Positions 1-64,000 of a stretch of 64,000 nt of DNA are shown piece by piece; position 1 is the stretch's first letter; every line of letters begins with the position of its first letter. Under the pieces are notes generated by a model. The model had not been told where the DNA came from and made no database searches. It saw only the letters and a program-made list of their open reading frames with translations. The stretch comes from Teichococcus coralli (GTDB taxonomy: Bacteria; Pseudomonadota; Alphaproteobacteria; Acetobacterales; Acetobacteraceae): the NCBI RefSeq assembly GCF_009829925.1, contig NZ_SNVJ01000008.1:1-64000 (forward strand), read 5' to 3'. The position numbers and the translations under genes were made by a program.

Positions 1-1
1 G

Positions 2-43
2 TGGTTCGGAACCGGAAACCCGCTGGACAGGAAGGGCGAGTGA
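2..43 (+). CDS. C-terminal tail of an upstream gene, possibly a TolC-like outer-membrane protein (partial)
   Basis: An open frame enters from the window edge and encodes only 13 residues (WFGTGNPLDRKGE) before a TGA one base upstream of the popZ start. A WFGTG-like ending, together with the position just before popZ-valS, recalls the TolC-type efflux proteins often found here in alphaproteobacteria. With 13 residues this is a guess from context. Its coding sequence would also carry the popZ ribosome binding site (GGAAGGG). Confidence 0.3.
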   Translation, partial: WFGTGNPLDRKGE

Positions 44-44
44 C

Positions 45-491
45 ATGGCGGGATCACCGTCCGGTTCTCCCGACCCTTCGATGGAGGAGATCCTCGCCTC
101 GATCCGGCAGATCCTGAACGAGGATGAGCTGCAGGGTGCGCGGAACCCGCCGCTGGAGCTGACCGAGGACATGCTGGTGCGTCCGGCCCTGCCTGCTCCT
201 GGGCCGGAGACGTCCCCCTCCTCGCCGGAGCCGCAGGCAGCGTCCAAGCCGGATGAGGCTCCGGCCAGCCAGGCCAGGGCCATGCTGGCCGCGCTGGAAG
301 GGCTCGCCCAGGCTGTGGCGCGGGACCCCCAGGCGGGGCTCCGGCGCAGCGGCGGTCCCAGCATCGAGGATGTGGTGCGCGAGGAGCTTCGTCCCTTGCT
401 CAAGGCCTGGCTGGATGAGCACCTGCCGGCCATTGTCGAGCAGCATGTGAAGGCCGAGATCGCGCGGGTGACGGGGCAGAACCCGGGCTGA
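45..491 (+). CDS. popZ: PopZ-type polar organising protein (DUF2497)
   Basis: A 148-residue protein with the layout of the PopZ/DUF2497 family. Residues 11-24 (PSMEEILASIRQIL) form the conserved N-terminal amphipathic helix. Residues 33-95 are a Pro/Ala/Glu-rich, probably disordered linker. About residues 104-145 (SIEDVVREELRPLLKAWL region) form the C-terminal helices that drive self-assembly. In Caulobacter, PopZ builds a polar matrix that anchors ParB/parS and signalling proteins; the same role here is inferred from homology. The linker is short compared with Caulobacter PopZ. The start is an ATG preceded by GGAAGGGCG. valS follows 70 bases downstream on the same strand, the usual alphaproteobacterial arrangement. 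Confidence 0.85.
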   Translation: MAGSPSGSPDPSMEEILASIRQILNEDELQGARNPPLELTEDMLVRPALPAPGPETSPSSPEPQAASKPDEAPASQARAMLAALEGLAQAVARDPQAGLRRSGGPSIEDVVREELRPLLKAWLDEHLPAIVEQHVKAEIARVTGQNPG

Positions 492-561
492 GGGCAGCGG
501 CGGGCCCGATCCGCGCGGCAGCCTCTTGACGGGCGGGCGGCTCCCGCCCAAGCGTGCGCCC

Positions 562-3261
562 ATGCTCGACAAGACCCTCTCGCCCGCCGCCTTCGAACAA
601 CGCCTCTACGAGGGGTGGGAGGCGAGCGGTGCCTTCGGCGCCGCACCCGGCAGCGGCGCGGCGCCCTTCACCATCATGATCCCGCCGCCCAACGTCACGG
701 GCAGCCTGCATATCGGCCATGCGCTGACCTTCACCATCCAGGACACGCTGATCCGCTGGCGGCGCATGCAGGGGCGGGACGCGCTGTGGCAGCCCGGCAC
801 CGACCACGCCGGCATCGCCACGCAGATGGTGGTCGAGCGGCTGCTGGCCGGGCAGGGGGTGGACCGGCGGGAGATCGGGCGCGAGAAGTTCCTGGAGCAT
901 GTCTGGGAGTGGAAGGCGCAGTCGGGCGGCACCATCACCCGCCAGCTCCGCCGCCTCGGCGCCAGCCTGGACTGGCCGCGCGAGCGCTTCACCATGGATG
1001 CCGGCCTTTCCGATGCCGTGCGTGAGGTCTTCGTGACGCTCCACGAGCAGGGGCTGATCTACCGCGACCGCCGGCTGGTGAACTGGGACCCGAAGTTCCA
1101 GACCGCCATCTCCGACCTGGAGGTGGAGAGCCGCGAGGTGAAGGGCAGCCTCTGGCACCTGCGCTATCCGGTGGAGGGCGCGCCGGGCCGCTTCATCGTG
1201 GTGGCCACCACCCGGCCGGAGACCATGCTGGGCGACACCGCCGTGGCCGTGCACCCGGAGGACGCGCGCTTCCGCGACCTGGTCGGCAAGTTCGCCATCC
1301 TGCCGCTGGTGGGCCGCCGCATCCCCATCGTGGCGGACGAGTACTCGGACCCCGAGAAGGGCTCGGGCGCGGTGAAGATCACCCCGGCGCACGACTTCAA
1401 CGACTTCGCCGTGGGCAAGCGGCACGACCTCGCCATGCCCTCCGTGCTGGACGCGGACGGCCATGTCTTCCTCGGCGAGATCGAGGCGGAGCTGGCGGCG
1501 GTCGAGGGCGTGGCGGCGCCGGACTTCGTCCGCTCCCTCGCCGGGCAGGACCGCTTCGCCGCGCGCAAGGCGATCGTCGCCGAGCTGGAGCGGCTGGAGC
1601 TGGTTGAGACCATCGAGCCGCACAGCCATGCCGTGCCGCATGGCGACCGCTCCGGCGTGCCGATCGAGCCGCGCCTGACGCTGCAGTGGTACTGCGATGC
1701 CGCCACCCTGGCGAAGCCCGCCATCGAGGCCGTGGAGACCGGCCGCACCCAGTTCGTGCCGAAGCACTTCGAGAACATCTTCTTCTCCTGGATGCGCGAC
1801 ATCCAGCCCTGGTGCATCTCGCGCCAGCTCTGGTGGGGCCACCAGATCCCGGCCTGGTACGCGCCGGACGGCAGCGTCTTCGTCGCCCGCACGGAGGAGG
1901 CGGCGCTCGCCCAGGCCCGCGCCAAGCTGGGCGAGGGCGTGACGCTGGAGCGCGACCCGGACGTGCTGGACACCTGGTTCAGCTCCGCCCTCTGGCCCTT
2001 CAGCACCCTGGGCTGGCCGCAGCAGACGCCGGAACTCGCCAAGTACTACCCCGGCGACGTGCTGGTGACGGGCTGGGACATCATCTTCTTCTGGGTCGCC
2101 CGGATGATGATGATGGGCCACCACTTCATGGGCGACGTGCCCTTCCGCACCGTCTACATCCATGGCCTGGTCCGCGACGAGAAGGGCCAGAAGATGTCGA
2201 AGTCGAAGGGCAACGTCATCGACCCGCTGGAACTGGTGGAAAGCTTTGGCGCCGATGCGCTGCGCTTCACCATCGCCTCGCTCGCGACGCCGGGGCGCGA
2301 CGTGAAGCTCGGCCGCAAGCGCGTGGAGGACTTCCGCTCCTTCGGCACCAAGCTGTGGAACGCGGCGCGCTTTTGCGAGATGAACGGCATCGCGCCGGAT
2401 GCCTCCTTCGACCCGACCGCCGTGCAGACGCCGCTCGCCCGCTGGATCCTGGATGCCGCCAACGCCGCCATCCGCGAGGCCGACGAGGCGCTGGAGGCCT
2501 ATCGCATGGATGACTATGCGGGCGCCTGCTACCGCTTTGTCTGGAACAGCTTCTGCGACTGGTTCCTGGAATTCGCAAAGCCCGCGCTGAACGGGCCCGA
2601 TGGCGGCGAGAAGGCCGAGGTGAAGGGCGTCGCGCAGCATGTGCTGGGCACCATCCTGCGCCTGCTGCACCCGGTGATGCCCTATGTCACCGAGGAGCTT
2701 TGGGACCGCTTCGGCTATGGCGCCGAGTTCAGCCTGATCCGCGCCGCCTGGCCCGAGCCGGTGGCCGTGCCGGGCGCCGCCGAGGCGCGCGCCGAGCTGG
2801 ACTGGCTGGTCAGCCTGATCTCCACCGTGCGCGGCGTGCGCTCGGAGATGAATGTGCCCCCTTCCATCACCGTGCCGCTGCTGCTGCAGGGCGCCTCGGC
2901 GGAGACGCTGGCGCGCGGCGGGCGCTGGATCGAGGCGATCCGCCGCCTCGGCCGCGCCACCGAGTTCCGCGCCCTGGCCGAGGGCGAGGACCCAAAGGGC
3001 GTGGCGCAGGCGGTGGTCGGCGAGGCGACGGTGCTGCTGCCGCTGGCCGAGGCCATCGACCTCCCCGCCGAGCGCGCGCGCCTCGCCAAGGAGCGCGACA
3101 AGGCCAAGGGCGAGGGCGCGAAGGTGGTGCAGAAGCTGGCCAACGTCGACTTCGTCGCCCGTGCCAAGCCGGAGGTGGTGGAGGAGAACCGCGAGCGCCT
3201 CGCCGGGTTCGAGGCGGAGGTGGCGCGGCTTGAGGCGGCGCTCGCCCGCATCGGTGGGTGA
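562..3261 (+). CDS. valS: Valine--tRNA ligase
   Basis: A class I aminoacyl-tRNA synthetase that charges tRNA-Val in the cytoplasm. It has 899 residues, in the normal size range. HIGH lies at residues 50-53 within PPPNVTGSLHIGHA, and KMSKS at about 544-548 (GQKMSKSKGN). A large editing (CP1) domain lies between them, followed by an anticodon-binding domain and a C-terminal coiled-coil tRNA arm over the last 65 or so residues (Lys/Glu/Ala-rich, ending LEAALARIGG). An upstream TTG at 526 is in frame, but the ATG at 562 gives the family-typical start MLDKTLSPAAFE and is preferred. The gene is followed by the long inverted repeat at 3272-3395. Confidence 0.97.
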   Translation: MLDKTLSPAAFEQRLYEGWEASGAFGAAPGSGAAPFTIMIPPPNVTGSLHIGHALTFTIQDTLIRWRRMQGRDALWQPGTDHAGIATQMVVERLLAGQGVDRREIGREKFLEHVWEWKAQSGGTITRQLRRLGASLDWPRERFTMDAGLSDAVREVFVTLHEQGLIYRDRRLVNWDPKFQTAISDLEVESREVKGSLWHLRYPVEGAPGRFIVVATTRPETMLGDTAVAVHPEDARFRDLVGKFAILPLVGRRIPIVADEYSDPEKGSGAVKITPAHDFNDFAVGKRHDLAMPSVLDADGHVFLGEIEAELAAVEGVAAPDFVRSLAGQDRFAARKAIVAELERLELVETIEPHSHAVPHGDRSGVPIEPRLTLQWYCDAATLAKPAIEAVETGRTQFVPKHFENIFFSWMRDIQPWCISRQLWWGHQIPAWYAPDGSVFVARTEEAALAQARAKLGEGVTLERDPDVLDTWFSSALWPFSTLGWPQQTPELAKYYPGDVLVTGWDIIFFWVARMMMMGHHFMGDVPFRTVYIHGLVRDEKGQKMSKSKGNVIDPLELVESFGADALRFTIASLATPGRDVKLGRKRVEDFRSFGTKLWNAARFCEMNGIAPDASFDPTAVQTPLARWILDAANAAIREADEALEAYRMDDYAGACYRFVWNSFCDWFLEFAKPALNGPDGGEKAEVKGVAQHVLGTILRLLHPVMPYVTEELWDRFGYGAEFSLIRAAWPEPVAVPGAAEARAELDWLVSLISTVRGVRSEMNVPPSITVPLLLQGASAETLARGGRWIEAIRRLGRATEFRALAEGEDPKGVAQAVVGEATVLLPLAEAIDLPAERARLAKERDKAKGEGAKVVQKLANVDFVARAKPEVVEENRERLAGFEAEVARLEAALARIGG

Positions 3262-3271
3262 AGGCCGCGGG

Positions 3272-3395
3272 GGAGAAGGAATTCTCCCGCGCACCCCCAC
3301 ATCTTTTTTCTGTCCGTTCTTCAGGTCGCGCCTGACCTGCGGCGAGGCGGCAAACTGACAGAAAAAAGATGGGGGCCTGGGGGAATTCCTTCCCT
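3272..3395. repeat. Long imperfect inverted repeat (MITE- or REP-like, or transcript-ending hairpin) between valS and ilvD
   Basis: The inner arms CCCCCACATCTTTTTTCTGTC (3295-3314; split here as CCCCCACATC plus TTTTTTCTGTC) and GACAGAAAAAAGATGGGGG (3357-3375) are complementary over about 19 bp apart from a 2-nt bulge. Outward of these, GAAGGAATTC on the left and GAATTCCTTC on the right extend the symmetry to about 45 nt per arm around a spacer of roughly 42 nt. The spacer holds a smaller dyad, AGGTC...GACCT. The left arm also contains its own hairpin, GGGAGAA-GGAA-TTCTCCC (3271-3288). The A/T runs are out of keeping with the local base composition. An ATG at 3369 inside the right arm is not the ilvD start. 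I found no second copy in this window. Confidence 0.7.
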
Positions 3396-3417
3396 CAGCC
3401 TGGCTGCCCGCTCTCGG

Positions 3418-3446
3418 TTGCTCCGGGAGGAGTGCTGCGCGATACC
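3418..3446 (+). promoter_or_regulatory. Candidate ilvD promoter
   Basis: A -35-like TTGCTC at 3418-3423 and a -10-like GATACC at 3441-3446 are separated by 17 bp. This would start transcription near 3453, giving a leader of about 30 nt before the ATG at 3483 with GAGAAGGGT as ribosome binding site. The pair sits just downstream of the inverted repeat, so valS transcription could end before it. The -10 match is only 3 of 6. Confidence 0.4.
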
Positions 3447-3482
3447 TCTTGCGGGACGCAACGACGAGAAGGGTACGCCGGC

Positions 3483-5207
3483 ATGGCCGAGCATCAATGG
3501 GACAAGTCGCGCCTGCCGAGCCGCCATGTGACGGTCGGCCCGGAGCGCGCCCCGCACCGCTCCTACTACTATGCCATGGGCATGACGGAGGAGGAGATCG
3601 CCCAGCCGCTGGTGGGTGTCGCCACCTGCTGGAACGAGGCGGCGCCCTGCAACATCGCGCTCAGCCGGCAGGCGCAGAGCGTGAAGCTCGGGGTGAAGCA
3701 TGCCGCCGGCACGCCGCGCGAGTTCACCACCATCACCGTGACCGACGGCATCGCCATGGGCCACCAGGGCATGAAGTCCTCGCTGGCCAGCCGCGACGCC
3801 ATCGCCGACACGGTGGAGCTGACCATGCGCGGCCACTGCTATGACGCGCTGGTCGGCCTCGCGGGCTGCGACAAGTCCCTGCCGGGCATGATGATGGCCA
3901 TGCTGCGGCTGAACGTGCCCAGCGTCTTCATGTATGGCGGCTCGATCCTGCCCGGGAAGTTCAAGGGTCGTGACGTGACGGTGGTGGACGTCTTCGAGGC
4001 GGTCGGCCAGCACGCCGCCGGCAACATGTCGGACGAGGACTTGCACGCGCTGGAATGCGTGGCCTGCCCGAGCGCCGGCGCCTGCGGCGGCCAGTTCACT
4101 GCCAACACCATGGCGACCGTCTCGGAGGCGATCGGCCTGGCGCTGCCAGGCTCCGCCGGCGCCCCCGCGCCCTACGAGGACCGCGACAAGTGGGCGGTGG
4201 AATCCGGCAGGGCGGTCATGGAGCTTCTGAAAAAGAACATCCGCCCGCGCGACATCGTCACGAAGGAGTCGCTCTACAACGCGGCGCTGATCGTCGGCGC
4301 CACCGGCGGCTCGACCAACGCCGGCCTGCACCTGCCGGCCATGGCGCATGAGGCCGGCATCAGCTTCACGCTGCAGGACGTGGCCGAGATCATGCGCAAG
4401 GCGCCCTATATCGGCGACCTCAAGCCCGGCGGCCGCTACGTGGCCTTTGACGTCTACAAGATCGGCGGCATCCCGGTGATCGTGAAGGCGCTGCTCGATG
4501 CCGGCCTGCTGCATGGCGACTGCCTCACCGTCACCGGCCAGAGCCTGGCGGAGAACCACCGCGAGGTGATCTTCCCAAAGGACCAGGACGTCATCCGCCC
4601 GGTTTCCGACCCGATCTCGCCGACCGGCGGCGTGGTCGGCCTGCAGGGCAACCTCGCCCCGGACGGCGCCATCGTGAAGATCGCCGGCATGAAAAACCTG
4701 CGCTTCGAGGGCACGGCGCTCTGCTTCGACTGCGAGGAGGACGCCTTCAAGGCGGTGGACCAGCGCGCCTACAAGGAGGGCGACGTCATCATCATCCGCT
4801 ACGAGGGCCCGAAGGGCGGCCCCGGCATGCGGGAGATGCTCTCCACCACGGCCGCCATCTACGGCCAGGGCATGGGGGACAAGGTGGCGCTGATCACCGA
4901 TGGACGCTTCTCCGGCGCCACGCGCGGCTTCTGCATCGGCCATGTCGGGCCGGAGGCGGCGGTGGGCGGACCGATCGGCCTGCTGAAGGACGGCGACCGC
5001 ATCGTCATCGACGCCGCGAAGGGCAGCATCGACGTGCTGATCTCCAACGAGGAGATGGCGAAGCGCCGCGCCGCCTGGCAGCCACGCAGGACGGACTACA
5101 ACTCGGGCGCGCTTTGGAAATATGCGCAGACCGTTGGACCAGCCTATCTCGGCGCCGTCACCCATCCCGGTGGGGCGGCCGAGACGCATTGCTACGCCGA
5201 CATCTGA
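3483..5207 (+). CDS. ilvD: Dihydroxy-acid dehydratase
   Basis: Dehydrates 2,3-dihydroxy-isovalerate and 2,3-dihydroxy-3-methylvalerate in branched-chain amino acid synthesis; a cytoplasmic Fe-S enzyme. It has 574 residues, matching the shorter IlvD subclass. The three conserved cysteine regions are present: CWNEAAPC near residue 50, GCDKS near 128 and [11 protein letters not shown] near 200. The C-terminal [15 protein letters not shown] block is also present. The start ATG is preceded by GAGAAGGGT and gives [20 protein letters not shown], the typical N-terminus. A longer in-frame ATG at 3369 lies inside the inverted repeat and is rejected. The gene stands alone, flanked by intergenic regions of more than 200 bp. 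Confidence 0.96.
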
Positions 5208-5216
5208 GGATGCGCC

Positions 5217-5235
5217 TGTTACCGGGGCGGTAACA
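5217..5235. promoter_or_regulatory. 8-bp perfect dyad just after ilvD
   Basis: TGTTACCG-GGG-CGGTAACA begins 9 bases after the ilvD stop. The perfect 8-bp stem with a 3-nt loop could be part of a transcription terminator, but no T tract follows. The symmetric TGTTACC/GGTAACA halves also look like a protein-binding operator. Apart from this dyad, 5236-5417 shows nothing recognisable. Confidence 0.4.
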
Positions 5236-5417
5236 CGCTGCCCCGGTTTGTCACGCTCCCGCCCCGGCTTCGCCATGCTTCCCGCCGAAGCTGACTGCGT
5301 CGCCGGTGCAGGCCTCGGGCCGCCGCTGGCGGCGCGGAGGGGAAGGGCCGTGCCGGCCGCGCGGATCCCCATTTGCGGGACCGGCGCTGCCGCCCCTACC
5401 GCCGCGCCGGTGAGGGG

Positions 5418-6185
5418 TCAGGCCAGGTCCACCATGACCGGCGCGTGGTCCGAAGGCTGTTCCTGCGCGCGCGTCGCCGTGTCCACGGAGGCGGCGGTCA
5501 GCCGCTCCGCCAGATCCGGCGACAGCAGGGCATGGTCGATCCGCAGGCCGCGGTTGCCCTCGAAGGCCGGGCCATAGTCCCAGTAGGTGTAGATCCGCTC
5601 CGCCGGATGCAGCGCCCGCACCGCGTCGGTCAGGCCAAGGTGCAGCAGGGCATTGTAGGCGGCGCGGCTCTCCGGGCGGACCAGCGCGTCGGTCGGCGGC
5701 ATGGCGCCGGGCGGCGAGTCCAGCGGGCCGGGGCAGACGTTGAAGTCGCCCAGGATGGCGAAGGGCAGGAAGCTGTCCAGCCGATCGGCGGCCAGGAGGC
5801 GCAGCCGCTCCATCCACCGCAGCTTGTAGGCGAAGCCTTCGGCCCCGCCGGAATTGCCGTTGGGCAGGTAGATGCCGGCGAAGCGGCCGCCTTCCGCCGC
5901 CACCTCGATATAGCGCGCATGCTCGTCGGCACTCTCGCCAGGCAGTTCCTCCGCCACCACCTCGAAGGGCACCCGGGAGAGCACGGCGACGCCGTTGCGG
6001 CCGCCCGGCTGGCCCACCGCATGAACGCGGTAGCCGAGACCATCCAGTTCGCCCGCCGGGAACTCCTCGGTGCGGCACTTCAGCTCCTGGAGAAACAGCA
6101 GGTCGGGCTGGGCGGCTTGCAGGAAACGGCGCAGATGCGGCACGCGCTTGCGCACCGAATTCACGTTGAAGCTGGCGAGGCGCAC
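5418..6185 (-). CDS. xthA: Exodeoxyribonuclease III / AP endonuclease
   Basis: A 255-residue member of the EEP nuclease family that cleaves abasic sites and trims DNA 3' ends in base-excision repair. Catalytic motifs are visible: FNVNSVRKR at the N-terminus, QELK with the metal-binding Glu34, YLPNG near residue 108, GDFNVCP near 145, IDHALLS, and the terminal SDHAPV (Asp246/His247). The start is a GTG at 6185, 15 bases after the erpA stop, with no clear ribosome binding site, so translation probably depends on erpA. The dgt/erpA/xthA neighbourhood recurs in alphaproteobacteria. Confidence 0.94.
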   Translation of the reverse strand: MRLASFNVNSVRKRVPHLRRFLQAAQPDLLFLQELKCRTEEFPAGELDGLGYRVHAVGQPGGRNGVAVLSRVPFEVVAEELPGESADEHARYIEVAAEGGRFAGIYLPNGNSGGAEGFAYKLRWMERLRLLAADRLDSFLPFAILGDFNVCPGPLDSPPGAMPPTDALVRPESRAAYNALLHLGLTDAVRALHPAERIYTYWDYGPAFEGNRGLRIDHALLSPDLAERLTAASVDTATRAQEQPSDHAPVMVDLA

Positions 6186-6200
6186 GGAAGCCGGCTTGCG

Positions 6201-6554
6201 TCAGCCGATGGAGAAGGAGGCGCCGCAGCCGCAGCCCGAGGCCGCCTGCGGGTTCCGGATGGCGAAATGCGCCCCGATCAACTCATCCGCCCAGTCCAGC
6301 TCGCCGCCGGCGAGCAGGTCGAGGCTGACAGGGTCGATCATCACGCGGGTTCCGCCGCCCTCCAGCACCAGGTCGTCCGCGGCCGGGCCGTCCTCAAGCT
6401 GGAAGGAATACTGGAAGCCGGAGCAGCCCCCGGCCAGCACGGCCACGCGCAGCCCGGCCTGCGGGCGGCCCTCTCGGGCGGCGATCTCGGCCACCTGGGC
6501 GAAGGCGCCCGGCGTGACGCGGAAGGCGGGGGCAGGCGTGGTGCCGTCGGGCAT
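6201..6554 (-). CDS. erpA: Iron-sulfur cluster insertion protein (A-type carrier, ErpA/IscA family)
   Basis: A 117-residue A-type Fe-S carrier that receives clusters from the assembly scaffold and passes them to apo-proteins. The three ligand cysteines are present: Cys44 in GGCSGFQY, and Cys108 and Cys110 in SGCGCGASF. It is upstream of and probably cotranscribed with xthA. It has a good ribosome binding site (AAGGAG, 8 nt before the ATG) and a well-placed candidate promoter. ErpA rather than IscA is chosen because there are no isc or suf genes around it and because ErpA next to dgt is usual in this class; the sequence alone does not separate the subfamilies firmly. Confidence 0.88.
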   Translation of the reverse strand: MPDGTTPAPAFRVTPGAFAQVAEIAAREGRPQAGLRVAVLAGGCSGFQYSFQLEDGPAADDLVLEGGGTRVMIDPVSLDLLAGGELDWADELIGAHFAIRNPQAASGCGCGASFSIG

Positions 6555-6575
6555 GGCAAGAACTCCTTGGTCCGC

Positions 6576-6604
6576 AACATAGGCGGGGCAGGATGGGTTT
6601 CCAA
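6576..6604 (-). promoter_or_regulatory. Candidate erpA-xthA promoter
   Basis: Read on the minus strand, TTGGAA (6599-6604) and TATGTT (6576-6581) are separated by exactly 17 bp. Each matches the sigma-70 consensus at 4 of 6 positions. The predicted start is about 15 bases upstream of AAGGAG (6563-6568), and erpA begins at 6554. dgt diverges from the other side of the same 113-bp gap. Confidence 0.55.
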
Positions 6605-6667
6605 CCGTCCGCCGGGGGTTTCAGCGGCGTTGCGGCCCGGCGGGGCGGCTGGTAAGCCGCCGCGACC

Positions 6668-7819
6668 ATGCCCGAGCTCGCACCCTTCGCCGTCCGGCCG
6701 GAGACTTCGCGGGGCCGGCTCCACCCGGAGCCGGCGGACGGGGTGCGCTCGCCCTTCCAGCGCGACCGCGACCGCATCATCCACAGCACGGCCTTCCGCC
6801 GCCTGCAGTACAAGACGCAGGTCTTCATCTACCACGAGGGCGACGCCTTCCGGACCCGCCTGACCCACAGCATCGAGGTGGCGCAGCTTGCCCGCTCGAT
6901 CGCGCGGCGGCTGCGGATCGACGAGGATCTGGCCGAGGCGCTGGCGCTGGCGCACGACCTCGGCCACCCGCCCTTCGGCCATGCCGGGGAGGAGGCGCTG
7001 AACGGCCTGATGCGTCCCTATGGCGGGTTCGACCACAATGCCCAGAGCCTGAAGGCGGTGACGGTGCTGGAGAAGCGCTATGCCGGCTTCGACGGGCTGA
7101 ACCTGACCTGGGAGACGCTGGAGGGGCTGGCCAAGCACAACGGCCCGATCCGGCGCCCGTCGCCCTTCATGGCGGAATACGATAGCCGCCACCCTCTGGA
7201 CCTTGGCAGCCACGCCTCGGCGGAGGCGCAGGTCGCCGCCCTGGCCGACGATATCGCCTACAACAACCACGACCTCGACGACGGGCTGCGGGCCGGGCTC
7301 TTCACCCTGGACGAGGCCGCCACCCTGCCGCTGGTGGGGGACGCGGTGCGCGAGGTGCGCCGCCTGCATCCGGACGCCTCGCCGGGGAGGCAGGCCAGCG
7401 AGTCCATCCGCCGCGTCATCAACGCCATGGTGCAGGACGTGATGGCGGAGGCGGGCCGGCGCCTCGTCGCGCTGGCGCCGAAAAGCGTCGAGGACGTGCG
7501 CGCCGCCGGCCGCCCGATGATCGCCTTCAGCGAGCCGATGCAGGCCGCCAACCAGCAGGTGCGCGACTTCCTGCGCGGCCGCATGTACCGCCACTGGCGC
7601 GTCAACCGCACCACGCAGAAGTCGAAGCGCGTGGTGCAGATGCTGTTCAGCCTGCTGCATGGCGGGCCGGACATGCTGCCGCCCGAGTGGCGCGAGGGCG
7701 CCGGCGCGCCCGGCACCGCGCGCTGCGCCGCCGTGGTCTGCGACTACATCGCCAGCATGACCGACCGCTTCGCGCTGGACGAGCACCGGCGCCTCACCGA
7801 CCCCCACATCCCCGGCTGA
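6668..7819 (+). CDS. dgt: Deoxyguanosinetriphosphate triphosphohydrolase-like protein
   Basis: An HD-domain dNTP triphosphohydrolase of the Dgt type 2 family, 383 residues. It cleaves dNTPs to the nucleoside and triphosphate and so helps control nucleotide pools. The HD signature is complete: RLTHS with His67, AHDLGHPPFGH with His96-Asp97 and His105, and a downstream Asp in ALADDIAYNNHD. The RIIHSTAFRRLQYKTQV block is typical of the family. It ends 9 bases before argS and is probably cotranscribed with it. Substrate specificity cannot be read from the sequence. Confidence 0.92.
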   Translation: MPELAPFAVRPETSRGRLHPEPADGVRSPFQRDRDRIIHSTAFRRLQYKTQVFIYHEGDAFRTRLTHSIEVAQLARSIARRLRIDEDLAEALALAHDLGHPPFGHAGEEALNGLMRPYGGFDHNAQSLKAVTVLEKRYAGFDGLNLTWETLEGLAKHNGPIRRPSPFMAEYDSRHPLDLGSHASAEAQVAALADDIAYNNHDLDDGLRAGLFTLDEAATLPLVGDAVREVRRLHPDASPGRQASESIRRVINAMVQDVMAEAGRRLVALAPKSVEDVRAAGRPMIAFSEPMQAANQQVRDFLRGRMYRHWRVNRTTQKSKRVVQMLFSLLHGGPDMLPPEWREGAGAPGTARCAAVVCDYIASMTDRFALDEHRRLTDPHIPG

Positions 7820-7828
7820 ACGGACACC

Positions 7829-9616
7829 ATGGAACAGAACCCCGCCGCCCCGCAGGACATCTTCGCCGCACTGCGAACGGAGGTTCTGGCCTGCCTGCGC
7901 CGCATCCTGCCCGAGTTGCCGGAGGAGGCGCTCGCCCGCGTCGCGGTCGAGCCGCCGCGCGACGCCGCGCATGGCGACATGTCCACCAACGCCGCCATGG
8001 TGGTGGCCAAGGCCGCGAAGCTGCCGCCGCCGAAGATCGCCGCGCCGCTCGCCCAGGCGCTCGCCGAACTGCCGATGGTGGCCGAGGCCGCGCCGGCCGG
8101 TCCCGGCTTCGTCAACCTGCGGCTGGCGGAGCCCTTCCTGCTCGGCCAGGTGCCGGTGGTGCTGCGCGCCGGGGAGGACTACGGCACCAGCCCGGCCGGC
8201 CAGGGCCTGCGGGTGGACGTGGAATACGTCTCCGCCAACCCGACCGGGCCGATGCATGTCGGCCATTGCCGCGGTGCCGTGGTGGGCGACGCGCTGGCCA
8301 ACCTGCTGGCCAAGGCCGGCTACGACGTCACCAAGGAATACTACGTCAACGACGCCGGCGCGCAGGTGCAGGCGCTCGCCTATGCCGCCTACTGGCGCTA
8401 CCTGCAGGCGCTCGGCACGCCGCTGAGCGAGGAGGAGTACGCCGCCGCCACGCCCAACGGGCTGCAGTACCGCGGCGAGTACCTGATCCCCGTCGGCGAG
8501 GCGCTGAAGGCGCGGCACGGCGAGGCGCTGGCGCCCGGCGCCCGTCCGGCCGACCCGTCCCTCTGGCTCGACACGGTGCGCGACTTCGCCGTGGCGCGGA
8601 TGATGGACGAGATCCGCGAGGACCTCGCCGCGCTCGGCGTGCGGCACGACGTCTTCATCAGCGAGGCCGCGCTGGTGAAGGCCGGCGTGGCGGACCAGGC
8701 CATCGCCGGGCTGGCGGCCAAGGGGCTGGTCTACGAGGGCGTGCTGGAGCCGCCCAAGGGCAAGCTGCCCGACGACTGGGAGCCACGCCCGCAGACGCTC
8801 TTCGCCTCCACCCGCTTCGGCGACGACGTGGACCGCCCGCTGCGCAAGAGCGACGGCAGCAACACCTACTTCGCCAACGATATCGGCAACCACGCCGACA
8901 AGATCGCGCGCGGCTTCGACGATCTGGTGCAGGTCTGGGGCGCCGACCATGGCGGCTACGTGCCGCGCATGAAGGCGGCGGTCGCGGCGCTGTCCGGCGA
9001 GAAGCGCGTCGGCTTCGAGGTGGTGCTGACGCAGATCGTCAAGGTGATGAAGGGCGGCGAGCCCGTGCGCATGTCCAAGCGCGCCGGCACCTACGTCACG
9101 CTGCGCGACCTGATCGACGAGGTGGGCCGCGACGCCGTGCGCTTCACCATGCTGACCCGCAAGTCCGACGCGCAAATGGACTTCGACCTGGACAAGGTGG
9201 TCGAGCAGTCGCGCGACAATCCGGTCTTCTACGTGCAGTACGCGCATGCCCGCTGCCGCTCCGTGCTGCGGCAGGCGGGCGATCCCGCGATGGTTGAATT
9301 GGCCCAGGCGCCCCTGGAAGCGCTGCGTGACCCCTCCGAACTGGCCTTGATCCGCCGCATGGCCGCTTGGCCACGCACGGTGGAAGCCGCTGCTGCGGCG
9401 CGGGAACCGCATCGAATTGCCTTTTATCTCCAAGACTTGGCCGCCGACTTTCATATTTTGTGGAACCGTGGGCGGGATGATGCGACACTTCGCTTCATTC
9501 GCGCCGAGGAGCCGGAATCAACGCGGGCACGTCTCGCGCTGGTTGCAGCGACGGCCATCGTCATCCGCTCGGGCCTGCAGGTCATGGGCGTCGCGCCAGT
9601 TGAGGAGATGCGGTGA
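7829..9616 (+). CDS. argS: Arginine--tRNA ligase
   Basis: A class I synthetase of 595 residues that charges tRNA-Arg. The HIGH-type motif is HVGH at about residue 142 in [16 protein letters not shown]. The KMSKS position is held by RMSKRAGT near 413, an acceptable ArgRS variant. An N-terminal Add1 domain and a C-terminal DALR anticodon domain (from about VQYAHARC) complete it. The last 110 codons (from about 9285) use noticeably less GC-biased codons than the rest. The stop overlaps the GTG start of the SPOR gene by 4 bases. Confidence 0.96.
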
Positions 9617-10446
9617 GGGAAGCTCAGGTCCCGTCCTATCGTGTGCGGCAATCCTCCGCGGAAGGCGGTCCGCCACGCCTGTTTCTCGTGGCGGGCGGGC
9701 TTGCCGGCCTGCTTGCCGTCGGTGGTTTGGTTGGCTGGGCCGTGACGCGCTACGCCGACCGCACCATCCCGGTGATCGAAGCCGATTCGCGGCCGGTGAA
9801 GGTGCGGCCGGATGACCGTGGCGGGCTGCGCGTGCCCAACCAGGACGAAATCATCTTCGAGCGGCGCAACATCGGTGCGCCCTACGCCCCCAGCGGGCAT
9901 CTCGGCCCGGCGGCGGAAACGCCGAACCTGGACGCGTTGCGCGCCGCCACCACGCCCCCGCCGGCTGCCGCGCCCGCCGTGCCGCAGCAGGCCGCTGCCG
10001 ACCTCGTCCCCGCCAGCGCGCCGCAGCGGATGGATGCCGCTTCGGTGCCGCCGCCGAGCAGCCTGGCTCCGGTTGCCCAGCCTCCGGCGGCCCCTGCGCC
10101 CGTCACCCAGACTGCGGCTCCCGCGCCGGTTTCCGCGCCCGTTTCCGCCCCGGCCAAAGCAGCCCTGGCGCAGCCGGCCGCGCCCGCACGCAGCATGGGC
10201 GGCGTGCTGGTCCAGCTCGGCGCACTCGACTCGGAGGATGGCGCCCGCACCGAATGGGAGCGCCTTGGGCGGCGCGCGCCGGAGCTGATGCAGGGGCGCG
10301 CGCCGCACATCATCCGCTTCGAGCGTGACGGCAAGCCGACCATGTGGCGGCTGCGTACCGGAGGCTTCGAGAACCGCGAGGCGGCGAGCAACTTCTGCGA
10401 GTCGATGAAAAGCCGGGGCGGCGCCTGCGCCGTCATCGGCGGCTGA
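9613..10446 (+). CDS. SPOR-domain membrane protein
   Basis: A 277-residue, probable inner-membrane protein. It has a short cytoplasmic N-terminus, one transmembrane helix (about residues 22-45, [20 protein letters not shown]), and a long Pro/Ala-rich periplasmic linker (about 105-195). The C-terminal SPOR fold (about 199-275, [15 protein letters not shown] ... GGACAVI) is the kind that binds glycan strands lacking stem peptides at the division site. The start is a GTG overlapping the argS stop. It lies between argS and nagZ, an arrangement seen in many alphaproteobacteria, which suggests a role in septal wall processing together with NagZ. The exact cellular function is unknown. Confidence 0.85.
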
Positions 10447-10462
10447 GAAGGGCGCCTTCACC

Positions 10463-11467
10463 ATGTCCACGCCGCGCGCGGCCATCATCGGGCTTTCCGG
10501 CCCCGTCCTGCTGGCGGAGGAGGCGGCCATGCTGCGCCGCCTGCGTCCGCTCGGGGCGATCCTGTTCGCGCGCAACCTGCGGGACCCGGCGCAGCTCGCC
10601 GCCCTCACGGCCGCCATCCGGGAGGAACTGGGCGCCGAGGCTCCGGTTCTGATCGACCAGGAGGGTGGCCGCGTCGCGCGGCTGCGCCCGCCGCACTGGC
10701 CGGCCTTTCCGCCGGCCGCCACCTTCGAGGGCCGCCCGGCGGGGGCCGCCGAGGCCAATGCCACCCTGCTCGGCCTCGAATGCGCCGCCATGGGGCTCGA
10801 CGTGGTCTGCGCCCCGGTGCTGGACCTGCGCCTGCACGGCGCGCACGACATCATCGGCGACCGCTCCTTCGGCGCCGCGCCGGAGGAGGTGGCCCGCCTC
10901 GGCGCCGCGTGGGTCGCCGGCCTGCAGGCGGCGGGCACCATCCCCGTCATCAAGCACATCCCCGGCCATGGCCGCGCCACGGCGGACAGCCACCTGGAGC
11001 TGCCTCGCGTCGCCGCCGCGCGCGCGGTGCTGGAGGCCGACCTCGCCCCCTTCCGCGCGCTGGCGGGCAGCGGCGCATGGGCGATGACGGCGCACATCCT
11101 CTACACCGCCCTCGATGCGGAGCGGCCAGCGACCCTGTCGCCGCAGGTGATCGCCGGGGTGATCCGCGGCGAGATCGGCTTCGATGGCGTGCTGGTCTCG
11201 GATGATCTCGCCATGCGCGCGCTGCAGGGGCCGCCGGGCGGGCTGGCGTCGGCGGCGCTGGCGGCCGGCTGCGACCTGGTGCTGCATTGCACCGGCGAAC
11301 TCGGCGAGACCGTCGCCGTGCTGGAAGGCAGCGCCCCGCTCACTGACCGCGCCGCCCTGCGCCTCGCGGCCGCGCGCGAGGCCACCCGCCTCGCCAGCCA
11401 GGGGCGCGCCGATGATCCGGCCGCCCTGGCGGCCCGGCGCGACGCGCTGTTGCGGGAGGCGGCGTGA
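10463..11467 (+). CDS. nagZ: Beta-N-acetylhexosaminidase
   Basis: A family 3 glycoside hydrolase of 334 residues that removes GlcNAc from anhydro-muropeptides during cytoplasmic peptidoglycan recycling. The NagZ signature KHIPGHGRATADSH is at about residues 164-177 and the catalytic Asp lies in VSDDLAM near 245. The substrate-binding LIDQEGGRVARL block is also present. The ATG follows the SPOR gene by 16 bases. The stop overlaps the next start by 4 bases. Confidence 0.93.
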   Translation: MSTPRAAIIGLSGPVLLAEEAAMLRRLRPLGAILFARNLRDPAQLAALTAAIREELGAEAPVLIDQEGGRVARLRPPHWPAFPPAATFEGRPAGAAEANATLLGLECAAMGLDVVCAPVLDLRLHGAHDIIGDRSFGAAPEEVARLGAAWVAGLQAAGTIPVIKHIPGHGRATADSHLELPRVAAARAVLEADLAPFRALAGSGAWAMTAHILYTALDAERPATLSPQVIAGVIRGEIGFDGVLVSDDLAMRALQGPPGGLASAALAAGCDLVLHCTGELGETVAVLEGSAPLTDRAALRLAAAREATRLASQGRADDPAALAARRDALLREAA

Positions 11468-12165
11468 TCGGCTGGCTGCCCGAGCTTGCGGTCGCCATCC
11501 TCGCCTCGGTTCTGGCCATCACGCTGCACGAGGCGGCGCATGGCTATGCGGCCCTGGCCCTGGGGGACGACACCGCGCAGCGCGCCGGGCGCCTCAGCCT
11601 GAACCCCCTGCGGCACGTGGATCCGGTGGGCACTTTGCTGCTCCCCGGCCTGCTGCTGGTGGTCCAGTTGCTCACCATCGGCCGGGTCGAGGCCATGTTC
11701 GGCTGGGCCAAGCCGGTGCCGGTGGACATCCGCCGGCTGCGCGACCCGCGCTCGGGGATGGCGCTGGTGGCGGCGGCAGGGCCGGCGATGAACGTCTTTC
11801 TCGCCTGGTGCGCGGCCATGCTGGCGCATCCGCTGGAGAATCTCGGCGGCACCCTTCCGCCCGAGGCGATGGCGCTGGGCGTCCGCTTCATCATCCTCTC
11901 CATCCTCGCCAACCTCCTGCTCGGTCTGTTCAACCTGCTGCCCATCCCGCCGCTGGACGGCGGCCGCATCATGGTCGGGCTGCTGCCGGCGCCGCTGGCC
12001 CTGCGGCTGGCGCGGCTTGAGCGCGCCGGGCTGCTGATCGTGCTGCTGCTGATCTTCGTGCTGCCGCGCATCTCGCCCTCGCTCGACCTGCTGGGCTGGC
12101 TGGTCGAGCTGGTCACCGGTCCGGGCTTCAACCTGATCCTGTGGCTTGCCGGGCACGGGTCATGA
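11464..12165 (+). CDS. Site-2 protease family intramembrane zinc metalloprotease (M50)
   Basis: A 233-residue polytopic membrane protein of peptidase family M50. The zinc motif HEAAH is at residues 22-26 in the first helix (TLHEAAHGYAALALGD). The third ligand is in NLLPIPPLDGGRI near residue 165. About five hydrophobic segments are visible. There is no PDZ domain, so it belongs to the compact group rather than RseP/MmpA. Its substrate is unknown. The start is a GTG overlapping the nagZ stop, and the gene ends in an ATGA overlap with scpA. Its place between nagZ and scpAB is conserved in related bacteria without a known functional link. Confidence 0.88.
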   Translation: MIGWLPELAVAILASVLAITLHEAAHGYAALALGDDTAQRAGRLSLNPLRHVDPVGTLLLPGLLLVVQLLTIGRVEAMFGWAKPVPVDIRRLRDPRSGMALVAAAGPAMNVFLAWCAAMLAHPLENLGGTLPPEAMALGVRFIILSILANLLLGLFNLLPIPPLDGGRIMVGLLPAPLALRLARLERAGLLIVLLLIFVLPRISPSLDLLGWLVELVTGPGFNLILWLAGHGS

Positions 12166-12944
12166 CAACGGCGGAGACGCTGCATGTCAGCCTGGACGGC
12201 TATGAGGGGCCGCTCGACCTGCTGCTGGAACTGGCCCGGGCGCAGAAGGTGGACATCGCCCGCCTCTCCATCCTCGACCTGGTGGACCAGTACCTCGCGG
12301 TGATCGAGGGCGCCCGCCGCGTCCGGCTGGAGCTGGCGGCGGACTGGCTGGTAATGGCCGCCTGGCTGGCCTGGCTGAAGTCCCGCCTGCTGCTGCCTGA
12401 GGATCCGCAGCAGGAGGAGGACGCCGAGGCGCTCGCGGGGCAGCTCGCCGAGCGGCTGGCCGAGCTGGAACGGATGCGCGCCGCCGCGCAGTGGCTCGCC
12501 ACCCGGCCCCAGCTCGGGCAGGAGGTGCTGGAGCGCGGCCACCCCGAAAGCTTCCTGCGGCAGGACCGCAGCGGGCTGAACGCCGACCTGCCGATGCTGC
12601 TGCGCGCCTATGTCGAGGCGCTGCGCCGTGCCTCCGCCCGGCGGCCCTACCGCCCGAAGCCGCGGCGCCTCTGGACGGTGCAGGAGGCGCTGGAGCGGCT
12701 CGCCCGGCTGGTCGGCGCGCTGCCGGAATGGGGCGAGCTGCAGCGCTTCCTGCCCGATGCGCTGTCGGACCCGGTGGAGCGGCGCGCCGCCCTGGCGGCC
12801 ACGCTCATCGCGGGGTTGGAGATGGCGCGGGGCGGCAGTATCGAGTTGCGGCAGGAAGCCGCCTTCGGCCCCATCCTGCTGCGGCGCTGCGCGGCAGCCG
12901 AGGCGGCGCTGGAGGGAACCGACCATGACGCCGCAGCCGCCTGA
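12162..12944 (+). CDS. scpA: Segregation and condensation protein A
   Basis: The kleisin subunit of the SMC-ScpAB condensin, 260 residues. The N-terminal helical domain opens with the classic FEGPLDLLL-type motif (here YEGPLDLLLELAR, about residues 13-25). The central Glu/Gln-rich stretch and C-terminal winged helix follow. The ATG at 12162 overlaps the previous stop (ATGA) and is preferred over an upstream in-frame GTG at 12141. It overlaps scpB by 20 bases, indicating coupled translation of the two partners. SMC itself is outside the window. Confidence 0.92.
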   Translation: MTTAETLHVSLDGYEGPLDLLLELARAQKVDIARLSILDLVDQYLAVIEGARRVRLELAADWLVMAAWLAWLKSRLLLPEDPQQEEDAEALAGQLAERLAELERMRAAAQWLATRPQLGQEVLERGHPESFLRQDRSGLNADLPMLLRAYVEALRRASARRPYRPKPRRLWTVQEALERLARLVGALPEWGELQRFLPDALSDPVERRAALAATLIAGLEMARGGSIELRQEAAFGPILLRRCAAAEAALEGTDHDAAAA

Positions 12945-13524
12945 CCCGGACAAGGACCCGGCCGGCATCGCCCAGCTCGAACACGCGCTGCGCCTTGCCG
13001 AGGCGGTGGTCTTCGCGTCCGACCGCCCCGTGCCGCCGCAGCGCCTCCAGGAGCTTCTGCCGGAGGGGTTGCGCGCCGACGCCGTGCTGACCCTGCTGGC
13101 CTCCCGCTATGCCGGCCGCGGCGTGGAGCTGACCGAGGTCGCCGGCGGCTATGCCTTCCGGACCGCGCCGGATCTCGCCCCGGTGCTGACGAGGGTGGTG
13201 GAGACGCCCCGCCGCCTGCCGCGCGCGGCGATGGAGGCGCTGGCCATCATCGCCTATCACCAGCCCGTCACGCGGCCGGAGATCGAGGAGATCCGCGGCA
13301 CCAGCCTTTCGCAGTCCACGCTGGAGGTGCTGCTGGAGCAGGCGCTGATCGCGCCGCGTGGCCGCAAGGAAGTGCCGGGGCGGCCGACCCTCTGGGGCAC
13401 CACGCCGCGCTTCCTGGAGCAGTTCGGCCTGCGGGTCCTCACCGACCTGCCGCGGCGCGAGGAGCTGCTCGCCGGCGAGGCGCAGCCAGGCCCCGGCGGC
13501 GCGACGGGAGGCAGCCTTCTGTGA
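12925..13524 (+). CDS. scpB: Segregation and condensation protein B
   Basis: A winged-helix partner that dimerises and binds ScpA in the SMC condensin. It has 199 residues. Two tandem winged-helix domains are visible, with the signature AMEALAIIAYHQPVTRPEIEEIRG and the following TLWGTTPRFLEQFGL. The ATG at 12925 lies inside the scpA end and is preceded by GGAGGGAACCG, a good binding site. The reading frame is open further upstream, but that stretch is a shadow of scpA. A gap of 152 bases follows before tatB. Confidence 0.92.
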   Translation: MTPQPPDPDKDPAGIAQLEHALRLAEAVVFASDRPVPPQRLQELLPEGLRADAVLTLLASRYAGRGVELTEVAGGYAFRTAPDLAPVLTRVVETPRRLPRAAMEALAIIAYHQPVTRPEIEEIRGTSLSQSTLEVLLEQALIAPRGRKEVPGRPTLWGTTPRFLEQFGLRVLTDLPRREELLAGEAQPGPGGATGGSLL

Positions 13525-13676
13525 ACCCTTCTTCAGACAACCCGCGCGCCTTCGTCTTTTGGGCGGGATGCGCCTAGATAGGCAGAATGGATAAACGGGA
13601 AGCAAGGCGGCCGATTGGCGCTGTCCTCCGTTCCTGCTAACGGAAGCGGCCCCCGGCTGGGGGAGATGGGAAGCAC

Positions 13677-14231
13677 ATGTTCGATTTTGCGTGGTCGGAA
13701 CTGGCCTTGATCGCCGTGGTGGCGGTGGTGGTGATCGGGCCGAAGGACCTGCCGGACGCCATCCGCAACATCGCCAAGGGCGTTCAGAAGCTGCGGCGGA
13801 TGGCCGCGGAGTTCCAGTCGCATGCCGACGAGCTGGTCCGGGAGGCCAAGCTTGAGGACGTGCGCGACCAGATCCGCGACATCCGCAACTTCGACCTGAA
13901 GGGCGCGATCGAGCGTAACCTCGACGAGGACGGGCAGATCCGGCGTACCTTCAACGAAGATCCGCTTAAGGATGCCTGGAAGCCCGAGCCCAGCTCGTCC
14001 GCCGCCACCAGCCCGGCGACGCCGGCGGCTCCCCCGCCTGCCGCCGTGGAGCGCGTGGAGGCGAACGCGGCGCCGGCGTTCATCCCGCCTTCGGTCGCGG
14101 CCGAAGCTGGCCCCGCCCGCCCGACCGGCCCTGACCGGCCCGCCGAAGGCACCGATGCGGCACCCGTCGCGCCGCCCGCCGCCGGCACTGCCCAGACGGT
14201 CCCGGACAAGCCTGCAACCCCGAACGTCTGA
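13677..14231 (+). CDS. tatB: Sec-independent protein translocase subunit TatB
   Basis: A 184-residue single-span protein of the twin-arginine translocase that forms the substrate receptor with TatC. The N-terminal helix (MFDFAWSELALIAVVAVVVIGP) carries the TatB-type Glu8 and the Gly-Pro hinge. An amphipathic helix follows, then a long Pro/Ala-rich tail typical of alphaproteobacterial TatB. The ribosome binding site GGGGGAGATGGGA precedes the ATG. In most relatives tatA lies just before tatB. Here the 152 bases upstream hold no such gene, so TatA must be encoded elsewhere or this protein must serve both roles. tatC follows after 11 bases. Confidence 0.9.
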   Translation: MFDFAWSELALIAVVAVVVIGPKDLPDAIRNIAKGVQKLRRMAAEFQSHADELVREAKLEDVRDQIRDIRNFDLKGAIERNLDEDGQIRRTFNEDPLKDAWKPEPSSSAATSPATPAAPPPAAVERVEANAAPAFIPPSVAAEAGPARPTGPDRPAEGTDAAPVAPPAAGTAQTVPDKPATPNV

Positions 14232-14242
14232 GCAAGCAATCC

Positions 14243-15028
14243 GTGCCCCGTGAACCGGAAGATACGATCGACGACAAGCCGATGCCGCTGATCGAGCACC
14301 TGCTCGAACTGCGCACCCGGCTGCTATGGTCACTCGGCGCCTTCATCATCGCCTTCGCGCTCTGCTACTATTTCTCGTCGCAGATCTACGGATTCCTCGC
14401 GCGCCCGCTGGCCGACATCCTGCAGCAGCAGAGCGGCGGCGAGCGGCGGATGATCTTCACCGCGCTCTATGAAGCTTTCTTCACCTATCTGAAGGTCGCG
14501 CTGTTCGGCGCCGTGTTCCTCAGCTTCCCCATGTGGGCGACGCAGCTCTGGCTGTTCATCGCCCCGGGCCTTTACCGCAGCGAGAAGAAGGCGCTGCTGC
14601 CCTTCCTGCTCGCCTCGCCGGTGCTGTTCGTGCTCGGCGCCGCGCTGGCCTACTACTTCATCTTTCCGCTGGCCTGGAAGTTCTTCATCTCCTTCGAGAC
14701 GCCGCCGGGTTCCGGCGCGCTGCCGGTTCAGCTGGAAGCGAAGGTCAGCGAGTACCTCAGCCTGGTCATGCACATGATCCTGGCCTTCGGCGTGGCCTTC
14801 CAGCTGCCCGTCGCGCTGACCCTGATGGCCAAGGTCGGCATCATCTCCGTCGCGGGGCTGAAGAAGGGGCGCCGTTACGCCATCGTCGGCATGTTCGGCA
14901 TCGCGGCGGTGATCACGCCGCCGGACATCATCAGCCAGATCGGCCTCGCCGTGCCGCTGATCGCTCTTTACGAGATCTCCATCCTGGCCGCGGGCTGGGT
15001 GACGCCGAAGCGCGACGACAACAGCTGA
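14243..15028 (+). CDS. tatC: Sec-independent protein translocase subunit TatC
   Basis: The core subunit of the twin-arginine translocase, 261 residues with six hydrophobic segments. The N-terminal signal-peptide binding block is present (LIEHLLELRTRLLWSLG, about residues 16-32). So is the conserved FIAPGLYRSEKK loop with its essential Glu. The start is a GTG 11 bases after tatB. A twin-arginine leader on MltB, and RR-containing leaders on DacC and MsrP in this window, provide likely cargo. Confidence 0.95.
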   Translation: MPREPEDTIDDKPMPLIEHLLELRTRLLWSLGAFIIAFALCYYFSSQIYGFLARPLADILQQQSGGERRMIFTALYEAFFTYLKVALFGAVFLSFPMWATQLWLFIAPGLYRSEKKALLPFLLASPVLFVLGAALAYYFIFPLAWKFFISFETPPGSGALPVQLEAKVSEYLSLVMHMILAFGVAFQLPVALTLMAKVGIISVAGLKKGRRYAIVGMFGIAAVITPPDIISQIGLAVPLIALYEISILAAGWVTPKRDDNS

Positions 15029-15037
15029 GTTCCCGCC

Positions 15038-16306
15038 ATGCATGACATCCGCATCGTCCGCGCCGACCCGGCCGCCTTTGACGCTGCCCTGGCCCGGCGC
15101 GGCCTCGCGCCGGTGGCCGAAACCCTGCTCGCCCAGGATGCCGCCCGCCGTGCGGCGCAGACCGCCGCGCAGGAGGCGCAGGCCCGCCGGAACCAGCTTT
15201 CCAAGGAGATCGGGCAGGCGAAGCGCCAGGGTGGCGACACCACGGGCCTGGAGGCCGAAGGCGCCGGGCTGCGCGACCGCATGGAGGCGCTGGACGCCGA
15301 GGCCAAGTCGCTGGAGGCCGCGCAGACCTCCGTGCTGGAGGCGCTGCCCAACCTGCTCGACGCCGAGGTGCCGGACGGGCGGGACGAAAGCGACAACGTC
15401 GTGCTCCACCAGCACGGCACCCCGCCTCAGCTCGGCTTCGCGCCGAAGCAGCATTTCGAGATCGGCGAGGCGCTGGGGCTGATGGATTTCGCCGGCGCCG
15501 CCAAGCTGGCGGGCGCGCGCTTCACGGTGCTGAAGGGCGCGCTCGCCCGGCTGGAACGCGCCCTCGGGCAGTACATGCTTTCCCTCCATGTGGATGAGCA
15601 CGGCTATGCCGAGACCACCGTGCCGCTGCTGGTCAACGACGCGACCATGTACGGCACCGGCCAGTTGCCGAAGTTCGAGGAAGACCTCTTCCGCACCACC
15701 GACGGCCGCTGGCTGATCCCGACCGCCGAGGTGCCGCTGACCAACATGGTGGCTGGCGAGATCCTGCCGGAGGCGGAGTTGCCGCTGCGCTTCGCGGCGC
15801 TCTCGCCCTGCTTCCGCTCGGAAGCCGGCAGCGCCGGGCGCGACACCCGTGGCATGCTGCGCCAGCACCAGTTCTCCAAGGTCGAGATGGTCTCCATCAC
15901 CGTCCCCGAGCAGTCGGACGCCGAGCACGAGCGCATGACCCGATGCGCCGAACGGGTGCTGACGGAGCTGGGCCTTGTCTGGCGCCGCATCGTTCTCTGC
16001 GCGGGCGATACCGGCTTCTCGGCCGCCAAGACCTACGACCTGGAGGTCTGGCTGCCGGGGCAGGGGGCCTGGCGGGAGATTTCCTCCTGCTCCAACACCC
16101 GCGACTTCCAGGCGCGCCGGATGAACGCCCGCTACCGCCCGAAGGAGGGCAAGGGCACGGCCTTCCTGCACAGCCTGAACGGCTCCGGCGTCGCGGTGGG
16201 CCGGGCGCTGATCGCCGTGCTGGAGACGCATCAGCAGGCGGATGGCAGCGTCCGTGTTCCGGAGGTGCTGGCGCCCTGGATGGGCGGCGCCACGCAGATC
16301 GGCTGA
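15038..16306 (+). CDS. serS: Serine--tRNA ligase
   Basis: A class II synthetase of 422 residues that charges tRNA-Ser (and tRNA-Sec where present). An N-terminal antiparallel coiled-coil arm (about residues 25-105, rich in Arg/Ala/Glu) binds the long variable arm of tRNA-Ser. Motif 2 ([17 protein letters not shown]) begins near residue 259 and motif 3 ([15 protein letters not shown]) near 382. The ATG follows the tatC stop by 9 bases, so it is probably in the tat transcript. The tat-serS order is common in alphaproteobacteria. Confidence 0.96.
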
Positions 16307-16312
16307 AGGCGC

Positions 16313-16340
16313 TTGCGGAGCCGGCGGCCAGCCCATAGTT
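16313..16340 (+). promoter_or_regulatory. Weak candidate promoter for tRNA-Pro
   Basis: TTGCGG (16313-16318) is followed, after 15-17 bases, by CATAGTTT (16334-16341), which offers several poor to fair -10 registers. It lies 12 bases upstream of the tRNA 5' end in the short gap after serS. The alternative is read-through from serS. Confidence 0.3.
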
Positions 16341-16351
16341 TGCACCCCATT

Positions 16352-16425
16352 CGGGGCGTAGCGCAGCCTGGTAGCGCATCTGCTTTGGGAGCAGAGGGCC
16401 GGAGGTTCGAATCCTCTCGCCCCGA
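16352..16425 (+). tRNA. tRNA-Pro (anticodon TGG)
   Basis: A complete cloverleaf of 74 nt. The acceptor stem CGGGGCG pairs with CGCCCCG and the discriminator is A. The anticodon stem TCTGC/GCAGA encloses the loop TTTGGGA with anticodon TGG, reading CCA and by wobble other Pro codons. The T arm contains GGTTCGAATCC. CCA is not encoded; the sequence after the discriminator is TAC. Confidence 0.97.
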
Positions 16426-16479
16426 TACCCTGTTCCGCCGGGTCCACCCGCCAGCATGAGGCCGAGAGCACCGAAGGTC

Positions 16480-16806
16480 ATGAGCCGCAACACCGCCATC
16501 GCCCGCATCCACGCCCCGGCACGGTCGGCCATGCAGTCCGGAAAGGCAAAGGGGGGCGGCTGGATGTTGACCTTCGCACCGGCCGAAGCGCGCAAGCTCG
16601 ACCCGCTGACCGGCTGGTTCGGCTCGGGCGATACGCAGTCCCAGCTCCGCCTCAGCTTCTCCTCGCGGGAGGCCGCCGAGGCCTTCGCCCGGGCGAACGG
16701 CATCGTCTACGAGGTCGAGGATGCGCCTGCCGTCCGGCATGAGATGAAGCCGAAGTCCTATGCCGAGAACTTCCGCTACGGCCGGGCGGAGAACTGGACC
16801 CACTGA
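16480..16806 (+). CDS. Complex I accessory subunit, NDUFS4-like (18-kDa, ETC complex I conserved region)
   Basis: A 108-residue homologue of the mitochondrial 18-kDa NDUFS4 subunit, an accessory protein of NADH:ubiquinone oxidoreductase found mainly in alphaproteobacteria and mitochondria. Family marks are ARIHAPARSAMQSGKA at the N-terminus, the DPLTGWFGSGDTQSQLRLSF core, and the YAENFRYGR ending. The ATG at 16480, with GAAGGT upstream, gives the family-typical start MSRNTAIARIH; an ATG at 16456 is in frame but less likely. It lies between tRNA-Pro and tRNA-Arg, away from nuo genes, as is common for this subunit. Confidence 0.9.
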   Translation: MSRNTAIARIHAPARSAMQSGKAKGGGWMLTFAPAEARKLDPLTGWFGSGDTQSQLRLSFSSREAAEAFARANGIVYEVEDAPAVRHEMKPKSYAENFRYGRAENWTH

Positions 16807-16822
16807 ACTTGCCGGCGGCGCG

Positions 16823-16899
16823 GCGCCCTTAGCTCAACTGGACAGAGCAACCGGCTTCTACCCGGTTGGTTGGGGGTTCGAGTCCCTCAGGGCGCGCCA
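16823..16899 (+). tRNA. tRNA-Arg (anticodon TCT)
   Basis: 77 nt including an encoded CCA. The acceptor stem GCGCCCT pairs with AGGGCGC, followed by discriminator G. The anticodon stem ACCGG/CCGGT encloses the loop CTTCTAC (anticodon TCT, reading AGA/AGG). The T arm holds GGTTCGAGTCC. It starts 17 bases after the NDUFS4-like gene and may share its transcript. Such tRNA genes are frequent integration sites, but no integrase or second copy of the 3' end is seen nearby. Confidence 0.97.
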
Positions 16900-16909
16900 C
16901 TTCCCGGCT

Positions 16910-16927
16910 GCCGGTCGTCCGACCGGC
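16910..16927 (+). terminator. Hairpin following tRNA-Arg (possible terminator)
   Basis: GCCGGTC-GTCC-GACCGGC forms a perfect 7-bp stem with a 4-nt loop 10 bases after the tRNA CCA end, followed only by TTC. The position suits 3' processing or termination of the tRNA transcript. The lack of a T run leaves this uncertain. The rest of the gap to 17139 holds no recognisable gene. Confidence 0.45.
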
Positions 16928-17139
16928 TTCAGGCCGTTCCGATAATCGATGCCGCCACGAAGCCCATCCCACGGCGCTTCGTGCGTCCGGTTATTGGGCT
17001 CGACACCGGCTGTTCCGGTATCGCGTCCGGCGTCGCGCGCGCCACTGCGACGATCAACGCCGACGCCGCCTGGACCGTGCCCGCGGGCCCGACCGGACGG
17101 CCTGCAAGGTGGAACGCCCGATCCCCCGGGCGACATGCC

Positions 17140-17898
17140 TCAGCCGAGGCTTTCCTCCAGCGGCGCAGCGGACGCGGCGTAGGGCCGTGGTTCGGCGGGC
17201 CTGCGGCCTGGAGTGGCTGGCATGCGCAGTTCCGCCACCACCGGCAGGTGATCCGAGGCCGCCCTTCCCGCCATGTCGCGCCAGCTCGGTCCCAGCAGGC
17301 CGGCCGGGCGGCAGAAGATCTCGTCGAGCCGCAGCATCGGGAAGCGCGAGGGGAAGGTGCGGTGCGAGGTGCGGGCCGGCAACAGGGGCGAAAGGCTGCG
17401 CCAGACCGGGCCGCGCCAGCTCCAGTCGTTGAAGTCGCCCATCACCACCGCCGGGCCTTCCATCTCGCGCACCAGCCGCGCCAGACGGCGGGCCTGCCGG
17501 TGACGCTCGGCCTGCTTCAGTCCGAGATGCGCCGCGATGACGCCAAGGAGGCCTCCCGGCGTGCGGATCCGAGCGCAAAGGGCCGCGCGGGGTTCCCGCC
17601 CCTCCACGGAAAGGTCATGCACCGCGGGATGCTCCATCGGCCACCGGCTGAGCAGCATGTGCCCGTAGGCGCCGTCATGGGCGCGGATCGTCTCGGCATG
17701 CATGGCATGGCCGGCGAAGTGCTCCCGCAGCACGGTGAAGGGCGATGGCCTGCTGCCGCGGCCCCGCGCCTCGACCTCCTGCACGGCCAGCAGGTCGGGC
17801 TGGTGGCGGCGGATCAGGCCGAGCACGCGCTCCAGGTCGTACCGCCCGTCCGGACCGATGGCCGAGTGGATGTTCCAGGTCATCGCCCGCAGAATCAT
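17140..17898 (-). CDS. Endonuclease/exonuclease/phosphatase (EEP) family hydrolase
   Basis: A 252-residue EEP-fold protein without a signal peptide. Catalytic motifs are visible: MTWNIHSAIG at the N-terminus, AVQEVEAR with the metal-binding Glu, GDFNDWSW, LDEIFCR and SDHLPVVAEL near the C-terminus. This family includes DNases, sphingomyelinases and lipid phosphatases. The absence of helix-binding insertions and the close link to a phospholipase D suggest a phosphodiester or phospholipid substrate rather than DNA repair. Its start overlaps the upstream PLD-VTT stop (ATGA) and has a strong GCAGGAGGAAG binding site, so the pair is one operon. The exact substrate is unknown. Confidence 0.82.
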   Translation of the reverse strand: MILRAMTWNIHSAIGPDGRYDLERVLGLIRRHQPDLLAVQEVEARGRGSRPSPFTVLREHFAGHAMHAETIRAHDGAYGHMLLSRWPMEHPAVHDLSVEGREPRAALCARIRTPGGLLGVIAAHLGLKQAERHRQARRLARLVREMEGPAVVMGDFNDWSWRGPVWRSLSPLLPARTSHRTFPSRFPMLRLDEIFCRPAGLLGPSWRDMAGRAASDHLPVVAELRMPATPGRRPAEPRPYAASAAPLEESLG

Positions 17899-20105
17899 GC
17901 TTCCTCCTGCGCGGAACGGCGGCGGAAGCGGCCCACCAGCATCTGCAGCCCGTAGGACAGCACCCCCCACGCCACCAGCACCAGCACGAAGCCGAGGATG
18001 TCGGTCAGGGAGGGGTCCTTCATGATGCGCAGCAGCCGGTCCCCGAGGGCCGTCATCAGCAGCAGCCCGGGCGCCAGCCCGAGCGCCGTGCCGGCCATGT
18101 AGTCCACCATCGGAATGCGGATCGCGCCCGCCACCAGGTTCACCAGGGTGAAGGGCGCAACCGGCATCAGCCGGACCATGGTCACCGCCATGATCCCGTT
18201 GCGCGCGATGCTGCGGCTGATCCGGTTGATCCGCGGGCCCATCAGCTTGCGCAGCATGTCCGGCCCGACCCTGCGGCCGACCAGGTAGGTCACGAAGGCG
18301 CTGACCAAGGCGCCCACCGCCGCATACATCAGGCCGGGCCAGAGCCCGAACGCCGCCGCCGTGGCGACGATCAGCACGTTCACGGGAAAGGCGAGCAGGC
18401 CCAGGACCATGAACAGCCCGAGCGCCATCGCCGGCCCCCAGGCGCCGTTCACGCTCTGCAGGGAGGCGGTGAAGGTCTGGGGGTCGAGAAAGCCGGCCAG
18501 CGGCGTGTAGCGCCAGGCGACGCCGAGCAGCAGGATCGGCCCCGCCACCAGCGCAATGCGAAGCCAAAGGGGCATGAGATGGGGGTGTCCGTTCCCAGCG
18601 GTGAAGTCGGCCAGCAGCATGGCGGAACCAAGCGGGCGGACCGGATCCGCCACCGCCTCGATCGGCGGCAGGCCTTCGCCCTCTTCCAGTGTTCCATCCT
18701 GGATCGGCAGCAACTGGCGGCGCCGGGTTCCCAGCCGGTCGAGCGCGGCAAACAGGGAACCTTCCCGTGTCGCCTCCGCCACCTGCTCGGGCGTGGCGCC
18801 CAGATGCTCGGCGAGGAAGCGGTCGCGCACACCGCGGATCCCCGCGCGCTCCGCCTCGCTGCGCGCCTCGATCACTAGGTCGCACTCGCTGTCGGTGGCC
18901 ATGGAGCGGTTGCAGAGATTGGCCGAGCCGACGCGCAGCAGCCGGTCGTCCACAATCATGACCTTGGAATGGACCATGACATCGGCCTGCGAGCCGCGCC
19001 GGCCACCGACATGGGGGTAGAGCAGCCGCACCCTGTCCATCACCCCGGCGCGGCGCAGCACCTCCGTGAAGCGGATTCGGCCGGCCAGCATGGTCCGGTG
19101 TTCAAGCCAGGTGTGGTGGGTCCTGGGCCCCAGCAGGACGGCTTCGAGCGCCGGCCGCGCGCGAAGCCGGCCGGCCAGGCGGCGCGCCAGGGCGAGGTTG
19201 GTGAGAAACTGGTTCTCGATGTAGATGCTGCGCTCGGCCGCGTCGATCATGTCCTCGAAGAGCCGCTCCACCTCGCGGACCTCCGGCTCGTCCTCGAAAC
19301 TGCCCATGGTGCGGGCGACGCCGATCTCGACGTCCTGGAAGTCCGGCACAACGCCGTTGGGCCAGACATCCGGCCCGCCCATGCCGGGCGAGGGCGGCGG
19401 CAGCTCCTCGCAGGCGCCGCGCACCCAGCGCGCGCGGAACAGCTCGGCCAGGGCGGCGGCCGCGGCGCCGTCCACCATGATCTGCGTGTCGTGGAAGGGC
19501 GGGTAGGTCTCGTCCCGCGGATCCATGCGATGCGGGTTGTGGATCCGGTGCTCGGGCGTGTCCCAGCGGCGGATGGTCAGGTCCAGGCCGCCGGAAAAGG
19601 CGAGGCTGTCATCCACGATCGCCAGCTTCTGGTGGTGCGAGGCGCCAAAGGCAATCTCGTCGTCGAGGCAGAGCTCGATCTGCCACGGGGTGTTCCATTG
19701 CAGGCTGAGCGCCGGCAGCAGTTCCCGCTCCAGCGCGTAGAGCACGGAATAATCCCAGAGCAGCAGCTTGATCCGCAGTTCCGGCCGGCGCTGGACCAGT
19801 GCCGCCAGAAAAGGTCCAAGCGTTGCCGGGAGACCGTCCGACGCCTCTCCGCTGGGGCCGACCAGCGGCGTACGGCTGTCGATGTCCCAGCCCGCGATGA
19901 GGATGCTGCGGCGGGCCTTCTTCATCGCCTCCCGCAGCGTGCCGAAGTAGTCCGCCGCGTCCATCAGCACCTTGGCGCGCGACGCACGCTCCAGCCGCCA
20001 GACATTGTCGCCGGGGCGGAGCAGCCTTGGGTCGTCCTGCGCTGCATCGGCCGCAAGGATGCCGGCCGGGCGAGGCTGCCTGGCGATATCGATCAGATTG
20101 CCCAT
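17895..20105 (-). CDS. Phospholipase D family protein fused to a C-terminal VTT (DedA/TVP38-type) membrane domain
   Basis: A two-part protein of 736 residues. About residues 45-450 carry two HKD motifs, HHQKLAIVDD (about 157-166) and HSKVMIVDD (about 379-387), as in cardiolipin synthases and other PLD transphosphatidylases. From about residue 515, several hydrophobic helices with the VTT signature follow (FPVNVLIVATAAAFGLWPG, then RLMPVAPFTLVNLVAGAIRI). Such domains belong to the DedA/TVP38/TMEM41 group, some members of which scramble or flip lipids. The fusion suggests that phospholipid head-group exchange or cleavage is coupled to lipid movement in the inner membrane; this is inference. The ATG at 20105 directly follows a GTG (20108) and either could be used. 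It overlaps the EEP gene. Confidence 0.85.
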   Translation of the reverse strand: MGNLIDIARQPRPAGILAADAAQDDPRLLRPGDNVWRLERASRAKVLMDAADYFGTLREAMKKARRSILIAGWDIDSRTPLVGPSGEASDGLPATLGPFLAALVQRRPELRIKLLLWDYSVLYALERELLPALSLQWNTPWQIELCLDDEIAFGASHHQKLAIVDDSLAFSGGLDLTIRRWDTPEHRIHNPHRMDPRDETYPPFHDTQIMVDGAAAAALAELFRARWVRGACEELPPPSPGMGGPDVWPNGVVPDFQDVEIGVARTMGSFEDEPEVREVERLFEDMIDAAERSIYIENQFLTNLALARRLAGRLRARPALEAVLLGPRTHHTWLEHRTMLAGRIRFTEVLRRAGVMDRVRLLYPHVGGRRGSQADVMVHSKVMIVDDRLLRVGSANLCNRSMATDSECDLVIEARSEAERAGIRGVRDRFLAEHLGATPEQVAEATREGSLFAALDRLGTRRRQLLPIQDGTLEEGEGLPPIEAVADPVRPLGSAMLLADFTAGNGHPHLMPLWLRIALVAGPILLLGVAWRYTPLAGFLDPQTFTASLQSVNGAWGPAMALGLFMVLGLLAFPVNVLIVATAAAFGLWPGLMYAAVGALVSAFVTYLVGRRVGPDMLRKLMGPRINRISRSIARNGIMAVTMVRLMPVAPFTLVNLVAGAIRIPMVDYMAGTALGLAPGLLLMTALGDRLLRIMKDPSLTDILGFVLVLVAWGVLSYGLQMLVGRFRRRSAQEEA

Positions 20106-20139
20106 CACCCCGCTGCAACGCGGCGAGGCAGAAAAAGTG

Positions 20140-21000
20140 TCAGGCTTCGGTACGCGGTGGAATCATGACCGGCATGTTGTCCAATAGCCTGACGCTTCCC
20201 AGGTGGGCGGCCACGATGAGCCGCGCCTCCCCCGATGCGCCGGCCGGCCAGGGCTGCAGGCTTTCCGGCACCACCAGGGCCAGGTAGTCGACGCGAAACC
20301 CCTGCGCCTCAAGCGCCCTTCGCTGGCGCCCCATCGCGGGCTCGCGCGGCGCTCCGCCGGCGAGCGCCGCCGCGAGCGCTTCCAGGGCGCGGGGCAGCCG
20401 GCCCGCCTCGCCGCGCTCCTCCGTCGAGAGGCGCTGGTTGCGGGAGGACAGCGCCAGGCCATCGCCGTCCCGCACCGTGGGCAGGGGCAGGATCCGGACG
20501 GGCAGGTGCAGGTCGGCCGCCACCCGGCGGATCACCTGGAACTGCTGCCAGTCCTTTTCCCCGAAGACCGCCAGGTCGGCCCGGGTCATCATGAAAAGCT
20601 TCGTGCAGACGGTGGCCACGCCGCGGAAATGGCCCGGGCGGGCCGCGCCCTCCCAGCCTTCGGCGGGGCCGGCGGGCTCGATGCGGGTGGCGTCGCCGGG
20701 TGGATACATCACCGCCGGCGTGGGCAGCCAGACGAGGTCGCAGCCGGCCTGGCGGAGCTTCTCCAGGTCGCCGGCTTCGTCGCGCGGGTAGCGGGCGAGA
20801 TCCTCCTGCGGGCCGAACTGGAGCGGGTTGACGAAGATGGAGACGATGACCCGGTCAGCCTCGCGCCGCGCCGCGTCCACCAGGGCGGTGTGGCCGGCAT
20901 GCAGCGCCCCCATGGTCGGCACCAGGCCAATGCGCTCGCCCCGGGCGCGCCAGGCCTGCGTCGTCGCCTTCAGCCCCGCCAACTCCCGCTCGACCTGCAT
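20140..21000 (-). CDS. panC: Pantothenate synthetase
   Basis: Condenses D-pantoate and beta-alanine with ATP to give pantothenate (vitamin B5), the coenzyme A precursor. It has 286 residues. The nucleotide-binding HAGH lies at residues 34-37 in LVPTMGALHAGH. FVNPLQFGPQEDL, FGEKDWQQFQVIRR and the SSRNQRL block are all present. The ATG at 21000 is preceded by GGAGGGGAG, a strong binding site that rules out a longer upstream start. No panB is adjacent. It diverges from trpS. Confidence 0.95.
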   Translation of the reverse strand: MQVERELAGLKATTQAWRARGERIGLVPTMGALHAGHTALVDAARREADRVIVSIFVNPLQFGPQEDLARYPRDEAGDLEKLRQAGCDLVWLPTPAVMYPPGDATRIEPAGPAEGWEGAARPGHFRGVATVCTKLFMMTRADLAVFGEKDWQQFQVIRRVAADLHLPVRILPLPTVRDGDGLALSSRNQRLSTEERGEAGRLPRALEALAAALAGGAPREPAMGRQRRALEAQGFRVDYLALVVPESLQPWPAGASGEARLIVAAHLGSVRLLDNMPVMIPPRTEA

Positions 21001-21077
21001 CGCTCCCCTCCACGCGCACTTCCCGGACTGAGTGCCGCCGACGGGTCGCCGGCGCAAGGGTGCGGGTGCGCGATGGC

Positions 21078-21106
21078 TTGACGTGCGCCGCCCCGCGCGG
21101 GATCAC
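21078..21106 (+). promoter_or_regulatory. Candidate trpS promoter
   Basis: TTGACG (21078-21083, 5 of 6) and GATCAC (21101-21106, 3 of 6) are separated by 17 bp. Transcription would start near 21113, leaving a leader of about 23 nt with GAAAGG before the ATG at 21136. It lies in the divergent panC/trpS gap. Confidence 0.5.
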
Positions 21107-21135
21107 GCCCAGCGCCAGGCCCGAAAGGTACGACG

Positions 21136-22137
21136 ATGCAGCGTGTTTTCTCCGGGATTCAGCCCTCCGGCATCCCCACTCTCGGCAACTACCTGGGCGC
21201 CATCCGCAACTGGGTGCCCATGCAGAACGGGGATGCCTCGCTCTTCTGCGTGGTGGACCAGCACGCCATCACGGTGTGGCAGGACCCGAGGGAGCTGGCG
21301 CGGCAGACGCGCGAGATGGCGGCGGCGCTGATCGCCTGCGGCCTCGACCCGGAGCGCTGCATCCTCTTTGTGCAAAGCCACGTGCCGGCGCATGCGCGGC
21401 TCGCCTGGATCTTCAACTGCGTGGCCCGCATTGGCTGGCTGAACCGCATGACGCAGTTCAAGGACAAGGCGGGCAAGGACCGCGAAGGCGCCTCGGTCGG
21501 CCTCTACGTCTATCCCAACCTGATGGCGGCCGACATCCTGGCCTACCACGCCACCCAGGTGCCGGTGGGCGACGACCAGAAGCAGCACCTCGAGCTGGCC
21601 AACGACATCGCCCAGAAGTTCAACCACGACTACGAGGTGGACTTCTTTCCGACCATCCAGCCGCTGATCCAGGGCGTCGCCGCCCGCGTGATGTCGCTGC
21701 GCGACGGCACGAGGAAGATGTCGAAGTCGGACCCTTCCGACCAGTCGCGCATCAACCTGACCGACGACGCGGACACGATCGCCCTGAAGATCCGCCGCGC
21801 GAAGACCGACCCGGAGCCGCTGCCGGAAGAGGCCGCGGGCCTGGAGAGCCGGCCGGAGGCGCGCAACCTCGTGGGCATCCTGGCCGCGATCTCCGGGCGC
21901 AGCCCCGCCGAGGTGCTGCGCGAGCATGCCGGGCAGGGCTTCGGCACCTTCAAGGGTGTGCTGACGGACGCGCTGGTGGCGCATCTCGGGCCGATCCAGG
22001 CCGAGATGCAGCGCCTGCTGGCCGACCCGGCGGCAGTGGATGCCGCCCTGCGCCGCGGTGCCGACAAGGCGGCCGCCATCGCCGACCCGATCGTGCGCCG
22101 CGCCGAGGAACTGGTCGGCTTCCTGCCGCCGCGCTGA
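21136..22137 (+). CDS. trpS: Tryptophan--tRNA ligase
   Basis: A class I synthetase of 333 residues that charges tRNA-Trp. The HIGH-equivalent is TLGN in [11 protein letters not shown] (residues 12-21). KMSKS is at about 194-198 in [16 protein letters not shown]. The [18 protein letters not shown] block is typical. It is monocistronic: divergent from panC and convergent with ispDF across a shared hairpin. Confidence 0.96.
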
Positions 22138-22161
22138 ACGCGGGGCAGGGGGTGACGAGCG

Positions 22162-22184
22162 GCCGGCCTGACCCTCAGGCCGGC
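22162..22184. terminator. Bidirectional hairpin between trpS and ispDF
   Basis: GCCGGCCTGA-CCC-TCAGGCCGGC is a perfect 10-bp stem with a 3-nt loop, placed 24 bases after the trpS stop. The right arm contains the ispDF stop codon and last codons. The symmetry and the convergent genes suit a shared terminator, although no T tract is present on either side. Confidence 0.6.
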
Positions 22185-23323
22185 AGAAGCAGGGTGGCGG
22201 CGGCCTGGGCGGCGATCCCCTCGCCGCGCCCGGTGAAGCCCAGCCGCTCGGTGGTGGTGGCCTTCACCGACACCCGCCCGACGGGGATGCCGAGCAGCTC
22301 CGCCACCCGCGCCCGCATCGCCTCCGCATGGGGGGCGATCTTCGGCCGCTCGCAGATCAGCGTCAGGTCCACATGCGTCAGGATGCCGCCGCGGGCCGTG
22401 ACGCGGCCGGCGGCGTGGCGCAGGAAGGCGGTGCTGTCGGCATCCTTCCACTGCATGTCGCTGGGCGGGAAGTGGCGGCCGATGTCGCCTTCGGCCAGGG
22501 CGCCGTAGATGGCGTCGCAGAGCGCGTGCAGGCCCACATCGGCGTCCGAATGCCCGTCCAGCCCGAGCGGATGCGGGATGGTGACGCCGCACAGGATGAG
22601 CGGGCGGCCTTCCACCAGCCGGTGCACGTCGAAGCCGGTGCCCATGGCAGGCAGGAGGCGCGGCAGCAGGGACGCCTCGGCGCGGGCGAGATCCTCGGGA
22701 TAGGTCACTTTCAGGTTGCTCTCCGATCCGGGCAGCAGCGCAACGGGCAGGCCGGCGGCCTCCAGCAACGCGGCATCGTCGGTGGCTTCTTCGCGCGCCG
22801 CGCGGTGCGCGTCCAGCAGCGGGGCGAAGCGGAAAGCCTGCGGCGTCTGCGCGCGGAAGAGCCCGGCGCGTGGCACGGTGCGCAGGATCCGGCCCTCCGC
22901 GCCTGCCTTCAGCGTATCGCTGACGGGCTGGGCGGGAATCGCGCCGGGGAATTCCTCCAGCGCCCGCAGCAGCGCCGGCACGGTGCCAGCGGGGAGGAAG
23001 GGACGGGCGGCGTCATGCACCAGCACCACGTCGGGGGGCGCGCTCGCCAGCGCCTCCAGCCCCGCGCGCACGCTGGCCTGTCGGGTCGCGCCGCCCTGGA
23101 CCGCGCGCAGGCAGGGCAGGCCAGCCAGCACCGCCTCCGCCTCCTGCCCCTCGGCGGGACCGGCGACCACCGGCAGCAGGGCGTTCACCCCGCCATCGGT
23201 GAGAAGGGCCTCGGCGGCATGGCGCAGGATTGGGCGGCCTGCGAGAGTAAGGTACTGCTTCGGCCGCTCGGCGCCAAAGCGGCTGCCGGAGCCGGCAGCC
23301 ATCAACAGGGCAATGACACGCAT
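22175..23323 (-). CDS. ispDF: Bifunctional IspD/IspF (MEP cytidylyltransferase / MECDP synthase)
   Basis: A fusion enzyme of the non-mevalonate isoprenoid pathway, 382 residues. The IspD part (about 1-222) adds CMP to MEP; it shows [27 protein letters not shown] and AQTPQAFR. The IspF part (227-382) forms the cyclic diphosphate; it begins [10 protein letters not shown] and shows DGHSDADV and [18 protein letters not shown]. IspDF fusion is common in alphaproteobacteria. Only a weak binding site precedes the ATG at 23323. It diverges from dusB across 168 bp. Confidence 0.95.
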
Positions 23324-23453
23324 GGCGCGGACCCTATCCGGCTGGTGCCGCGGCGCCCAGGAAAGATTGAGCGGGAGGGCGGCGAAGGAAGTTCCAGGCG
23401 GCGCCAAACCGGTCAGGTGCGGAATTTTGCCAACGGCCCGGGCTGTTTGCTCA

Positions 23454-23482
23454 TGGACGGATCGGGGTCTTGTCACTAGATT
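23454..23482 (+). promoter_or_regulatory. Candidate dusB-ntrBC promoter
   Basis: TGGACG (23454-23459, 4 of 6) and TAGATT (23477-23482, 4 of 6) are 17 bp apart. The predicted transcription start falls only a few bases before the ATG at 23492. The message would then have a very short leader, or the in-frame ATG at 23507 would be used. No sigma-54 type GG-N10-GC element stood out. Confidence 0.4.
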
Positions 23483-23491
23483 GCCCAAATC

Positions 23492-24574
23492 ATGAGCATC
23501 GCCCCCATGCCTTCCACGGCCGCGCCGCCGGTGTTGCGGCCGATCACGGTCGGGCCGATCCGCATCGAGGCCCCGGTCATCCTGGCGCCCATGTCGGGCG
23601 TCACCGACCTTCCCTTCCGCCGGCTCTGCCGCGAGTTGCAGGCGCCCATGGTGGTCAGCGAGATGATCGCCAGCCAGGCCATGGTGCGGGAGAACCGCCA
23701 GACGCTGAAGATGGCCGAGGTGGACGGCTTCGGCGGCCCGGCCAGCGTGCAGCTCGCCGGCTGCGACCCGGTGACCATGGGCGAGGCGGCGAAGCTGGCG
23801 GCGGATCGCGGCGCCGCCATCGTGGACATCAACTTCGGCTGCCCGGTGAAGAAGGTAGCGGTCGGCCAGCAGGCCGGCAGCGCCCTGATGCGGGACGAGG
23901 TGCATGCCGCCCGCCTGCTGGAGGCGACGGTGAAGGCCGTCTCCGTGCCGGTCACGCTGAAGATGCGCATGGGCTGGGACCACAGCAGCCTCAACGCCCC
24001 GCGCCTGGCCAAGATCGCCGAGGAGTGCGGCATCCGCATGGTGACGGTGCATGGCCGCACCCGCCAGATGTTCTACACCGGCACCGCCGACTGGGCCTTC
24101 GTCGCCCAGGTGAAGCAGGCGGTGGGCATCCCGGTCATCGTCAACGGCGACATCCTGACCCCACAGGACGCCGCCGAGGCGCTGCGCCAGTCCGGCGCGG
24201 ACGGCGTGATGATCGGCCGCGGCTGCTATGGGCGCCCCTGGCTGCTGGCCCGCACGGCCGCCTACCTGACCACCGGCGCTGAACTGCCCGAGCCCGACCT
24301 GGCCACGCAATACGGAATCCTGCTGCGGCACTACCGCTCCATGCTGGACCACCATGGGACGCATCCCGGCGTGCGGCTCGCCCGCAAGCACCTCGCCTGG
24401 TACTCCAAGGGCCTGCCCGGCTCGGCCGAGTTCCGCGTCCAGGTCAATCGGGCGGAGACGCCCGAGGCTGCCGAGGCGCTGCTGGAAGCCTTCTATCGCC
24501 CGCTGATCGAGCAAGGGGTGGAAGCGGTTCGGGACGCCTTCCGGGACCCGGAGCAGGATGCGCTGGCGGCATGA
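23492..24574 (+). CDS. dusB: tRNA-dihydrouridine synthase (NifR3)
   Basis: An FMN enzyme of 360 residues that reduces uridines in the tRNA D loop; the DusB/NifR3 group. The TIM barrel shows [15 protein letters not shown], the catalytic Cys in [11 protein letters not shown] (about residue 116), [20 protein letters not shown] and [10 protein letters not shown]. It is the first gene of the classic nifR3-ntrB-ntrC order. Its stop overlaps the ntrB ATG (ATGA). Co-location with ntrBC is conserved, but a mechanistic link is not established. Confidence 0.94.
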
Positions 24575-25721
24575 ACGGCCCCGTCCTCTCCTTCCGCCGG
24601 CCGGAGGAAGGCAGCATCGTGGAGCCTGACGCCGGGGCGCTGCTCGCCGCGCTGCCCGTGCCCGTGGTGGTGCTGGATGCGCAGGACCGCTTCCGCTCGG
24701 CCAACCCGGCGGCGGAGCAGTTCTTCGAGCTTTCCGCCGCCACGCTGGCGCAGCACGGCCTTGCCGACCTGATCCCGCCGGATAGCCGCCTTTTCGCCCT
24801 TGTGGCGCAGGTGCGCACGCTGGATGCCCCGGTTTCCGACCACGACCTGACGCTGGAAAGCCCGCGCCTGCACCGTACCGGCGTGGCGGCGCATGGCGCG
24901 CCGCTGCCGGAGCTGCCTGGGGCCGTGGTGCTGACGCTGCAGGACGGCAGCAAGGCCCAGAAGCTGGAGCGGCAGCTCGACTTCCGCGGCGCGGCGCGCG
25001 GCGCCTCGGCCATGGCGGCGATGCTTGCGCACGAGGTGAAGAACCCGCTCTCCGGCATCCGCGGCGCGGCGCAGCTCCTGGAGCAGTCGGCCAGCGAGGC
25101 GGACCGCGAGCTTTGCACCCTGATCCAGGACGAGGCCGACCGCATCCGCAGCCTCGTGGAACGGATGGACATGTTCTCCGAGCGCCCGGTCGAGCGTGCG
25201 CCCGTGAACATCCATGAAGTGCTCGATCATGTCCGGCGCATCGCCGGCCGGGGCTTCGCCAGCCACCTGCGGATCGTCGAGGACTATGACCCCTCGCTGC
25301 CGCCGGTCTTCGGCAACCGCGACCTGCTGGTGCAGATCCTGCTGAACCTGGTGAAGAACGCCGCCGAGGCGGTGGACCCCCAGACCGGCGAGATCCACCT
25401 CTCCACCGCCTACCATCATGGCGTGCGCATCGCGATCCCCGGCTCGCGCGAGCGGGTCCATCTGCCGTTGCAGGTCCGCGTGCGCGACAACGGCCCCGGC
25501 ATCCCGGAGGACGTCCGCGCGACGATCTGGGAGCCCTTCGTCTCCACCAAGCGTGGCGGGCAGGGGCTCGGGCTGGCGCTCGTGGCCAAGCTCGTCACCG
25601 ACCAGGGCGGCCTGATCGAGTGCGACAGCCGCCCGGGCCGCACCGTCTTCCGCCTTTCCCTTCCGATGGTGCCGCCCGGCTTCGCCGGCCCTCCCATTGG
25701 CCATCCCAAGACCCGCGACGA

Positions 25722-25725
<4 letters not shown>
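24571..25725 (+). CDS. ntrB: Nitrogen regulation sensor histidine kinase NtrB
   Basis: A cytoplasmic two-component kinase/phosphatase of 384 residues without membrane spans. It has an N-terminal PAS domain (about 20-130) and an H-box [19 protein letters not shown] with phospho-accepting His154. The ATP-binding domain shows [12 protein letters not shown] (N box), [10 protein letters not shown] (G1) and GGQGLGLAL (G2). In this family the balance of kinase and phosphatase activity is set by the PII protein according to nitrogen status. It overlaps dusB by 4 bases upstream and ntrC by 4 bases downstream. Confidence 0.94.
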
Positions 25726-27163
<1,438 letters not shown>

Positions 27164-27167
<4 letters not shown>

Positions 27168-29467
27168 AGCGCCTGGCCAGCCGGTTCGGCGAGAACCGCC
27201 CCTCGCTCTTCCGGCGCATCCTGGATGCGCTGCTGGGGCGGGGCGTGACCATCGCCCTGGCGGTCGGCGCGCTGCTGCTCGGCATCGGCACCTTCACCCT
27301 GCTTTCGGGGGGCAGCCCCTTCGGCCCGACCAGGCCCGGCCAGGTGGTGGCCATGGTGCTGGTCAACGCCGTCTTCCTGCTGCTGCTGGCCGTCTCGCTG
27401 ATCGCCCGTCTGGTGCGCGTCTGGGCGGAGCGGCGGCGCGGCTCGGCCGGCTCGCGGCTGCATGTGCGGCTGGTGATGCTGTTCAGCGTCGTCGCCGTGG
27501 TGCCGGCGCTGCTGGTGGCCGTCTTCGCCGCCGTGTTCTTCAACCTGGGAATCCAGGCCTGGTTCAGCGATCGCGTGCGGGAAACGCTGGAGGCCAGCCT
27601 TGTCGCCTCCCGCGCCTACCTGGACGAGCATCGCAACACGATCCGCGCCGACGCGCTGGCCATGGCGGCGGACCTGAACCGCGCCGGCCGGCTGCTCGAC
27701 ACCAACCAGTACGGCTTCGCGCAGATCCTCGCCACGCATACGATGCTGCGGGGACTGACCGACTCCGTGGTGTTCGACCCGGTGACCGGCCGCGTCGTCT
27801 CGCATGCCGGCCTGACCACCACGCCGGTGCTGTCGCCCCTGCCTGCCTGGGCGATGGATCTGGCGCGCAACGGCGACGTGGCTGTTTTGCCCGGCGAGTC
27901 GGAGGAGGGGCGGGTCCGCGCCCTGATCGAGCTGGACATCATGCCAGGCCTGATGTTGCTGATCGACCGGCCGGTGGATCCCAGCGTCATCGAGCACATG
28001 AAGCGCACCGAGCGCGCCTTCCAGGCCTACGACCAGCTCGACCGCAACCGTTCCGGCCTGCAGATCACCTTTGCGATGATCTTCGCCATCGCCGCGCTGC
28101 TGGTGCTGATGGCGGCGGTGCTGATCGGCCTGGTCATCGCCAACCAGATCGCCCGGCCGCTCGCCCGCCTGATCGTCGCGGCCGACCGCGTGCGCTCCGG
28201 CGATCTCTCGGTGCGGGTGACCGAGAGTGAGGCGGATGACGAGGTCGGCACGCTTTCGCGCGCCTTCAACCGCATGACCAACCAGCTTGCCGCCCAGCGC
28301 AGCGAACTGATGGAGGCCTATCGGCAGATCGACGAGCGGCGGCGCTTCACCGAGACGGTGCTGGCCGGCGTCTCGGCCGGCGTTGTCGGGCTGGACACCG
28401 AGGGCCGCATCAACCTGCCCAACCGCAGCGCCAGCGAGTTGCTGGGGCGCGACCTCAGCACCGAGCTGGGCCACCGGCTGGCCGAGGTGGTGCCCGAGTT
28501 CGCGCCCTTGCTGGAGGCGGCCCTGGCCACGCCCGAGCGGCCGCAGACAGGCGAGATCCGCATCGGCCCGGCCAGCGAGCGGCGCTCGCTGCTGGCACAG
28601 GTCGGGGCCGAGCTGCAGCGCGGGCAGGTGGTTGGCTTCGTGCTGACCTTCGACGACATCACCGAGCTGCTTTCCGCCCAGCGCAAGGCGGCCTGGGCCG
28701 ACGTGGCGCGGCGCATCGCGCACGAGATCAAGAATCCGCTCACCCCGATCCAGCTTTCCGCCGAGCGGCTGAAGCGCCGCTACCTCAAGGAGATCCAGTC
28801 CGACCCGGATACCTTCAAGTCCTGCACCGACACCATTGTGCGGCAGGTCGAGGATATCGGGCGGATGGTGGACGAGTTCTCCGCCTTCGCGCGCATGCCG
28901 CAGCCGGTGATCCGGCCGGAGCCGGTCGGCCAGGTTGCGCGGGAGGCCCTTATCCTCCAGCAGCACGCGCATCACGATATTGTTTATACGACAAAAATTC
29001 CCGCGGACGCGCCCCGCGTCGCGTGCGACCGCCGCCTGATCGGGCAGGCGCTGACCAATCTGCTCGCCAACGCCGCCGATGCCGTGGCGATGCGCCGCGC
29101 GGCGGAAGCCGTTGAAGCAGCGGAGCCGCCCCCAGGGCAGATCGCGCTTTCGGTCGAGGTTGGAGAGGACTGGGTCGCGCTCGCGGTGGAAGATGACGGC
29201 GTCGGCCTGCCGCAGGGCGAGGAACGGGCCCGGCTGACGGAGCCCTATGTCACACATAAAGCAAAAGGGACTGGCCTTGGTCTTGCCATCGTCAAGAAGA
29301 TCATGGAGGACCACGGAGGAAGGCTGGTGCTGACCGAGCGGCATGACGCCGGGGGAGGACCACTGCCGGGCGCCAGGGCGGCGCTGCTGCTGCCAAGGCG
29401 CGGTGAGCTGGAATCCGGAACAGAGATGGCGGCAAAAAGCACGGAGATGCAGCAGCATGGCGCATGA
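27164..29467 (+). CDS. ntrY: Membrane sensor histidine kinase NtrY
   Basis: A 767-residue sensor. The N-terminus has three hydrophobic spans (about 28-50, 58-84 and 99-130), then an extracytoplasmic region to about 300. A fourth span (about 302-328), HAMP, PAS, a HisKA box [19 protein letters not shown] (His about 520) and an ATPase domain ([27 protein letters not shown]) follow. In alphaproteobacteria NtrYX responds to nitrogen or redox/oxygen state. The GTG start overlaps the ntrC stop. The end overlaps ntrX by 11 bases. The last third contains AT-rich patches and a looser codon choice than its neighbours. Confidence 0.93.
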
Positions 29468-30857
29468 TATCCTGATCGTCGATGACGAGCCGGACATCCG
29501 CGCGCTGATCGAGGGCATTCTTTCGGACGAGGGCTACGAGACGCGCGTCGCGCAGAATTCCGACACCGCGCTCGCCGCCTTCCGCGCCCGCCGGCCCAGC
29601 CTCGTCATCCTGGATATCTGGCTGCAGAACTCGCGTCTGGACGGCCTCGGCATCCTGGAGGCGATGCAGCGCGAGGAGCCCAAGGTGCCGGTGGTCATGA
29701 TCTCCGGCCACGGCACGATCGAGACGGCGGTGCAGGCGATCCAGCAGGGCGCCTACGACTTCATCGAGAAGCCCTTCAAGTCCGACCGGCTGCTGCTGAT
29801 CGCCGAGCGGGCGTTGGAAGCCGCGCGGCTGAAGCGCGAGGTGAGCGAGCTGAAGCTGCGCGCCGGCGCGGAAACCGAGCTTCTGGGCACCTCCTCGTTG
29901 ATTTCCCAGCTCCGGACCGCCATCGAGCGGGTGGCGCCCACTGGCAGCCGCGTGCTGATCTCCGGGCCGGCCGGCGCCGGCAAGGAAGTGGCGGCGCGCA
30001 TGATCCATGCCCGCTCGCGCCGCGCCGCGGAGCCCTTCGTCGCCCTGAACTGCGCCACCCTCAATCCGGCGCGCTTCGAGGAGGAGCTGTTCGGCATCGA
30101 GTCCGGCAACGACCCGCAGGCGCCGCCGCGCCGTGCCGGCGTGCTGGAGCGCGCCCATGGCGGCACGCTGCTGCTGGACGAGGTGGCGGACATGCCGCTG
30201 GAGACCCAGGGCAAGATCGTCCGCGCGCTGCAGGAACAGGGCTTCGAGCGCGTCGGCGGCGCGACCCGGGTGAAGGTGGACGTGCGCGTCATCGCCACCA
30301 CCAACCGCGACCTCGCGGCCGAGATCGCCGCCGGGCGCTTCCGGGAGGACCTCTACTACCGCCTCGCCGTGGTGCCGCTGCGCGTGCCGGCGATGCGCGA
30401 GCGGCGGGAGGACGTGCCGCTGCTCGCCCGCTACTTCATGGCGCGCACCGCCGAGACCTCCGGCGTGCCGGCGCGCGAGCTGTCGGAGGACGTGCTGGCC
30501 GCCATGCAGGCCTACGACTGGCCGGGCAACGTCCGCCAGCTCCGCAACCTCGTGGACTGGCTGCTGATCATGGCGCCGGGCGGCCCGGGCGAGGCGATCC
30601 GGCCGGAGATGCTGCCGCCCGAGGTGGGCGCCGCCGCGCCAGCCGCGCTGAAGCTCGACCGCTCCTCCGAGATCATGACGCTCCCGCTGCGCGAGGCGCG
30701 GGAGCTGTTCGAGCGGCAGTACCTGGAGGCGCAACTGCTGCGCTTCGGCGGCAACATCAGCCGCACCGCCAACTTCGTCGGCATGGAGCGCAGCGCGCTG
30801 CACCGCAAGCTGAAGTTCCTCGGCGTGCAGGCCGAGGACCGCGCCGTGCAAGGCTGA
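29457..30857 (+). CDS. ntrX: Response regulator NtrX (AAA+ type, GAFTGA loop missing)
   Basis: A 466-residue NtrC-family regulator paired with NtrY. The receiver domain has IVDDEPDIR, a phospho-acceptor Asp near residue 52 (VILDIWLQ) and Lys in IEKPFKS. The AAA+ domain has a Walker A GPAGAGKE and Walker B GTLLLDEVADMP. Between them, where NtrC has GAFTGA, the sequence reads FGIESGNDPQAPPRRAGVLE. A sigma-54 interaction is therefore unlikely, as is known for NtrX of several alphaproteobacteria. A Fis-type HTH ends it (GGNISRTANFVGMERSALHRKL). The start ATG lies within the end of ntrY. Confidence 0.93.
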   Translation: MAHDILIVDDEPDIRALIEGILSDEGYETRVAQNSDTALAAFRARRPSLVILDIWLQNSRLDGLGILEAMQREEPKVPVVMISGHGTIETAVQAIQQGAYDFIEKPFKSDRLLLIAERALEAARLKREVSELKLRAGAETELLGTSSLISQLRTAIERVAPTGSRVLISGPAGAGKEVAARMIHARSRRAAEPFVALNCATLNPARFEEELFGIESGNDPQAPPRRAGVLERAHGGTLLLDEVADMPLETQGKIVRALQEQGFERVGGATRVKVDVRVIATTNRDLAAEIAAGRFREDLYYRLAVVPLRVPAMRERREDVPLLARYFMARTAETSGVPARELSEDVLAAMQAYDWPGNVRQLRNLVDWLLIMAPGGPGEAIRPEMLPPEVGAAAPAALKLDRSSEIMTLPLREARELFERQYLEAQLLRFGGNISRTANFVGMERSALHRKLKFLGVQAEDRAVQG

Positions 30858-30944
30858 GGAAAGCGCGGCCGGGGCATTGCTCCGCCGCTTCCGCGGCGCG
30901 AAGCTGCGCCTCCCCATCGTGAGCAGCAGGAAGAGACTCGGGGC

Positions 30945-31817
30945 ATGTCCCGCATCGCCTATGTGAATGGCCGTTATCTCCCCCAGCGCGAGGCCAGCGT
31001 GAACGTCGAGGATCGCGGCTATCAGTTCGGCGATGGCATCTACGAGGTGGTGCACCTCTACGACGGCCGCTTCATCGACGAGGACCGCCATCTCGACCGC
31101 CTCGAACGCTCCCTGCGGGAGATCCGCCTCCCCATGCCGATGCCGCGGCAGGCGCTCTCCCATGTTCTGAACGAGGTCGCGCGCAGGAACCGGGTGCGGG
31201 AAGGCCTGCTCTACATGCAGGTGACGCGCGGCGTGGCGCGGCGCGACCATCCGTTCCCCGCGCAGCCGGTGCCGCCGGCCCTGGTGGTGACGGTGAAGCG
31301 CATCGCGCCCTACCCGGCCACCATCGACAACTGGAGCGGCGCGGCGATCACCCTGCCGGACCTGCGCTGGGCGCGCCGCGACATCAAGACCACGAACCTG
31401 CTGCCCAACGTGCTGGCGCGCCAGGCAGCGCGGGAGCAGGGCGCCATCGAGGCGATCCTCTACGAGGAGGACAGCGGCCTCGTCACCGAGGGTGCGGCGA
31501 CCAACTTCTGGATCGTGGACGAGAACGGCGCCATCCGCACCCGTCCGCTCTCGCACGACATCCTGCCGGGCTGCACCCGCGGCGCGCTGATGGCCGAGCT
31601 GAAGCAGGCCGGCATCCCCTTCGAGGAGCGTCCCTTCACGCGGGACGAGCTGAAGCGCGCCCGCGAGGCCTTCATCACCTCCGCCACCTCCTTCGTGAAG
31701 CCAATCGTGACGATCGACGGCGCGCCGGTCGGCGACGGCAAGCCCGGCCCGGTCGCGCGGCGGCTCTTCGAGCTGTTCGCCCGGCACGTGAAGGGCGGCG
31801 TGAAGAACGCGGCGTGA
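30945..31817 (+). CDS. dat: D-amino-acid transaminase
   Basis: A fold type IV PLP enzyme of 290 residues. D-alanine aminotransferases of this group supply D-glutamate and D-alanine for peptidoglycan. The N-terminus VNGRYLPQREASVNVEDRG and the GDGIYEVV motif are characteristic. The PLP lysine is Lys148 in RRDIKTTNLL. SGLVTEGAATNFWI and HDILPGCTRG bind the cofactor phosphate. Branched-chain aminotransferases share the fold, but VNVEDRGYQFGDG and IKTTNLLPNVLA favour Dat. It lies 87 bases after ntrX and overlaps the next gene by 4 bases. Dat between ntrX and hfq is a conserved order. Confidence 0.88.
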   Translation: MSRIAYVNGRYLPQREASVNVEDRGYQFGDGIYEVVHLYDGRFIDEDRHLDRLERSLREIRLPMPMPRQALSHVLNEVARRNRVREGLLYMQVTRGVARRDHPFPAQPVPPALVVTVKRIAPYPATIDNWSGAAITLPDLRWARRDIKTTNLLPNVLARQAAREQGAIEAILYEEDSGLVTEGAATNFWIVDENGAIRTRPLSHDILPGCTRGALMAELKQAGIPFEERPFTRDELKRAREAFITSATSFVKPIVTIDGAPVGDGKPGPVARRLFELFARHVKGGVKNAA

Positions 31818-32488
31818 GCGCCCCGGCGCTGCCGGTCCCCCAGGCCATCCTGTGGGACTGGGACAACACGCTGGTGGATGCCTGGGGCGGCGTGCAGGCT
31901 GGCATGAACGCCGCGCTGCGCGCCTTCGGCCTGCCCGAATGGTCCCTGGAGGAAGTGCGCGCCCGTGCTCGGCTTTCGCTGCGGGACGCCTTTCCCGCCA
32001 TCTTCGGCGCCGAATGGGAGCGCGCGCGGGAACTGTTCTACGCCGAGGTCCGCGCGCGCCACCTGGAGTTCCTGACGCCGCTCGACGGCATCGGCAATGC
32101 GCTCGAAGCGGCGGCGCCCTGGCCGCTGGGCGTGGTTTCCAACAAGCAGGGACCGATCCTGCGGCGGGAGGCGTCGCATCTTGGCTGGGACATCCGCTTC
32201 GGCGCGCTGGTCGGGGCAGGGGACGCCGCCGCCGACAAGCCGGCCGCCGCTCCGGTGCTGATGGCGCTGGAGCGGCTCGGTGTCGCGCCCGGGCCGGCGG
32301 TCTGGTTCATCGGCGACACCGGCGTGGACATGCAGGCGGCGCGCGCGGCTGGCTGCAGTGCGGTGCTGCTTGGCGATGCCGCGCATGACGGCGGCGTGGC
32401 CGCGCTGGCGCCGGACCGGGTTTTCACCGACGCGCATGTGCTTGCCGAATACCTGCGCGGCCTTGCCAAGACCCCCCGCCTTGCATGA
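31814..32488 (+). CDS. HAD-superfamily phosphatase, phosphoglycolate phosphatase-like
   Basis: A 224-residue haloacid dehalogenase-fold hydrolase with a helical cap of subclass I type (about residues 25-90). The nucleophile motif is WDWDNTLVD. The Ser/Thr motif is VVSNKQG. The Lys is in ADKPAAAP and the acidic motif in [12 protein letters not shown]. It resembles Gph-type phosphatases that clear 2-phosphoglycolate made during DNA repair or photorespiration, but HAD substrates cannot be read from sequence. The GTG start overlaps the dat stop (GTGA). Confidence 0.82.
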
Positions 32489-32603
32489 TCTTGCGGGCGA
32501 ACCGGCGGGCAGCCTGCTCGCCGGGGCGGAGCCCTGTGCATGCCCGCGTGATCGCGCCGGTGGCCCTAAAATGGGCCCGCCAAGAAAAAGAAGGACCGAG
32601 CCT

Positions 32604-32948
32604 ATGGCCGCCGAGAAGTCCCAGAATGTTCAGGACGTGTTCCTGAACCATGTCCGCAAGAGCAAGACGCCGGTGACCATCTTCCTGGTCAACGGCGTGA
32701 AGCTGCAGGGCATCATCACCTGGTTCGACAATTTTTCCGTTCTGCTGCGTCGGGACGGGCACACGCAGCTGGTCTATAAGCACGCCATCAGCACCGTGAT
32801 GCCGGGTGCGCCGATCACGCTGTTCGATGCCTCCTCCACCACCGGAGCGGCTGCCGCGGCACCCGCCGCCGGCGGCTCGGTGAACGTGAGCCGGAGCGGA
32901 ACCATGACGATGCAACGCGAGGCCAATCCTGTCGGCACCCCCGAGTAA
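32604..32948 (+). CDS. hfq: RNA chaperone Hfq
   Basis: An Sm-like hexameric protein that pairs small RNAs with mRNAs. It has 114 residues. The Sm1 motif ([20 protein letters not shown], then [18 protein letters not shown]) and Sm2 motif ([11 protein letters not shown]) are complete. A disordered Ala/Gly/Ser-rich tail of about 40 residues follows, longer than in Rhizobium. The binding site is AAGAAGGAC. A possible -10 TAAAAT (32567-32572) sits inside a GGCCC/GGGCC dyad, but no good -35 element accompanies it, so the 115-bp upstream gap gives only a hint of a promoter. Confidence 0.96.
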
Positions 32949-32988
32949 CGCCGGCGAAGCACGAAGCGGCAAGCCGACGCTTGCCGCC

Positions 32989-34281
32989 GTGCTGCTGCCG
33001 TATGAGCGCCCGACCCGCCCGGCGGGCGCCGAAGGCCTTGTCACCTTGCACGATGCCCGCTTCGCCAGCCGCGCCGCCGAGGCGCGCCTGGCGGAGGCGG
33101 TCGGCCTCGCGGCATCCATCGGCGTGACGGTGGTGCACAGCGCGGTCCTGCCGCTGCGCAGCCGTCGCCCCGCCACGCTGCTGGGCGAAGGGCAGGTGGA
33201 GATGGTGAAGGGCGCCATCGAGGAAAACCAGGTCGGCGTGGTGGTGGTGGATGCGGCCCTTTCGCCGGTCCAGCAGCGCAACCTGGAGCGGGCCTGGGCC
33301 TGCAAGGTCATCGACCGCACCGGGCTGATCCTGGAGATTTTCGGTGAGCGCGCCCGCACCAAGGAAGGCACACTGCAGGTCGAGCTGGCCCACCTGGAAT
33401 ACCAGCGCACGCGGCTTGTACGATCCTGGACGCACCTCGAGCGCCAGCGGGGCGGCTTCGGCTTCCTTGGCGGCCCCGGCGAGAGCCAGATCGAGATCGA
33501 CCGCCGGCTGATCGGCGAGCGCATCGTCAAGCTCAAGAAAGAGCTTGAGCAGGTGCGCCGCACGCGGGGCCTGCACCGGGCGGCGCGTACCCGCGTGCCG
33601 TTCCCGGTGGTGGCGCTGGTGGGCTACACCAACGCCGGCAAGTCCACGCTGTTCAACGCGCTCACCGGCGCCGGCATCTACGCGCAGGACCAGCTCTTCG
33701 CGACGTTGGACCCCACCATGCGGGCGATCCGGCTGCCCAGCGGGCGCACGATCATCCTCTCCGACACGGTGGGCTTCATCAGCGACCTGCCGACGCAGCT
33801 GATCGAGGCTTTCCGCGCCACGCTGGAGGAAGTGGCCTCGGCCGACATCATCCTGCACGTGCGGGACGTCGCGCATCCGGACAGCGCCTCCCAGCGCGCC
33901 GACGTGATCGGCGTGCTGACCGAAATGGCCTCGGGACCGCACCCCACGCTCGACGAGAACTGGCCGCAACGCACCATCGAGGTGCTGAACAAGGCCGACC
34001 TGCTTGGCGGCGCGGCGGCCGTGCCGGGCGCGGACGCCGCGAACTCGGTGGTGGTTTCGGCGCTGACGGGCGAGGGACTGGACGCGCTGCGGGGCGCGCT
34101 GGACGCCCGCCTCGCCGCGGGCATGGAGACGGTGGAGTACGCGATTCCGCCGGCGGACGGCGCGCGGCTGGCTTGGCTCTACCAGCACGGCGAAGTGCTC
34201 ACCCGCGCCGACAGCGATGACACCATCCGACTGACCGTGCGGCTTTCTCCGGCCGACCGCGCCCGCTTCGAGCAATCCTGA
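32989..34281 (+). CDS. hflX: GTPase HflX
   Basis: A ribosome-associated GTPase of 430 residues that splits stalled or heat-damaged ribosomes. The N-terminal HflX domain shows LLGEGQVEMVKG and FGERARTKEGTLQVELAHLEYQRTRL. The GTPase domain has G1 GYTNAGKS (about 212-219), G3 DTVGF and G4 NKAD. The catalytic Gln of Ras is replaced by Phe after DTVG, as in all HflX. The first available start in this frame is the GTG at 32989, 40 bases after hfq; an in-frame stop at 32905 excludes anything longer beyond the hfq end. hfq-hflX is a conserved pair. Confidence 0.94.
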   Translation: MLLPYERPTRPAGAEGLVTLHDARFASRAAEARLAEAVGLAASIGVTVVHSAVLPLRSRRPATLLGEGQVEMVKGAIEENQVGVVVVDAALSPVQQRNLERAWACKVIDRTGLILEIFGERARTKEGTLQVELAHLEYQRTRLVRSWTHLERQRGGFGFLGGPGESQIEIDRRLIGERIVKLKKELEQVRRTRGLHRAARTRVPFPVVALVGYTNAGKSTLFNALTGAGIYAQDQLFATLDPTMRAIRLPSGRTIILSDTVGFISDLPTQLIEAFRATLEEVASADIILHVRDVAHPDSASQRADVIGVLTEMASGPHPTLDENWPQRTIEVLNKADLLGGAAAVPGADAANSVVVSALTGEGLDALRGALDARLAAGMETVEYAIPPADGARLAWLYQHGEVLTRADSDDTIRLTVRLSPADRARFEQS

Positions 34282-34297
34282 CCGCAACGAGGACCCG

Positions 34298-35125
34298 ATG
34301 CGCTTCTCCTCCAGCCTGGCGACCGACATCGCCGTCCTTCTGCGCGATGCGGCGCAGGCGGAGATCAAGCCGCGCTTCCGGCGTCTCGCCAGCGGTGCCA
34401 TTCGCACCAAGACCAGCATCACCGACCTGGTGACGGATGCGGACGAAGCGGCGGAGCGGCGCATCACCGCCGAGCTGACGTCGCGCTTTCCCGGCTGCGT
34501 GGTAGTGGGCGAGGAAGCCACGGCCGCCGACCCCGCCATTCTCAGCCGACTGTCCGGTGCCGACCTGGCCTTCGTGGTGGACCCGGTGGACGGCACGGCC
34601 AACTTCGCCGCCGGCGTGCCGCTCTTCGGCTGCATGGCGGCGGCGGTGGCCCAGGGCGAGGTCGTCGCCTCCTGGATTTACGACCCCATGGGCGACGACA
34701 CCGCGATCGCGCTGCGCGGGGAGGGTGCCTGGATCGAGGCGCCGGATGGCCATCGCACGGACCTGCATGTCGCGCCCGCCGTGCCGGTGGAGCAGATGAT
34801 CGCCGGCATTTCCTGGACCTACATCGCCGAGCCCTGGAAGAGCCGGCTTACCGCCCGGATGCCACGTCTGGCCGGCGGGGTTCACTTCCGTTGCGCGGCG
34901 CATGAGTACCGGCTGGTCGCCTCCGGCGGCGCCCATGCCGTGCTCTACAACCGGCTGATGCCCTGGGACCACCTGCCGGGCTGGCTGCTGCACCAGGAGG
35001 CAGGTGGCTACAGCGCCCGCTTCGACGGCAGCCCCTACCGGCCCGAGCACACCGGCGGCGGCCTGCTCGCCGCACCGGACCGGGATAGCTGGATGGCTTT
35101 GAAGGCGGCCCTGCTGGACGACTGA
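34298..35125 (+). CDS. Inositol monophosphatase family protein
   Basis: A Mg-dependent phosphatase of the IMPase fold, 275 residues. Metal and substrate motifs are VVGEEAT, VDPVDGTANFAAG and the C-terminal MPWDHLPGWLLHQEAGG. Family members act on inositol phosphate, histidinol phosphate, 3'-phosphoadenosine 5'-phosphate or fructose bisphosphate. The sequence alone does not decide, and no his or cys genes are nearby. It follows hflX by 16 bases and is probably the last gene of the ntr-hfq transcript. It is convergent with mazG across a GC hairpin. Confidence 0.87.
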   Translation: MRFSSSLATDIAVLLRDAAQAEIKPRFRRLASGAIRTKTSITDLVTDADEAAERRITAELTSRFPGCVVVGEEATAADPAILSRLSGADLAFVVDPVDGTANFAAGVPLFGCMAAAVAQGEVVASWIYDPMGDDTAIALRGEGAWIEAPDGHRTDLHVAPAVPVEQMIAGISWTYIAEPWKSRLTARMPRLAGGVHFRCAAHEYRLVASGGAHAVLYNRLMPWDHLPGWLLHQEAGGYSARFDGSPYRPEHTGGGLLAAPDRDSWMALKAALLDD

Positions 35126-35143
35126 AGCACGGCAGCCGCCGGC

Positions 35144-35163
35144 GGCGCCGCCCTCCCGGCGCC
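35144..35163. terminator. GC hairpin between convergent IMPase and mazG genes
   Basis: GGCGCCG-CCCTCC-CGGCGCC gives a 7-bp perfect stem with a 6-nt loop in the 46-bp convergent gap. It can fold from either strand, so it may end both transcripts. No T run follows. This is also where the dominant gene direction changes, 0.9 kb from the dif-like site. Confidence 0.5.
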
Positions 35164-35171
35164 GTGGCGCC

Positions 35172-35969
35172 TCAGCTGTCCTTGCGCTCGGCCGCCTTCA
35201 CCCGCTGCCAGGTGGCTTCCATCTCGTCCAGCCCGACATCCGGAAGGCTCTGGCCTTCGGCGGTCAGCCGCGCCTCCATGGCGTTGAAGCGGCGCTCGAA
35301 CTTGGCGTTGGCTGCACGCAGGCAGGCTTCCGGGTCCAGGTCCAGCTTGCGCGCCAGGTTGACCATCACGAAGAGCATGTCGCCCAGTTCGTCGGCCATG
35401 CGCTCCGGCGCGGCGCCAGGAAGCTCGGCGCGCAACTCGGCGACTTCCTCCACCAGCTTGTCCAGCACCGCGTCCGGGTCCGGCCAGTCGAAGCCCACCC
35501 GGGCGGCGCGGCGCGCCAGCTTGTTGGCGCGGGTGAGGGCGGGCAGGGCGGGCGGAATGCCGGCCAGGGTGCCGGTCTCCGCCCGGGCGGCGCGCTCGGC
35601 CTGCTTCTGCACCTCCCAGGCGGCGTTCTGCTGGGCCGTGTCGCGCGCGTCCGCCGCGCCGAAGACATGCGGATGCCGGCGGATCATCTTGTCCGAGATG
35701 GTGCGCGCTACCGCGGCAAAGTCGAAGGCGCCGGCCTCCTGTGCCATCTGCGCGTGATAGACGACCTGGAACAGCAGGTCGCCCAACTCGTCCTGCAGCG
35801 CCGGCATGTCGCCGCGCGCGATGGCGTCGGCGACCTCATAGGCTTCCTCGATCGTATAGGGGGCGATGGTGTCGAAGCTCTGCTCGCGGTCCCAGGGGCA
35901 GCCATCCGGCGCCCGCAGGCGGGCCATGATGGAAAGCAGGCGCGACAGGGCGGGGGCGGCGTCATCCAT
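35172..35969 (-). CDS. mazG: Nucleoside triphosphate pyrophosphohydrolase MazG
   Basis: An all-alpha NTP pyrophosphatase of 265 residues that hydrolyses (d)NTPs to monophosphates and sanitises the nucleotide pool. Two MazG repeats are visible, each with an EEAYE/ExxD metal site: YTIEEAYEVADAI with LQDELGDLLFQVV (about residues 36-70), and KLVEEVAELRAEL with MADELGDMLFVMV (about 175-215). The segment MARLRAPDGCPWDREQSFDTI is the family N-terminus. The ATG at 35969 is preferred over the in-frame one at 35999. It is separated from the upstream MBL gene by 67 bp, within which lies the dif-like site. Confidence 0.94.
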   Translation of the reverse strand: MDDAAPALSRLLSIMARLRAPDGCPWDREQSFDTIAPYTIEEAYEVADAIARGDMPALQDELGDLLFQVVYHAQMAQEAGAFDFAAVARTISDKMIRRHPHVFGAADARDTAQQNAAWEVQKQAERAARAETGTLAGIPPALPALTRANKLARRAARVGFDWPDPDAVLDKLVEEVAELRAELPGAAPERMADELGDMLFVMVNLARKLDLDPEACLRAANAKFERRFNAMEARLTAEGQSLPDVGLDEMEATWQRVKAAERKDS

Positions 35970-36003
35970 GCCAGGATCTCCGGGCGGCAGCCGGCGCACC
36001 CGA

Positions 36004-36031
36004 ATGCCGCATAAGAAATATTATGTAAAAG
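36004..36031 (+). other. dif: dif-like XerC/XerD recombination site (probable chromosome dimer resolution site)
   Basis: A 28-bp site with the architecture of bacterial dif: left 11-mer ATGCCGCATAA, 6-bp spacer GAAATA, right 11-mer TTATGTAAAAG. Against the E. coli site, the inner seven bases of the XerC arm (CGCATAA) are identical and the XerD arm matches 9 of 11 (TTATGTTAAAT). The inner CATAA...TTATG forms the expected dyad. It is the most AT-rich point of the region, between two genes. Supporting context comes from two switches here. Gene orientation changes from mainly plus to mainly minus. GGGNAGGG octamers lie on the plus strand at 850, 5340, 16058, 20479, 22143, 25558, 32214, 34718 and 35541, and on the minus strand at 39521, 40083, 40754, 42570, 42727, 47215, 53437 and 62864. 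One left-side exception is on minus (17262). KOPS elements read by FtsK point toward dif in just this way. Confidence 0.85.
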
Positions 36032-36036
36032 AAACC

Positions 36037-36831
36037 TCAGCCGACATGCAGCACCAGGCCGTCATGGGCCGGCTCGATCCCGGCCGGCAGGTTCGCCTGC
36101 ATCCAGGCCCAATCCATGTCATGGCCCATATGGGTCAGCACGGTCCGGCGCGGCCGCAACCGGTCCACCCATTCCAGCACCTGGTCCAGGTTGGCGTGCA
36201 CCGGATGCGGGCGGCGCTGAAAGCAATCCACAATCCAGGTGTCCAGCCCTTCAAGCTGCTCCAGGCTTTCCTCGGGCATGTTGACCACGTCGGTCGAATA
36301 CGCGAAGTCGCCGATGCGAAGGCCCAGCGTCTCCATGACCTTGTGGTCCTGGCGCAGCAGCCGGATGGGAAGCCCGGCGATCTCCACCACCTGCCCGGCC
36401 TGGATGACAACCGGCTCCAGCGCCGGCCGGAAGAAGGTCGGCGCCGTCGAAGGCCGGAAGGCATAGTCGAAGCGGGCCTGCAGCGTCTCCAGCGTTTCCG
36501 GCGTGGCGAAAACCGGGATCACGGCGCCGAGCGCCCGGTTCAGTGGCCGGAACTCGTCCAGGCCCATGATGTGGTCGGCATGACCGTGGGTGACGAGCAG
36601 CGCATCGACCACGCTGATCCTGCTGGCCAGCAACTGCCGCCGCAGGTCCGGCCCGGAATCCACCAGCAGCCGTCGCCCATCCGGCCCTTCGATCAGGATG
36701 GAGGACCGGCTGCGCTCGTTGCGTGTCTCCTCCGGATCGCAGGCGCCCCAGTCGCCGCCGCCATCCGGGCCGCCCAGCATCGGAACGCCGGCCGAACCGC
36801 CGCAGCCGAGGACGGTGACCTTCAGGCCCAA
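36037..36831 (-). CDS. MBL-fold metallo-hydrolase (PhnP / RNase Z-like)
   Basis: A metallo-beta-lactamase fold hydrolase of 264 residues. The metal motif THGHADHIMGLDEFRPLN gives HxHxDH, with further ligands in HDLK-like and THMGHD segments near the C-terminus. The N-terminus VTVLGCGGSAGVPMLGG resembles the PhnP/COG1235 group, which cleaves cyclic phosphodiesters or related bonds. The substrate here is unknown, and its constant place after tatD in alphaproteobacteria does not reveal it. The best start is a TTG at 36831, 4 bases after the tatD stop; no ATG or GTG is available nearby, so translation is probably coupled to tatD. Confidence 0.85.
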   Translation of the reverse strand: MGLKVTVLGCGGSAGVPMLGGPDGGGDWGACDPEETRNERSRSSILIEGPDGRRLLVDSGPDLRRQLLASRISVVDALLVTHGHADHIMGLDEFRPLNRALGAVIPVFATPETLETLQARFDYAFRPSTAPTFFRPALEPVVIQAGQVVEIAGLPIRLLRQDHKVMETLGLRIGDFAYSTDVVNMPEESLEQLEGLDTWIVDCFQRRPHPVHANLDQVLEWVDRLRPRRTVLTHMGHDMDWAWMQANLPAGIEPAHDGLVLHVG

Positions 36832-36835
36832 GGCT

Positions 36836-37606
36836 CTACGCCGCCTTCCGGAACAGGCGGTGGAAGTTGGCCGTGGTCCGCTCGGCCAGTTCCTCCGGGC
36901 TCCAGCCGCGCACCTCCGCCAGCACGCGCGCGGTGTGCGCGACATAGGAGGGTTCGTTGCGCTTGCCGCGGAACGGCACCGGCGCGAGGTAGGGCGCGTC
37001 CGTCTCCACCAGGATGCGGTCCTCCGGCATGTCGCGGGCGATCTCCCGGAGCTCGGCGGACTTCGGAAAGGTCAGGATGCCGGAGAAGGAGACGTATCCA
37101 CCCATTTCTACCGCATCTTCAGCGAGTTGGCGCGTCGAGCTGAAGCAGTGAAGCAGAAGCGGAAAGTCGCCGCTCTCGCGCTCCTCGCGCAGAATGGCGC
37201 TGATATCCGCATCGGCGTCCCGGGCATGAATCACCAGCGGCAGGCCGGTCTCGCGCGCGGCGCGGATGTGTCGGCGGAAGCCCTCCTGCTGCACCGCGCG
37301 CGGCGCCTTGTCATAGAAGTAGTCGAGCCCGCTCTCGCCAATGCCGATGATGCGCGGATGCTCGGCTGCCGCGACGATCTCGGCCACCTCGGGCAGAGGT
37401 CCCTCGCCCGCGTTCTGCGGATGCACGCCCACGGTGCCCCAAACCTGCGGAAACCGCTCCGCCAGCGCCTTCACCGCCTCCGCCTGCCCCATGCGGACGC
37501 CGATCGTCACCATCCGTCCGACGCCAGCCTCGGCGGCGCGGCGCAGGATCTCCTCGATTTCCGCCTCGGTGTAGTAGTCGAGATGGCAGTGGCTATCGAC
37601 CAGCAT
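36836..37606 (-). CDS. tatD: TatD-family metal-dependent hydrolase / DNase
   Basis: A TIM-barrel hydrolase of 256 residues. Metal ligands are visible in VDSHCHLD (HxH at the N-terminus), GIGESGLDY (Glu), VIHARDAD (His), LLHCFSS (His) and VETDAPYLAP (Asp). TatD proteins act as 3'-5' exonucleases in repair and quality control; despite the name they are not part of the Tat translocase. The ATG overlaps the metG stop (ATGA), so translation is coupled. Confidence 0.92.
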   Translation of the reverse strand: MLVDSHCHLDYYTEAEIEEILRRAAEAGVGRMVTIGVRMGQAEAVKALAERFPQVWGTVGVHPQNAGEGPLPEVAEIVAAAEHPRIIGIGESGLDYFYDKAPRAVQQEGFRRHIRAARETGLPLVIHARDADADISAILREERESGDFPLLLHCFSSTRQLAEDAVEMGGYVSFSGILTFPKSAELREIARDMPEDRILVETDAPYLAPVPFRGKRNEPSYVAHTARVLAEVRGWSPEELAERTTANFHRLFRKAA

Positions 37607-39153
37607 CAGGCGGGTTCACCCTGGATCTTCTGGAAGAGCGGGCTGGGCGGCGGCAGCGGCGTGCCGCCGGGCAGCGGCGTCGCCAGGGCCTCCAGCCCGC
37701 GCGCCTCCGCCGGCACGGCGAGCTGGTCCAGCAGCTTCGCCATGGTGTCCGGCATGAAGGGCTGAAGCAGCGTCGCGAAGACGCGCAACGCGTCATGCAG
37801 GGTCCGCAGCACCACGCGCATCCGCTCCGGGTCGGTCTTCTTCAACGCCCAGGGCTGCTCGCGGGTGATGTAGCCGTTGGCCTCGCGGATCGCGGCGAAG
37901 ACCTGCGCCAGCGCGGCATCGAACTTCTGCTGGTCCAGCAGCCCGCCCACCGCCGCCGAAAGCTCGGCATGGCCGGCAAGGGCAACGAATTCGCGGTCCG
38001 CCTCGCTGGTGACGGCGGCAGGCTCCGGCAGCCGGCCCTCGCAGTTGCGCTGAAGCAGGCTCAGCGTGCGGTTTGCCAGGTTGCCCAGCGCGTCGGCCAG
38101 CTCGCCGTTCAGCCGCCCCACCAGCGCCTTGCGCTGGAAGTCGCCATCCTGGCCGAAGGGCACCTCACGCAGCAGGAAGAAGCGCACGGGATCGAGCCCG
38201 AACTCCTCCACCAGCGCCAGCGGGTCGATCACGTTGCCCAGCGACTTCGAGATCTTCTGCCCCTCGTTGGTCCACCAGCCATGCGCGAAGACGCGCTTCG
38301 GCGTTGGAAGATCGGCGGCCATCAGGAAGGCGGGCCAGTAGATCGCGTGGAAGCGCAGGATGTCCTTGCCGACGAAATGCACGTCCGCCGGCCAGAACTT
38401 CCAGAGCGACGCGTTTTCATCGGGATAGCCGAGCGCGGTGATGTAGTTCGTCAGCGCGTCGAGCCAGACGTACATCACATGCGCCTCGTCTCCCGGCACC
38501 TTCACGCCCCACCTGAAGGAGGTGCGGGAGATCGAGAGGTCGTTCAGCCCGCCCTTGACGAAGCTGATCACCTCGTTGCGCCGGCTGGCCGGGGCGATGA
38601 AGTCCGGGTTTGCGTCATAGAAGGCGAGCAGGCGATCCTGCCATTCGGAGAGGCGGAAGAAGTAGGAAGGCTCCCTCACCCACTCCACCGGCGCGCCGGT
38701 CGGCGCGAATTTCTGGCCGTCCTTGTCGGTGATCTCGTCGGGGCCGTAGAAGGCCTCGTCGCGCACCGCGTACCAGCCCTCGTAGTGGCCGAGATAGATC
38801 TGGCCGCGCTCCTCCAGCCGCTTCCACAGCGCGGCGCAAGCGTCCTTGTGGCGCTCCTCCGTAGTGCGGATGAAGGCGTCATTGGAGTAGTTCATGCGCA
38901 TGGCGAGGTCGCGGAAGGCCTGGCTCACCTGGTCTGTGAAGCTCTGCGGGTCCAGGCCCTTGGCTTCGGCCGCCTTCTCCACCTTCTGGCCGTGCTCGTC
39001 GGTGCCGGTCAGGAAGAAGACCTCATGCCCGGAGAGCCGCTTCCAGCGGGCCAGCACGTCCGCCGCCAGGGAGGTATAGGCGTGGCCGATATGCGGCTTG
39101 TCGTTCACGTAGTAGATGGGCGTCGTCAGGTAGAAGCGCCGCTCGCTCGTCAT
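37606..39153 (-). CDS. metG: Methionine--tRNA ligase
   Basis: A class I synthetase of 515 residues that charges both initiator and elongator tRNA-Met. The HIGH motif is in YVNDKPHIGHAYTSLAAD and the KMSKS motif is KISKSLGN. The insert domain lacks the four-cysteine zinc knuckle of E. coli MetG, and there is no C-terminal dimerisation domain. It therefore belongs to the short, zinc-free form. Two ATGs are possible, 39159 and 39153. The second is better placed relative to GAGG at the end of holB and is chosen. The stop overlaps tatD. Confidence 0.95.
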   Translation of the reverse strand: MTSERRFYLTTPIYYVNDKPHIGHAYTSLAADVLARWKRLSGHEVFFLTGTDEHGQKVEKAAEAKGLDPQSFTDQVSQAFRDLAMRMNYSNDAFIRTTEERHKDACAALWKRLEERGQIYLGHYEGWYAVRDEAFYGPDEITDKDGQKFAPTGAPVEWVREPSYFFRLSEWQDRLLAFYDANPDFIAPASRRNEVISFVKGGLNDLSISRTSFRWGVKVPGDEAHVMYVWLDALTNYITALGYPDENASLWKFWPADVHFVGKDILRFHAIYWPAFLMAADLPTPKRVFAHGWWTNEGQKISKSLGNVIDPLALVEEFGLDPVRFFLLREVPFGQDGDFQRKALVGRLNGELADALGNLANRTLSLLQRNCEGRLPEPAAVTSEADREFVALAGHAELSAAVGGLLDQQKFDAALAQVFAAIREANGYITREQPWALKKTDPERMRVVLRTLHDALRVFATLLQPFMPDTMAKLLDQLAVPAEARGLEALATPLPGGTPLPPPSPLFQKIQGEPA

Positions 39154-39164
39154 GCTCATGGTCC

Positions 39165-40169
39165 TCAGCGCGAGGCCAGCTGCGAGAGCCCGCTCAGCAC
39201 CGCCTGCTTGCGGTCCAGGTTCAGGGTCTCAGTCTCTTCGGCCAGCCGGCCCAGGGTGTCCCACAGGGTGGCCCAGTCGGCAAGCGGGCGGGCGGCGATG
39301 TAGCCCGGTGCCGGCTCGCCACGGGCCGCTGCCCGGATCGCCTCGCCCAGCCCTGCGCGCAGCAGTTCCATGAAGGTGACGAACGCGCTGCCGTCCCGCT
39401 TGGCGGCCAGGGTGTCGGCCAGTTGATGCAGGCCGCGTGGGTCGGGCCTCGGCAGGGCGCCCAGGAAGCTCTCCACCTGCGCCTGAAGGGCAAGCCCATC
39501 CCCTTCGGCGAGCTGCAACGCCCTGCCCGGCGCGCCGCCCGAGATGCGCGCCAGCACCGCGCGTTGCTGCAACTGCAGTTCCGGCAGCCAGCGGCCCAGC
39601 ACCGCCTCCATCTCCGGCTCCGGCAGCGGAAACAGGTCGATGCGGCGGCAGCGGCTGCGGATGGTGGGCAGCAGCCGGTCCGGCGCCGCCGTGGTCAGCA
39701 GCAGCAGCGCGCGCGCCGGCGGCTCCTCCAGTGTCTTGAGCAGGGCGTTCTGCGCCTCGGCATTCATGGCCTCCACCTGCTCGACGATGACGATGCGCCA
39801 GCCACCCTCCGCCGCCGTCAGGCCGAGGAAGCGCGGCACCTGGCGCACCTCGTCCACCCGGATCATCAGCTTGACGCCACGCTCGCCGGCATTCGGCGCC
39901 AGCACGCGCAGGTCCGCATGGCCGCTGGCCGCCACGCGCCGGAACACCGGGTCCTCCGGCGGCACCGCCAGCGGCGGCTGCCCCGGCGGGCGCCCGGCCA
40001 GCAGCCAGCGCGCGAAGCGGTAGGCGAGCGTGGCCTTGCCGACGCCGCGCGGCCCGGCCAGCAGCCAGGCGTGATGCAGGCGCCCTGCCCCCGCCGCCTC
40101 GGCCAGCATCTGCGCGGCGTGGTCGTGCCCGAACAGCTCCGGATTGGCGCGCGGCTCCGGGGGGATCAC
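39165..40169 (-). CDS. holB: DNA polymerase III delta' subunit
   Basis: The clamp-loader subunit delta', 334 residues. An AAA+ fold is visible with a P-loop-like GPRGVGKATLAYRFA, the sensor region AQNALLKTLEEPP, and the SRC motif in TIRSRCRRIDL. It works with DnaX and HolA to load the sliding clamp. The cysteine zinc site of E. coli delta' is absent, as in many alphaproteobacteria. The start is a GTG overlapping the tmk stop (GTGA). Confidence 0.92.
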   Translation of the reverse strand: MIPPEPRANPELFGHDHAAQMLAEAAGAGRLHHAWLLAGPRGVGKATLAYRFARWLLAGRPPGQPPLAVPPEDPVFRRVAASGHADLRVLAPNAGERGVKLMIRVDEVRQVPRFLGLTAAEGGWRIVIVEQVEAMNAEAQNALLKTLEEPPARALLLLTTAAPDRLLPTIRSRCRRIDLFPLPEPEMEAVLGRWLPELQLQQRAVLARISGGAPGRALQLAEGDGLALQAQVESFLGALPRPDPRGLHQLADTLAAKRDGSAFVTFMELLRAGLGEAIRAAARGEPAPGYIAARPLADWATLWDTLGRLAEETETLNLDRKQAVLSGLSQLASR

Positions 40170-40795
40170 AGCGGCGCCCCCAGCCGGTCTCGCAGCGCCT
40201 CCGCCGCGGCGGCATAGAGCGGCTCCGGCGGCAGCAGCGCATCCAGCAGCACGCAGCGATCCGGGTTCTCCGCGGCGATGCGGCGGAAGCCGGCATGCAC
40301 CCGAGCATGGAACTCCGGCCCCAGCCGCTCGAAACGGTCCGGCTCCCCGCGCGCGGCGGCGCGAGCCATGCCGGCCTCCGGGGGGAGATCCAGCACCAGC
40401 GTCAGGTCAGGCGCGAAGCCCGGCAACGCCACCTCATAGAGGACGCGCCAGACCGATGGGTCCAGCCCGTGGCCGTGGCACTGGTAGGCCAGCGTGGAAT
40501 CGGCGAAGCGGTCGCAGATCACCCAGGCCCCGGCCGCCAGCGCGGGGGCGATGGTCTTGGCCAGATGCTCGCGCCGCGCCGCGAACATCAGCATGGCCTC
40601 GGCGACCGGGTCCCAGGCCACCGTGCCGCCGAGCAGCAGGGCGCGCAGGGCCTCGGCGCCCGGCGCGCCGCCTGGCTCCCGCGTGCGCAGGACAGGCTGG
40701 CCCGCCAGGGCCAAGGCCGCTGCCAGACGGCGGGCCAGGGTGGTCTTGCCGGCCCCTTCCCCGCCCTCCAGCGTGATGAAGACGCCGCGGGGCAC
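40166..40795 (-). CDS. tmk: Thymidylate kinase
   Basis: Phosphorylates dTMP to dTDP. It has 209 residues. The P-loop is FITLEGGEGAGKTT. The DRx motif lies in VICDRFADSTLAYQ, and the lid region follows with RFERLG. The start is a GTG at 40795, two bases after the dacC stop, with no separate leader. The tmk-holB pairing is widely conserved. Confidence 0.95.
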   Translation of the reverse strand: MPRGVFITLEGGEGAGKTTLARRLAAALALAGQPVLRTREPGGAPGAEALRALLLGGTVAWDPVAEAMLMFAARREHLAKTIAPALAAGAWVICDRFADSTLAYQCHGHGLDPSVWRVLYEVALPGFAPDLTLVLDLPPEAGMARAAARGEPDRFERLGPEFHARVHAGFRRIAAENPDRCVLLDALLPPEPLYAAAAEALRDRLGAPL

Positions 40796-40797
40796 CT

Positions 40798-42021
40798 TCA
40801 GCCTGAGACCAGGCGGCTCAGCACGCTCGGGATGCGCTGCACCAGCCCGAGCTTCGCCACGTCGGCCCCCGCGTAGAGCGGCAGCACCATGGGCGGCACG
40901 CCCTCGCCGGAGACGTCGAGTTGCCCCAGCTCCTGGCCCTTGGCGACCGGCGCCGGCACCGGCCCGTCATAGCGCAGCTTCACCGCGAGGTTGCGGCGCC
41001 ACTGGCGCGGCAGGGTGAGCACCAGGTCCTTGCCGCCGACGAGCGGCACCGTTGCCTGGTCCCCCAGGTAGACGGGCACGCTCTCCACCGTGTCGGCGGC
41101 CTTGAACAGCACGACATTCTCGAACTCGCGGAAACCCCATTCCAGCAGCCGCTCCGGCTCCTCCGCCCGCTGGCGCATGCTGTTCAGCCCGTTCACCACC
41201 AGGATCAGCCGCCGCTCGCCGCGCTTGACCGTGCCGACAAGGCCGTAGCCCGCCTCCTCGGTGTGGCCGGTCTTGAGGCCGTCCGCGCCGGAAACCTTGC
41301 CGAGCAACGGGTTGCGGTTCTGCTGCGTGATCTCATGCCAGGTGAAGGAGCGCTCGCTGTAGAGCGGGAAGTACTGGGGGAAGTCATGGATCAGCGCGCG
41401 GGCCAGGGTGGCGAGGTCGCGCGCCGTCATCTTGTGCTCGGGGTCGGGCCAGCCGTTGGAGTTGCGGAAGGTGCTGTTCTTCAGGCCCAGTCGCTTGGCA
41501 TAGTCGTTCATCAGCTCGGCGAACTGCTGCTCGCTGCCGCTGATGCCCTCCGCCAGCACCACGCAGGCATCGTTGCCCGACTGCACGATGACGCCTTGGA
41601 GCAGGTTCTGCACGCTGATGGTGCTGCCCAGCTCCACGAACATCTTCGAGCCGCCCGTCCGCCAGGCCCTCTCGCTGACCGGCAGCTCCTGATCCATGCG
41701 CAGGCGGCCCTGCTTCAGCATGTCGAAGACGACGTAGGCCGTCATCAGCTTCGACATGGAAGAGGGCGTCATCCGTTCGTCGGCGTTCTTCTCCAGAAGC
41801 ACCGCGTTCGTGTCGGCGTCGATCAGGACCGCCTGCCTGGCCTCGGTGTCGAGCGGCCCGAGCGGCGTGCTGGCCGGAGAGGTCGGCGCCGGCGGCGTGG
41901 CGGCGTGGCCACCGGAGCCGCGGCGCTGCGCGAAGGCAGGGCCGGGCAGCAGGCCGGCGGCAAACACGGCGGCGGCACCGCCCAGCAGTTCGCGGCGAAG
42001 CGGCATCGCGGAAATCTCCAT
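40798..42021 (-). CDS. dacC: D-alanyl-D-alanine carboxypeptidase (PBP5/6 family)
   Basis: A low-molecular-mass penicillin-binding protein of up to 407 residues that trims the terminal D-Ala of peptidoglycan stem peptides in the periplasm. The three active-site motifs are clear: SxxK in TPSSMSKLMTAY, SGN in VQSGNDACVV and KTG in GLKTGHTEEAGY. The C-terminal beta domain of PBP5/6 and an amphipathic end (LGLVQRIPSVLSRLVSG) suggest membrane anchoring. A signal peptide ends around AFA/Q at residue 31. It starts with an RR pair (PLRRELLGG), making Tat export conceivable. An alternative ATG at 42006 is possible. The exact paralogue name is uncertain. Confidence 0.9.
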   Translation of the reverse strand: MEISAMPLRRELLGGAAAVFAAGLLPGPAFAQRRGSGGHAATPPAPTSPASTPLGPLDTEARQAVLIDADTNAVLLEKNADERMTPSSMSKLMTAYVVFDMLKQGRLRMDQELPVSERAWRTGGSKMFVELGSTISVQNLLQGVIVQSGNDACVVLAEGISGSEQQFAELMNDYAKRLGLKNSTFRNSNGWPDPEHKMTARDLATLARALIHDFPQYFPLYSERSFTWHEITQQNRNPLLGKVSGADGLKTGHTEEAGYGLVGTVKRGERRLILVVNGLNSMRQRAEEPERLLEWGFREFENVVLFKAADTVESVPVYLGDQATVPLVGGKDLVLTLPRQWRRNLAVKLRYDGPVPAPVAKGQELGQLDVSGEGVPPMVLPLYAGADVAKLGLVQRIPSVLSRLVSG

Positions 42022-42030
42022 TCTCTTTCG

Positions 42031-42942
42031 TCAGTCGATCAGGATGCGGGCTTCCGGCACACCCGCACGCAGCACATTCTCCAGCGCGGCATCGGCTTGC
42101 GCAACCGAGACGAAAGGCCCGAGCCGAACATGGTATTCGGGCCGCCGCGGCGGCCCGCGGCTTTCAACCCTGCCGCCGATCCGCGCCGCCTGCCGGTAGG
42201 CCTCGGCGCGGGTGGTGAAGGTGCCGGCCCCGACCACCAGCCGCCCCATGCGCGGCGCGCCCTGCACCACCTGCTCCGGCAGGCGGATCGGCACGGCCGC
42301 GGTCGCCTCGGCCATGCCCGCCGACTGCACCGAAGGGCCCCGCGCCTGGCGTGGCTGGGCAGCGGCGCGGGTGCCCGGCGGCGGCGGTAGCGCCTCGCCT
42401 TCCAGCGCCGCGCGCGGCGCCGTGGCGATCGCGAGTCTGTTCCCCTCGGGCTGCGGCAGGCTGGCCGCGAGGGCCTGGGACGCCTCGGCATCCACCGCGA
42501 TCGCGACCGGCACCCCGCCCGAGGACGGGATCCGCAGCAGTTCCGCGGCGCGGCGGGAAAGCTCCAGCACCCTTCCCCGCGCCGCCGGACCGCGATCATT
42601 GACCCGCACGCGCAGCTCCAGGCCATTCTGGAGGTTGGTCACGCGCAGAATGGCGGGTAGCTGCAGCGTCCGGTGCGCGGCCGTGAGCAGGGCAGGATCG
42701 TAGGTCTCGCCGTTGGCGGTGCGCCGCCCTGCCCGCGCATCCGCCACGACGGCTGCGACGCCGGTCTCCTGCAGCGCGAAATCTTCCCGCGGATAGGACC
42801 AGAGGCCGCCGAGCTGATAGGGCTCGCCCACCATGTAGCGGCCTTCCGCGCCCCCGCCGGCGGGTGCCGGCGGCGCGCAGCCGCTCATCCCCAGCAGCAC
42901 GGCCAGCGTCGCCGCCGGAAGCAGGCGCCGGGCACCACTCAT
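42031..42942 (-). CDS. rlpA: RlpA-like septal lipoprotein with SPOR domain
   Basis: A 303-residue lipoprotein with the lipobox LGMSGC (Cys22). The double-psi beta-barrel region (about 70-150) contains RRTANGETYDP, LTAAHRTLQL with the conserved His, and RVRVNDRGPA with the conserved Asp, as in lytic transglycosylases of the RlpA type that cut denuded glycan strands. A Pro/Ala-rich linker leads to a SPOR domain (about 225-303). It overlaps mltB upstream (ATGA) and is followed by dacC, forming a peptidoglycan-processing trio. Whether it is catalytically active needs testing. Confidence 0.88.
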   Translation of the reverse strand: MSGARRLLPAATLAVLLGMSGCAPPAPAGGGAEGRYMVGEPYQLGGLWSYPREDFALQETGVAAVVADARAGRRTANGETYDPALLTAAHRTLQLPAILRVTNLQNGLELRVRVNDRGPAARGRVLELSRRAAELLRIPSSGGVPVAIAVDAEASQALAASLPQPEGNRLAIATAPRAALEGEALPPPPGTRAAAQPRQARGPSVQSAGMAEATAAVPIRLPEQVVQGAPRMGRLVVGAGTFTTRAEAYRQAARIGGRVESRGPPRRPEYHVRLGPFVSVAQADAALENVLRAGVPEARILID

Positions 42943-43910
42943 GCAACGCGGTCGGACAGCAGGCCGATGACGAGCGCGTAGTAGTCCGAAGGGTTGTAGC
43001 GGCGGATGACGTGGAAGTTCTTGTACACCGCGAAGGCCTGGCCGCCCCCGCTGCCCGGAAGCAGGATGGAGGTTTCCATCTCCAGCGGCGGCAAGGCCGT
43101 GCCGTCGGCCGCCGTCACGCCCATGCGCAGCCAGTCGCGCAGCGGGCGCCGCGTGCCGCGTCCGGCCAGCGCGGGATCGAAATTCGGTGGCAGCCGCACC
43201 TCGCGTCCCCAGCGCTCGTCATCGCGCCAGCCGCTGCGCGCCAGGTAGTTGGCGATGGAGGCCACCGAGTCGGCCGTGCTGGACCAGATGTCGCGCCGCC
43301 CGTCCCCGTCGAAATCCACCGCAAGCCGCTCGAAGCTGCTTGGCATGAACTGGGGATTGCCCATGGCCCCGGCATAGCTGCCGCGCATCTGCTCGGGCGT
43401 CACGTCGCCGTCCTGCAGGATGCGCAGCGCCGCCAGCAGCTCCTTGCGGAAGAACTCGTGCCGCCGCCCGTCCCAGGCCAGGGTGGCGAGCGCCTCGACG
43501 ACGTTGAAGTTGCCGGTGAAGCCCCCGTAGTTGGTCTCCAGGCCCCAGATGGCCACCACGATGCGCGGGGAAACCTGGTAGCGACGCCAGACGGCATCCA
43601 GCAGCGCCTGGTTCTCGGCGAAGACCTGCTGCCCGCGCTGGATCCGCGTCTGCGACAGGCGGCCGTCACGGTACTGCTCCCAGGTCAGGGTGAACTCGGG
43701 CTGGCGCCTGTCCAGCTCAAGCACCTTGTCGTTGGGGCGGATCATGGCGAAGGCGCGCCGCACCGTCTCGTCGGCGATGCCGCTGCGCCGCGCCTCCGCC
43801 GCCACATCGGCGAGGAAGTCCGGAAAGCTGGCGGTGGCGGCATGGGCCGTCGCGCTCGCCAGGACCGGAGCGGCCGCGACTCGCGTCAGGAAGGATCGGC
43901 GGTTGAGCAT
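42939..43910 (-). CDS. mltB: Lytic murein transglycosylase (MltB family)
   Basis: A 323-residue transglycosylase that cleaves the MurNAc-GlcNAc bond with formation of 1,6-anhydro ends. The catalytic Glu125 is in WGLETNYGGFTGNFNV, and AGAMGNPQFMPSSFE and DGDGRRDIWSSTADSVASIANYL are family blocks. The N-terminus LNRRSFLTRVAAAPVL is a convincing twin-arginine signal (S-R-R-x-F-L-like), with cleavage near AHA/A. MltB in E. coli is instead a Sec-exported lipoprotein. It is the first gene of the long minus-strand operon toward mazG. Confidence 0.9.
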   Translation of the reverse strand: MLNRRSFLTRVAAAPVLASATAHAATASFPDFLADVAAEARRSGIADETVRRAFAMIRPNDKVLELDRRQPEFTLTWEQYRDGRLSQTRIQRGQQVFAENQALLDAVWRRYQVSPRIVVAIWGLETNYGGFTGNFNVVEALATLAWDGRRHEFFRKELLAALRILQDGDVTPEQMRGSYAGAMGNPQFMPSSFERLAVDFDGDGRRDIWSSTADSVASIANYLARSGWRDDERWGREVRLPPNFDPALAGRGTRRPLRDWLRMGVTAADGTALPPLEMETSILLPGSGGGQAFAVYKNFHVIRRYNPSDYYALVIGLLSDRVA

Positions 43911-43976
43911 GGGGCGACTGGTGCCACGACCGAGCCCGCCCCTGCAACACCGCCTTTCAACCGGAAACGCTTTGTC

Positions 43977-44990
43977 TCAGAAGCGGAAGGAAAGGCTGAT
44001 CGAGCCGAAGCTCTGTGTGCCGCGCTGGCCGTAGAACTCCTCGCTGCGCCAGACCTGGGTATAGGCGAGCCTCACGTCGTGCCAGAACACTGCGAAGCCG
44101 GCCTGCAACTCGCCCACCAGCGGCCGCTTGTCCACGCTGCGGCTGTCCCGCCAGGTATTGCCGTCGAGGAAGATGTCGCGCGCCACGACGCGCCCGAGTG
44201 CGCCGCCGAAGACATACCAGCCGAACTCCCGTCGCGGCTGGATCCATGCGGAGCCGGCCAGCGCCGGGCGGATGCGGGGCGGGCCGAAATCGGCGTCCAG
44301 CCCCTGCCCCAGCCGCACCAGCCCGCCGACGCCGGCATAGGTCTGCACGTTGCCCAGCCCCACGGTCAGCGCCGGGATGGCCTCCATCTGCACCCGCCCG
44401 AAGTCCTCAAGGGGCACGCGCCATTTGCGTTCATAGATGGCGGCGACGGCCGGCTCGTCCTTGATCTGGTAGTCCCAGCCATTGGTCTGATGCACGCCGA
44501 TGAGGTCGTGGTAGTTGTTCTGCACGAACTCGCCGAGCGCCGAGGGCCCGACCACGCCGAGCTGCAGCTCGAACAGGTTGGAGCTGCGCTCGGTGATCCG
44601 GGTCAGCGACAGCGCGCCGTAGAGATAGGCGGCATAGGGCCGGTCGTTGGGATCCGGGAGCGTCGTCTGGGTGTCCTGCGGGGTATAGAGGTTCTGCCCG
44701 AAGGCCAGGCCCCAGCGCAGCGCCCCCGGGCCCATCATCCAGTCCAGCCGGTCGTTCAGCCAGGCCAGCGGGCCAGGCAGGTCGGCCGAGGGGGAGCGCC
44801 AGGCGAACTGGAAGCCGTTTGTGTAGTAGCGGTCGCTGCCGCCGAACATGTCGTTGTCGAGCGAGAAGGTCAGCGTGCCGGCAGTGTCGGGCGGCGGCGC
44901 CTGATCCGGCTGCATCCCCTGTGCCCGTGCAGGTGCCGCAAGGCTCACGGCGACCGACAGGGCCGAGACAACGAGGAGGCATTTGCGCAT
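43977..44990 (-). CDS. lpxR: LpxR-family lipid A deacylase / outer-membrane beta-barrel
   Basis: A 337-residue outer-membrane protein with a signal peptide (cleavage about ARA/Q, residue 23). The LpxR signature is present: LDNDMFGGSDRYYTNG (Asn46, Asp47, Thr57) followed by NDRPYAAYLYG and the conserved His in NNYHDLIGVHQTNGW. It ends in Phe (SLSFRF), typical of beta-barrels. LpxR removes the 3'-acyloxyacyl chain of lipid A, modulating envelope properties. The actual lipid A structure of this organism is unknown. The gene stands alone, with GGAAAG before its ATG. Confidence 0.87.
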   Translation of the reverse strand: MRKCLLVVSALSVAVSLAAPARAQGMQPDQAPPPDTAGTLTFSLDNDMFGGSDRYYTNGFQFAWRSPSADLPGPLAWLNDRLDWMMGPGALRWGLAFGQNLYTPQDTQTTLPDPNDRPYAAYLYGALSLTRITERSSNLFELQLGVVGPSALGEFVQNNYHDLIGVHQTNGWDYQIKDEPAVAAIYERKWRVPLEDFGRVQMEAIPALTVGLGNVQTYAGVGGLVRLGQGLDADFGPPRIRPALAGSAWIQPRREFGWYVFGGALGRVVARDIFLDGNTWRDSRSVDKRPLVGELQAGFAVFWHDVRLAYTQVWRSEEFYGQRGTQSFGSISLSFRF

Positions 44991-45080
44991 CAGGCTTTCC
45001 TTTTGGCGGCGCGGGCGCTAACGCCCACGCAGCGAAGAATTTTCACGCGAGGCGAAGCGGCCGGGATGGCTTCGCCCCCA

Positions 45081-45170
45081 GGATGGGTGGCCGAGTGGTT
45101 TAAGGCAGCGGTCTTGAAAACCGCCGTAGGTGTAAGCCTACCGTGGGTTCGAATCCCACCCCATCCGCCA
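45081..45170 (+). tRNA. tRNA-Ser (anticodon TGA)
   Basis: 90 nt including encoded CCA. The acceptor stem GGATGGG pairs with CCCATCC, then discriminator G and CCA. The anticodon loop CTTGAAA gives anticodon TGA (reads UCA and by wobble UCG). The long variable arm typical of tRNA-Ser follows (TAGGTGTAAGCCTA) and the T arm holds GGTTCGAATCC. Its 3' end lies under the antisense tail of the neighbouring hydrolase frame. Confidence 0.97.
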
Positions 45171-45839
45171 TCGTCCCGTCTCGTCGAACCATGCGAAGAG
45201 CCTGTGTCCCGGCTCCTGGCCCGGAAGCCTCCGCGCGGCACTTGCCCACAGGCCGGCCGCATCCGGCGTTCGCCCGGCCTGGGGCTGCGGCGCGCCGCCC
45301 GCGCAGAGCCGCGGCCATTCCTGCGCCACCACACGACACACGCCGATGGCGCGCAGGCCGGCGCCAAGATCCACCTTCTCCGAGGTCGAGCCCCAGGCCC
45401 AAGACAGGGCCAGCGCCACCACCAGCGGCTCGAAGGGCGAGCCGGTGCGGCACAGGGGCAGCGCGTAGGTGCCGCGCAGGGGCCAGGCGAGGCGCAATCC
45501 CCCTGGCGTCAGCAGGTCGGCGGCGAGATGCGAGAGGTAGCCGACCACCAGCGGCGCGGTGATGGCGAGCGGCACGTTCTGGCTGACCAGCAGGGCGCCG
45601 CAACCCAGCACCGCCAGCAGCGAATGCGTGACGCCACGATGCCCGAGCAGGGCGGCAATCACCGTGGAAGCCGGGCGCAACCGCTTCCCGACCCAGGACT
45701 TCGGGTGATCCATGTCAGGCAGCAGGGCGCCAAACACCGCCAGGCCCAGCATGGCAGGATCCAGAGCGGGTAGCCCCAGGCGCGGGGCGGCGACGAACCA
45801 CGCGGCCGCCCCCAGCGCGATATGCGACCCCGCCATCAT
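45138..45839 (-). CDS. YdjM-type membrane-bound metal-dependent hydrolase
   Basis: A 233-residue polytopic protein of the DUF457/YdjM family. Family motifs are GSHIALGAAAWF, LLPDMDHPKSWVGKRL, HRGVTHSLLAVL and GYLSHLAADLLTPGGLRLAWP, whose Asp/His residues probably bind a metal. The substrate is unknown. The conserved part ends near residue 155. The last 75 residues look unlike the family and run antisense into tRNA-Ser, ending MGWDSNPR before a stop at 45138. A lost stop codon or frameshift near 45370 may have extended the frame, so the true end is uncertain. ATG 45839 and 45836 are both possible. Confidence 0.75.
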   Translation of the reverse strand: MMAGSHIALGAAAWFVAAPRLGLPALDPAMLGLAVFGALLPDMDHPKSWVGKRLRPASTVIAALLGHRGVTHSLLAVLGCGALLVSQNVPLAITAPLVVGYLSHLAADLLTPGGLRLAWPLRGTYALPLCRTGSPFEPLVVALALSWAWGSTSEKVDLGAGLRAIGVCRVVAQEWPRLCAGGAPQPQAGRTPDAAGLWASAARRLPGQEPGHRLFAWFDETGRWRMGWDSNPR

Positions 45840-46010
45840 GCCGGTCGTCGAAACCTTTGTTGAGCTTCGCTGAAACTAGGAGTCAGGAATCGCTGCTACA
45901 AGCCTGATTCCGCGATGTTCTGTGCCTATATCGCCTTTGAGGCGAAAAAAAGCCGGCCGAGAGGCCCTGCCGCCGCTCCCGGCGGGATGCCGAGCTGCGC
46001 CTTCGGCCCT

Positions 46011-46709
46011 ATGTTGGACGCCGTGAACCTGCTCTCGCCCTCCCGCAACCAGCTCGAAATCGAGGTGGTGTTCGACCTGGTCTGCCCCTGGTGCTTCCTG
46101 GGCACCCGGCGGCTGCGCCGCGCGCTGTCGCGGCGGCCCGACATTGTCGCCGCGATCCGCTGGCGCCCGTTTCTCCTGAACCCCGACCTCGGCGCCGGCG
46201 GGCTCGCCCGGCAGGACTACCTGGCCCGCAAGTTCGGGGGCGAGGAGCGTGCCCGCCGCCTTCATTCCACCGTCACCGACCTGGGGCGGGCGGAAGATAT
46301 CGCCTTCCGCTTCGACCTCATCCGCCGCGTGCCGCCCTCGCTCGACGCGCACCGGACAGTGCGCTTCGCCAGCCAGCACGGCGTGGCGGAAGCGGTCGTG
46401 GACGCGGTGTTCACCGCCTATTTCTGCGAAGGCGCCGACATCGGCGACCGCGAGACCCTGTCCGCCCTCGGCGCCGCCCAGGGGCTGGACCAGCGCACGC
46501 TGCTCCGCTTCCTCGCCAGCGGGCTGGAGAGCGAGGCGGTGCATGCCGAGAACCTTCGCGCCCACCGCCTCGGCATCAACGGCGTGCCCTGCTTCGTCGT
46601 CGCCGGCCGCCAGGGGCTCGGCGCCGGCCACGCCATCGCGGGGGCGCAGGAGCCGGAGGTGCTGGAGCGCCTGATGGATGTCGCCGTGGCCGAGGCGATG
46701 GAGTTCTGA
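46011..46709 (+). CDS. DsbA-family oxidoreductase (FrnE-like)
   Basis: A thioredoxin-fold protein of the FrnE/2-hydroxychromene isomerase-like DsbA group, 232 residues from the chosen start. The redox site is DLVCPWCFLGTRRL near the N-terminus. NPDLGAGG, VRFASQHG, the NGVPCFVV cis-Pro loop and GAQEPEVL are typical. There is no signal peptide, so it acts in the cytoplasm. The frame is open to 45915 and ATGs exist at 45915, 45987 and 46011. The last gives the family-length protein, but no start has a strong binding site. It is convergent with mfd, 18 bases apart. Confidence 0.85.
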   Translation: MLDAVNLLSPSRNQLEIEVVFDLVCPWCFLGTRRLRRALSRRPDIVAAIRWRPFLLNPDLGAGGLARQDYLARKFGGEERARRLHSTVTDLGRAEDIAFRFDLIRRVPPSLDAHRTVRFASQHGVAEAVVDAVFTAYFCEGADIGDRETLSALGAAQGLDQRTLLRFLASGLESEAVHAENLRAHRLGINGVPCFVVAGRQGLGAGHAIAGAQEPEVLERLMDVAVAEAMEF

Positions 46710-46727
46710 GGGCTCACGCCACGGAAC

Positions 46728-50188
<3,461 letters not shown>

Positions 50189-50192
<4 letters not shown>

Positions 50193-50515
50193 GTGCGGCG
50201 TGCCGCCTCCGGCACCCCGGCGCCCGGCATCGAGCACTCGCGGGCCATGCGCTCCAGCATCGGCGTCATCACGTCCGGCGGCACCGGGCGGCGGCCGGAA
50301 AGCCAGTCGGCGAGGTCCACGTCCAGCATCTCCAGTACGGCTTCCAGCTCGTCCAGCTCCGCCTCGCTGAAGCTGGCGATATGGCGCCCGACAAAGCCGC
50401 CCACCATGAGGTCGGTCTCCTTGGTGCCGCGATGGGTGGCCCGGAACAGCAGGCGGCGGCGGCGCGGGGAAAGTTCGGTGGAGGAATGTTCGCTCTTATC
50501 TTCGTTCTGGGGCAT
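50189..50515 (-). CDS. sdhE: FAD assembly factor SdhE (DUF339)
   Basis: A small protein of 108 residues that helps attach FAD covalently to the succinate dehydrogenase flavoprotein. The family signature is RRRLLFRATHRGTKETDLMVGGF, including the RGxxE motif essential for flavinylation, and a downstream acidic helical half (LDELEAVLEMLDVDLADWLSG). It is translated into mfd through an ATGA overlap. sdhE-mfd divergent from recG is a conserved alphaproteobacterial arrangement. The gap to the recG start is only about 34 bases. Confidence 0.92.
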
Positions 50516-50549
50516 GTCGGCCTCTCGTGCGGCTGGCATATAGAGGCAG

Positions 50550-52631
50550 ATGGGAATCATGTCAGCCCAAGAGGCCGAACCGGATGGTGCCGCACCACTG
50601 CTGGCGCCGCTCGCGAGCCTGCCTTTGCCGGAGGAGAAACGGAAGCGCCTGCTCCAGGCCATGGAAGGCGAGCGCGTGCTCGACCTCCTGTTCCACCTTC
50701 CCGAGCGCTACCAGGACCGCCGCGCCACAACACCGCGCGAGGGCGAAATTGCCACGCTCACGGTGCAGGTTCTGCATGTCACCCCGCCGCGCACGCCCGC
50801 CCAGCCCTGGGTGGTGTGCTGCGACGCGCAGGCCGGGCTGGTGGACCTGATCTATTTCGGCCGGAAGTCCTGGCTGGGCGCCTGGCTCGCCCGCACCTTC
50901 CCCGAGGGGGCGGTGCGCCGCGTCTCCGGCCGCATGAAGCGCTTCCGCGACCGCTGGCAGATGGACGCGCCGGACTTCGTGGACCCGCCGGATGCCATTC
51001 CCGGGATCCAGCCGGTCTGGCCGCTGACGCGCGGCCTCGGCCAGCGCGACGTCGGCCGGGCCATGGCGCTCGCGCTCGGCGCGCTGCACGAGATGCCGGA
51101 GTGGCAGGACCGGGCGCTGCTCGCCCGCCGCCAGTGGCCTTCCTTCGCCGCCGCGTTGCGCGCCATCCAGGCCCCCGAGGCCGTGCCGGAGGACCCCCCG
51201 CGCGACCGCCTCGCCTATGACGAGTTGCTGGCCGGGCAGATCGCCGTCGGACTGGTGCGGCGGACGGTGCTGCAGCGCCCCGGCCGGGCCCTGACCGGCG
51301 ATGGCCATCTGCGCCGGGCCGCCCTCGCCGCCTTCGGCTACCCGCCCACCGACGCCCAGCTCCGTTCCCTGGCGGAGATCGACGCCGACCTCGCGCAGCC
51401 CCGCCGCATGCTGCGGCTGCTGCAGGGCGATGTCGGCGCCGGCAAGACGCTTGTCGCCGTGCTGGCGATGCTGCGCGCGGTGGAAGCGGGCGCCCAGGCC
51501 GCGCTGATGGCCCCCACCGAGTTGCTCGCCCGCCAGCATCTTCGCACCCTGGAGAGGCTGGCCGGCGCGGCGGGCGTGCCCTGCGCCCTGCTCGCCGGCT
51601 CGGTGAAGGGCAAGGAGCGGCGGCGCGTGCTCGCCGGGCTGGCCGACGGCAGCATCCCCCTGGTGGTCGGCACCCACGCGTTGATCGAGGAGGGTGTCGC
51701 CTTCCAGGACCTTGCTCTGGCCGTCGTGGACGAGCAGCACCGCTTTGGCGTCGCCCAGCGACTCGCCCTTACGGAAAAGGGCACCACCGACGTGCTGGTG
51801 ATGACCGCCACCCCCATTCCGCGCACCCTGCTGCTGACGCAATGGGGCGAGATGGCGGTCAGCCGACTGGAGGGCCGCCCGGCAGGGCGGCAGCCGATTG
51901 TCACCCGAATCGTCAGCCGCGAGCGGCGCGAGGAGCTGGTGGCGCGGCTGCGCGCCGCCTTCGCCGAGGGCCACCGCGCCTACTGGGTCGTTCGGGCCGT
52001 CGAGGAGGGCGAGAAGCACGACAACGCCGCCGCCGAGACCACCTATGCCGAGCTGGCCGCCATCTTCGGCGACAAGGTCCGCCTCGCGCATGGCGCGCAG
52101 AAGCTGGAGGTGCGCGAGGCCGCCCTGCACGACTTCGCCGCCGGCCGCGCGCAGCTCCTCGTCGCGACCACGGTGGTGGAGGTCGGCGTGGACGTGCCCG
52201 AGGCCACGATCATGATCATCGAGCAGGCCGAGCGCTTCGGCCTGGCGGCGCTGCACCAGCTGCGCGGGCGCGTCGGGCGCGGCCATGCGCAATCCTTCTG
52301 CCTGCTGCTGCCCTCCGCCGAACTGAACGAATCGGAACAACGCCGCCTCGCCGTGCTGCGCGAGACGCAGGACGGTTTCGTCATCGCCGATGCCGACCTC
52401 GAATATCGTGGCGGCGGCGATGCGCTCGGCGTCCGTCAGGCCGGGCGGCTGGGCCGGCGGCTAGCCGATCCCGCACGTCACGGCGGCATGGTGCGGATGG
52501 CCCACCAGGACGCCGCGCTGCTGCTGGAGAAGGATCCTGACCTCCTTCTCACCCCGCGCGGCCGCGCGGCCCGGCTGCTGCTGGCCCTGTTCAGCCACGA
52601 CCTGACGCTCGCTCCGCTTGCCGCCGGCTGA
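50550..52631 (+). CDS. recG: ATP-dependent DNA helicase RecG
   Basis: A branched-DNA translocase of up to 693 residues that reverses stalled forks and processes Holliday and R-loop structures. The N-terminal wedge/OB region (LLFHLPERYQDRR, VSGRMKRFRDRWQM) precedes the motor with Walker A GDVGAGKT (about 293-300), VVDEQHRFGVAQR (about 393), TATPIPRTL and LRGRVGRGHAQSFC. The C-terminal wedge follows. ATG 50550 and ATG 50559 are both in frame. A TATAGA at 50539-50544 so close upstream leaves little room for a leader, so the message may be nearly leaderless. Confidence 0.95.
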   Translation: MGIMSAQEAEPDGAAPLLAPLASLPLPEEKRKRLLQAMEGERVLDLLFHLPERYQDRRATTPREGEIATLTVQVLHVTPPRTPAQPWVVCCDAQAGLVDLIYFGRKSWLGAWLARTFPEGAVRRVSGRMKRFRDRWQMDAPDFVDPPDAIPGIQPVWPLTRGLGQRDVGRAMALALGALHEMPEWQDRALLARRQWPSFAAALRAIQAPEAVPEDPPRDRLAYDELLAGQIAVGLVRRTVLQRPGRALTGDGHLRRAALAAFGYPPTDAQLRSLAEIDADLAQPRRMLRLLQGDVGAGKTLVAVLAMLRAVEAGAQAALMAPTELLARQHLRTLERLAGAAGVPCALLAGSVKGKERRRVLAGLADGSIPLVVGTHALIEEGVAFQDLALAVVDEQHRFGVAQRLALTEKGTTDVLVMTATPIPRTLLLTQWGEMAVSRLEGRPAGRQPIVTRIVSRERREELVARLRAAFAEGHRAYWVVRAVEEGEKHDNAAAETTYAELAAIFGDKVRLAHGAQKLEVREAALHDFAAGRAQLLVATTVVEVGVDVPEATIMIIEQAERFGLAALHQLRGRVGRGHAQSFCLLLPSAELNESEQRRLAVLRETQDGFVIADADLEYRGGGDALGVRQAGRLGRRLADPARHGGMVRMAHQDAALLLEKDPDLLLTPRGRAARLLLALFSHDLTLAPLAAG

Positions 52632-52659
52632 GGACGCTGCGACGTTTCGATACAGCCCT

Positions 52660-52676
52660 GGGGGTTGCAAACCCCC
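52660..52676 (+). terminator. Hairpin after recG
   Basis: GGGGGTT-GCA-AACCCCC, a 7-bp perfect stem with a 3-nt loop, lies 28 bases beyond the recG stop. A second dyad, AACCGG...CCGGTT (about 52689-52707) with an inner TCGCGA, follows before the ABC operon. The first may terminate recG and the second may be an operator. No T run is present. Confidence 0.45.
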
Positions 52677-52730
52677 CTCTCCCCGGTAAACCGGTCGCGA
52701 TCCGGTTGTTTCAAGGGGGGGTATGCCCGG

Positions 52731-53459
52731 TTGTCCGCGCTTATCGAGATCGACCGCCTCACCAAGAACTTCGGCGGGTTCACCGCCGTGGACGACGTCT
52801 CCTTCACCGTCGCGCGGGGCGAAGTCCTCGGCTTCCTCGGCCCCAACGGCGCCGGCAAATCCACCACGATGAAGATGCTGGCCGGCTTCGTCACGCCGAG
52901 CAGCGGCACCGCCCGCATCTGCGGCGAGGACGTGGTGGATCGTCCCGTCGCCGCCAAGCGGCACCTGGGCTACCTGCCCGAAGGCGCGCCCACCTATCCC
53001 GAGATGACCGTCGCCGCCTTCCTCGCCTTTGTCGCGCATGTCCGCGGCTTCCGCGGCAGCGAGGCTGCGGACCGCATCGCCCATGCGATGCGCCTGACCA
53101 CGCTGGAAGGCGTGCGCCTGCAACCCATCGAAACCCTGTCGAAGGGCTTCAAGCGGCGCGTCGGCCTGGCGCAGGCGCTTCTGCACGACCCGCCGGTGCT
53201 GGTGCTCGACGAGCCGACCGACGGCCTTGACCCCAACCAGAAGCACGAGGTGCGGCGCCTCATCGCGCAGATGGCGCCCAACAAGGCGATCATCATCTCG
53301 ACGCACATCCTGGAGGAAGTCTCCGCCATCTGCAGCCGTGCCATCATCATCGCGCGCGGGCAGGTGCTGGCCGACTCCACGCCGGCGGAGCTGGCGGGCC
53401 GCGGCTCCTCGCTCGACGCGGTGTTCCGCGACCTGACCCTGCCCAAGGAAGTTGCCTGA
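52731..53459 (+). CDS. ABC transporter ATP-binding protein, GldA-like
   Basis: An ABC ATPase of 242 residues, first gene of a gliding-motility-type (Gld) ABC operon. Walker A GPNGAGKST, Q-loop region YLPEGAP (the usual Gln is replaced by Pro-Glu), signature LSKGFKRRV in place of LSGGQ, Walker B VLVLDEPTDGLDP and the H-loop STHILEE are visible. The start is best placed at a TTG (52731), giving MSALIEIDRLTKNFGGF, with a G-rich binding site about 10 bases upstream. The longer in-frame ATG at 52665 would translate the hairpin region. It forms the ATPase for the adjacent permease; the transported substrate is unknown. Confidence 0.88.
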   Translation: MSALIEIDRLTKNFGGFTAVDDVSFTVARGEVLGFLGPNGAGKSTTMKMLAGFVTPSSGTARICGEDVVDRPVAAKRHLGYLPEGAPTYPEMTVAAFLAFVAHVRGFRGSEAADRIAHAMRLTTLEGVRLQPIETLSKGFKRRVGLAQALLHDPPVLVLDEPTDGLDPNQKHEVRRLIAQMAPNKAIIISTHILEEVSAICSRAIIIARGQVLADSTPAELAGRGSSLDAVFRDLTLPKEVA

Positions 53460-54190
53460 TGGGTGGCGCCCTCACCGTCGCGCGGCGCGAGCTGTCCGGC
53501 TATTTCGCCACGCCCGTCGCCTATGTCTTCATCGTCATCTTCCTGATCATGTCGGGTGCGCTGACCTTCACGCTCGGCAACTTCTTCGGCCGCGGCACCG
53601 CGGACCTTCAGCCCTTCTTCGGCTTCGTGCCCTGGCTCTTCCTGTTCCTGGTGCCGGCGCTGACCATGCGGCTCTGGGCGGAGGAACGCCGCCTCGGCAC
53701 CATCGAGCTGCTGCTCACCCTGCCGATCACCCAGTGGCAGGCGGTGCTGGGGAAATTCCTGGCCGCCTGGGCCTTCTGCGCCATCGCGCTCGTCCTGACC
53801 TTTCCGCTGGTGCTCACCGTCAACTACCTCGGCAACCCCGACAACGGCGTGATCGTCACGGGCTATGTCGGCTGCCTGCTGGTGGCCGGCACCTATCTCG
53901 CAGTCGGCGCCGCCATCTCGGCACTGACCAAGAACCAGGTGATCGCCTTCGTGCTCGCCGTCGCCGTCTGTTTCCTGTTCGCCGCCGCCGGCAGCCCGGT
54001 GGTCACGGAGTTCCTCTCCACCCGCATCCCCGCTTTGGCCGAGATCGCGCGTGGCATCTCCATCACGGACCGGCTCAACGGCTTCTCGCGCGGCGTGGTG
54101 ACGCTGCGGGACCTCATCTTCTTCGCCAGCTTCATCGGCTTCTGGCTGTTCGCCAACGCCGTGGCGGTCGATCATCGCAAGGCGGATTGA
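53459..54190 (+). CDS. ABC transporter permease, GldF-like
   Basis: A 243-residue integral membrane protein with six hydrophobic segments and the ABC-2 permease motif (RLWAEERRLGTIELLLTLPIT). The N-terminus ARRELSGYFATPVAYVFIVIFL is characteristic of the GldF branch. The ATG overlaps the ATPase stop by one base. It probably assembles with the GldA-like ATPase and the GldG-like protein in the inner membrane. In Bacteroidota the homologues support gliding; no gliding genes are seen here, and the function in Proteobacteria is not known. Confidence 0.87.
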   Translation: MGGALTVARRELSGYFATPVAYVFIVIFLIMSGALTFTLGNFFGRGTADLQPFFGFVPWLFLFLVPALTMRLWAEERRLGTIELLLTLPITQWQAVLGKFLAAWAFCAIALVLTFPLVLTVNYLGNPDNGVIVTGYVGCLLVAGTYLAVGAAISALTKNQVIAFVLAVAVCFLFAAAGSPVVTEFLSTRIPALAEIARGISITDRLNGFSRGVVTLRDLIFFASFIGFWLFANAVAVDHRKAD

Positions 54191-54192
54191 GC

Positions 54193-56163
54193 ATGAGCGC
54201 AACCCAGCCTCCGGCGCGCGCCCCCAAGCCCGGCTCGCGCCGCCTTATCTATTCCGTCGCCGGCCTCTTCGCCGCCCTGGTGCTGGCTGTCTCGGTCAAC
54301 CTGCTGGCGCAGCGCCTGCTGCCGCGCGAGCGGCTCGACCTGACGGAGCAGCATCTCTACACGCTTTCGGAAGGCACCAGGCAGGTCCTGACCAACCTCA
54401 AGGACCCGGTGACGCTGCGGCTCTTCTACTCCAGCAGGCTCGGCAGCTCGATTCCGGTCTATGGCGCCTATGCCGACCGCGTGCGCGAGATGCTGCAGGA
54501 ATACGCGGCCCTCTCCAACGGCAGGCTGCGCCTGCAATACCTCGACCCCGAGCCGTTCAGCGAAACCGAGGACCGCGCCATGGCCTATGGCCTGCAGGGC
54601 GTGCCGGTGGACCAGTCCGGCGAGCAGGTCTATTTCGGCATCGCCGGCACCAACCTGCTGGACGACGAGCGCGTGCTGCCTTTCCTGCAGCCCGACCGCG
54701 AGCGGTTCCTCGAATACGACCTGACGCGGCTCGTCCATGAGCTTTCCAACCCAAGGCGCGCCGTGGTCGGCATGCTGTCGGCGCTGCCGGTGAACGGCGA
54801 CCCGCGCGCGATGATGATGCGCGTCCCGGGCGCCGGGCAGCCCTTCGTCATCGCCAACCAGCTCAGGCAGATCTTCAACCTGCGCGAGGTCGCATCCGAC
54901 GCGCAGGTGATCCCCGCCGACATTCAGGTGCTGATCGTCGCGCATCCACAGCGCCTGCCGGATGCCACGCTCTACGCCATCGACCAGTTCGTCATGCGCG
55001 GCGGCAAGCTCTTCGCGCTGGCCGATCCGCACAGCGAGAGCCAGGCCTCCCGCCCCGGCCCCAACGGCCAGCCGCCGGCCGACACCGCCTCCAACCTGAA
55101 CCGGCTGCTCAACGCCTGGGGCATCGAGACGCCGGCCGACAAGGTGGTGCTGGACCAGCGCGGCGCCTGGCGCGTGCGCGGCAACCCGCAGGACCGCCTG
55201 CAGGCGGTGGACTACCTCGCCTGGTTCAACGCGTCGGGCGACTCCCTCAGCCGCACCGACGTCGCGACCGCCGATCTGCAGCAGGTGACCTTCGCCTCGG
55301 CCGGCGAGGTGCTGAAGAAGCAGGGCTCGGACATCGAGTTCACCCCCCTGATCACCAGCAGCGACCACGCCATGCTGGCCGAGGTGGCGACGGTCGGGCC
55401 GAGCCCGAACCCCGCCGCCCTGCTGGCGGCCTTCAGGCCGGACGGCAAGCACCACGTCCTGCTCGCACGCGCCCGCGGCATGCTGAACTCCGCCTTCCCC
55501 GACGGTCCGCCCCCGCCGCCGGAAGGCGCCGATCGCCCGGCCGACTTCCCGGCGCATCTCGCGCACAGCACCGGCCCCGCCAACCTCGTCATCGCCAACG
55601 ACGCGGACCTGCTGGAGGACCGCTTCTGGGTGCAGGTGCAGGACTTCTTCGGCCAGCAGGTCACCACGCCCTTCAGCGACAACGGCGCCCTCATCGCCAA
55701 CCTAACGGACACCCTGGCCGGCGGCGACGCGCTGATCGGCCTGCGCTCGCGCGGCGAGGCGCTTCGCCCCTTCAACCGGGTGGAGCAGATGCGCCGTGCC
55801 GCGGAGGCGAGCTACCGCCAGACCGAGCAGGCGCTGACCAGCAAGCTGGAGGCCACCGAGCGCCGCCTGCGCGAGCTCCGCCAGGGGACGGCGGCCAGCA
55901 GCGGCGCCACGGGCGGGGGCAACCAGCCGGCACAGACCATCATCACGCCCGAGCAGCGGGCCGAGATCGACCGCGCCCGCCAGGAGATCGTGGAGACGCG
56001 CGCGCAGCTCCGCGCGGTGCAGCTCGACCTGCGGCGGGACATCGAGGGGCTGGAGCGCACGCTGCGCCTGGTGAACATCGCGCTGGTGCCGGTGCTGCTG
56101 ACGCTGTTCGCGCTCGGGCTGGCGGTTTGGCGCCGCCGCCGCCGCTCGGCGGCGCGGGCCTGA
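54193..56163 (+). CDS. GldG-like ABC-associated membrane protein
   Basis: A 656-residue protein. One N-terminal transmembrane helix (about 19-40) is followed by a large periplasmic GldG_N-type domain (LDLTEQHLYTLSEGTRQVL, PVTLRLFYSSRL, YADRVREMLQEYAAL, YLDPEPF) and a second globular region (VDQSGEQVYFGIAG; FVMRGGKLFALADPHSE). A coiled-coil stretch (about 535-625, Arg/Glu/Leu-rich) and a final transmembrane helix (ALVPVLLTLFALGLAVW) end it. Such two-span proteins with an extracytoplasmic sensor-like part accompany GldAF permeases. The ATG follows the permease by 2 bases. Function unknown. Confidence 0.85.
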   Translation: MSATQPPARAPKPGSRRLIYSVAGLFAALVLAVSVNLLAQRLLPRERLDLTEQHLYTLSEGTRQVLTNLKDPVTLRLFYSSRLGSSIPVYGAYADRVREMLQEYAALSNGRLRLQYLDPEPFSETEDRAMAYGLQGVPVDQSGEQVYFGIAGTNLLDDERVLPFLQPDRERFLEYDLTRLVHELSNPRRAVVGMLSALPVNGDPRAMMMRVPGAGQPFVIANQLRQIFNLREVASDAQVIPADIQVLIVAHPQRLPDATLYAIDQFVMRGGKLFALADPHSESQASRPGPNGQPPADTASNLNRLLNAWGIETPADKVVLDQRGAWRVRGNPQDRLQAVDYLAWFNASGDSLSRTDVATADLQQVTFASAGEVLKKQGSDIEFTPLITSSDHAMLAEVATVGPSPNPAALLAAFRPDGKHHVLLARARGMLNSAFPDGPPPPPEGADRPADFPAHLAHSTGPANLVIANDADLLEDRFWVQVQDFFGQQVTTPFSDNGALIANLTDTLAGGDALIGLRSRGEALRPFNRVEQMRRAAEASYRQTEQALTSKLEATERRLRELRQGTAASSGATGGGNQPAQTIITPEQRAEIDRARQEIVETRAQLRAVQLDLRRDIEGLERTLRLVNIALVPVLLTLFALGLAVWRRRRRSAARA

Positions 56164-56181
56164 GCCAAGGGAGAGCGGGAG

Positions 56182-57222
56182 ATGAATCGTCGATCCCTGC
56201 TGCTGCTCGGCGGTGCCGCGGCCGCGGCCGCCACCGCCGTCGTCGTGCTCGGCCCGGGCGGACCGAAGCCGCCGGACCTCGGCGCCGCGCCGCTGATGTT
56301 CCAGAACCTCGCCCAGAAGCTCGCCGGCGCCATGCGCATCGAGGTGAGGCGGCATGAGCAGAGCCTGGCGCTGGAGCGCAAGCCCGGCGACGTCTGGGTG
56401 CTGCCCGAGGTCGCGGGCTACCCCGTCCGCGCGGAAAAGGTGCGCGAGCTGCTCGTAGGCCTGACCGAGCTGCGGCTGGTCGAGCCCAGAACCTCCGATC
56501 CGGAGATGCTGGATCGCCTGGGCCTGCAGGATCCCGCCAGGGAGGGCTCCACCGCCTCCCTGCTCCGCGTGCTGGACGGCGCCGGCCAGCCGATCGCCGA
56601 GCTGATGGTGGGCCGTCGCCGCGTCCGCACCCATGGCGACGTGCCGGAAAGCGTCTATGTGCGCCGCCCCGACGAGAACCAGTCCTGGCTTGCCGAGGGC
56701 AGGCTGCCGCTGGACGCCGACGCCCAGCTCTGGATTGACCGTGAACTCGCCAACATCCCGCGCGACCGCGTGCTCAAGGTGGCGATCAACCGCGCCGGCG
56801 AGCCGCCGCTGGAACTGAAGCGCGGCGAAGGGCCGGATGGCCGCCTGGCCGCGACCCTCGCCGCCGGGGCGCCGCCGCTGGAGCAGACCAGCCTGGACAC
56901 CATCGCCGGCGCCTTCGAGTACCTGACGCTCACCGATGTCCAGCACGCCGCCGGCATCCCTGGCAAGCCGCTGGGCCACTCCCGCTTCACCATGACCGAC
57001 AACCTCGCCGTGGATGTCAGCGTGAACCAGGATGGCGACGCCGTCTGGGTGACATTGGCGGCGGTGGGCGATGAAGAGGCGCAGAAGCTCAACGCGCGCT
57101 GGAAGGGCTGGGCCTACCAGCTCGGCGCCTGGAAGCTGAAGGCGCTGCTGCCCCGGCTGGAGGACCTGCGCCAGGCCGAACGCCCGGCCGCCGCCGCTCC
57201 GACGCCCGCCCCGGCCCGATGA
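56182..57222 (+). CDS. DUF4340 domain protein of the Gld-like ABC operon
   Basis: A 346-residue protein with an N-terminal signal or anchor (RRSLLLLGGAAAAAATAVVVL) and two DUF4340-type repeats (KPGDVWVLPEVAGYPVRAEKV ... LLVGLTELRLVEP; TIAGAFEYLTLTDVQHAAGIPG ... WAYQLGAWKLKALLP). It is predicted to sit on the periplasmic side of the inner membrane. DUF4340 genes regularly follow gldG homologues in diverse bacteria, implying a shared machine. Nothing is known about its activity. It has a strong binding site (GGGAGAGCGGGAG) and overlaps the Nudix gene by 4 bases. Confidence 0.83.
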   Translation: MNRRSLLLLGGAAAAAATAVVVLGPGGPKPPDLGAAPLMFQNLAQKLAGAMRIEVRRHEQSLALERKPGDVWVLPEVAGYPVRAEKVRELLVGLTELRLVEPRTSDPEMLDRLGLQDPAREGSTASLLRVLDGAGQPIAELMVGRRRVRTHGDVPESVYVRRPDENQSWLAEGRLPLDADAQLWIDRELANIPRDRVLKVAINRAGEPPLELKRGEGPDGRLAATLAAGAPPLEQTSLDTIAGAFEYLTLTDVQHAAGIPGKPLGHSRFTMTDNLAVDVSVNQDGDAVWVTLAAVGDEEAQKLNARWKGWAYQLGAWKLKALLPRLEDLRQAERPAAAAPTPAPAR

Positions 57223-57650
57223 GCACGCGCGAATACCCCGACCGGCCCTGGATCGGCATCGGGGTGATCGCCTTCCGCGGGGAAGACGTGCTGCTGGTGC
57301 GGCGCAGCAAGCCGCCGCGCCAGGGCGAATGGTCCATCCCCGGCGGCGCGCAGCATCTCGGCGAAACGGCCGAGGCGGCGGCGCGGCGTGAACTCCTGGA
57401 GGAGGCGGGGATCGAGGTCGGCCCCCTCATGCTCGCCGTGGTGGTGGATGCGTTGAGCCATGACGCGGAAGGCCGCGCCCGCTTCCACTACACCATCATC
57501 GACTTCGCCGGCCGCTGGGCCGGCGGCGAGCCGGTGGCGGGCGACGACGTCAGCGAGGCCCGCTGGTTCTCCCCCGCCGAGCTGCCCGCGCTCGGCCTCT
57601 GGGCGGAGGCCATCCGCGCCATCGAGGAAGGCCGCCGCCGCCTGGGCTGA
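57219..57650 (+). CDS. Nudix hydrolase
   Basis: A 143-residue Nudix-fold pyrophosphohydrolase. The Nudix box is complete in GGAQHLGETAEAAARRELLEEAG (about residues 43-65, with the REXXEE core RELLEE). The short N-terminus WIGIGVIAFRGEDVLLVRRSK is like those of ADP-ribose or NADH pyrophosphatase-like members. The substrate is not determinable. It overlaps DUF4340 by ATGA and is the last gene of the operon. A 14-bp palindrome joins its stop with that of msrP. Confidence 0.88.
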   Translation: MSTREYPDRPWIGIGVIAFRGEDVLLVRRSKPPRQGEWSIPGGAQHLGETAEAAARRELLEEAGIEVGPLMLAVVVDALSHDAEGRARFHYTIIDFAGRWAGGEPVAGDDVSEARWFSPAELPALGLWAEAIRAIEEGRRRLG

Positions 57651-57660
57651 GCGCGCTCAG
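57647..57660. terminator. Perfect 14-bp palindrome across two convergent stop codons
   Basis: CTGAGCGCGCTCAG spans the Nudix stop (57648-57650) and the msrP stop (57657-57659, minus strand), which are separated by 6 bases. It folds symmetrically for both transcripts. It is a minimal candidate bidirectional terminator, with a short stem and no T tract, so it may also be chance. Confidence 0.35.
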
Positions 57661-58595
57661 AGAAAGAGGCGCTCGCCTTCCATGCCCTGGTACAGCGAGG
57701 CGACGAACTCGCCGTAGCCATTGAAGATCTTGGTGGGCACGCGCTCGTTGCTGCCGAGCAGCCGTTCGCTCGCCTGACTCCAGCGCGGATGCGGAACCTG
57801 CGGGTTCACATTGGCCCAGAAGCCATATTCGCTGGGCTGCAGCTTCTCCCAGAAGCTCACCGGCCGCTCGCCGGTGAAGCGGATGCGGGTGATCGCCTTG
57901 CCGCTCTTGAACCCATATTTCCAGGGAAACAGCGCGCGGACCGGTCCGCCATTCTGCGGCGGCACCGGCTTGCCATACATGCCCACGGCCAGGAAGCACA
58001 GCTCATTGGCCGCCTCTGCCATGGTGCAGCCCTCGATGTAGGGCCAGGGATACCAGCTCTGCCGCAGGCCTGGCATGGCGGACCTGTCGGCGACGGTCTC
58101 CAGCACCACGTATTTCGCGCTGGCGGTCGGTGCGGCGATCTCCAGCAACGCGGACATGGGGAAGCCGGTCCAGGGCACCGTCATGGCCCAGGCCTCGACG
58201 CAGCGGTGCCGCAGCACCCGCTCCTCCAGGCTGACGCGCTTCAACAAGGCATCCAGGTCGAGCTCCTGCGGCTTCTCCACCATCCCTTCGAGTTTCAGGG
58301 TCCAGGGCCGCTGCGGCAGGCGCTGGGCCGTGGAGGCGACGCTCTTGCCGGGGCCGAACTCGTAGTAATTGTTGTAGGTGGTGGAGGCTGGCTCCGGGGT
58401 GACCTCCCGCTCCGGCCGGTAGCGGGTGTTGCGCATGGCGGCCAGCGCGCCGTCCTGCGCCAGCGCAGGCCGTGCCAGCCCGGCAGTGATGAGGCCCCCG
58501 CCAAGGCCGAGCGCCGTCCGGCGACCGAGCACCACGGCTTCCGGCGTGGCGGCGGAGTCCGGCAGCTCCCAGCCGCGGGGATTACGAATGAGCAT
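57657..58595 (-). CDS. msrP: Protein-methionine-sulfoxide reductase catalytic subunit MsrP (YedY)
   Basis: A periplasmic molybdopterin enzyme of 312 residues that repairs oxidised methionines in envelope proteins. The Mo-ligating Cys132 is in VLRHRCVEAWAM; WTGFPMSALLE, SWYPWPYIEGCTM, NGGPVRALFPWKYGFKS and KTITRI-like (KAITRIRFT) blocks are family signatures. The N-terminus contains LGRRTALGLGGGLITAGLARPALA, a Tat signal with RR at 25-26 and an ALA/Q cleavage. The haem membrane partner MsrQ usually lies next to it but is absent here. The binding site is AGGGAGAGA. It is convergent with the Nudix gene. Confidence 0.93.
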   Translation of the reverse strand: MLIRNPRGWELPDSAATPEAVVLGRRTALGLGGGLITAGLARPALAQDGALAAMRNTRYRPEREVTPEPASTTYNNYYEFGPGKSVASTAQRLPQRPWTLKLEGMVEKPQELDLDALLKRVSLEERVLRHRCVEAWAMTVPWTGFPMSALLEIAAPTASAKYVVLETVADRSAMPGLRQSWYPWPYIEGCTMAEAANELCFLAVGMYGKPVPPQNGGPVRALFPWKYGFKSGKAITRIRFTGERPVSFWEKLQPSEYGFWANVNPQVPHPRWSQASERLLGSNERVPTKIFNGYGEFVASLYQGMEGERLFL

Positions 58596-58650
58596 GGCAC
58601 GTCTCTCCCTGACTGCCCTCGGGATGTAGGCACCCCGACGGGCCGCACCA

Positions 58651-58674
58651 GGGGGGGGTATCTGGGAGGGGGGG
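58651..58674 (+). promoter_or_regulatory. G-tract element upstream of msrP
   Basis: Eight G, TATCT, GGG, A, seven G on the plus strand, 56 bases before the msrP start. Four or more G runs within 24 bases meet the G-quadruplex pattern. On the msrP coding strand it reads ...CCCCCCC...AGATACCCCCCCC. A T/A-flanked C tract (ATACCCCCC) resembles half-sites of CsoR/FrmR/RcnR-type metal or aldehyde repressors. The same GGGGGGGTAT lies before the GldA-like gene (52715-52724). Regulatory function is inference. Confidence 0.35.
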
Positions 58675-58701
58675 CACCGGCGGAGGCGGGGGCGGCAGGC
58701 T

Positions 58702-60150
58702 TCAGCGGCGCGGCGGCAGCACCGCCATCGTCGGTCCTTCGCTCGGCACCGAGACGCCGTACAGCCGGTACCGCTCCGCCTCGATGCCCTTGCGGCTGCG
58801 CACCAATTCGCCTTCCTGCCGCGCGGCGGGCCAGAGCGGCGCTCCGGTCCGGCGTGTGCTGCGCACAAGGAGGCCGGGCTGCCATGGGGTGGGCGCGGGC
58901 AGGTCGAACAGGTCCCAACGGTCTCCCAGTGCGACCACCCGCACCCCCTCCGGCAGGTAAAGGGCCAGCTCGCTCGCCAGCCCGTACTCCTCGGCGGCGA
59001 CGAACACGGCGCCCCGCTCGCGGCGCGCTTCCTCCACCTTTGCCGCGAAGGCTTCCCAGCCGCCCAGGCGCGCCAGCGTCGGGTCGCTGCGGCGGGGCAG
59101 CGGAAGCGGCGCGAAGGCGGCCTGCACCAGCACGACAAGGGTGAGCGCCAGGCCAAGCGCGATGCCGGGCCCGCGCCAGCGCGCCCAGCGCGGGCCGAGG
59201 CAGGCCGCCGCCGCGATGCAGGCGGTGGGGTAGAGAATGGCGGGCCAGTTCCCTTGCACGCGGCTGCCAGTCGCCTGCCAGAGGAAAAGCAGTGCCGCCG
59301 GAACGGTGATCGTCACCAGCAGGCCGGCCGCCGCGTCGCGCCGCACGATCCACCAGCGACAGGCTGCCGCCGCGCCGGCGATGCAGAGGACGAAGATAAT
59401 CGGCGTCGCGAGGCCCGCCTGTCCGCCAATCAATTCGCCCAGGTAGCGCAGGGCCGAGGCGGCGCCGACGCGGCCGGCGCGCCCACCTTGCTTGGCGAAG
59501 CTCACCCAGTCGTGCCGGGCGTTCCAGTACACCACGGGCGCGAAAACCAGAAACGCCAGCGCGCCTCCGGCCCAGAGGCGCCCGTCGCGCAGCCAACGGC
59601 GCGCGCGGGGCTCCAGCAGCAGCCAGAGCACCACCCCGCCGCCGAGCAGAAGGGCCGTGTACTTCGACAGCAGCGCGCACCCGGCCAGCAGGCCGAAGGC
59701 GAGCCACCAGCGCCCATCCTGCGTGGCATGCAGCCGGGCCACCGCCCAAAGCGCCGCGCACCAGAACACCAGCAGCGGCGTATCGGGGGTGATCAGCACC
59801 GAGCCGGCGCCGAACAGCAGCGTCGCGTTCATCAGCGCGGCCGCCCAGATGCCCGGCCGCCGCTCGGGAAAGAGCGAATCGCCCGCGCGGGCGAGCAGCA
59901 CGGAGGCCAGGGCAACGCCCAGCGGCGCCAGCAGCCGGATGCCGAACGGTGTGTCGCCCAGCAACCCGGTGCCGGCGGCGGTCCAGAGCGCCACCATCGG
60001 CGGGTGGTCGTAGTAGCCGGGCGCCAGGGCACGGCCCCAGATCCAGTAATAGGCTTCGTCCGGCGCGGCCGGCAGCCAGAAGGCGGTGAGCAGACGCAGG
60101 GCCGTCAGCGCGGCCAGGGCGAGCAGGGCCAGGGCGGCGGCGCGGCTCAT
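58702..60150 (-). CDS. GT83/PMT-type membrane glycosyltransferase (ArnT-like)
   Basis: A 482-residue protein with about 11-12 hydrophobic helices in the first 370 residues and a soluble C-terminal part. The N-terminus has the polyprenyl-phosphate-dependent transferase signature ALRLLTAFWLPAAPDEAYYWIWGRAL followed by YYDHPPMVAL; the Asp-Glu pair is the catalytic site in the ArnT/PMT group. It is expected to move a sugar from a lipid carrier to an acceptor such as lipid A or a glycan on the outer face. The start ATG at 60150 overlaps the upstream GT2-GtrA stop (ATGA), so donor synthesis and use appear coupled. Confidence 0.85.
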   Translation of the reverse strand: MSRAAALALLALAALTALRLLTAFWLPAAPDEAYYWIWGRALAPGYYDHPPMVALWTAAGTGLLGDTPFGIRLLAPLGVALASVLLARAGDSLFPERRPGIWAAALMNATLLFGAGSVLITPDTPLLVFWCAALWAVARLHATQDGRWWLAFGLLAGCALLSKYTALLLGGGVVLWLLLEPRARRWLRDGRLWAGGALAFLVFAPVVYWNARHDWVSFAKQGGRAGRVGAASALRYLGELIGGQAGLATPIIFVLCIAGAAAACRWWIVRRDAAAGLLVTITVPAALLFLWQATGSRVQGNWPAILYPTACIAAAACLGPRWARWRGPGIALGLALTLVVLVQAAFAPLPLPRRSDPTLARLGGWEAFAAKVEEARRERGAVFVAAEEYGLASELALYLPEGVRVVALGDRWDLFDLPAPTPWQPGLLVRSTRRTGAPLWPAARQEGELVRSRKGIEAERYRLYGVSVPSEGPTMAVLPPRR

Positions 60151-61235
60151 CGGGCGCGCCACACCAGGGTGGCGGAGACGGCGTAGTTCCACACCACCGT
60201 CAGCAGCGCGCCGGCAGCGCCGGCGAAGCCCCAGGCGAGGATCTCGTCACGCAGCAGCAGGCGCGCGACGCCGACATTGGCCGCCACGCCAACGCCGCAG
60301 ACGACGTAGAACAGCAGCAGCCCGCGCCAGAGCGCGGCACCCCTTAGCCGGACGTCGCTGTAGGTGACGCGGTTGTTGAGCCAGAAGTTCACGGTCATCG
60401 CGACGAAGCTCGCCAGCCATTGCGCCTGGGTGAAGCCCAGCGGACCCAGCACCAGCCAGAGGACGCAGAGATGCACCACGACGCCGAGCGCGCCGATGGC
60501 GGCGAAGGACAGGAAGCGCAGCGGCAGGAGCCCGCCGGCCGCCTTGTCCAGCAGCAGGGTCAGGAATTCGAGCAGAACAAGGGTATCGAGCTTCGACTCC
60601 CCCGCCTCGCGCGGGCGGAAGCTGTAGGGCAGCTCGCTCACCCGCAGCTTCCGCTTTGACGAGAGCAGGATGTCGAGCAGGATCTTGAAGCCGCGGCCGG
60701 TCAGCCGCGGCGCGACGTCCTCGAAGACCCCGCGCGGCAGCATGAAGAAGCCGCTCATCGGGTCCGCCACGCGTTGCGGCAGGAAAAACTGGGCCAGGAT
60801 CGTGCCGCTGTCGCTGATGCGCCGCCGCCAGGCCGAGAAGCCGTCCTCCGCCGCCCCGCCCGCCACGTGGCGGCTGCCGACGGCAATATCGGCCTCGCCT
60901 GCCTGCAGGCTGCGCAGCATGGCGGGCAGCAGCGCCTCGTCGTGCTGCAGGTCGCCGTCGATCACCGCGAGGTAATCCGCGGAGGAAGCCAGCATGCCCT
61001 CCACGCAGGCGGAGGAAAGGCCGCGCCGCCCGATGCGCCGGATGCAGCGGATTCGCGGATCGGCCGCCGCGATGGCCCTCGCCATCTGCGCCGTGCCGTC
61101 CGGGCTGTCGTCGTCCACGAAGATCGCTTCCCAGGCGATGCCCTGCAGCGTCGTCGCCAGCCGCGTCACCATCGGCGCGACGTTGGCGGCCTCGTTGTAG
61201 CAGGGAATCACAACAGTCAGGATCGGCGGCGGCAT
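60147..61235 (-). CDS. Polyprenyl-phosphate sugar synthase (GT2) fused to a GtrA flippase-like domain
   Basis: A 362-residue fusion. About residues 1-215 are a GT-A fold of the DPM1 type: PILTVVIPCYNEAANV, IFVDDDSPDGTAQMA, VIDGDLQHDEALLP and ADPMSGFFMLPRGVFE. From about 230, four hydrophobic helices form a GtrA domain (FLSFAAIGALGVVVHL, VAMTVNFWLNNRVTYSD, AVSATLVWR). The protein probably makes a polyprenyl-phosphate sugar in the cytoplasm and may help to flip it, supplying the adjacent ArnT-like transferase. The ATG at 61235 gives the family-typical N-terminus; the open frame upstream crosses the tRNA-Lys gene and is spurious. Confidence 0.88.
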   Translation of the reverse strand: MPPPILTVVIPCYNEAANVAPMVTRLATTLQGIAWEAIFVDDDSPDGTAQMARAIAAADPRIRCIRRIGRRGLSSACVEGMLASSADYLAVIDGDLQHDEALLPAMLRSLQAGEADIAVGSRHVAGGAAEDGFSAWRRRISDSGTILAQFFLPQRVADPMSGFFMLPRGVFEDVAPRLTGRGFKILLDILLSSKRKLRVSELPYSFRPREAGESKLDTLVLLEFLTLLLDKAAGGLLPLRFLSFAAIGALGVVVHLCVLWLVLGPLGFTQAQWLASFVAMTVNFWLNNRVTYSDVRLRGAALWRGLLLFYVVCGVGVAANVGVARLLLRDEILAWGFAGAAGALLTVVWNYAVSATLVWRAR

Positions 61236-61301
61236 GGGCGCGGTGCTTAGCGCCCCTTTGCTGGATGCACCAGCCACCTGCCGGCCCGTCAGCAACCGGA
61301 A

Positions 61302-61374
61302 TGTGCCCGCTGGGACTCGAACCCAGGACCCCAAGATTAAAAGTCTCGTGCTCTACCGGCTGAGCTACGGGCAC
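61302..61374 (-). tRNA. tRNA-Lys (anticodon TTT)
   Basis: 73 nt, CCA not encoded. The acceptor stem GTGCCCG pairs with CGGGCAC, discriminator A. The D arm is AGCTCAGCCGGTAGAGC. The anticodon stem CGAGA/TCTTG encloses the loop CTTTTAA with anticodon TTT (reads AAA/AAG). The T arm contains GGTTCGAGTCC. Confidence 0.97.
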
Positions 61375-61389
61375 CAAGGGCGGAGCCGG

Positions 61390-61418
61390 GAGAAAGCCTT
61401 CCCTGGCCCCGCTGTCAA
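61390..61418 (-). promoter_or_regulatory. Candidate tRNA-Lys promoter
   Basis: On the minus strand a perfect -35 element, CTTGACA (TTGACA at 61413-61418), is followed after exactly 17 bp by TTTCTC (61390-61395). Transcription would begin about 8-10 bases before the mature tRNA 5' end at 61374. The -35 element matches the CTTGAC form favoured by alphaproteobacterial sigma-70. The -10 element is weak. Confidence 0.5.
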
Positions 61419-61456
61419 GTCGGATGCGGCCCGGGCGGTGCCCCGGCCGCGCGCGA

Positions 61457-62032
61457 TCAGCCCTGCGCGTCGGCGGCGACCTGCGCCTTCAGCAGGCGGT
61501 CGGGGTCGCGCACCATGCCGTTGGAGCCGCCGCCGCGCTTGATCTTGTCCACGAACTCCATGCCCGAGGTCACCTGGCCCCAGATGGTGTATTGGCCATC
61601 CAGGCTCGGCGCCGGGGCGAACATGATGAAGAACTGGCTGTTGGCGCTGTTCGGGTTGGCGGTGCGGGCCATGCCGCAGACGCCGCGCAGGAAGCGGGCC
61701 TTGGAGGGCTGGCTGAACTCGGCAGGCAGGTCGGGAAGCTGGCTGCCGCCGGTGCCGGTGCCCGTCGGGTCCCCGCCCTGGGCCATGAAGCCCTCGATGA
61801 CGCGGTGGAACGGCGTGCCGTCATAGAAGCCCTGGCGGGTCAGGGTCTTGATGCGCTCGACATGCTGCGGCGCCAGGTCCGGGCGCAGCTTGATGACGAC
61901 GCGGCCATCCTTCAGGTCGAAGAACAGGGTGTTCTCGCGATCGTCCTGCGGGGCGGCTTCGCTGGTGGTGGCTTCGCTCATCATGGCTCCCGTAATGGCA
62001 ATGGTGCTGGCGAGCAGGGTACGGCGATGCAT
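61457..62032 (-). CDS. Cyclophilin-type peptidyl-prolyl cis-trans isomerase
   Basis: A 191-residue cyclophilin that speeds proline isomerisation in folding proteins. Core motifs are GFYDGTPFHRVIEGFMAQGGDPTGTGTGG, MARTANPNSANSQFFIMF and PSLDGQYTIWGQV. From the first ATG (62032) the N-terminus HRRTLLASTIAITGAMM looks like an export signal. From a second ATG pair (61984/61981), with GGGAG upstream, the protein starts MSEATTSEAAPQDDRENTLFF like cytoplasmic PpiB. The cellular location is therefore uncertain. It follows coaD by 4 bases and is probably cotranscribed with gyrA-coaD. Confidence 0.92.
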   Translation of the reverse strand: MHRRTLLASTIAITGAMMSEATTSEAAPQDDRENTLFFDLKDGRVVIKLRPDLAPQHVERIKTLTRQGFYDGTPFHRVIEGFMAQGGDPTGTGTGGSQLPDLPAEFSQPSKARFLRGVCGMARTANPNSANSQFFIMFAPAPSLDGQYTIWGQVTSGMEFVDKIKRGGGSNGMVRDPDRLLKAQVAADAQG

Positions 62033-62036
62033 CCGT

Positions 62037-62567
62037 TCAGTTCCCTGGGTTCCGCTGACGCACCCTGGCCAGGGTGCGCTCCAGCGTCAGGCGCGGCACG
62101 AAGCTGGAAATGTCTCCCCCCAGCCCCGCGATCTCCCTCACGAAACGCGAGGAGATGAAATGGTTCCCTTCGCTGGCCATCAGGAACACCGGCTCGATCT
62201 CGGGGTCGAGCCGGTGGTTCATGCCGGCCATCTGGAACTCGTAGTCGAAATCGGTGACGGCGCGCAGCCCGCGCACGATCACCTGCGCGCCGACCTCGCG
62301 GGCGAACTGCACCAGCAGCCCCTCGAAGGGCCGCACCTCGATGACGGTGCCGGTGCGCGCGGCGATCGGCGCCACCTCGGCGCGGACCAGCTCGACGCGC
62401 TCCTCCAGCGGGAACATCGGCCCCTTGCCGGCGTTCATCGCCACGCCGACCACCAGCCGGTCGAGGATGCGCGACGCGCGGCCGATGATGTCCAGGTGAC
62501 CGTTGGTCACCGGGTCGAAGGTGCCGGGATAGACCCCGGCGCGGGGCGCGCGACCCGGCTCAGCCAT
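62037..62567 (-). CDS. coaD: Phosphopantetheine adenylyltransferase
   Basis: Adds AMP to 4'-phosphopantetheine in coenzyme A synthesis; 176 residues. The nucleotidyl-transferase motif is YPGTFDPVTNGHLDI with His24 of the T/HxGH pair. VRGLRAVTDFDYE and EGNHFISSRFVREI are typical. The ATG at 62567 overlaps the gyrA end by 8 bases; a longer frame upstream runs through the gyrA repeat and is rejected. The gyrA-coaD-ppi order is conserved in alphaproteobacteria. Confidence 0.95.
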   Translation of the reverse strand: MAEPGRAPRAGVYPGTFDPVTNGHLDIIGRASRILDRLVVGVAMNAGKGPMFPLEERVELVRAEVAPIAARTGTVIEVRPFEGLLVQFAREVGAQVIVRGLRAVTDFDYEFQMAGMNHRLDPEIEPVFLMASEGNHFISSRFVREIAGLGGDISSFVPRLTLERTLARVRQRNPGN

Positions 62568-64000
62568 GGTCCTCGCCGCCCTCCAGCTCGCCAGCCTCCA
62601 CCTCACCGGCCTCCACCTCACCGGCCTCCACCTCGCCCCCCTGCTCCTCCACCACGGTGGAGCAGGAGATGACCCGCTCGCCATTGTCGAGCCGCAGCAG
62701 CGTCACGCCCATGGCCTGGCGCCCGGTGACGCGGATCTGGTCGATCGGCAGGCGGATCAGGCGGCCGGTGTCCGTCACCAGCATGACGTCGTCGCCGGTG
62801 CGGACCGGGAAGGTCGCCACCACCGCCCGGCCGGTGCGGGCGGTCAGGTTGATGTTGCCGATGCCCTGCCCGCCGCGTCCGGTGACGCGGTACTCATAGG
62901 CCGAGCTGCGCTTGCCGAAGCCGCCATCCGTCACGGTGAGCAGGATCTCCTCCTGCTCCTCCAGCTCGGTGAAGCGCTCCGCCGAGAGGGCGATCTCGGT
63001 GGCGGCCTCCTCGGCATTCTCCTCGGCGAGCGAGGCCTCGGCCTCGGCGGCGGCCTCCGCGCTTTCCTCGCCGTTGCGGCGCCGCTGGGCGGCCTGCTTC
63101 AGGTAGGCGGCCCGCTCTTCGACGCTCGCCTCGACATGGCGCAGCACCGAGAGGGCGATCACCGCATCCCCCTTGCCGAGCCGGATGCCGCGCACCCCCG
63201 TCGAATCCCGGCCGGCGAAGACGCGCAGCGTGTCCAGGTCGGCGCGGAAGCGGATGGCCCGGCCGCCATGGCTGGCCAGCAGCACGTCGTCCCCCTCGCG
63301 GCAGGTGGAGACGCCGATCAGGCTGTCCCCCTCGTCCAGCTTCATGGCGATCAGGCCGGAGGAACGGACGTTCTTGAAGTCCGAGAGGCGGTTGCGGCGG
63401 ACATTGCCCTGCCGCGTGGCGAAGACCAGGTGCAGGTTCTCCCACAGGTCCTCGTCCTGCGGCAGCGGCAGCACCGCCGTCACGCCCTCCTCCTCCTGCA
63501 GTTGCAGGAGCTGGCGCAGCGAGCGGCCACGCGCCGTCGGCCCGGCCTCCGGCAGCTTCCAGACCTTCTCGCGGAAGGCCATGCCACGGCTGGTGAAGAA
63601 CAGCACCCACTGGTGGGTATGCGCGTTGAAGGAGCGGACGACGACGTCGTCCTGCCGCATCCCCGCGCTGCTGCGCCCGCGCCCGCCGCGGTTCTGCGCG
63701 CGGAAGGTCTCCAGCGGCGTGCGCTTCACGTAGCCGTCGCGCGTCAGGGTGACGACCATCAGCCCCGGCTCGACCAGGCTCTCGTCGTCCTGGTCGGCGA
63801 GGCCCTCGACGATCTCGGAAAGCCGCGGCGAGGCGATCTGCGCGCGCACGGCCCGCAGCTCGTCCGCCATCAGCTCCAGCCGGCGCGGCCGCGAGGAGAG
63901 GATCTCCAGCAGCTCACGGATGCGGCCTGCCACCTCGTCCAGCTCGGCGTTGATCTTGTCGCGCTCAAGCCCGGTCAGCCGCTGCAGGCGCAGCTCCAGG
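62560..64000 (-). CDS. gyrA: DNA gyrase subunit A, C-terminal part (5' end outside window)
   Basis: The last 479 residues of GyrA; the frame continues past the window edge. The visible part starts in the coiled-coil/DNA-gate end (LQRLTGLERDKI, before RIRELLEIL) and contains the six-bladed beta-pinwheel that wraps DNA. The GyrA box QNRGGRG distinguishes gyrase from topoisomerase IV ParC. Two unusual parts are present: an Ala/Glu-rich insertion between blades (NGEESAEAAAEAEASLAEEN region) and an acidic C-terminal tail built from repeats of EVEAG. The catalytic Tyr lies outside the window. The stop overlaps the coaD start. Confidence 0.95.
   Translation of the reverse strand, partial: LELRLQRLTGLERDKINAELDEVAGRIRELLEILSSRPRRLELMADELRAVRAQIASPRLSEIVEGLADQDDESLVEPGLMVVTLTRDGYVKRTPLETFRAQNRGGRGRSSAGMRQDDVVVRSFNAHTHQWVLFFTSRGMAFREKVWKLPEAGPTARGRSLRQLLQLQEEEGVTAVLPLPQDEDLWENLHLVFATRQGNVRRNRLSDFKNVRSSGLIAMKLDEGDSLIGVSTCREGDDVLLASHGGRAIRFRADLDTLRVFAGRDSTGVRGIRLGKGDAVIALSVLRHVEASVEERAAYLKQAAQRRRNGEESAEAAAEAEASLAEENAEEAATEIALSAERFTELEEQEEILLTVTDGGFGKRSSAYEYRVTGRGGQGIGNINLTARTGRAVVATFPVRTGDDVMLVTDTGRLIRLPIDQIRVTGRQAMGVTLLRLDNGERVISCSTVVEEQGGEVEAGEVEAGEVEAGELEGGEDHG
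62581..62640 (-). repeat. 15-bp tandem repeat within gyrA 3' end
   Basis: Four units of 15 bp (62581-62595, 62596-62610, 62611-62625, 62626-62640). The middle two are identical and the outer two have 3-4 changes. The unit CTCCACCTCACCGGC reads on the coding strand as Glu-Val-Glu-Ala-Gly. Its length is a multiple of three, so copy-number changes keep the frame and alter the length of the acidic tail. Confidence 0.85.

Follow-up and report, generated by a model that had tools for sequence, protein, structure and literature searches.

A probable chromosomal dif site in Teichococcus coralli lies between mazG and an MBL-fold hydrolase gene, a setting shared across the Alphaproteobacteria

The window that we analyzed covers positions 1 to 64,000 of contig C75 (226,823 bp) from the draft genome of T. 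coralli (5.02 Mb in 76 contigs). The window contains a gap of 67 bp between the start of mazG and the stop codon of mbl, which encodes an MBL-fold metallo-hydrolase. The right half of this gap is filled by a 28-mer, ATGCCGCATAA-GAAATA-TTATGTAAAAG, at 36004-36031, which consists of two 11-bp halves on either side of a 6-bp center. The inner parts of the two halves, CATAA and TTATG, are inverted relative to each other. The 28-mer is 34 bp upstream of the likely start codon (ATG) of mazG and 5 bp downstream of the stop codon of mbl. The initial annotation of this DNA had described this 11-6-11 arrangement, and we found it exactly as described, in a gap of the size claimed. The features of the locus are listed by position, and the octamer that orients the translocase FtsK is abbreviated as KOPS.

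1 to 36003, plus strand: left arm; KOPS (GGGNAGGG) 10 times on the plus strand and 2 times on the minus strand
29450 to 35125, plus strand: genes for an ntrX-like regulator, an aminotransferase, a HAD phosphatase, hfq, hflX (above its NCBIfam cut-off), and a cysQ/hisN-like protein
35172 to 35969, minus strand: mazG, nucleoside triphosphate pyrophosphohydrolase (NCBIfam NF007113, 341.8 bits, cut-off 208)
36004 to 36014, plus strand: probable XerC-side half-site of dif, ATGCCGCATAA (exact sequence)
36015 to 36020, plus strand: probable central hexanucleotide of dif, GAAATA (crossover region); the 6-bp spacing is kept in 19 congeners
36021 to 36031, plus strand: probable XerD-side half-site of dif, TTATGTAAAAG; the best conserved part in congeners
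36032 to 64000, minus strand: right arm; all 9 KOPS are on the minus strand, with 58 minus and 6 plus out to 226.8 kb
36037 to 36819, minus strand: mbl; its best NCBIfam matches are MBL-fold hydrolases, below the equivalog cut-offs
36836 to 39159, minus strand: tatD and metG (NCBIfam TIGR00010 and NF008900, above cut-off)

The run of genes from ntrX to cysQ leads to the 28-mer from the left, and its order is kept in many other members of the class. From the right, tatD and metG form a co-directional run that leads to the 28-mer, and their order is kept in most of the 20 class members that we read in detail. Within mbl, the stop codon is at 36037-36039 and the conserved part is at 36040-36819. 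We identified hfq and ntrX by reading the translations. (The hfq gene, at 32400-32989 and just upstream of hflX, has a long 5' extension and was skipped by simple ORF scoring.) An Rfam scan of the window gave four tRNAs and nothing else. Among all 28-mers of the window, AT content peaks in those that start at 36010-36012. They overlap the 28-mer at 36004-36031, which agrees with its earlier description as the AT-richest point of the region.

The 28-mer had also been said to resemble the half-sites of the dif site of E. coli, where the recombinases XerC and XerD act. Comparison with the published E. coli dif (GGTGCGCATAATGTATATTATGTTAAAT; PMC2731167) bears this out: 19 of 28 positions are identical (7/11 in the XerC arm, 3/6 in the center, and 9/11 in the XerD arm). 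The XerD half is TTATGTAAAAG here and TTATGTTAAAT in E. coli. Taken alone, this similarity is weak evidence. At 114 kb from the 28-mer, contig C75 has a chance site (C75:149692) that is identical to E. coli dif at 18/28 positions, and this site has neither an intact XerD half nor a switch in the strand of KOPS. Because 19/28 is close to this chance level, we did not count the identity to E. coli dif in favor of the assignment, and we sought tests that do not depend on resemblance.

Dif sites of the same form have been published for other alphaproteobacteria: Carnoy and Roten (2009; PMC2731167) predicted dif in Agrobacterium tumefaciens (TAATCGCATAAGATATATTATGGAACTT), Brucella, and Rhodobacter. 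More broadly, our 28-mer is like the XerCD dif sites of Proteobacteria (PMC2731167; Kono et al. 2011, PMC3025954) in being a single, AT-rich, intergenic site of 28 bp with the 11-6-11 layout, with a variable outer XerC half, a conserved XerD half, and KOPS that converge on it.

The core of the site, CGCATAA-N6-TTATGTNAAA, has just one exact match in the 5.02-Mb draft (76 contigs, not closed). The next-best matches differ from the core at 3 positions and are as numerous as those of a reversed control pattern. A search of the whole draft for a better dif match found none. Outside of this genome, the core is matched exactly in Oceanibacterium hippocampi (Alphaproteobacteria, Sneathiellales).

Within the genus, the 11-6-11 motif is present in the mbl-mazG gap of all 19 genomes, and the flanking sequences do not align. 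The XerD arm has 1.72 bits of information per column and its TTATG is invariant across the 19 congeners. In the XerC arm, the inner 7 bases have 1.70 bits per column and the outer 4 have only 0.54. The central hexanucleotide always has a length of 6, and its sequence is variable (1.11 bits per column). For comparison, the 30-bp flanks, which were compared without gaps, have just 0.44 and 0.20 bits per column. This matches the pattern that has been described for dif, with the XerD arm best conserved and the outer XerC arm variable (PMC2731167). The proposal that the 28-mer would be conserved upstream of mazG in close relatives held for every congener.

We then considered the chromosome around the site. 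In E. coli, KOPS point from the origin towards dif. The octamer GGGNAGGG is the KOPS that orients FtsK, and it was reported to be polar in alphaproteobacteria (Azorhizobium; PMC2443382). On contig C75, there are 10 plus-strand and 2 minus-strand KOPS to the left of the 28-mer and 6 plus-strand and 58 minus-strand KOPS to its right (Fisher p = 5e-7). If we fit a single change point to these by maximum likelihood, it falls at 35541-39521, which brackets the 28-mer. Also, in an unbiased scan of 1826 octamers for a strand switch at the 28-mer, GGGCAGGG ranked first, with a p value about 100 times stronger than that of the second-ranked octamer. KOPS polarity follows the arm of the chromosome and not the strand of the genes, because the KOPS within plus-strand genes of the right arm are 20 minus and 3 plus.

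In a congener (G009), KOPS can be followed along a contig of 3.78 Mb. Its dif is at 2,572,264, in the same mbl-mazG gap. In 40 samples of 20 kb, KOPS are on the plus strand up to dif and on the minus strand beyond it. They switch back at about 0.5-0.9 Mb, roughly opposite dif: the point half of the contig away from dif is at 0.68 Mb (which is the opposite point only if the contig is a closed circle). The KOPS of T. coralli are the same octamer and have the same origin-to-dif direction as in Azorhizobium (PMC2443382), with GGGCAGGG as the strongest form. We found no difference from the published alphaproteobacterial KOPS; in T. coralli, the switch is mapped to within 4 kb of dif, although GC skew is almost absent from the genome.

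Mean GC skew on C75 is -0.004 to the left of dif and -0.015 to its right, and the cumulative GC skew on this 227-kb contig is weak. It is also weak and mixed in G009 (40 samples across the 3.78-Mb contig). In this draft, contig C75 is joined neither to oriC nor to the far end of the left arm. GC skew is nearly uninformative here, and KOPS polarity is the informative test. The strands of the genes also change near the site: a crude gene caller gave 22 plus and 6 minus genes to the left within the window and 15 minus and 6 plus genes to the right. These counts are near those given when a reversal within 1 kb of the site was first noted (25 of 31 plus and 19 of 26 minus). The switch is between cysQ and mazG, 0.85 kb to the left of dif. 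Over the contig's whole right side, the bias is weaker (77 minus and 48 plus).

The T. coralli draft encodes the proteins that would act at a dif site. Its contig C4 encodes the gamma domain of FtsK (97.8 bits, cut-off 30.6). Its contig C14 encodes two full-length Xer recombinases, one XerD-like and one XerC-like, and the gene for the XerD-like protein adjoins a gene that we read as accA. Neither of the two reaches the strict equivalog cut-offs of TIGR02224/TIGR02225, although the XerD-like protein exceeds the cut-off of NF001399.

Because of the polarity of KOPS, the conservation of the motif in 19/19 congeners and across the class (see below), and the presence of xerC, xerD, and ftsK, we conclude that the 28-mer is very probably the chromosomal dif of this alphaproteobacterium (probability about 0.96). 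This evidence supports the dif-like XerCD site of the initial annotation. That annotation also took the site to mark the probable replication terminus, and here just the dif part of the label stands on the evidence above. Dif is where translocation by FtsK converges, and this can differ from the point with the lowest marker frequency, so dif need not be where the forks meet (PMC13342612). We infer that the replication forks also meet near dif.

The XerCD-dif-FtsK pathway is established in E. coli and in Vibrio cholerae (PMC5357621, PMC2533119). By analogy to that pathway, we predict that the 28-mer is bound by the Xer proteins and recombined upon activation by FtsK. XerC would bind the left 11-mer and XerD the right 11-mer. 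If recombination fuses the sister chromosomes, the resulting dimer would need to be resolved before division. FtsK at the closing septum would be loaded on KOPS (GGGNAGGG) and would pump both arms towards dif. This translocation would bring the two copies of dif together, and the gamma domain of FtsK would activate XerD. Strand exchange by XerCD across the 6-bp center would then release two monomers.

The position of the 28-mer, 34 bp upstream of the start of mazG and within a co-directional run of genes, would also suit a regulatory palindrome (an operator or a promoter element of mazG) that is dif-like by chance. But we saw neither a sigma-70-like promoter nor a terminator at the 28-mer, and in four other members of the class (L153, L154, L155, and L157) the motif remains although mazG and mbl are several kb away; in L153, it is 5 kb from mazG and 3 kb from mbl. 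Congeners carry copies of the motif on other contigs, and a regulator of mazG would leave the switch in KOPS unexplained. We consider this explanation to be very improbable. XerCD-using phages and islands integrate at dif in other bacteria (PMC2731167), which raises another alternative: the 28-mer could be the attachment scar or the decoy dif of a mobile element that exploits XerCD (IMEX), and not a working dif. However, the draft has a single site, with no second flanking copy; the neighbors are core genes in a conserved order; and the 28-mer is the point around which the chromosome's KOPS are oriented. A mobile element is just as hard to credit as a regulator of mazG.

Having identified the 28-mer as the likely dif, we asked where dif lies in other Alphaproteobacteria. 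Our search covered 115 genomes of the class and looked for mbl and, with 1 mismatch allowed, for the core of dif. In 54 of the 115 genomes, dif and mbl were on one contig, and our counts for their linkage rest on these. (In another 14 genomes with a match to dif, mbl was on another contig or lacking, and 46 of the 115 had no match to dif at 1 mismatch.) In 20 of the 54 genomes, no more than 200 bp separate dif from the 3' end of mbl; the number rises to 27 genomes for a limit of 1 kb and to 43 for a limit of 10 kb. If dif were placed at random in a 4-Mb genome, fewer than 1 of the 54 would be expected within 10 kb. Where dif is within 10 kb, it is always on the 3' side of mbl (43/43), and almost always on the opposite strand (42/43).

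In all of the regions that we read in detail (20 class members), dif is on the mazG side of mbl. Wherever we detected mazG, dif is between mazG and mbl, even with 3 to 15 kb inserted. The genes on the two sides are also shared by class members: on one side, the ntr regulators, hflX, and other genes are directed towards mazG, and on the other, rlpA-like and dac-like genes, tmk, holB, metG, tatD, and mbl run towards dif. In one genome (G072), mbl is 247 kb from dif, yet mazG is about 1.1 kb from dif. We think it likely that dif, and with it the place where chromosome segregation ends, has been anchored in this neighborhood (ntrX-hfq-hflX on one side, converging on mazG, dif, and mbl-tatD-metG-holB-tmk on the other) since the alphaproteobacterial ancestor.

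In L153, L154, L155, and L157, the 3-15 kb of DNA between mazG, dif, and mbl contains other genes. These may belong to elements that were inserted at dif by XerCD.

Similar linkages are found beyond the class. In family f97, which belongs to another class of the same phylum, dif is directly 5' of mazG in 13/13 genomes (L203-L216), and its orientation is opposite to that in the Alphaproteobacteria. One of these genomes (L204, L216) has the order tatD-dif-mazG. In a third class (12 genomes: the class of G169, L191-L202), metG starts less than 1 kb from dif in 10/12 genomes and less than 5 kb from it in 11/12, and mazG is located away from dif. At eight further loci from other families of the phylum, we found one regulator near dif and none of the other genes of the neighborhood. 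It is a reasonable inference, though not a demonstration, that a metG-tatD-dif-mazG neighborhood is ancestral, and the neighborhood of dif may be older than the Alphaproteobacteria.

Could the linkage of dif, mazG, and mbl reflect a functional need instead of old inheritance? For example, transcription might have to pass through dif, or MazG might be connected with termination. The linkage of dif to mbl in 43/54 genomes of the class would fit with such a need, as would the adjacency of dif to mazG throughout f97 despite the opposite orientation of dif. But in several class members, inserted genes separate dif from mazG or from mbl, which shows that these genes need not adjoin dif. An inherited terminus, held in place by selection on KOPS and on the orientation of genes, explains the data with less. 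We view a functional need as unlikely, and we prefer inheritance as the explanation for the linkage.

Some genomes of the third class have additional sites. Beside metG, three genomes from three families have paired, inverted dif-like sites that are 73-83 bp apart (L194, 1418/1501; L196, 1501/1574; and L201, 1501/1582). If XerCD acted on such a pair, it would invert the stretch between them. Others in this class have an extra XerD-type half-site nearby (as in L193 and L202).

Extra dif-like sites are also found on other contigs of congeners of T. coralli, namely G016, G001 (on its contigs C4 and C5), G008, G010, and G004, mostly with one per contig. In G016, 4 of the 5 contigs (including C1, C2, and C3) have one dif-like site each. 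On its 240-kb contig C3, KOPS switch between 79,999 and 84,917, which brackets the site at 80,631. For its 120-kb contig C1, the second-best fit places a switch at 4,439-6,122, next to the site at 6,421. The contigs with extra sites appear to be secondary replicons that carry a dif of their own, and those of G016 resemble the large secondary replicons with dif and KOPS that were reported recently (PMC13342612, Nat Commun 2026). Unlike those, the T. coralli draft gave no second site: across the 76 contigs, a search with the core found no dif on another replicon above the control level. A diverged dif may be present on another replicon of this draft.

A survey from 2009 described dif as having "no apparent specific genetic environment" (PMC2731167). 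Our data for the Alphaproteobacteria contradict this, as the mazG-dif-mbl setting is shared across the class. In the openly readable literature, we found no paper that links dif to mazG, hflX, or ntrX. So, while this dif is of a known kind, its anchored position appears to be unreported in the openly searchable literature.

The region around the terminus is commonly regarded as the part of a bacterial chromosome that changes fastest. In T. coralli, dif marks the end point of both arms of the chromosome, where GC skew could not. A class-wide position for dif would allow it to be found in draft genomes, by looking beside mazG or mbl. It would also provide a fixed landmark for studying the evolution of the terminus, and a testable case of what holds the terminus in place.
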